From Thermococci archaeon (GTDB taxonomy: Archaea > Hadarchaeota > B88-G9): DNA of 23,705 nt. Under the pieces are notes generated by a model. It was not told where the DNA came from. It worked only from the letters and a program-made list of their open reading frames with translations, and did no database searches. The DNA is taken from positions 1 through 23,705 of the forward strand of contig QMUK01000006.1 in the NCBI GenBank assembly GCA_003660555.1. Direction: 5' to 3'. The translations under genes and the position numbers were made by a program. Each line of letters begins with the position of its first letter. Position 1 is the first letter of the stretch. This document shows, piece by piece, positions 1 to 23,705 of the stretch.

Positions 1-781
1 CATTAAGCTCGTCAATCAACATTTTTCTAATGGTGGTTTTGTTTGCTAAGGGTAGTTCTATAGGAACTTGAATAATTTTCTCTAAATAATCTTCACCTTT
101 CCCTTCCTGCACTTTCTCTAAAGTTCTAACCACTACTTCTTTATCGAAGGCGAGGATATAGACAGTATTTGGGAAGTCAGCAACTGCTTTGACGATTGTA
201 AAAAGCTCTCTTATCTCATCTGCTGTGAGTCTATCGATATCATCAATTAAAACAACTATTTTACCTTCAAATTTTTCTAACTCATTACAAATTTCTTCTT
301 TAATCTCTGCGACAGTTTTATTATTTGCTTCAGTAAGCAGATTGTTGAGTTCATCGGTAATATCTTTTGCGGGTTTGAGAAATGGTGAGATAATAGGCGC
401 AGAAGAGGATAAAAGACCTAAAATTTTTGAAAATATTTTCAAATGTTTGGTTACCTCCTCTAATTTGGTACCGCCTTTACCTAAAACTACATTTAGAGTG
501 TTAAAGAATTGTAAGAGTAAATTTTCTTCACCGCTAAACCACCATGGATTGAATTGCACAATGATTATAGAATCATTCTCCTTGAGATAGTGAGTAAGAA
601 AATTTAGAAAGGTAGTTTTTCCAGAACCCCATTTACCATATACCGCAAAAACAACGCTTTCTTTTACTTGCATGTTTTTTATAATAGTAGCAATCCTTTC
701 TGCAAAAGGTGCAAAACCTAACCTGTCTTGGTCTGGAGATTTTAAGGGTTCATCTGTAAGAATTATTTTTTCCTCAGTCAT
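1..781 (-). CDS. KAP-family P-loop NTPase, partial (C-terminal part lies outside the window)
   Basis: Reading the minus strand from the ATG at 781 gives about 260 residues that run off the left edge. The N-terminus reads TEEKIILTDEPL, followed by a Walker A loop GKWGSGKTT near residue 40. A weakly hydrophobic segment around residue 110 comes next, and then a Walker B strand VVLIDDIDRL near residue 175. This layout, including the two acidic residues and the DR after Walker B, is typical of KAP NTPases, a family often found on mobile or defence-linked DNA. Function and partner are unknown. A purine-rich SD site (GGGGGAGGG) lies 10 nt before the ATG and decides this start. The same frame stays open upstream to about position 975, with an ATG at 805, so a longer N-terminus is possible. 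The gene is clearly more A+T rich than the complex I operon beside it, which suggests acquisition by transfer. It is transcribed away from that operon. Confidence 0.85.
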   Translation of the reverse strand, partial: MTEEKIILTDEPLKSPDQDRLGFAPFAERIATIIKNMQVKESVVFAVYGKWGSGKTTFLNFLTHYLKENDSIIIVQFNPWWFSGEENLLLQFFNTLNVVLGKGGTKLEEVTKHLKIFSKILGLLSSSAPIISPFLKPAKDITDELNNLLTEANNKTVAEIKEEICNELEKFEGKIVVLIDDIDRLTADEIRELFTIVKAVADFPNTVYILAFDKEVVVRTLEKVQEGKGEDYLEKIIQVPIELPLANKTTIRKMLIDELN

Positions 782-883
782 GCCTTTATTTCCCTCCCCC
801 TTCATCACTTTCAAGGCGACGACGAGCATTTCATTTAACTCCAAGTATAAGAAATTCACATTTCGTTCTGATTTGGGATTGAT

Positions 884-898
884 ATACGAACTTCGTAT
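884..898. repeat. Perfect 15-bp palindrome
   Basis: ATACGAA, one central C, then TTCGTAT form a perfect inverted repeat with 7-bp arms. It lies between the candidate KAP promoter and the preferred KAP start codon, so it could be an operator or a site bound by a recombinase or dimeric protein. The symmetry is seen directly; the role is inference. Confidence 0.6.
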
Positions 899-977
899 TA
901 TTTCCAACTTTAGTAGTATGATATGTATACGTGAATTCTCCCACTTCCTTTCCCCGCTAAGTCTCTCATTGCAACGT

Positions 978-990
978 GTATATTAAATAT
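978..990 (-). promoter_or_regulatory. Possible TATA box for the KAP NTPase gene
   Basis: The minus strand reads ATATTTAATATAC here. Transcription would start near 960, leaving a leader of roughly 180 nt before the ATG at 781. That is much longer than the other leaders in this window. Either the leader is regulatory, the true start codon lies upstream in the same open frame, or this is not the promoter. Confidence 0.35.
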
Positions 991-1242
991 CTTTCGTTTT
1001 TCGAGCTCCTGTGACCAAACAACCCTCGATGAATCTCAGATCTTTCGAGTATGGATGGTGAATTAATTCCCCAAGGAATGCTTTGACATCCTCCTTGCAC
1101 TCACAGTGGTTCCGAAAGCGAAAATTTGGGAGAAATGTCATTTAGGTACCTAATTGCCGAATTTCAGAGCCATCGCTTAGAGTAGGAAGATCTCAACACC
1201 CAAATGCGACACCCAATATCTCAACAGAACCACAGGGAGAAA

Positions 1243-1250
1243 CCTTTATA
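1243..1250 (+). promoter_or_regulatory. TATA box of the complex I operon
   Basis: CCTTTATA stands about 26 bp before an inferred transcript start near 1273, giving a leader of about 12 nt to the ATG at 1285. The same geometry recurs at several other genes in the window. It also rules out the upstream in-frame ATG at 1204 as the start of the first gene. Confidence 0.65.
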
Positions 1251-1284
1251 CCTAGAGACTGAGCCAAGGGCGGGGTCAGAAGTA

Positions 1285-1656
1285 ATGCCTACTCAGGAAT
1301 ACCTCGGCCTAGTCTTCTTCGCAGTCATATCTTTCGTAGCAATTTTCTCATCGATACTGGCCCCAAAGCTATTTTCACCCAGTGGCCTCTTCCCTATAAT
1401 AAACAAGAAACACAGAAGGAGTAAGGAGATATACAAGTACGAGCCATATGAATGCGGTGAATTACCAATAGGAGAAATAGTCAAATTCGAAGTGGAGTAC
1501 TACCTATACCCCCTCTTCTTCTTGGCCTTAGATGTTCTTCTAGTCTTTCTTTACTTATGGTCACTTTTGCCTGTTGGATATTTGCCCGTAATAGCCCTTT
1601 CCATAGCTATTTATCCGTTAATCGAGCTAAGGAAGGTGGAGAAATGGACAAAGTGA
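1285..1656 (+). CDS. nuoA: NADH-quinone oxidoreductase-like (complex I) subunit A
   Basis: This 123-residue membrane subunit is the usual length for NuoA. It has three hydrophobic helices, at roughly residues 8-28, 70-90 and 93-110. The hallmark loop between helices 1 and 2 reads [12 protein letters not shown] and contains the conserved Cys of the A-subunit loop near the quinone channel. It helps form the junction between the hydrophilic arm and the proton-pumping membrane arm. The frame is open upstream to an ATG at 1204, but that lies before the TATA box, so the ATG at 1285 is chosen. It is the first gene of the operon, and its last 13 bases overlap subunit B. Its function follows from the family and from the complete operon around it. 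Confidence 0.92.
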
Positions 1657-2114
1657 GGGAACTACTCACTAAGATATTCAGGGCAGCTCTGGGCTGGGAA
1701 GTGAGGTGGGCGATAAGGAGATCTCCTTGGATGCTCCATTTCGGAATGAGATGCTGTGCCCTAGAGATACCACTGGCTGTAGCAGCCTCCAGATTCGATC
1801 AGGAGAGATGGGGAGTGATTCCCCCCTCCAGTCCTAGGCAAGTAGACATCCTCGTGGTGAATGGAACAGTCACGAAGAAGATGGCTCACAGCATAAAAAT
1901 ACTCTATGATCAAATGCCGGAGCCGAAATTCGTCATGGCTGTTGGAGAGTGCGCCATTTGTGGCGGACCATTCAAGGACTCATATAGTGTGGTTCCCGGA
2001 GTAGACAAAGTAATTCCAGTAGATATATACGTCCCGGGATGCCCACCAAGGCCTGAAGCATTCATAAAAGCGATAGAAGACTTTAGAAGGGGAATTTGGG
2101 GGATCTCCGAGTGA
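1644..2114 (+). CDS. nuoB: Complex I subunit B (N2 iron-sulfur cluster subunit)
   Basis: This soluble subunit of 156 residues carries the terminal [4Fe-4S] cluster N2, which passes electrons to quinone. The expected ligands are all present: the neighbouring pair Cys37-Cys38 (RCCALE), Cys103 (GECAICGG) and Cys133 (PGCPPRPE). Cys106 is extra and gives the second motif a look closer to that of membrane hydrogenase small subunits. The ATG at 1644 follows a GGTGGAG ribosome site and is preferred over TTG/ATG codons further upstream that lie deep inside nuoA. It overlaps nuoA by 13 bases and shares GTGA with the start of the next gene, so translation is probably coupled. Confidence 0.94.
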
Positions 2115-3664
2115 AGGAAGAAGAACTATTATCTGAAAGAGGGAAGGAAGTGAAACTCGAGATATCCCCAGAAGAGATAAGGAGCTTGTCCTCCAAACTT
2201 CTCAAGGAAAGACATCAATTCTTGGGAATAACCGCAGTGGATTTCCCAAGAGAAAACAAAATAGAATTGATATATCACTTCGCATCCCTAGAGGATTCCA
2301 CCTTTATCTGGGCTAGGCTGGAACTCAATAGAGAGTCTCCTGAAGTCCCTACTATTTCCGACATATATCCCGGAGCGGACTGGCATGAGAGAGAGGCTTA
2401 CGATTTATTCGGAGTTATTTTCACAGGAAGAGAAGAATTGAAAAGAATTCTTCTGCCAGATGACTGGATAGGACACCCCCTAAGAAAAGATTATTCTGGA
2501 GATGAATACGATTGGCAATCGCAAACCAAAGAATTCTACTATCCGTTCGGAACTGTGAAGGAGAAAATTAAGGAGGAGGACGGAGTATTTTATCTGCACG
2601 TAGGTCCACAGCACCCAGTCACTCATGGCCTCTGGAGACTTCAACTCAAGGTTAGAGGAGACACCATACTAGAGGGAACCCCGGACATAGGGTACATACA
2701 CTGCGGCATAGAGAAGCTCTGCGAGGGGTTGAACTACGAACAGATAGTCCCCTTATCAGAGAGAATATGCTATGGTTCTGGAATGAGTTGGTCCATGCTA
2801 TATGTCTTGGGAGTCGAGAGTCTCCTAGGGGTTGAACCCCCTGAGAGAGCCCAATACATAAGAACCATTGTCTTAGAGCTTCAGAGGATAACTTCTCACT
2901 TACTCTGGCTAGGAGCTTTCTGTCCAGACTTAGGCACGTATCACTCCATGTTGTTGTATGCCATAAGAGAAAGGGAGAAGTTCTTGGACATATTCGAGAG
3001 AATTACCGGTGGCAGACTCTTGTACAATTATCCCAGAATCGGAGGAGTTTCCAGAGACATCGACGATAGAACAATAGAAAAGATAAAGGAAACACTAAAA
3101 GACTTGGAATCACACCTAGAAGAATATGAAGACATCCTGGACAAAAACGAGTTCTTTTTGGTTAGAACTAAAGGAGTAGGGGTTCTAAGGGGAGAGGAAG
3201 CCATAAGATGGGGACTAACAGGCCCTTGTCTTAGAGCAGCCGGATTCAAGTACGACGTTAGGAAGAACTCACCATATCTTTTGTATGCTGACCTAGACTT
3301 CGAAATACCAGTTTACAAGGAAGGAGACGTCTATTCCAGATACAGAGTAAGAATTGAAGAAATGAGAGAGAGCTCCAAGATAATAAACCAACTAATAGAT
3401 GAAATACCCAAAGGAGAGTATAGGAAAAAGGTGAACTTGAGGAACGTGGAGGGAGAAATAGCCTTCAGGACCGAGGACCCTCGGGGAGAGTCCATGGTCT
3501 ACATATTGGCTAAGGGGGGAGAGAAACCCCACAGAGTGAAGTTCAGGAGTCCAGCTTACATGAATCTCTCAGCTTTGAGGAGAATGCTTCCAGGACATAA
3601 AGTAGCTGACATGGCAGCCATAGTAGGCTCCATAGACCTGTGCATGGGGGAGGTAGACAGATGA
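2111..3664 (+). CDS. nuoCD: Complex I fused subunits C and D (quinone-site subunit)
   Basis: This is a 517-residue fusion. Residues 1 to about 145 are NuoC-like ([17 protein letters not shown], then HPLRKDY); residues about 160-517 are NuoD-like (GPQHPVTHG with His168, YNYPRIGGV). In complex I, the His of GPQHP and the Tyr of the RxDY motif line the quinone head-group pocket. Here the latter motif reads RICY, so the usual Asp is replaced by Cys220 while Tyr221 is kept. The C-terminus reads DLCMGEVDR, with Cys511 where complex I usually has a non-Cys residue. Both positions correspond to nickel-iron ligand positions of related hydrogenases, but the second Cys of each pair is absent. The GTG at 2111 overlaps the nuoB stop as GTGA and is preferred to the TTG at 2096. 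C-D fusions are also known in bacteria. Confidence 0.93.
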
Positions 3665-4638
3665 CGCTCCAAGACCTCTTGATCTACTTGCCTAGATTTG
3701 TCCTGACATCCATACTGATCTTACTCATATTCTCAGTGGACCTGATAATGATAATATGGTTCGAGAGAAAGCTAATAGGCAGAATACATCACAGGAGATC
3801 TATTACAGAGACTGGACCCTTTGGATTGCTCCAAAACATAGCGGACTTCATAAAATTGATGGTAAAGGAGGACTTGATCCCGAAGAAAGCAAATAGGATA
3901 ATACACGATTTAACACCACCGTTGATTGCCTTCTCCGGAATCCTGCCATTGGCTCTAATACCCTTCTCGAGTGAAATATACGTCTCGAATCCTGAGAATT
4001 CCCTGCTATTAGTACTGGCTATTTGTTCAATATCTCCATTCTTCGTGCTCCTTGCTGGGATTGGAAGCGGAAGCAAATATCCAGTAATAGGAGGATTCAG
4101 GGCAGCTCTGCAAATGGTTTCATACGAGATACCCCTTGTGCTCTCTGCCCTAGGAGTCGTAATGCTCAGCGGGACGTTCAATCTCATGGAAATAGTTCGC
4201 TCTCAGGTGGAGAACACTTGGTATTTGTTCCTTCAACCGCTTGGTTTCTTCATATTCCTCTCTTCTTCTATAATGGAAAACGAGAGGTCACCATTTGACA
4301 TCCCAGAGGCAGAAAGTGAATTAGTTGCTGGATGGAGGACGGAGTTCTCCTCAATAAAGTTCGGACTCATCATGGGATCGGAATACATGAAGATGTTCGT
4401 CAACTCTGCTCTCGTAACCCTTCTGTACTTGGGGGGATGGGATGGTCCACTCCTTCCCGAGATTTTCTGGTTCCTCTTGAAGGTCCACTTAATCATATTC
4501 TTGTTCATCTGGATCAGAGTTACCCTAATGAGGCTTAGAATGGATCAACTCCTAAAACTGAGTTGGAATTATCTAATACCACTCTCTCTACTGAACTTAC
4601 TTCTAACAATAGTTGAGAAGGTGATGATAGGTGCTTAG
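3661..4638 (+). CDS. nuoH: Complex I subunit H (membrane anchor at the quinone channel)
   Basis: This 325-residue protein has about eight membrane helices. It links the hydrophilic arm to the pump modules and forms much of the quinone tunnel. Family signatures are FERKLIGR, GPFGLLQNIAD and the acidic loop NERSPFDIPEAESELVAGW. The first cytoplasmic loop is unusual: where most NuoH proteins have an RxGPN motif, this one reads HHRRSITET before GPFG. The ATG at 3661 overlaps the nuoCD stop as ATGA, so an ATG 21 bases upstream is not used. The end overlaps nuoI by eight bases. Confidence 0.93.
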   Translation: MTLQDLLIYLPRFVLTSILILLIFSVDLIMIIWFERKLIGRIHHRRSITETGPFGLLQNIADFIKLMVKEDLIPKKANRIIHDLTPPLIAFSGILPLALIPFSSEIYVSNPENSLLLVLAICSISPFFVLLAGIGSGSKYPVIGGFRAALQMVSYEIPLVLSALGVVMLSGTFNLMEIVRSQVENTWYLFLQPLGFFIFLSSSIMENERSPFDIPEAESELVAGWRTEFSSIKFGLIMGSEYMKMFVNSALVTLLYLGGWDGPLLPEIFWFLLKVHLIIFLFIWIRVTLMRLRMDQLLKLSWNYLIPLSLLNLLLTIVEKVMIGA

Positions 4639-5236
4639 CCCACTGAGGAGAACTATAGCTTACGTCTTCAGAAGACCATTCACGGTGATGATTCCGAGAG
4701 AGACACTAGAATTACCCGATGGATACAGGGGAATTCACGAGATAAACACTGACACTTGTATAGGATGCGGGTTATGCGGGAAAATTTGCCCAAACAAAGC
4801 CATAGACTACGTGTTTCCAGAGGGAAAGAATCCATACGATCCTAAGAACTTCAGGCTGAGGAGACCTGCAATAGATCTCGGACACTGCATGTTCTGTGCA
4901 TTGTGCGAAGAGGTGTGTCCAACTAATTCCATAAAACTGACTAAAGAGTTTCAACTATATGGGAAAAAGAGAATAGACCTAATTAGACTCCCATACGAGT
5001 TGGAATCTAGGAAAGAGAAAAGAAAAGAGTACTCCAGAGATGAGAGAGCCAAGATGCTGATATCCACTGAACTAATATCCAGAATATCGCCGGAAGTGAA
5101 ACAAATAGAGGAAAAGTGGAGGAAGGTCACGATCTCATACTACAATGGAGAGATCTCAGAGGAGGAATACAAATCAGCAATAGCTAAGATAGAATCCGAG
5201 TACCTAGAAAAACTGAGGGAGGTGGGCATACTTTGA
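4631..5236 (+). CDS. nuoI: Complex I subunit I (two [4Fe-4S] ferredoxin-like subunit)
   Basis: This 201-residue protein has two full 4Fe-4S motifs: Cys43/46/49/53 (CIGCGLCGKICP) and Cys86/89/92/96 (CMFCALCEEVCP). It carries clusters N6a and N6b, which feed N2 in subunit B. After the conserved core, near residue 140, comes a charged helical tail of about 60 residues. The tail ends in a short-helix segment NGEISEEEYKSAIAKIE that reads like a SHOCT-type hairpin. Many NuoI proteins stop earlier. The GTG start at 4631 follows an AGGTG ribosome site inside the end of nuoH. Because no E, F or G subunit is encoded here, this protein is a plausible docking point for an external donor such as ferredoxin; that is inference. 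Confidence 0.92.
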   Translation: MLSPLRRTIAYVFRRPFTVMIPRETLELPDGYRGIHEINTDTCIGCGLCGKICPNKAIDYVFPEGKNPYDPKNFRLRRPAIDLGHCMFCALCEEVCPTNSIKLTKEFQLYGKKRIDLIRLPYELESRKEKRKEYSRDERAKMLISTELISRISPEVKQIEEKWRKVTISYYNGEISEEEYKSAIAKIESEYLEKLREVGIL

Positions 5237-5700
5237 AGGATATATTATTGTCGTTGTTCTCCTCGATAGTTCTCTTATCAGCAATTTTCTCTCTAGAAGA
5301 GAAGAAACTCTTATACTCAGTTGCCCTCTTCTCGGCTTTCCTAACACTTTTCTCAGTGTACTACTTTTACCTAGGGGTTGAATTCCTAGGAGTAGTTCAA
5401 CTTCTAGTTTACGCTGGAGGTGTAACTGTGCTAATGCTATTCTCCCTGATGCTTGCTCCGGAAGTAGATGAGAAGCTATCAATCGACAGAAGAAGAGGAC
5501 TCCTATCCCTCCTAGTTTTACCTCCAATAATGTACTGGGCGACTAGACTTGGGAGCAGGTCGAATTTCCCTCTTTTGGATACTAAGGACATCTCTAGGAA
5601 CATCTCTGATCACTACGTCTTAGTATTGCTGATCTCACTTTTGATAGTCTCCGTAATAATCTCCATTTCATCTATACTTGGAGGTGAGAAGGAGAAATGA
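5233..5700 (+). CDS. nuoJ: Complex I subunit J
   Basis: This 155-residue membrane protein has five predicted helices. The conserved helix 3 reads VQLLVYAGGVTVLMLF, the stretch that carries the pi-bulge thought to move during coupling in complex I. The start is a TTG at 5233 that overlaps the nuoI stop as TTGA. A strong SD site, GGAGGTG at 5218-5224, stands eight bases before it. Length and position between I and K fit the family. Confidence 0.9.
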   Translation: MKDILLSLFSSIVLLSAIFSLEEKKLLYSVALFSAFLTLFSVYYFYLGVEFLGVVQLLVYAGGVTVLMLFSLMLAPEVDEKLSIDRRRGLLSLLVLPPIMYWATRLGSRSNFPLLDTKDISRNISDHYVLVLLISLLIVSVIISISSILGGEKEK

Positions 5701-6005
5701 GTACTCTACTAATGGTATCGTCTCTCCTGTTAGTAATAGGAATATATGGCCTCTTGACGAGGAATAACCCAATTCTAATGATAATATCAATTGAATTAAT
5801 ATTTAACGGGGCTAATTTGAATTTAGTACACTTCAGTAGGCTTTACAACTCCATGGATGGAATATCCTTGGCTTTGTTCTCAATAGCGATAGCAGCCATA
5901 GAGGTAGCCCTAGGATTGGGCATATTCCTGGCCCTATACAAACTGGAAAGGAAAACCGAGTTGAGAAAGTTCAGGAGACTCTCCGATGAGGAGGTGAGTG
6001 CTTGA
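5697..6005 (+). CDS. nuoK: Complex I subunit K
   Basis: This 102-residue protein with three helices is related to the MrpC subunit of Na+/H+ antiporters. The two buried glutamates needed for proton transfer in the family are present, Glu33 (SIELIFNGANLN) and Glu69 (AIEVALGLGIF). The ATG overlaps the nuoJ stop as ATGA. A short charged cytoplasmic tail of about 17 residues follows the last helix, and the ribosome site of nuoL lies in the codons for that tail. Confidence 0.93.
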   Translation: MSTLLMVSSLLLVIGIYGLLTRNNPILMIISIELIFNGANLNLVHFSRLYNSMDGISLALFSIAIAAIEVALGLGIFLALYKLERKTELRKFRRLSDEEVSA

Positions 6006-7708
6006 ACCTAGAGATACTGCTTATCCTAACCCCTGCATTCCCCCTACTCTCCTTTCCCTTATCTCTCTTCTTCGGAAAAAGAACTCCAGGCCAAGGAGCA
6101 GTATTCGGGATACTTTCATCTCTTGCCTCTTTGATCACATCTACATATTTGTTCTTTTTTGCAGGAAAACCTATCTCATTTGAGAAGGAGTGGATTCCTG
6201 GATTCACTTCAGGTCTTTACTTAGACGAACTGTCTTCCGTAATGCTAATGATAGTCTCCGGAATCTCACTGCTTGTAAACGTTTACTCCTTAGGATACAT
6301 GCACGGAGAGGAAGGGCTTCCCAGATACTACGGAGAGTTGTCTCTCTTCACAGGAAGCATGCTAGTCCTAGTCCTAGCGAAGGACTTCCTTATTCTGTTC
6401 GTATCTTGGGAATTAGTTGGTTTATGTTCCTATCTTCTGATAGGATTTTGGTACAAGAGAGAAGAGGTGGCTAAGGCTGCTAAGAAAGCCTTTGTAGTGA
6501 CTAGGTTCGGAGACTCGTTTATGCTCCTTGGTATAATCTTAATGTACGTCAGTAATGGAACCCTCGATCTAGTAGAGATAAACTCTCACGCGAGGGAAAT
6601 GTCCTCTCTCCTAATAGCCCTTCTACTGTTTTCCGGCGCCATAGGAAAGTCCGCTCAAGTCCCTCTCTTGGGATGGCTCTGGGACGCCATGGAAGGTCCC
6701 ACTACTGTTAGTTGTCTAATACACTCTGCCACTATGGTCAAAGCTGGAGTATATCTAGTCGCTAGACTATTCCCCTATTTCTCGGAATCCGGAGCTCTGC
6801 CAGTAGTAGCGTACTTCGGAGCATTCACGGCAATAGTGTCCGCGACAATGGCCTTGGTGGAATGGGACATAAAGAGGGTCTTGGCATTCTCCACTATAAG
6901 TCAACTCGGGTACATGTTCCTAGCTCTTGGAGTCGGAAGCTATGAGTCCTCTATTTCTCATTTAATTAGTCACTCTAGTTTCAAGGCACTCTTATTCCTA
7001 GGTGCAGGGAGCGTCATACATGCAGTCGGCTCTAGGGACATGAGGTCAATGGGGGGATTACTGAAAGCGATGCCCATAACCTCTACGGGAATGCTAATAG
7101 GAGTACTCTCCCTATCTGGGATTCCACCCTTCTCTGGATATTTCAGTAAAGAAGCAGTTATGCATTCAGTAATGGAGAACGGGAACATACTCCTATACTC
7201 AATTGGAACATTAACTGCATTCTTAACGGCTTTTTACTCACTCAGAATGTGGATTCTTACATTTTTGGGTCCTACTAAGAAGGAGATAAAGGAGTCCCCG
7301 AGTGTGATGACTCTTCCAATCATAGTCCTCATGGTTTCGACTGCCACTCTCGGATTGTTCATTCATTCTGGCGGTGGAACACCATATCCGCTTCTATTGG
7401 CCATCGCTGGATTGATTCTCTCTTATAGATACCACAATGCTTTCCTGAGAGCAGGTCCGCTCTCTACTTTGCTAAGCAAGAGGTACTTCCTAGACGAACT
7501 GTACGATCTAATAGGAAATTGCTTCTTCTCTGCAGGTAAGGCACTAGATCTCCTCGATAGACAAGGAATAGATGGAACAGTGAATTGGATCTCCTCTTCA
7601 ACTCTAAACATTGGAGATAAGATTAGGAGACTCCAAACTGGAGAGATACAACTCTATCTTCTCCTAATAGTAATCGGAGCTTTGGTACTATTAATAATGA
7701 CGTGGTGA
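6002..7708 (+). CDS. nuoL: Complex I subunit L (distal proton-pump module)
   Basis: This 568-residue antiporter-like subunit is somewhat shorter than the 600-plus residues usual for NuoL. Pump signatures are a glutamate in the LFVSWELVGLCSYLLIG helix, a lysine in AIGKSAQVPL, and the HSATMVKAGVYLVAR helix. The usual LPDAM of the family reads LWDAM here (GWLWDAMEGPTTVS). The C-terminus still contains a helical section after residue 490 and ends in a hydrophobic helix, consistent with a lateral helix HL. The TTG start at 6002 overlaps the nuoK stop as TTGA and stands five bases after GGAGGTG. Confidence 0.92.
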   Translation: MNLEILLILTPAFPLLSFPLSLFFGKRTPGQGAVFGILSSLASLITSTYLFFFAGKPISFEKEWIPGFTSGLYLDELSSVMLMIVSGISLLVNVYSLGYMHGEEGLPRYYGELSLFTGSMLVLVLAKDFLILFVSWELVGLCSYLLIGFWYKREEVAKAAKKAFVVTRFGDSFMLLGIILMYVSNGTLDLVEINSHAREMSSLLIALLLFSGAIGKSAQVPLLGWLWDAMEGPTTVSCLIHSATMVKAGVYLVARLFPYFSESGALPVVAYFGAFTAIVSATMALVEWDIKRVLAFSTISQLGYMFLALGVGSYESSISHLISHSSFKALLFLGAGSVIHAVGSRDMRSMGGLLKAMPITSTGMLIGVLSLSGIPPFSGYFSKEAVMHSVMENGNILLYSIGTLTAFLTAFYSLRMWILTFLGPTKKEIKESPSVMTLPIIVLMVSTATLGLFIHSGGGTPYPLLLAIAGLILSYRYHNAFLRAGPLSTLLSKRYFLDELYDLIGNCFFSAGKALDLLDRQGIDGTVNWISSSTLNIGDKIRRLQTGEIQLYLLLIVIGALVLLIMTW

Positions 7709-7714
7709 TGGGAA

Positions 7715-9115
7715 ATGCTCGTTTCCATACTAGTTTGGCTCCCTCTCGTGTGCTCGCCCCTAGTATATCTTTCTTCGAAGTTAAGGAAAGGACTTCCGAG
7801 AAATCTGGCTATTTCGGTCTCCTTATTGACTTTTTTGCTTTCTCTACTTGTGATAGGGAGTGAGACCCATGAAGATTGGATACCATCTCTTGGGATTAGC
7901 TATCACCTCAGAGTTGATGGAATAAGCTATGTAATGGTCATATTAACTACTTTCATCATGTTAGCTTCTATCTTAGCTAGTTCCACCGAGATTAAAGAGA
8001 GAGAAGGAGAATACTACGCACTCTTGCTTTTAACCGAGACAGGAATCTTGGGAGTTTTCACGGCAGTGGATCTGATCCTATTCTACTTCTTCTGGGAGAT
8101 AGTCCTCATCCCCATGTTCTTCATAATACTGATCTGGGGAGAGGAGAGGAGAAGGTATGCTGCCATGAAGTTCCTCATATACACGCATCTCGGAAGTTTA
8201 CTGATGATCATAGGATTTTTCTATGCTTACTGGTCATACTACGACTTATTTGGAAAGTATACTTTCAATTTATTTGAATTGTGGAAAATAGAGGATTTCA
8301 TGAGTCAAAGTGAACTGAAACTCCTGTATTTCTTGGTGTTCATGGGATTCGCTGTGAAAGCCCCAATAGTCCCATTGCACACATGGCTCCCAGATGCCCA
8401 TGTAGAAGCTCCTTCCCCGGGTTCAGTTATACTAGCAGGTCTCCTCCTGAAAATGGGAGGATACGGTCTCTTGAGAATCCTTCCAACACTTCTCCCAGAG
8501 ACATTCCATGAAATGTCCGTTTTGCTGGCTTCACTCGGAGTGATTAGTGTATTCTATTCCGCCATGGTTGCCATGGTCCAGGAAGACCTGAAGAGGCTAA
8601 TAGCCTATTCTAGCATAAGCCACATGGGCATAGCTGTAACTGCAATAGCCTCTGAAACCTCATTGGGGACGAAGGGCGCGATTTACATGATGTTCAGTCA
8701 CGCCCTAATCAATGGACTAATGTTCCTACTCTCCGGAGCATATAAGAGAAGATTCCACACTAGAGAAATCTCAGAAATAGGGAAATACGAGGCCCCAATC
8801 CTCTCGTCATTACTGGTGTTCGGAGCATTTGCATCTTCTGGATTACCTGGCCTCTCAGGATTCATAGCCGAAATACTCTCCTTTATGGGAGTGTTTAATA
8901 GATGGGAAACTAGCATTTGGTTTCTGGTTCTGTCTGCAGTAGTTACAGCTGGATATATGCTCCATATGGTGAAAAGAGTAGTGTTCGGAGAGAAAATGGG
9001 CGAAGTCGAAGATCTATCGCGTGAAGAGCTTCTACCACTCGCCATGTTGGTCACTGGGATATTACTACTCGGATTAGTCCCGTCTCTACTGTTAGGTCCT
9101 CTGGAGGGAGTGTGA
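7715..9115 (+). CDS. nuoM: Complex I subunit M (proton-pump module)
   Basis: This 466-residue antiporter-like membrane protein keeps the glutamate of FFWEIVLIPMFFIILIWG, the lysine of FAVKAPIVPLHTWLPDAH, and the second lysine in ILAGLLLKMGGYG. These residues form the proton path in this family. The ATG at 7715 is six bases after the nuoL stop and follows GGTGAT, so it is spaced rather than overlapped, unlike most joints in the operon. Length and motifs are normal for NuoM. Confidence 0.94.
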   Translation: MLVSILVWLPLVCSPLVYLSSKLRKGLPRNLAISVSLLTFLLSLLVIGSETHEDWIPSLGISYHLRVDGISYVMVILTTFIMLASILASSTEIKEREGEYYALLLLTETGILGVFTAVDLILFYFFWEIVLIPMFFIILIWGEERRRYAAMKFLIYTHLGSLLMIIGFFYAYWSYYDLFGKYTFNLFELWKIEDFMSQSELKLLYFLVFMGFAVKAPIVPLHTWLPDAHVEAPSPGSVILAGLLLKMGGYGLLRILPTLLPETFHEMSVLLASLGVISVFYSAMVAMVQEDLKRLIAYSSISHMGIAVTAIASETSLGTKGAIYMMFSHALINGLMFLLSGAYKRRFHTREISEIGKYEAPILSSLLVFGAFASSGLPGLSGFIAEILSFMGVFNRWETSIWFLVLSAVVTAGYMLHMVKRVVFGEKMGEVEDLSREELLPLAMLVTGILLLGLVPSLLLGPLEGV

Positions 9116-10404
9116 TGTACCTAGAGATGTCCCTAGTATTGATATCTGCCTCAGCATTCCTAGGACACTTATTTGGCAGGAAAGCGTCTCTACCATTTTT
9201 GATACTCTCCGTACCTTTACTCTTGGAGTCGGAGACGACGAGAATTTCACACTTCTTCTTTGATGAATACTCCAAGTTGCTCTCGGTCTTGGTCGTCTCG
9301 GTCACCATATTGGTCTCTATCACAACAGAGGAAAGGGAGAGATCAGCTCAGACACTTCTGTCAATTTCAGCACTCGGAATAATTCTAGCTCTATCGTCCA
9401 AGGACTTCCTGAGTTTGTTCGTTTCTTGGGAAATAGCTAGCGTCACCACCTATGCCATGGTTGCCGTGGGCAGAGGAAGAGAGGAGCTAGAGGCAGGAAT
9501 GAAGTACTTCCTCTTCGGAGTCACTTCCTCTGGAGTAATGCTCTTCGGTATCTCCATAATATACGGAGAAAACGGAACGCTCTCCATAATTAACTCTGGA
9601 TTCGGTATTGGACAAGCTCTCTTCTTAGCCGGAATATTATTCAAAATAGGAGCTTTTCCCTTCCACGTCTGGATACCAGACGTTTATCAAGGGGCGAGAA
9701 GTTGGACTACATCTTTTTTGGCTGGAGCCTCAAAGGTAATGGGATTCGGAGTTCTAGTCCGGTCGTCCTACCTAATGGGGTTAAACGGTATGGATTTGTT
9801 CTTCCTCCTATCTATTTTGACAATGTTCTATGGGAACTTAGCGGCTTTGCTTCAGAAGGACATAAAGAGACTCCTGGCCTATTCAAGTATAGGGCATGCT
9901 GGCTACCTCTTAATACCCCTCTCTGTTTGGAACCCAAGGGCTCTAACTGGGGCCCTGATGCACATAGTAATGCACTCCCTACTCAAGGTCGGTGCATTCT
10001 CTACTGTTCTAATACACGAAAAAGAACTGGGAAGGGGAATAAAGGACTACAAAGGCATGGATAAGTATTCTAAACTATCTCTAACGATCATCTTGCTGGG
10101 ATTGGCCGGAGTCCCCTTAGTGGGAGGAGGGGGGTTCTGGAGCAAGTACGTCCTCTTCATGGGGGCGTTGGCTTCAGGCACTAGGGGACTAGCACTGGCC
10201 TTAGGGGGCATTCTAACAAGTGCTATATCTTTGTACTACTATGCGAGAGTGATAAGGGAGATTTACTCCACACCTGGAAGTGAGGAAGTCCCAGGTAAGG
10301 TCTTAGTCCCCCTCACAATAACGGTAACGGTTTTGCTCTTAGGTCTTTACCCAACACCGCTGATAGAGATCTGCCAAAAGGTTTCGACTACCCTCTTTCC
10401 CTAA
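9115..10404 (+). CDS. nuoN: Complex I subunit N (proton-pump module)
   Basis: This 429-residue antiporter-like subunit is shorter than bacterial NuoN (about 480); the N-terminal helices look reduced. The pump motifs are LFVSWEIASVTTYAMVAVG with its glutamate, LFKIGAFPFHVWIPDVYQGA with its lysine, and the LLAYSSIGHAGY helix. The usual GxPPxxGF loop reads GVPLVGGGGFW. Two starts touch the nuoM stop: GTG at 9112 and ATG at 9115. The ATG is chosen because GGAGGGA then lies five bases away, as at nuoL. It is the last gene of the complex I operon; no electron-input subunit follows. Confidence 0.9.
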   Translation: MYLEMSLVLISASAFLGHLFGRKASLPFLILSVPLLLESETTRISHFFFDEYSKLLSVLVVSVTILVSITTEERERSAQTLLSISALGIILALSSKDFLSLFVSWEIASVTTYAMVAVGRGREELEAGMKYFLFGVTSSGVMLFGISIIYGENGTLSIINSGFGIGQALFLAGILFKIGAFPFHVWIPDVYQGARSWTTSFLAGASKVMGFGVLVRSSYLMGLNGMDLFFLLSILTMFYGNLAALLQKDIKRLLAYSSIGHAGYLLIPLSVWNPRALTGALMHIVMHSLLKVGAFSTVLIHEKELGRGIKDYKGMDKYSKLSLTIILLGLAGVPLVGGGGFWSKYVLFMGALASGTRGLALALGGILTSAISLYYYARVIREIYSTPGSEEVPGKVLVPLTITVTVLLLGLYPTPLIEICQKVSTTLFP

Positions 10405-10423
10405 CGGTCTAAGTTCCTTTTTA

Positions 10424-10466
10424 GGTAACCGAAACGTCCTAGTTACCCAATAGAATAGAGGTAACC
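10424..10466. repeat. Three GGTAAC-type hexamers with exact 18-bp spacing
   Basis: GGTAACC at 10424, GTTACC at 10442 and GGTAACC at 10460 alternate in orientation, and each copy begins 18 bp after the previous one. They lie between nuoN and the lipoprotein promoter, about 50-95 bp ahead of its TATA box. This could be a cooperative operator or a folded 3' end of the operon transcript. A short T run at 10419-10422 just before it may help end nuo transcription. Role unknown. Confidence 0.5.
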
Positions 10467-10516
10467 CATCCTGTTTCGTCTGACTATCCGAGACTGCCTA
10501 ACGCCTTGCGTGATAG

Positions 10517-10524
10517 TTAAATAT
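10517..10524 (+). promoter_or_regulatory. TATA box of the lipoprotein gene
   Basis: TTAAATAT lies about 25 bp before an inferred transcript start near 10546, leaving a leader of about nine bases that contains the GGGTG ribosome site. The nearly identical GTTAAATAT stands in front of the tRNA at 12079-12087. This placement excludes the GTG at 10510 as a start codon. Confidence 0.65.
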
Positions 10525-10554
10525 CCCCTAGGGGCAGACTCAGCGGGTGAAAAG

Positions 10555-11145
10555 TTGAGGCATCTGCTGGTACTTTCCTTGGCAGCAATCCTCTTGCTCA
10601 GTGGTTGTGTGTATCCTGGGAGTTACGGAGAGAAAAAGAAATATGGAAGAGAAAGAGAGGAGATACCAAGAGAGAGGGAGGAAGGAAGAGGGCTAAAAGA
10701 GAGGAGAGCAGGCGCATCCTATGGAGAGATAAATCCAAGTGATTTCAGGACTTTGGCAGAGATAGCAGCTCTCGGAAAACCAATAGAGTGCGAGTATTTC
10801 GACAGGGAAACAAATACTAAGGGTAGATATTACATTTTAGGGAGAAATTATAGAGCAGAGATAACCTCGCACGGTAGGGAGATAGTAGTTGTGTTCAAAG
10901 ACGGAGAGCATTACGTCAAACCGCCTAGAGAGGCACCTGTGGTGGATTGTGACTGGATAAAAGTGCCCAAGACAGAGACTAGAATGGGAGGAGAAGAGGC
11001 AAAAGATCCAGAGGAGATATACACGGACAAAATAATGAGGTGTTTCGTCTCCGACTTCGGAGAGGAGATGTTCGAGACACCGGGAAAAATATGTGACATA
11101 GGAGAAGTAATGGGAAGGATGATCCCACCTAGGAGAGGGAGATAG
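10555..11145 (+). CDS. Small membrane lipoprotein of unknown function
   Basis: This 196-residue protein begins with a lipoprotein signal: two basic residues, a hydrophobic stretch LLVLSLAAILLLSGC, and a lipobox LSGC whose Cys is residue 17. A highly charged Arg/Glu/Lys linker of about 40 residues follows, then a compact domain from about residue 62 with four cysteines in two spaced pairs (IECEYF, VVDCDW, MRCFVS, GKICDI). The domain should sit outside the cell, where the cysteines could form disulfides or bind metal. It resembles small archaeal lipoproteins with an ECEY-type motif, but I cannot name a family. The TTG start at 10555 is chosen from the TATA box at 10517-10524 and GGGTG five bases before the codon. 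It is a single-gene transcript, convergent with the methyltransferase and one base away from its stop. Confidence 0.8.
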   Translation: MRHLLVLSLAAILLLSGCVYPGSYGEKKKYGREREEIPREREEGRGLKERRAGASYGEINPSDFRTLAEIAALGKPIECEYFDRETNTKGRYYILGRNYRAEITSHGREIVVVFKDGEHYVKPPREAPVVDCDWIKVPKTETRMGGEEAKDPEEIYTDKIMRCFVSDFGEEMFETPGKICDIGEVMGRMIPPRRGR

Positions 11146-11146
11146 C

Positions 11147-12022
11147 CTAAATTGTCTCTTTTTTTATTCTCTCTTTCGCCAGCTCTAGATACCTCTCCTC
11201 TGAGTCTATCCCGATGAAATGTCTCCCAGTTTTGAGAGCAACTACGCAAGTAGTGCCAGATCCGACGAATGGATCTAGGACAACGTCCCCCTTAAAGGAA
11301 TACAGTTGTATACACCTGTACGCCAATTCCTCAGGAAATGGTGCTGGATGCCCTATTTTTTTGGCAGACTCTGGAGGAAATCTCCACACGCTCCTAGTAT
11401 ACAGTAAAAATTCGTCTCTCGAAATGGTGTCTTCTCCTCTCTTTTCTCTCTTGAAAGACTCCTTTGACATCACTATGATGTACTCATGCTGATCTCTGAG
11501 CACTGGATTCACAGCTGACATCCAGGATCCCCAAGCTGTAGAGGACCCACTCACAGCATCTCCTTTATCCCAGATTATCTCTCCGCGAAGGAGGTAACCT
11601 ATTTCTTCGAAAACTCTTATCAGATAAGAGTGAAGAGGGATGTATGGTCTCCTACCTAGGTTGGCCACGTTGAAGCACACCCTTCCTCCGGTGACCAATA
11701 CCCTGTATACCTCCTTCATCACCGATTCCATGAACTCTAGGTATTCCTCTAAAGACAAATCTTCGTCGTACTCCTTACCTACGTTATATGGAGGAGAGGT
11801 TATCATGAGATGTATGCATCTATCAGGCAATTTTCGGAGAACTTCTCTGGCATCTCCGAGGATCAACTTATCCAAATACTCACGAGGCACCTCATTTTCA
11901 TGTCTACTCGTATTAGTCCTATCTCCAATCCCATTGTATAGTTTCCTGGAGTAAAATGTAGATGAATCATGGCTCTCTCTTTTAGGAACACCGAAGTCAC
12001 TGGTACTACTCCTCCTGCCCAT
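11147..12022 (-). CDS. DNA methyltransferase, probably N4-cytosine type (beta class)
   Basis: An S-adenosylmethionine-dependent DNA methylase. The catalytic motif IV, TSPPYN, comes first; the SAM-binding motif DPFVGSGTT comes near the C-terminus, the order of beta-class enzymes. SPPY is more usual in N4-cytosine than in N6-adenine methylases. The core runs from LDKLILGDA to the end; the first 45 or so residues are a Ser/Arg-rich leader of no recognised type. The ATG at 12022 follows a purine-rich GGAAGAGGGGAG site; an in-frame TTG at 12049 and a GTG near the core are alternatives. No restriction endonuclease is encoded beside it, so it may be an orphan methylase that marks the host genome. 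The recognition site cannot be read from the sequence. Confidence 0.85.
   Translation of the reverse strand: MGRRSSTSDFGVPKRESHDSSTFYSRKLYNGIGDRTNTSRHENEVPREYLDKLILGDAREVLRKLPDRCIHLMITSPPYNVGKEYDEDLSLEEYLEFMESVMKEVYRVLVTGGRVCFNVANLGRRPYIPLHSYLIRVFEEIGYLLRGEIIWDKGDAVSGSSTAWGSWMSAVNPVLRDQHEYIIVMSKESFKREKRGEDTISRDEFLLYTRSVWRFPPESAKKIGHPAPFPEELAYRCIQLYSFKGDVVLDPFVGSGTTCVVALKTGRHFIGIDSEERYLELAKERIKKETI
11159..11165 (+). terminator. T-run terminator after the lipoprotein gene
   Basis: Seven consecutive T bases, in a pyrimidine-rich stretch, follow the lipoprotein stop by 13 bases. Archaeal RNA polymerase commonly stops at such runs without a hairpin. The run lies inside the last codons of the convergent methyltransferase, where it encodes lysines. 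Confidence 0.5.
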
Positions 12023-12079
12023 ACTTCTCCCCTCTTCCTTTAGTTCCAAATCCCGATCGATTCACTTCTTCGGTAAGAG

Positions 12080-12087
12080 TTAAATAT
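12080..12087 (+). promoter_or_regulatory. TATA box of tRNA-Arg
   Basis: TTAAATAT is centred 25 bp before the first base of the tRNA, the standard archaeal distance. The reverse strand of the same site (ATATTTAA) is also well placed to drive the divergent methyltransferase, so the promoter may work in both directions. Confidence 0.65.
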
Positions 12088-12108
12088 CATGGGTCTAAGG
12101 AGAATCAT

Positions 12109-12186
12109 GGGCCCGTGGCTCAGCCAGGATAGAGCGGCGGCCTCCTAAGCCGTCGGTCCCGGGTTCAAATCCCGGCGGGCCCGCCA
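12109..12186 (+). tRNA. tRNA-Arg (anticodon CCT)
   Basis: A complete 78-base cloverleaf with an encoded CCA end. The acceptor stem is GGGCCCG pairing with CGGGCCC, the D stem GCTC/GAGC, the anticodon stem GCGGC/GCCGT with loop CTCCTAA, and the T stem CCGGG/CCCGG around TTCAAAT. The anticodon CCT reads AGG, a very common arginine codon in the neighbouring genes. No intron is visible and no repeated 3' end was seen nearby, so it shows no sign of being an integration site. Confidence 0.97.
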
Positions 12187-12296
12187 TCGGTCATTTACCT
12201 GTATAGGAAACATCGATCTCATCCATAGCATAAGAAAGATCCACTTTTATCTTAAGTCATTCTGGCTGTGGAGTGTCACATTTGTTTACCCAGCGG

Positions 12297-12306
12297 AAAG
12301 TATAAC
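12297..12306 (+). promoter_or_regulatory. Probable TATA box of the CHAT peptidase gene
   Basis: AAAGTATAAC stands about 38 bases before the ATG at 12341, the same layout as for nuoA, implying a transcript start near 12329 and a leader of about 12 nt. The match to the archaeal TATA consensus is only moderate. Confidence 0.45.
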
Positions 12307-12340
12307 AGAGTTCCGAGAGGGAAAATTTACAGGGGTATAG

Positions 12341-15106
12341 ATGCCCCTGGGCGGAGGGATGCTGGAATTAGTCACATCTGAAGACGGAAGACTTCTGGGG
12401 ATAAAGTCACCCTCCGAAGGTATAGAGAAAAAATTTGGAAGAGAAGAGATTTATCTGAACAATAATTTGCTGGAAAACTCTCGATTGAAAACAAAAGACG
12501 AGAAGGAGATTATAACGATTTTCGAGGGGAAAAATGGAAAATTGGAAAGGAGAATTCATTTGAACGAGGACAAGTTGGTGGTATCTATTGAGGGAAACGG
12601 GGAGATAAGATGGTATCTCTGGGAAATAGGAGACGATCAGCATATCTTGTTGAGAAGGGAAGTTCCTAGTTCAGATCCCATAAAAGACTTGTACGATACT
12701 AGGGAAGTCTCAGGAGAGACTCTATTACCCGAGGTTTACTTTCAGGAGAGGGACACAGAGGGTAGAATGCTGGAGATACACAGCGTTAAAGGTACTCTGA
12801 TAATAAAGGGTGTGAGAAGGCTGAGAATAAGGAACGATGAGTCCATAGTCCAGAGCTCCAAGGAACAAAGCAGAATAATACCTCCTGCAGGAATAGAAAT
12901 CATAGGAGAAAATAAAATAGAAGTCGAAATGTGGCTAGAGGCTCCATATAAAAGGAAGGTAATCAAGAGAGCTATAATATACGATGAGGATGATTTGGAG
13001 TCAATTGCAGCAGCTCTATCTGTACCTCCGCCCGAAGCGGGAGAAATACCAGATCCTACGTTCAGGGTGACTCTAGTAGATAGGCTGAACTTCATCCCGG
13101 TTTATCCTAGTGGAATACATCCCAGTCTACTAGAAGACAGGGACGAGGTGATAATACTCCTACCGAGTGAAAAAGCTAAAGGCATAACATCACACCTGAA
13201 GAAAATAGGAAAGAAATACCACTTGGTTAGGAGACCATACAGAGAAAAATTGTACGATCTCTTTGGACTCAAACCAAGGGAAGACTACGTCATAATCTCT
13301 AGGAGAAACCTGAGGGAAATATGCCTGCTGGCTCCATTGGCTAGATACCTCTCGATTCCGATTTACTTTGAAGACGAAGAAATTCCGAGAGGAGCAAAAG
13401 TACTCATAGACACCTCAAAGGGAGGAAAACTAACCCAAAAAGACATTTTTAGATTATTCTCGAATTTGTTATACGTGGATTCGGTTGTGCACAACTTCCG
13501 AGCCACTGAGATACTATGCAAGAGAATAGTAGGTCATGGTCAACTCAGGAGAGTTAGGCCTCACAGGATCCTAATGGAAATGGACGAATTCAGAGAATTA
13601 GAGGAAAAACTCAGAGAAGGAAAGAAGCTAAGCGATTACTCTCTGGAAATATCTAGGAAAATACCATTCGTAATTAAGAGAGGCAGAGTACTCGCAATAT
13701 TATGTACATCTGAGGAAGAATTGGTCAACGCCTCCAATTACTCCTATTTCTCCATGGCACCCTTGCTATACTTCGAAGTAAATAGGGATTACTTAGACAA
13801 GATAAGAGAGAAAATAGATGACTTCCTGAGAATAGATCCAATCTCCACCGAAGGAGAGCTGCTCAGGAGGACACTCATAAAAAGCATGGGAAGCCTGCTA
13901 CAAAGGGGAATGCCAAAATACGCCTCTTCGACCCTTGAGGAACTTTCCCCACAGTATCTGACAGTAATATCGGAGAATGAGATTCCATTTGAGTTCCTTC
14001 CTAACAGGGGAAGAGCTTGGTACAACACCTACTCTATGGGAAGGCTAAAGGGAAGGAATCCGATAGAGACTTCACTAATAATGAAGAGGAGTATGGAAAA
14101 AGAACTTTCTCCTAAGTTCAGAGCCCTCTTCCTTTTTGATCCCAGGATGAGAACTTCATTCGATGAAGTATCTATGATAATGGACTTGACTAAAGAGTTA
14201 TTTGAAGAAGCCAGAGCTTCCTTCTTGGGAGATGCAGAAGGCCATTATGAAATAGTGCATTTCTCTGGGCACAGTGACGACGACGGAATATATCTCCTAA
14301 GAGGAAAGTCGAATAGCATTCCAGCAAAAGGAGAAGTCTTTTTTGCAAATTCGTGTAACTCTGGAATATGGGGAGAGGGAAAACTTCCCAAGAGAACTCT
14401 CGAATCTGGATTCATATCCTATATAGGCAACAGATGGAAACTAGACTCAGGTAGAGCTATGAGAGTGGCAGAGGGATTCTACAAATTACTATCCATGGGA
14501 GCCAGTATAGGCCTAGCGCTGAAAATAGCTAAGTCAATAGATGAATTCACGTCCTCTTGCTACGTCCTCTATGGGGACCCAACCATGAGAATAAGGAGGG
14601 CAGTGAGTCCTCATCTTCTAATTTGTAACTGCGAGATAGATCTCAGTACCGAAATCGGAACTATAGAGGAGAAAATAGTCAATTTAGAGACCAAGCCATT
14701 TGGATGGCTATTCGATCTCCCAAGGAACTTCTCAGGAATAGACGTCCATAAAATATGGGACGACATAGGAGAAATAGTCCTAAACGGAGAAATAACTGTA
14801 ATAAGGAACAGGTACTCACTTCTTCCTGGAGAGGAGTACTCTTATACAATGGAATTTACGGTAAAACCAAAAAGAAAGAGCATAAGGTCTTGGGAATTCT
14901 CTTGGACGCATCCCCTTGGAGAAGATCACCTCACCGGATTAGTCGAGTCCTACACGATAAGAATAACTTTACCAGAGGGAGCCATACTGGAGAGAGCCAA
15001 TCCCAGGCCGAGCTCTCTCTTTGAGGGGGACAGAACGGAGTTAGTTTACAGGGGTGAGAGGTTCAGAGGAGAGAGATTGAACGTATCACTGGACTACTAC
15101 TGGTGA
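12341..15106 (+). CDS. CHAT-domain (caspase-like) cysteine peptidase with accessory domains
   Basis: This 921-residue protein has no signal peptide or membrane helix. Residues 1 to about 210 are beta-rich. Residues about 230-360 look Rossmann-like (YVIISRRNL, then APLARYLSIPIYF), similar in pattern to the CWB2 type of repeat domain. The CHAT domain spans about 525-755. It opens with LTVISENEIPFEFL, matching the usual CHAT strand before the substrate groove. It then has VHFSGHSDDDG with His644, and FFANSCNSG with Cys672, followed by the GFISYIGNRW, AEGFYKLLSMGASIGLALKIA and LYGDP blocks of the family. His644 and Cys672 form the expected catalytic pair. Residues about 790-921 form a beta domain that resembles the outside domain of the next gene product. 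The ATG at 12341 is chosen because the next ATG, at 12359, has its ribosome site directly abutting it. Substrate unknown. Confidence 0.85.
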   Translation: MPLGGGMLELVTSEDGRLLGIKSPSEGIEKKFGREEIYLNNNLLENSRLKTKDEKEIITIFEGKNGKLERRIHLNEDKLVVSIEGNGEIRWYLWEIGDDQHILLRREVPSSDPIKDLYDTREVSGETLLPEVYFQERDTEGRMLEIHSVKGTLIIKGVRRLRIRNDESIVQSSKEQSRIIPPAGIEIIGENKIEVEMWLEAPYKRKVIKRAIIYDEDDLESIAAALSVPPPEAGEIPDPTFRVTLVDRLNFIPVYPSGIHPSLLEDRDEVIILLPSEKAKGITSHLKKIGKKYHLVRRPYREKLYDLFGLKPREDYVIISRRNLREICLLAPLARYLSIPIYFEDEEIPRGAKVLIDTSKGGKLTQKDIFRLFSNLLYVDSVVHNFRATEILCKRIVGHGQLRRVRPHRILMEMDEFRELEEKLREGKKLSDYSLEISRKIPFVIKRGRVLAILCTSEEELVNASNYSYFSMAPLLYFEVNRDYLDKIREKIDDFLRIDPISTEGELLRRTLIKSMGSLLQRGMPKYASSTLEELSPQYLTVISENEIPFEFLPNRGRAWYNTYSMGRLKGRNPIETSLIMKRSMEKELSPKFRALFLFDPRMRTSFDEVSMIMDLTKELFEEARASFLGDAEGHYEIVHFSGHSDDDGIYLLRGKSNSIPAKGEVFFANSCNSGIWGEGKLPKRTLESGFISYIGNRWKLDSGRAMRVAEGFYKLLSMGASIGLALKIAKSIDEFTSSCYVLYGDPTMRIRRAVSPHLLICNCEIDLSTEIGTIEEKIVNLETKPFGWLFDLPRNFSGIDVHKIWDDIGEIVLNGEITVIRNRYSLLPGEEYSYTMEFTVKPKRKSIRSWEFSWTHPLGEDHLTGLVESYTIRITLPEGAILERANPRPSSLFEGDRTELVYRGERFRGERLNVSLDYYW

Positions 15107-15129
15107 TGGAACTTTCGTTTCACAGTTAA

Positions 15130-15138
15130 CGTTTTTTA
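15130..15138 (+). promoter_or_regulatory. T-rich element: terminator of the CHAT gene and possible TATA box
   Basis: A run of six T bases in CGTTTTTTAC lies 26 bases after the CHAT stop and about 26 bases before the ATG of the membrane regulator. It could end the first transcript and start a leaderless second one. Alternatively both genes are read as one transcript. Confidence 0.35.
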
Positions 15139-15160
15139 CCCTCCAGTCGGAATACAATAC

Positions 15161-16003
15161 ATGCATGTTCCCCTCCTGATTGCCACAATTGTAATCACAG
15201 CGGGCGCGACGTACCTAGAGATAGATGAGACCGGAGATTGCTTAGAGGAAACTGTAATCATGATAAAAAACGTGGATGAAAGCCCAATTTGGGAAGTAGA
15301 GATAGAAATTGGACAGGCGGATAGTGTAGTAGTGATGGAAAAAGGAGAATTCGTGCATTCGGAATACGATCCGCCGTACCTCAAAGTAAAATTCGAAGAA
15401 AATCCCATATTGCCCGGAACCATTAGGGAACTCTCCATCTACAAGAACTACGTATCCAAGGCCAGATATGAGAGAGAAATAGACAGTTGGCACCTCAGGT
15501 ATTATCCTGAAAATGATCCAGCAGTCTTACTAATAACACTTCCAAAAGGAGCGGAACTCCTTCCGAATTCTAACAGACCAGAGAAAATATTTGTTAGAAA
15601 TGGGAGAATGGTTCTAGAATTTAGGAGAAATTCCACCTGGAAAAACATAGACATATATTACAAGATAAATCCAGAGCTCATGGCTGAAGAAAGTAGAGGC
15701 TACTGGATGAAGATAATTCCAATAGCGTCAGCACTTCTTGTGTTGTCTCTCATCATATCCATAAGGAGTAAAAGGAAAGCAAAAGAGTTAGCAGTGAAAT
15801 TAATGAGAGGAGACGAGAGAAAGATAGTTGAGATCCTAATGAATAGCGGTGGGGAGCTCACTCAAACAGAAATATGTAAAGAGACAGGATTTTCTAAAGC
15901 CAAAGTATCCAGATTACTAGATGAACTAGAGAAGAGAGGAGTGGTAGAAAGAAGAGAAATAGGCAGATTAAAATTCGTTAGACTTAGGGGTGATTTGAGT
16001 TGA
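15161..16003 (+). CDS. Membrane-spanning transcription regulator with outside beta domain and inside winged helix
   Basis: This 280-residue protein starts with a short signal or anchor segment (PLLIATIVITAGATYL). Residues about 20-180 form a beta-rich domain that should lie outside the cell. One membrane helix follows at about 184-204 (KIIPIASALLVLSLIISI), then basic residues, then a winged-helix DNA-binding domain at about 215-278 with TQTEICKETGFSKAKVSRLL and the wing VVERREIGRLKFVRL, a MarR/IclR-like layout. It is thus a one-component sensor that could act while anchored or after release. Its outside domain shares the pattern ITLPxGAxL, then Pro, Phe, and a GR or DR turn, with the last domain of the CHAT peptidase encoded just before it. 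The ATG at 15161 may be leaderless. Its stop overlaps the next gene. Ligand and target genes are unknown. Confidence 0.8.
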   Translation: MHVPLLIATIVITAGATYLEIDETGDCLEETVIMIKNVDESPIWEVEIEIGQADSVVVMEKGEFVHSEYDPPYLKVKFEENPILPGTIRELSIYKNYVSKARYEREIDSWHLRYYPENDPAVLLITLPKGAELLPNSNRPEKIFVRNGRMVLEFRRNSTWKNIDIYYKINPELMAEESRGYWMKIIPIASALLVLSLIISIRSKRKAKELAVKLMRGDERKIVEILMNSGGELTQTEICKETGFSKAKVSRLLDELEKRGVVERREIGRLKFVRLRGDLS

Positions 16004-16926
16004 ATTCAAAGCTAACACTCTCCTTGGTGTTCGCACTCATACTAATCGGAAGTTCCCTAGCTCTACCATTTGGAAAGCCAAAGGTAGAGGTGAAACTCAA
16101 TCCAAAAGACGCCAGAGTTGGATCTCCAATTTTCTTGACTGTATACCTAGAGAACGAGGACAAGCCAAAGGAGAGATTCGTAGTTTCCCTCAGGCTACCC
16201 CGAGGGATATTCTCTCCTAATCCAATTCAGAGTGTGACTCTCTTGCAGGGAGAAAGAAAAGCAGTTAAGTTCGTGTTAATCCCAAAGAGACCAGGACCTA
16301 CACGTTTCCTTCTAGAAGTCACGTCCGATGAAAGAGGAAGAATTCTCAGGAGGGAAATTCCACTACTGGTAGGAAGGCCTAGGACCCTAATAGAACCTAG
16401 AATCCTCAGGGCAGAAATTCCCATAGGAGGAGAGAGGAGTCTGACTTTCAGGATGAAGAGACCAGTTGGGATTGAAATAGAACCAGTAAAGACACGAGGT
16501 TTCGAAATAGAGCTAAAAGAAGTTAATCTCACCACAGGGATTGTTGAAATTGAGATAAGGGCACCAGAAAATATAGAGCCAGGGGAATACGTCTCAGCTC
16601 TATTATTGAGGCACGAAGGTGGAGAAGAAGTGGTTCCATTATTACTAGAGGCAATTGGGCCACGAGAAATGACTTTCGAGGTAGAGGACGGAACACTAGA
16701 ACTTAGATTGAAAATACTCTCAGCGAACAAAGAGATATCTGTTGAGGTAATTCCTCCCGGAGAAGCCAGTCCAGAAATATACGAAATAACCGAAGAGAGA
16801 TTTGGTTCGAGGAATACGATCAAATTGCATGGATACTTGTATATTTATAGGAATCCTCCTCCCGGAACTTGGAGGTTAGTGACCCACGTTCCTACCTATT
16901 TGGTGGTAGAGAAAAGAAGAAGATGA
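16000..16926 (+). CDS. Secreted beta-sandwich protein of unknown function
   Basis: This 308-residue protein has an N-terminal signal peptide (LTLSLVFALILIGSSLA) and no further membrane helix. The rest consists of about three beta-rich units of immunoglobulin/CARDB-like character. They are recognisable from repeated strands such as SPIFLTVYLENEDKPKERF, from phrases like IEPGEYVSALLL, and from the near absence of cysteine. There are no catalytic motifs. The start is the TTG at 16000, overlapping the preceding stop as TTGA, with GGGGTG seven bases before the codon. Translation is therefore probably coupled to the membrane regulator, and the product could be its outside partner, ligand presenter or scaffold; that is inference. 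Confidence 0.72.
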   Translation: MNSKLTLSLVFALILIGSSLALPFGKPKVEVKLNPKDARVGSPIFLTVYLENEDKPKERFVVSLRLPRGIFSPNPIQSVTLLQGERKAVKFVLIPKRPGPTRFLLEVTSDERGRILRREIPLLVGRPRTLIEPRILRAEIPIGGERSLTFRMKRPVGIEIEPVKTRGFEIELKEVNLTTGIVEIEIRAPENIEPGEYVSALLLRHEGGEEVVPLLLEAIGPREMTFEVEDGTLELRLKILSANKEISVEVIPPGEASPEIYEITEERFGSRNTIKLHGYLYIYRNPPPGTWRLVTHVPTYLVVEKRRR

Positions 16927-16927
16927 G

Positions 16928-17491
16928 CTATGGATAGAACTGGGATAGGAACCACTCTATTATCTTTCTTTCTGTCCTCCTCATTATTTCTGATATAGTA
17001 GAAGGAGATACCTGAAGTTTAGAAGCCAAACATCTTACGCCACACTTTCTCGGAGAATCGTAGAATCCTAGCTCATAAGCCATTCTCAGAACTTCTTCTT
17101 CCCTAGGAGTCAGAACGGTTACTTCTGAGTAGTTCCTTATGGATTTCACTTCCACTGAGGAAAGCGAGAGGAGCCTCTCCAGAGAATCCTTGTCACACAA
17201 CAACCTCAATACTATTTCCCCGCCACCTATAGTTCCAGAGAGGACAACGCAGCCAGTGGAGAGCACCTCTGCTATGCACTCACACTTCCTAATTTGTATT
17301 ATCCCTCTCTCCTCCCCTTCGTTAAATGTACATTCGTGTTCTTTGCTTTCTACAAGGGATATCCTTCTGTCAACTAGGACAGATATAGTTCCGTCTACCG
17401 AGAAACCGAGTATTCTGCCCTTCTTCTCGACAACCAATTTGAGAAGGGGACAGTCATTTGGTATGGAGATGCCAACAGTCACTAGTTTCAA
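16928..17491 (-). CDS. HTH_10 (bacterioopsin-activator type) transcription regulator
   Basis: This 187-residue protein has a C-terminal HTH_10 domain at about residues 128-183. The signature LTPREEEVLRMAYELGFYDSPR is followed by the recognition helix VSPSTISEIMRRTERKII. Residues 1 to about 125 form an N-terminal domain with several cysteines (NDCPLL, HECTFN, KCECIAE, TGCVVLS, LLCDKD); these could bind a metal or sense redox state, but this is not established. Proteins of this class control metabolic or stress genes in archaea. The TTG at 17491 is chosen as start because the TATA box at 17525-17532 gives a leader of about 12 nt. The stop lies one base from that of the convergent secreted protein. 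Confidence 0.83.
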   Translation of the reverse strand: MKLVTVGISIPNDCPLLKLVVEKKGRILGFSVDGTISVLVDRRISLVESKEHECTFNEGEERGIIQIRKCECIAEVLSTGCVVLSGTIGGGEIVLRLLCDKDSLERLLSLSSVEVKSIRNYSEVTVLTPREEEVLRMAYELGFYDSPRKCGVRCLASKLQVSPSTISEIMRRTERKIIEWFLSQFYP

Positions 17492-17524
17492 TTCTGCGAC
17501 CCTTCTCGGAAAGGAAGTTCAGAC

Positions 17525-17532
17525 CAATAAAG
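17525..17532 (-). promoter_or_regulatory. TATA box of the HTH_10 regulator gene
   Basis: The minus strand reads CTTTATTG, centred about 25 bp before an inferred start near 17503, again leaving a 12-nt leader to the TTG at 17491. Confidence 0.5.
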
Positions 17533-17651
17533 CTTTCTATACTCTTCTCCGGAAGATCACCAAGAAGATGGAGAATTTGGGAGAGAGAACAACTAGGGAT
17601 TGAGACCAAAATCTCTAGGGAGTGTCAAAAGGTACTCGTGAAAGTCGAATA

Positions 17652-17659
17652 CTTTAAAA
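17652..17659 (+). promoter_or_regulatory. TATA box of the S16 peptidase gene
   Basis: CTTTAAAA points to a transcript start near 17681. The ATG at 17672 would fall before that point, whereas the in-frame TTG at 17693 gives a 12-nt leader and has GGTGATC just ahead. This decides the start of the next gene. Confidence 0.6.
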
Positions 17660-17692
17660 CATCCTTATGGAATGACTAAGGCTGGTGATCAA

Positions 17693-18586
17693 TTGTCCAC
17701 AGATAGAACTCTGTTGGTGGCATCTCTACTAATCAATTTGACACTGCTTACTGCTTTCCTATCCTTCTTCCAAGAAGCAAATTCTACAATAAAACGACTG
17801 AATGAAAACATAGAGTCAATGAACTACGAGTTAGAAAGCCTAAGGAGTGAAAAGGAGTATCTAGAAATGAAAATAGAGAACTGCGAGATGATGAATGAGA
17901 GCTACAGGGAGCAAGTAGAGTACTATAGGGCCAAACTCAAGGAGGTCATATATTCTAGGCCGGAAGTGACTTACAGAGCGAGAGCTGAGATAGAAGTTCC
18001 AGCAGTAATAGAAGGAGAAAGGAAAGGTGCTATGATCTCGATTGGAGTGGAGATAATTCCTGGAGAGGGCAGAGTCCTAGTCCAAACCAAACCTAAGATG
18101 GGCTATTCATTCCAAGAAATGGCAGAAGTATCTGTAGAGGTTGCAGAAATGGTGACTGAAGTATCATTGGAGGGGAACGATGTGATATTCTACATAGAAG
18201 GTTCAGAATCAATAGAAAGAGTAGATGGACCAAGCGCAGGAGCAGCTATGGCAATAATAACTATTGCGGCTATACAAGGGAAGGAAATAAGGGAAGGGAT
18301 AACTATAACGGGTAGTCTCCTTCCAAATGGAGAAATAGGTCCGGTAGGTGGGCTAAAGGAGAAAATGGAGATAGCCAAGGCATCTGGATATCACACGATA
18401 CTTCTCCCTTTAAACGATTACGTGAGCGTAGTCAGAGAGAGGGAGAGATCCCCCCTGCCAGGAGTAAGGATAAAAGAGAAATTCGTGGAGAACATCCCCA
18501 TTTCAGAGTATGCTAGAGAAATAGGGATAAACGCTGTATTCGTGGATAACATTTTCCAGGCTATGAGCTACTTGATAGAGGACTAA
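17693..18586 (+). CDS. Membrane-anchored Lon-type (S16) serine peptidase without ATPase
   Basis: A 297-residue protein with an N-terminal membrane helix (LLVASLLINLTLLTAFLSFF), a coiled coil at about residues 28-80 (IESMNYELESLRSEKEYLEM), and an S16 peptidase domain. The catalytic Ser is Ser181 in VDGPSAGAA. The catalytic Lys is Lys224 in GGLKEK, 43 residues later, the same spacing as in E. coli Lon by my count of the remembered sequence. No AAA+ ATPase or Walker motif is present, so it probably cuts exposed or already unfolded proteins. It matches the archaeal group of stand-alone S16-like peptidases often listed as COG1750 (from memory). The coiled coil may drive assembly. With only one N-terminal helix, the side of the membrane on which it acts is uncertain. 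It ends 26 bases inside the convergent DNA ligase gene. Confidence 0.87.
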   Translation: MSTDRTLLVASLLINLTLLTAFLSFFQEANSTIKRLNENIESMNYELESLRSEKEYLEMKIENCEMMNESYREQVEYYRAKLKEVIYSRPEVTYRARAEIEVPAVIEGERKGAMISIGVEIIPGEGRVLVQTKPKMGYSFQEMAEVSVEVAEMVTEVSLEGNDVIFYIEGSESIERVDGPSAGAAMAIITIAAIQGKEIREGITITGSLLPNGEIGPVGGLKEKMEIAKASGYHTILLPLNDYVSVVRERERSPLPGVRIKEKFVENIPISEYAREIGINAVFVDNIFQAMSYLIED

Positions 18587-20291
18587 CACCTCCTTTTTTC
18601 TCCTCCTGTTTCCTATACATCTCCTCTATTTCTTGTATTGTAGATATTTCCTCAACACCCTTGTCCTCTCTTATCCTGACGAACCTAGGAAATCTCAATC
18701 CAAAGCCACTAGTATGTTTTTCCTCCGGAGACTTCTGTATTTCTTCAAACATTACTTCAAAGACTATTTTTGGCTCTATCCAGACATGTGGCTCTATTTC
18801 TGCCTCTAAAATTCCTGGCTTTCTTTTCATCACCAAAGATTTGAACTTCTCCGTTAGTTCTTTTAATTCATCGTCAGTAAACCCACTGCCAAGTTTCGAG
18901 ACAGTCAACAGTTTGTCGCTCTCTTCATCCCTAGCTGCCAGTAGATAGCTTCCGAAGACACCAGCTCTTTTACCTTTACCATAGAATGCTCCCACTACAA
19001 CCAAGTCTAGAGTATCTCCTCCTGGTTTAACCTTAAGCCAAAGGAATTCCCTCTTACCAACCCTGTAGGGAGAATTCAAGTCCTTAGCCAGTAATCCCTC
19101 GTGTCCTAGAGAGAGTGAGTAATTCAGGAAGTCCTTTATCTCCTTCTCGTCATCGCTTATTATCCTCTCAACTACGTGGAATTTACCTTCCTTTTGTTCT
19201 ATTATTTCCTCTAGGGTTTTCCTTCTCTCTTCATATGGAAGATCTATTTTCTCTACTCCCTCCGAGTAAAGTACGTCGAAGGCATGAAACTGAATAGGTA
19301 ACTCCCTAGAAACTTCTTCTATATTGTATTTTCTCCTTCTCCTGAGTACTTCCTGGAAAGGCATGGGTTTCCCCGTTTCAGGATTTATTGCCACTAGTTC
19401 TCCATCTATTATTGCTTTGTCCGGTTTTATGGAATCTAATGAGTCCTTAACCAAATCGGGGAACATGCTAGTGTAATTCTCAAGCTTTCTGGTGAAAATC
19501 CAAATCCTATCTTTCTTTTTGTGAATTTGTATTCTTATTCCATCCAGTTTTATTTCGAAGGCGGCTTTGCCAAGCCTCCTGATCACTTCATCTATGGAGT
19601 CCGCTCTCTGGGCCAACATAGGGGAAACAGGTCTTCCCACCTCAATTCGAATGTTCTTCAGTTCAGCTTCTCCTCCGAGTGCAGCCCTCTCTGCTACTAG
19701 GCTATAGTCCCCGGTGAACATGTATGCTCTTTCTACCAACTCAGGACTCACGTGAAATGCTTTAGATATGGAATCTCTAAGCCTCCCTTCAGCTATACCA
19801 AGTCTGAGCTCTCCCAAAACAGTTCTAACTATGTATTTTGCCTCTAATGGGGATGAATTAGTCAGGAGTTCAGATATCCACAAAATCTTCTTTTCTTGGG
19901 ATCCTTCTCCAGAGATCTCTGAGACTTTCCTCAGAACGCTGTATACCTTCTCTACAGAGAGAGATTCCCGAAATAAAGTGACCTGTCTTTTTTTCTTGAC
20001 CAATTCCTCCGCTACTTCACCCAAATCCCCCTTACTGAGCATCAATTCATCCACTTCTCTTCTGGAGTATCCAGTAGCCCTGGCAATAGCTTCCTTTATC
20101 AGTTGAGGCCCTATTCCTATTTCCTTTGATTCATATGGAGGGAAAATCTCCCCGAGGAGTAGCAAAACAACCTTTCTTATTTCTTCCTTAGGAGTTTCCG
20201 CCAATAACCTGGATATGAGCTCTACTTTATCCAAGTAAGAGGAGGTCTTCTCTAACTTTTCTTGGACTTCCACTAACTTGGAATACTCCAA
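18561..20291 (-). CDS. lig: ATP-dependent DNA ligase
   Basis: Seals nicks in DNA during replication and repair by way of a ligase-adenylate. The 576 residues match the archaeal type. An N-terminal DNA-binding domain covers about 1-220. The adenylation domain carries motif I FEIKLDGIR with active-site Lys248, motif III FHAFDVLY, motif IV HEGLLAKDL and motif V LWLKVKPG. A C-terminal OB domain follows, ending in a charged Ser-rich tail. The TTG at 20291 gives an N-terminus MEYSKLVEV, matching the usual archaeal pattern (M-x-Y-S-x-L), and stands five bases after GGGTG; a TTG at 20303 is the alternative. The 3' end overlaps the convergent S16 gene by 26 bases. Confidence 0.95.
   Translation of the reverse strand: MEYSKLVEVQEKLEKTSSYLDKVELISRLLAETPKEEIRKVVLLLLGEIFPPYESKEIGIGPQLIKEAIARATGYSRREVDELMLSKGDLGEVAEELVKKKRQVTLFRESLSVEKVYSVLRKVSEISGEGSQEKKILWISELLTNSSPLEAKYIVRTVLGELRLGIAEGRLRDSISKAFHVSPELVERAYMFTGDYSLVAERAALGGEAELKNIRIEVGRPVSPMLAQRADSIDEVIRRLGKAAFEIKLDGIRIQIHKKKDRIWIFTRKLENYTSMFPDLVKDSLDSIKPDKAIIDGELVAINPETGKPMPFQEVLRRRRKYNIEEVSRELPIQFHAFDVLYSEGVEKIDLPYEERRKTLEEIIEQKEGKFHVVERIISDDEKEIKDFLNYSLSLGHEGLLAKDLNSPYRVGKREFLWLKVKPGGDTLDLVVVGAFYGKGKRAGVFGSYLLAARDEESDKLLTVSKLGSGFTDDELKELTEKFKSLVMKRKPGILEAEIEPHVWIEPKIVFEVMFEEIQKSPEEKHTSGFGLRFPRFVRIREDKGVEEISTIQEIEEMYRKQEEKKGGVSPLSSSS
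18594..18599 (+). terminator. T-run terminator after the S16 peptidase gene
   Basis: Six T bases in a pyrimidine-rich tract eight bases after the stop codon. The run lies inside the last codons of the convergent ligase gene, where it encodes lysine-rich residues. Confidence 0.5.
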
Positions 20292-20311
20292 CCATACACC
20301 CAAAATAGTGT

Positions 20312-20331
20312 CATTATAAAAACATAAAAAA
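20312..20331 (-). promoter_or_regulatory. T-rich junction: terminator of the upstream gene and promoter of DNA ligase
   Basis: On the minus strand two T runs (ATTTTTTATG and TTTTTATAATG) follow the stop of the 754-residue secreted protein within about 40 bases and precede the ligase. The first probably ends transcription. TTTATAAT at 20320-20313 is a good TATA box and would start a transcript almost at the TTG at 20291; the first T run would instead give a 10-nt leader. Confidence 0.5.
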
Positions 20332-20348
20332 TTTGGGGGCGGAGGGGA

Positions 20349-22613
20349 TCACTCCTCCAGTAAGATCACTTTCACCGGCTGGGACTTAGTCCCCTTTATT
20401 TCCGGCTTCCCGTAGTATATGCTCACCAACCCTATTACTCGTACTTTCTGCCCAATGTTTAGAGCGACCTTCTTCTCCTTGAGTTTCCCGATCCACATGA
20501 AGACCAATATCTCCCCAGTTCCGTCATTCACTTTGAACCTCTGGTAGAAGTTACCTGTCTTGCTCTCATATAGGTCTAATATTTCGCTTACTTCTCCCTC
20601 GATCATGACCAACTTGTCCTTATATGCCTCAGGATTGTTTATTATGTCTCCTATCTTCACTAGGGAATACGGCATCTCCTCCACTACTTTCCCGGATGTC
20701 AGGTAATCCAATATGTTGAGGAACAACTTGGCGTTGTCGAAGAAGACTCCGTACTCTTGGTATATCTTTTCGATCATGTAGAAGGCCCTGTTCTTTATCC
20801 AGTCCGTGTCTCCGATCATCAAGACTGTTCCGTTGTTTCTGGCAATTGAGATCACTACCGGGAAGTCGAATATCTCTCCGTTTGTCGAGTCCTCGTCTCC
20901 CGTGGCTATGGTAGTTATCTCGGTCCCTAGGTATGGCACTACTAGAGGATCGTTCATTATAATTGCGTTGACTCCCCAAGTCATCTTTTCTCCTCTGTTG
21001 AAGTTGTATATTATGCTCCACATCTCCTGTGGCTTTGGATCACCGACTAAATCCCTGAGTATAGGTACTATTATTTTTCTGAACTCCTCGATTTCGCTCT
21101 CGTTTTGCACGGCGAGTTCCTTGGCCAAACCTATGTCAAATCCTCTGTGATGGAGTGTAGTGTACCTTAGATAATCGCTTGGATCCAAAACTCCCCTATC
21201 TGATACCCTATCTACTATTACCCATCCTTCGGTTATGTAGCTCCACTCCATCCTCTCTTTAGACAACTTCTCCGCGAGTAGTACTAGCTTACCTCCGTTC
21301 TTTACGAACTCTTTAACCTCGTCAACTTCTCTGTCGTCTAGGACTCTTCCCAAAGCAGGCATTATGAATACATCGTATTTCTTCATGTCCTCGTACTTCA
21401 GAGGTCTCTCGGTATGCGGTACTATTAAGTAGCCGTGTTTCCTAGCTATTGTAGAGATTATGGTGTAATCGTCGTAGGTTTCCATTCCATCCTTCCTAGA
21501 GAGGTCTCCCAAACATCTGTGTTCTATTAATCCCTCTTGCTCGTGTGAGACATCGAATCCTATTACTGCCTTTATCGGAGCTCTGAACTCCATCACTTCT
21601 GGTACAGCGAGACTTACTCTAGAGTAGCAAGCCATCTTGAAGTCCTCTAAGTTCTCTTGGTTCTCAGCAATTAAGTCCATGAACTGATATATTCCGTAGT
21701 AATCAGTGTCCATTTCCTCCGGGACCCAGGTGGAGTCCTCCTTGGAGTACTCGTATCCCTCCCTAGGAATCCTCTTCTCGGTGTAGAACATCATGTCATA
21801 CATCTGTTCCTCCAGTCTCCTGAAGTCATCTGCTAGAAATCCAACGAGATCGTCTTTCCCTATTTCTCCCACGAAGGTCCTGAATCTCCTCATGAAAACT
21901 TCCTTTAATATTTCAGTCTCCTCGGAGCCATATGGTCCAACGTCTTTCCAGTAGGTCGTCCTATGTGGAAGAAGCACTGGAACATATGAGTTCTTATATT
22001 TCTCTCCTAGTTCCAATCCATCTATGTAGACGCAGTAATCAGATGGACCACAATCTCCTAAGTGGAAGAAGACTATGCTCTTCTCTCCAGCTTTCTCACC
22101 TTTGGTCACAATCATTCCTGAGTTGGCTATCCTGTCCATCCAGTAGGAGTAGTCAACGCATTCCCCGTAAGCTAGAGCTTCTTTCGCGTAGGACGAGTAA
22201 TATTCTAGATCCGAGCACTTATCCTTGAAAGCCCTCCAGAACTCTCTCCTAAGCTTCCAGTAGTCTACGAATTCCTTCCAAGTCCTACCGAAGTACATCC
22301 CGTTCTTCTTCTCGAATCCAACGTATTCCTGGTAGAGGTATTCTATCCTCGAGAGGGCACCAGATACGGACCTTGCTCTATCCATTATCTTATCTATTGT
22401 TTTGCAGACGTCCTCGGTAGAGGATATGTAGCTATATCTCCCCTCTAGGCCATGAGTAACCACTTTCCTCGCTGCTGCCGCCCTAGTCTCTAACTCGCTT
22501 AGGAATTCGGAAGGATGCATCACTTCCTTCTCTTCCTCGTCCTGAGAAATCACTGCCGGTATGCTCGAAGTTAATATTATGCTAAACATCACCAATGCCA
22601 AGAGTCTCCTCAT
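20349..22613 (-). CDS. Secreted 754-residue protein with amidotransferase-like fold and C-terminal OB-fold
   Basis: It begins with a signal peptide (LLALVMFSIILTSSIPAVIS) and has no later membrane helix, so it should work outside the cell or loosely at its surface. Residues 25 to about 360 are helical and rich in Tyr, Trp and charged residues, with cysteines that may form disulfides (DKCSDLEYY, GECVDYSYW, LGDCGPSDYC). Residues about 375-630 look like a class I glutamine-amidotransferase-like fold: KYDVFIMPALGRVLDDREVDEVKEFVKNG, then GTVLMIGDTDWIKNRAF. No catalytic Cys-His pair is evident. Residues about 648-754 form an OB-fold with VMIEGEVSEI, FKVNDGTGEILVFMW and IGQKVRVIGLVS, of the nucleic-acid-binding type. 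Codons favour TTC, TAC and AAG more than neighbouring genes, hinting at strong expression. I cannot name the family. Confidence 0.8.
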   Translation of the reverse strand: MRRLLALVMFSIILTSSIPAVISQDEEEKEVMHPSEFLSELETRAAAARKVVTHGLEGRYSYISSTEDVCKTIDKIMDRARSVSGALSRIEYLYQEYVGFEKKNGMYFGRTWKEFVDYWKLRREFWRAFKDKCSDLEYYSSYAKEALAYGECVDYSYWMDRIANSGMIVTKGEKAGEKSIVFFHLGDCGPSDYCVYIDGLELGEKYKNSYVPVLLPHRTTYWKDVGPYGSEETEILKEVFMRRFRTFVGEIGKDDLVGFLADDFRRLEEQMYDMMFYTEKRIPREGYEYSKEDSTWVPEEMDTDYYGIYQFMDLIAENQENLEDFKMACYSRVSLAVPEVMEFRAPIKAVIGFDVSHEQEGLIEHRCLGDLSRKDGMETYDDYTIISTIARKHGYLIVPHTERPLKYEDMKKYDVFIMPALGRVLDDREVDEVKEFVKNGGKLVLLAEKLSKERMEWSYITEGWVIVDRVSDRGVLDPSDYLRYTTLHHRGFDIGLAKELAVQNESEIEEFRKIIVPILRDLVGDPKPQEMWSIIYNFNRGEKMTWGVNAIIMNDPLVVPYLGTEITTIATGDEDSTNGEIFDFPVVISIARNNGTVLMIGDTDWIKNRAFYMIEKIYQEYGVFFDNAKLFLNILDYLTSGKVVEEMPYSLVKIGDIINNPEAYKDKLVMIEGEVSEILDLYESKTGNFYQRFKVNDGTGEILVFMWIGKLKEKKVALNIGQKVRVIGLVSIYYGKPEIKGTKSQPVKVILLEE

Positions 22614-22655
22614 GTCTTCCCCCCCTGGGTTTTCATCCCCTTCTCTGGGACTTAG

Positions 22656-22663
22656 GATAAAAA
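22656..22663 (-). promoter_or_regulatory. TATA box of the 754-residue secreted protein gene
   Basis: The minus strand reads TTTTTATC, implying a transcript start near 22634 and a leader of about 21 nt that includes a G-rich ribosome site (GGGGGGGAAG) close to the ATG. Confidence 0.55.
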
Positions 22664-22700
22664 TGTTTTGCTCATCTGTCGGGATAATAACAGGATAAGA

Positions 22701-22758
22701 AGGGCTCAGGGAGCTGGGCTCCTCACATCTCAGAGGTTGAATGCATCATCATCGCCCC
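22701..22758 (-). ncRNA. C/D box guide RNA (sRNA) for 2'-O-methylation
   Basis: The minus strand holds, in order: terminal stem GGGGC (22758-22754); box C ATGATGA (22752-22746); a 12-nt guide; box D' CTGA (22733-22730); a C'-like box GATGTGA (22729-22723); a 13-nt guide GGAGCCCAGCTCC (22722-22710); box D CTGA (22709-22706); then GCCCT closing the stem. The layout and the 58-nt length are those of archaeal C/D sRNAs. The D guide pairs over 11 bases, two of them G-U, with the conserved 23S rRNA segment GAGCUGGGUUU. By the five-base rule it points to the C equivalent to E. coli C2579. From memory, yeast 25S carries 2'-O-methylation at the matching site (Cm2948). The 5' part overlaps the stop codon of the radical SAM gene. 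The D guide can also fold on itself, and the C' box is imperfect. Confidence 0.8.
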
Positions 22759-23705
22759 TCAGCGAAGACTATGCTGCCCTTCACCTTAGTTATTAGTACC
22801 CTCTCCCTAGAACCTATCCCGGATCTGGAGCTCACCACTAAGCTCCATCCCCTAGCCACGCCTATTCTCTCTCCGACTCTGACTCCATCAGAAACTATTT
22901 CCACTTTCACTTTTTCACCTCTTTTGAAAGGAGGTTTCACTCTCTTCCTCTTATGTATTCCAAAGTCCCTTGGGCTCAGTACTAGTTTAACCCCTTTTGA
23001 AAGTTCAATTTCTCTTAGTTTGCGGTAGAATTGATAAAAAGTCATTTCCCTGACTTTAGGTTTCCTACCCCTTCGATATGATATGTACTTCTGTATCCCA
23101 ATTGGAGGCCACCTCTTCCCTGCTCCTATTTCCAAGGAGAAGTCCACCAGATCCAATATATCTGAGTCATTGATTCCAGGAAGCCAAACGGGGGCTATGA
23201 GTAAGTCAACTTCTTTCTCTGAACTAGCTATGTACTTACAAATCTCAATTACTTTTTCTAGTGGATATTCCTTGGTTCCGCTAAGTAAAGAAGCTTTTTC
23301 CTTATCCAAAGAGTCTAAGGAAACGTTAAATCTAGACATACCACATTCTATTAGCTCATCTACCAAATCTTCATCCAACAATGTTGCATTTGTCTGCATG
23401 GAAACGACTTCCACTCCTTCTATATCTGACAACCCCTGAACAAGTTCTCTTATCCAAGGATACAGTAGGGGCTCCCCTAAACCATCTATGTGTGCCTCTA
23501 TGTCTCTTTCCCCCTTTAGTTTAACTATTTTCTCGAATTCAGTTATTATGTAGTCGCAGTCAACGAAGAAGTCTCTTCTAAGGGACCTGCTGAATGGACC
23601 GGCATCTACTCCACAGTAAATGCAGTTGAGATTGCATCCAGTTATGGGCCTGACCTGTATGAGATTGGTTCCCCTGTCTATTAGTCCGAAGGAGACCTGT
23701 CCCAA
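22749..23705 (-). CDS. Radical SAM protein with a C-terminal TRAM-like domain, partial (N-terminus outside the window)
   Basis: About 318 residues are visible. The radical SAM cluster motif CNLNCIYC (Cys24, 28 and 31 of the visible part) binds a [4Fe-4S] cluster and S-adenosylmethionine. It is followed by the strands AHIDGLGEPLLYP and SMQTNATLLDEDL, an arrangement I associate with the archaeal group listed as COG2100, whose reaction is unknown. Residues about 255-318 form a small beta barrel (FKRGEKVKVEIVSDG, GVARGW) resembling a TRAM RNA-binding domain, so RNA or tRNA could be the substrate; that is inference. The frame is open to the right edge and the first visible codon is TTG, but family members usually have more residues before the cluster, so the true start probably lies outside. 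The stop codon is embedded in the C box of the guide RNA. Confidence 0.85.
   Translation of the reverse strand: MGQVSFGLIDRGTNLIQVRPITGCNLNCIYCGVDAGPFSRSLRRDFFVDCDYIITEFEKIVKLKGERDIEAHIDGLGEPLLYPWIRELVQGLSDIEGVEVVSMQTNATLLDEDLVDELIECGMSRFNVSLDSLDKEKASLLSGTKEYPLEKVIEICKYIASSEKEVDLLIAPVWLPGINDSDILDLVDFSLEIGAGKRWPPIGIQKYISYRRGRKPKVREMTFYQFYRKLREIELSKGVKLVLSPRDFGIHKRKRVKPPFKRGEKVKVEIVSDGVRVGERIGVARGWSLVVSSRSGIGSRERVLITKVKGSIVFAEGR

Follow-up and report, generated by a model that had tools for sequence, protein, structure and literature searches.

The window, a stretch of 23,705 nucleotides from the genome of an uncultured archaeon, contains an uninterrupted reading frame of 921 codons that encodes a multidomain protein (Table 1). 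The first ATG of this frame lies a few bases downstream of AGGGG; translation may also begin at codon 7, a second in-frame ATG. Since no signal peptide or transmembrane (TM) segment was found (top 19-residue hydropathy value of 1.18), the protein is most likely cytosolic. The base composition of its gene resembles that of the host, and a search for an internal duplication of the peptidase domain within the protein found none. Judged from its sequence, this is a soluble protein whose C-terminal part contains a highly diverged relative of CHAT-family peptidases. Upstream in the window are a Complex I-like cluster (1204-10404, +) with fused NuoC/NuoD, in which NuoE/F/G were not seen (based on ORF reading rather than a family search), a KAP P-loop NTPase gene of the PifA/QatA-like type (2-907, -) that is cut by the contig end and possibly acquired (GC 34% vs 43-45% nearby), and an orphan type II DNA methyltransferase gene (11147-12049, -) adjoining tRNA-Arg(CCT) (12109-12186), with no restriction enzyme seen. 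Downstream, the gene at 17672-18586 (+) encodes a coiled-coil protein anchored in the membrane, which has a catalytic domain of Lon type (S16) and lacks an ATPase.

Table 1. Features of the 921-residue protein and of its downstream neighbours (positions in the window; residue numbers in parentheses).
Feature	Position	Strand	Evidence or remark
Multidomain protein (921 residues)	12341..15106	+	No signal peptide, no transmembrane segment
N-terminal segment (1-215), possibly beta-rich	12341..12985	+	Low-confidence secondary structure; no profile match
Alternating alpha/beta segment (267-360) with APLARYL	13139..13420	+	MAFFT alignment to haloarchaeal family; not significant by HMM/hhalign
Predicted CHAT-type peptidase domain (544-753)	13970..14599	+	hhalign against archaeal CHAT (1.7e-15) and bacterial CHAT (2.8e-13)
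IPFE motif (548-551), equivalent of CHAT P[W/F]E	13982..13993	+	Alignments; in 0/5 C25 sequences
His644, predicted catalytic	14270..14272	+	Alignments
Cys672, predicted nucleophile	14354..14356	+	Alignments
GDP closing motif (745-747), common to CHAT and C25	14573..14581	+	Alignments
C-terminal segment (755-921), beta-rich by low-confidence model	14603..15103	+	Weak Ribophorin I match (E 0.065)
Neighbour: signal peptide, ectodomain, TM (183-201), cytosolic winged helix DUF7343 (217-275); candidate partner	15161..16003	+	Paralogues elsewhere in genome
Neighbour: secreted/anchored protein, possibly Ig-like	16000..16926	+	No significant Pfam match; start overlaps previous stop

Single-model searches placed the protein close to two peptidase families without reaching the curated cut-off of either: Pfam CHAT (PF12770) aligned to residues 670-731 (E=0.0085; 16.0 bits vs a cut-off of 24) and Pfam Peptidase_C25 (PF01364) to residues 630-751 (E=0.014; 15.1 bits vs a cut-off of 23). 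No match was found in NCBIfam, and no similar sequence in the PDB. Profile comparison (hhalign) was performed with residues 479-767 as the query against four alignments: a haloarchaeal CHAT-like family (A1), bacterial CHAT (A3), C25 from the same phylum (A5) and archaeal CHAT (A6). The resulting E-values were 1.7e-15 for archaeal CHAT, 2.8e-13 for bacterial CHAT (with the P[W/F]E block included in the match), 2.2e-9 for the haloarchaeal family and 2.8e-9 for C25. Shuffled queries (100 per profile; A1, A3 and A5) gave a best E of 0.013, and never fell below 0.036 against bacterial CHAT; nine other proteins of the window reached 0.038 at best against the same profiles. Because the observed values lie far beyond both sets of controls, membership of clan CD is, at the level of sequence comparison, secure. 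In the search against the CHAT Pfam family that the earlier note had proposed as a check, the protein stayed below the cut-off; for the clan, it is the profile-profile comparison that is decisive.

The two residues named in that note, His644 in HFSGHS and Cys672 in ANSCNSG, were found at exactly those positions. They occur in the order expected of CHAT, aligning with the catalytic columns of bacterial CHAT, archaeal CHAT and the haloarchaeal family, and by this alignment are predicted to form the catalytic dyad. The further conserved blocks also match, namely IPFE, the strand leading into HFSGH, NSCNSG, the C-terminal helices and YVLYGDP (741-747). IPFE aligns with the P[W/F]E block present in most of the CHAT domains compared.

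The assignment to CHAT within clan CD is a matter of degree. The protein could instead be non-secreted and either a divergent member of the gingipain-like C25 family or a sister to it, with the same His/Cys chemistry in a different family. The Pfam C25 match is almost level with that to CHAT, the hhalign value against C25 is itself low, YVLYGDPTMR resembles the ends of C25 domains, and the same genome encodes a bona fide C25 peptidase. In a maximum-likelihood tree with midpoint rooting, the window domain fell beside the five C25 sequences (95/87) with a branch length of 1.88 changes per column, a placement that is unsure because the branches are long. Against C25, CHAT profiles outscored it at matched depth (five-row profiles; medians of 1.1e-11 and 6.9e-11 for CHAT vs 2.8e-9 for C25), none of the five C25 sequences has the IPFE block, and a signal-like N-terminus, absent from the 921-residue protein, is present in those C25 proteins for which the start was read. 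Nor was the N-terminal subdomain that precedes the catalytic one in C25 found, residues 216-400 giving E 0.61 against the C25 profile. Our judgement is that the domain is, with good confidence, a very divergent CHAT-type peptidase near the CHAT/C25 boundary, and that C25 membership is unlikely. Of the original reading as a CHAT peptidase, the caspase-like clan CD domain with its His/Cys dyad stands on the profile evidence, and the choice of CHAT over C25 is favoured, not proven. The C25 peptidase of the same genome (contig C9, L066:1208-3835) is gingipain-like with a signal-like N-terminus.

Loss of catalysis, leaving a caspase-like scaffold or sensor that only binds peptides or partners, would fit the extreme divergence of the protein, the failure to detect kin in the phylum, and a His-Cys spacing that is unusually short, at 28 residues vs 34-72 in CHAT, 30-43 in C25 and 31 in the haloarchaeal family. 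A dyad-less relative also exists. However, the dyad and the blocks around each of its two residues remain intact in a sequence that elsewhere retains only about 20-25% identity, and we regard a dead enzyme as distinctly improbable. Among the 14 members of the haloarchaeal family, 13 keep both residues and one has lost both; such joint retention or loss fits the expectation for a working dyad. In the exception (L017:3947-5971), whose gene comes after that of an ATP-binding protein, the catalytic His is replaced by Asp and the Cys by Pro, and its product is likely a pseudo-enzyme.

Outside the peptidase domain, residues 1-545 and 755-921 had no significant family match in Pfam and profile searches. 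This is consistent with the earlier observation that the N-terminal part is free of TPR and WD repeats. Its further description as containing a beta-rich domain and a Rossmann/CWB2-like section fared less well: the former is seen only in a low-confidence model, the latter amounts to one motif with no statistical support, and CW_binding_2 (PF04122) had no match in residues 240-400 at E<=1. A comparison with a CWB2 protein of the same genome likewise revealed no relation. AlphaFold models built without homologues had a mean pLDDT of 40.4 for residues 479-767 and 34.6 for the whole protein; at this low confidence, they suggest strands in 1-215, alternating helices and strands in 267-360, helices in 366-545 and strands in 815-920. 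The motif APLARYL (332-338) aligns with the APLAYYL block found in the haloarchaeal family, and in each case the same Leu is followed, at a distance of 47 residues, by a conserved Asp. Despite this equal spacing, N-terminal homology to the family was not accepted, as it was not significant: residues 1-570 against the A1 HMM gave E 0.054 for one sequence (score of -2.4 vs up to 4.9 for shuffles), and hhalign gave E 0.05-0.11. The idea that the C-terminal segment duplicates the ectodomain of the neighbouring regulator was also not accepted (a short match with E of about 0.01 and no shuffle control).

No match to the protein was found in the 27 other genomes of its phylum that were searched, and a search of genome contigs with its full sequence returned no close relative, as did the same search with DNA ligase. 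In the wider archaeal sample, a 681-residue protein of genome G130 matched residues 609-739 (E 5e-7, 28% identity) and, used as a query in turn, retrieved 25 haloarchaeal plasmid records; no better relative was found in the phylum of G130, and no gene neighbourhood is conserved with it. A CHAT protein of Hymenobacter matched residues 607-752 (E 5e-5), and a search for viral or phage kin found none. The Pfam CHAT model matched at E<=0.001 in 13 of 394 sampled archaeal genomes (about 3%), in several families; Methanosarcina acetivorans, among the controls, also has a match. Two haloarchaeal relatives are already annotated as 'CHAT domain-containing' or 'caspase family' and most others as 'hypothetical'; no paper on them was found in the open-access literature. 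With these genomes, many haloarchaeal plasmids and two annotated relatives to hand, the novelty of CHAT in archaea had been overstated. CHAT is already known in archaea; what was matched in none of the genomes searched is the architecture of the 921-residue protein.

At 6 of the 13 haloarchaeal loci (plasmid loci L011, L015, L018, L020, L022 and L024), a DUF7504 (PF24336) gene stands immediately before the CHAT-like gene on the same strand, DUF7504 being fused to HalOD1 in two. This pair is recurrent and apparently undescribed, with no mention of DUF7504 found in the open-access literature.

The gene for a membrane-tethered winged-helix regulator lies 55 bp downstream of the 921-codon frame, in the same direction, and its TM segment is followed by RSKRK and then the winged helix. 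Given this topology, a cytosolic peptidase could reach the stretch between the TM segment and the winged helix. Co-transcription in an operon is not certain because of a T6 run within the 55-bp gap. Three further copies of the regulator or of its winged helix occur in the genome; the surroundings of the two full-length paralogues, where read, contain no adjoining CHAT gene and no conserved neighbourhood, and the pairing of a CHAT gene with the regulator was not seen in any second genome. One paralogue (contig C2, L063:2879-4591) is directly followed by a gene whose product has a signal peptide and matches CWB2 just under the cut-off (E 1.4e-4).

A point of comparison for function is Csx29, whose CHAT domain has an H615/C658 dyad, is allosterically activated through its TPR region, and cuts Csx30, a sigma-factor inhibitor, once (PMC10028731). 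As this is established for Csx29, a gated endopeptidase making limited cuts is a likely mode for the archaeal protein also, and we consider it rather probable that the latter is a cytosolic, gated, CHAT-type clan CD cysteine endopeptidase that cuts a specific protein in a limited way. By analogy with the N-terminal domains of Csx29, its large N-terminal part may sense a ligand or partner and keep the active site off until triggered, whereupon the peptidase would make a limited cut in its target. As a substrate, the most testable candidate is the neighbouring regulator, cut in its juxtamembrane stretch on the cytosolic side; its release would alter transcription; that this regulator is in fact the substrate has only a small chance of being correct.

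The protein could alternatively be a defence or cell-death effector; it would then detect infection through its N-terminal part and use the peptidase either to kill the cell or to activate a partner. Bacterial conflict systems use CHAT as an effector (PMC10907252; PMC10028731), the distribution of the 921-residue protein is patchy, and the window holds other genes of mobile or defence type (the KAP NTPase and the orphan DNA methylase beside a tRNA). However, PADLOC returned no match for the protein, no STAND/NACHT or TPR domain was detected, no known effector partner adjoins it, its base composition is host-like and its nearest neighbours look regulatory or secreted. We regard a role in defence or cell death as quite doubtful.

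Returning to the gated endopeptidase, the points counted against the mechanism are the spacing of 28, the C25-side tree position, the Pfam scores below cut-off, the low pLDDT of the structure models, the regulator paralogues with no CHAT gene and the T6 run. In its full form, in which a lineage at the CHAT/C25 boundary with a sensor architecture of its own frees a membrane-tethered archaeal transcription regulator by a cut on the cytosolic side, we hold it to be highly improbable. To the best of our knowledge, proteolytic release of such a regulator by a peptidase of this kind is a route undescribed in archaea, and we know of no archaeal CHAT peptidase that has yet been tested. In bacterial defence, CHAT peptidases serve as switchable proteases; separase, a similar enzyme, works in eukaryotic chromosome separation. 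If the peptidase does cut the neighbouring tethered regulator, archaea would have a regulated-proteolysis signalling pathway; its position between CHAT and C25 in sequence could, in addition, help to root that part of the clan. What stands at present is a well-supported domain assignment from sequence. The earlier note was right in outline, and overstated the case for the N-terminus and for novelty.

Compared with known systems, the 921-residue protein is a new protease variant, probably a regulated one, and not a new kind of system. With the haloarchaeal/archaeal CHAT-like family (A1; P0002 and plasmid proteins), it shares a CHAT-type C-terminal half with the dyad (E 2.2e-9) and a long TPR-free N-terminal part with APLAxYL 47 residues ahead of a conserved Asp; unlike it, members of that family have no P[W/F]E, an N-terminal half with no significant similarity to its own, a different and shorter C-terminal extension, and genes that often lie behind a DUF7504 gene. 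With C25 (PF01364), it has in common the clan CD dyad, the LxGDP ending and a profile E of 2.8e-9, whereas C25 has no P[W/F]E, has a signal-like N-terminus where the start was read, and is without the unrelated 545-residue front. With CHAT (PF12770; Csx29/TPR-CHAT, separase-like), it differs in falling below the single-sequence cut-off, in its H-C spacing of 28 and in having no detected TPR, WD or STAND domain, yet it shares the P[W/F]E block, the catalytic His in an HxxxH-type block, the catalytic Cys in NAC/NSC, the closing GD(P) and a profile E of 1e-13 to 1e-15.
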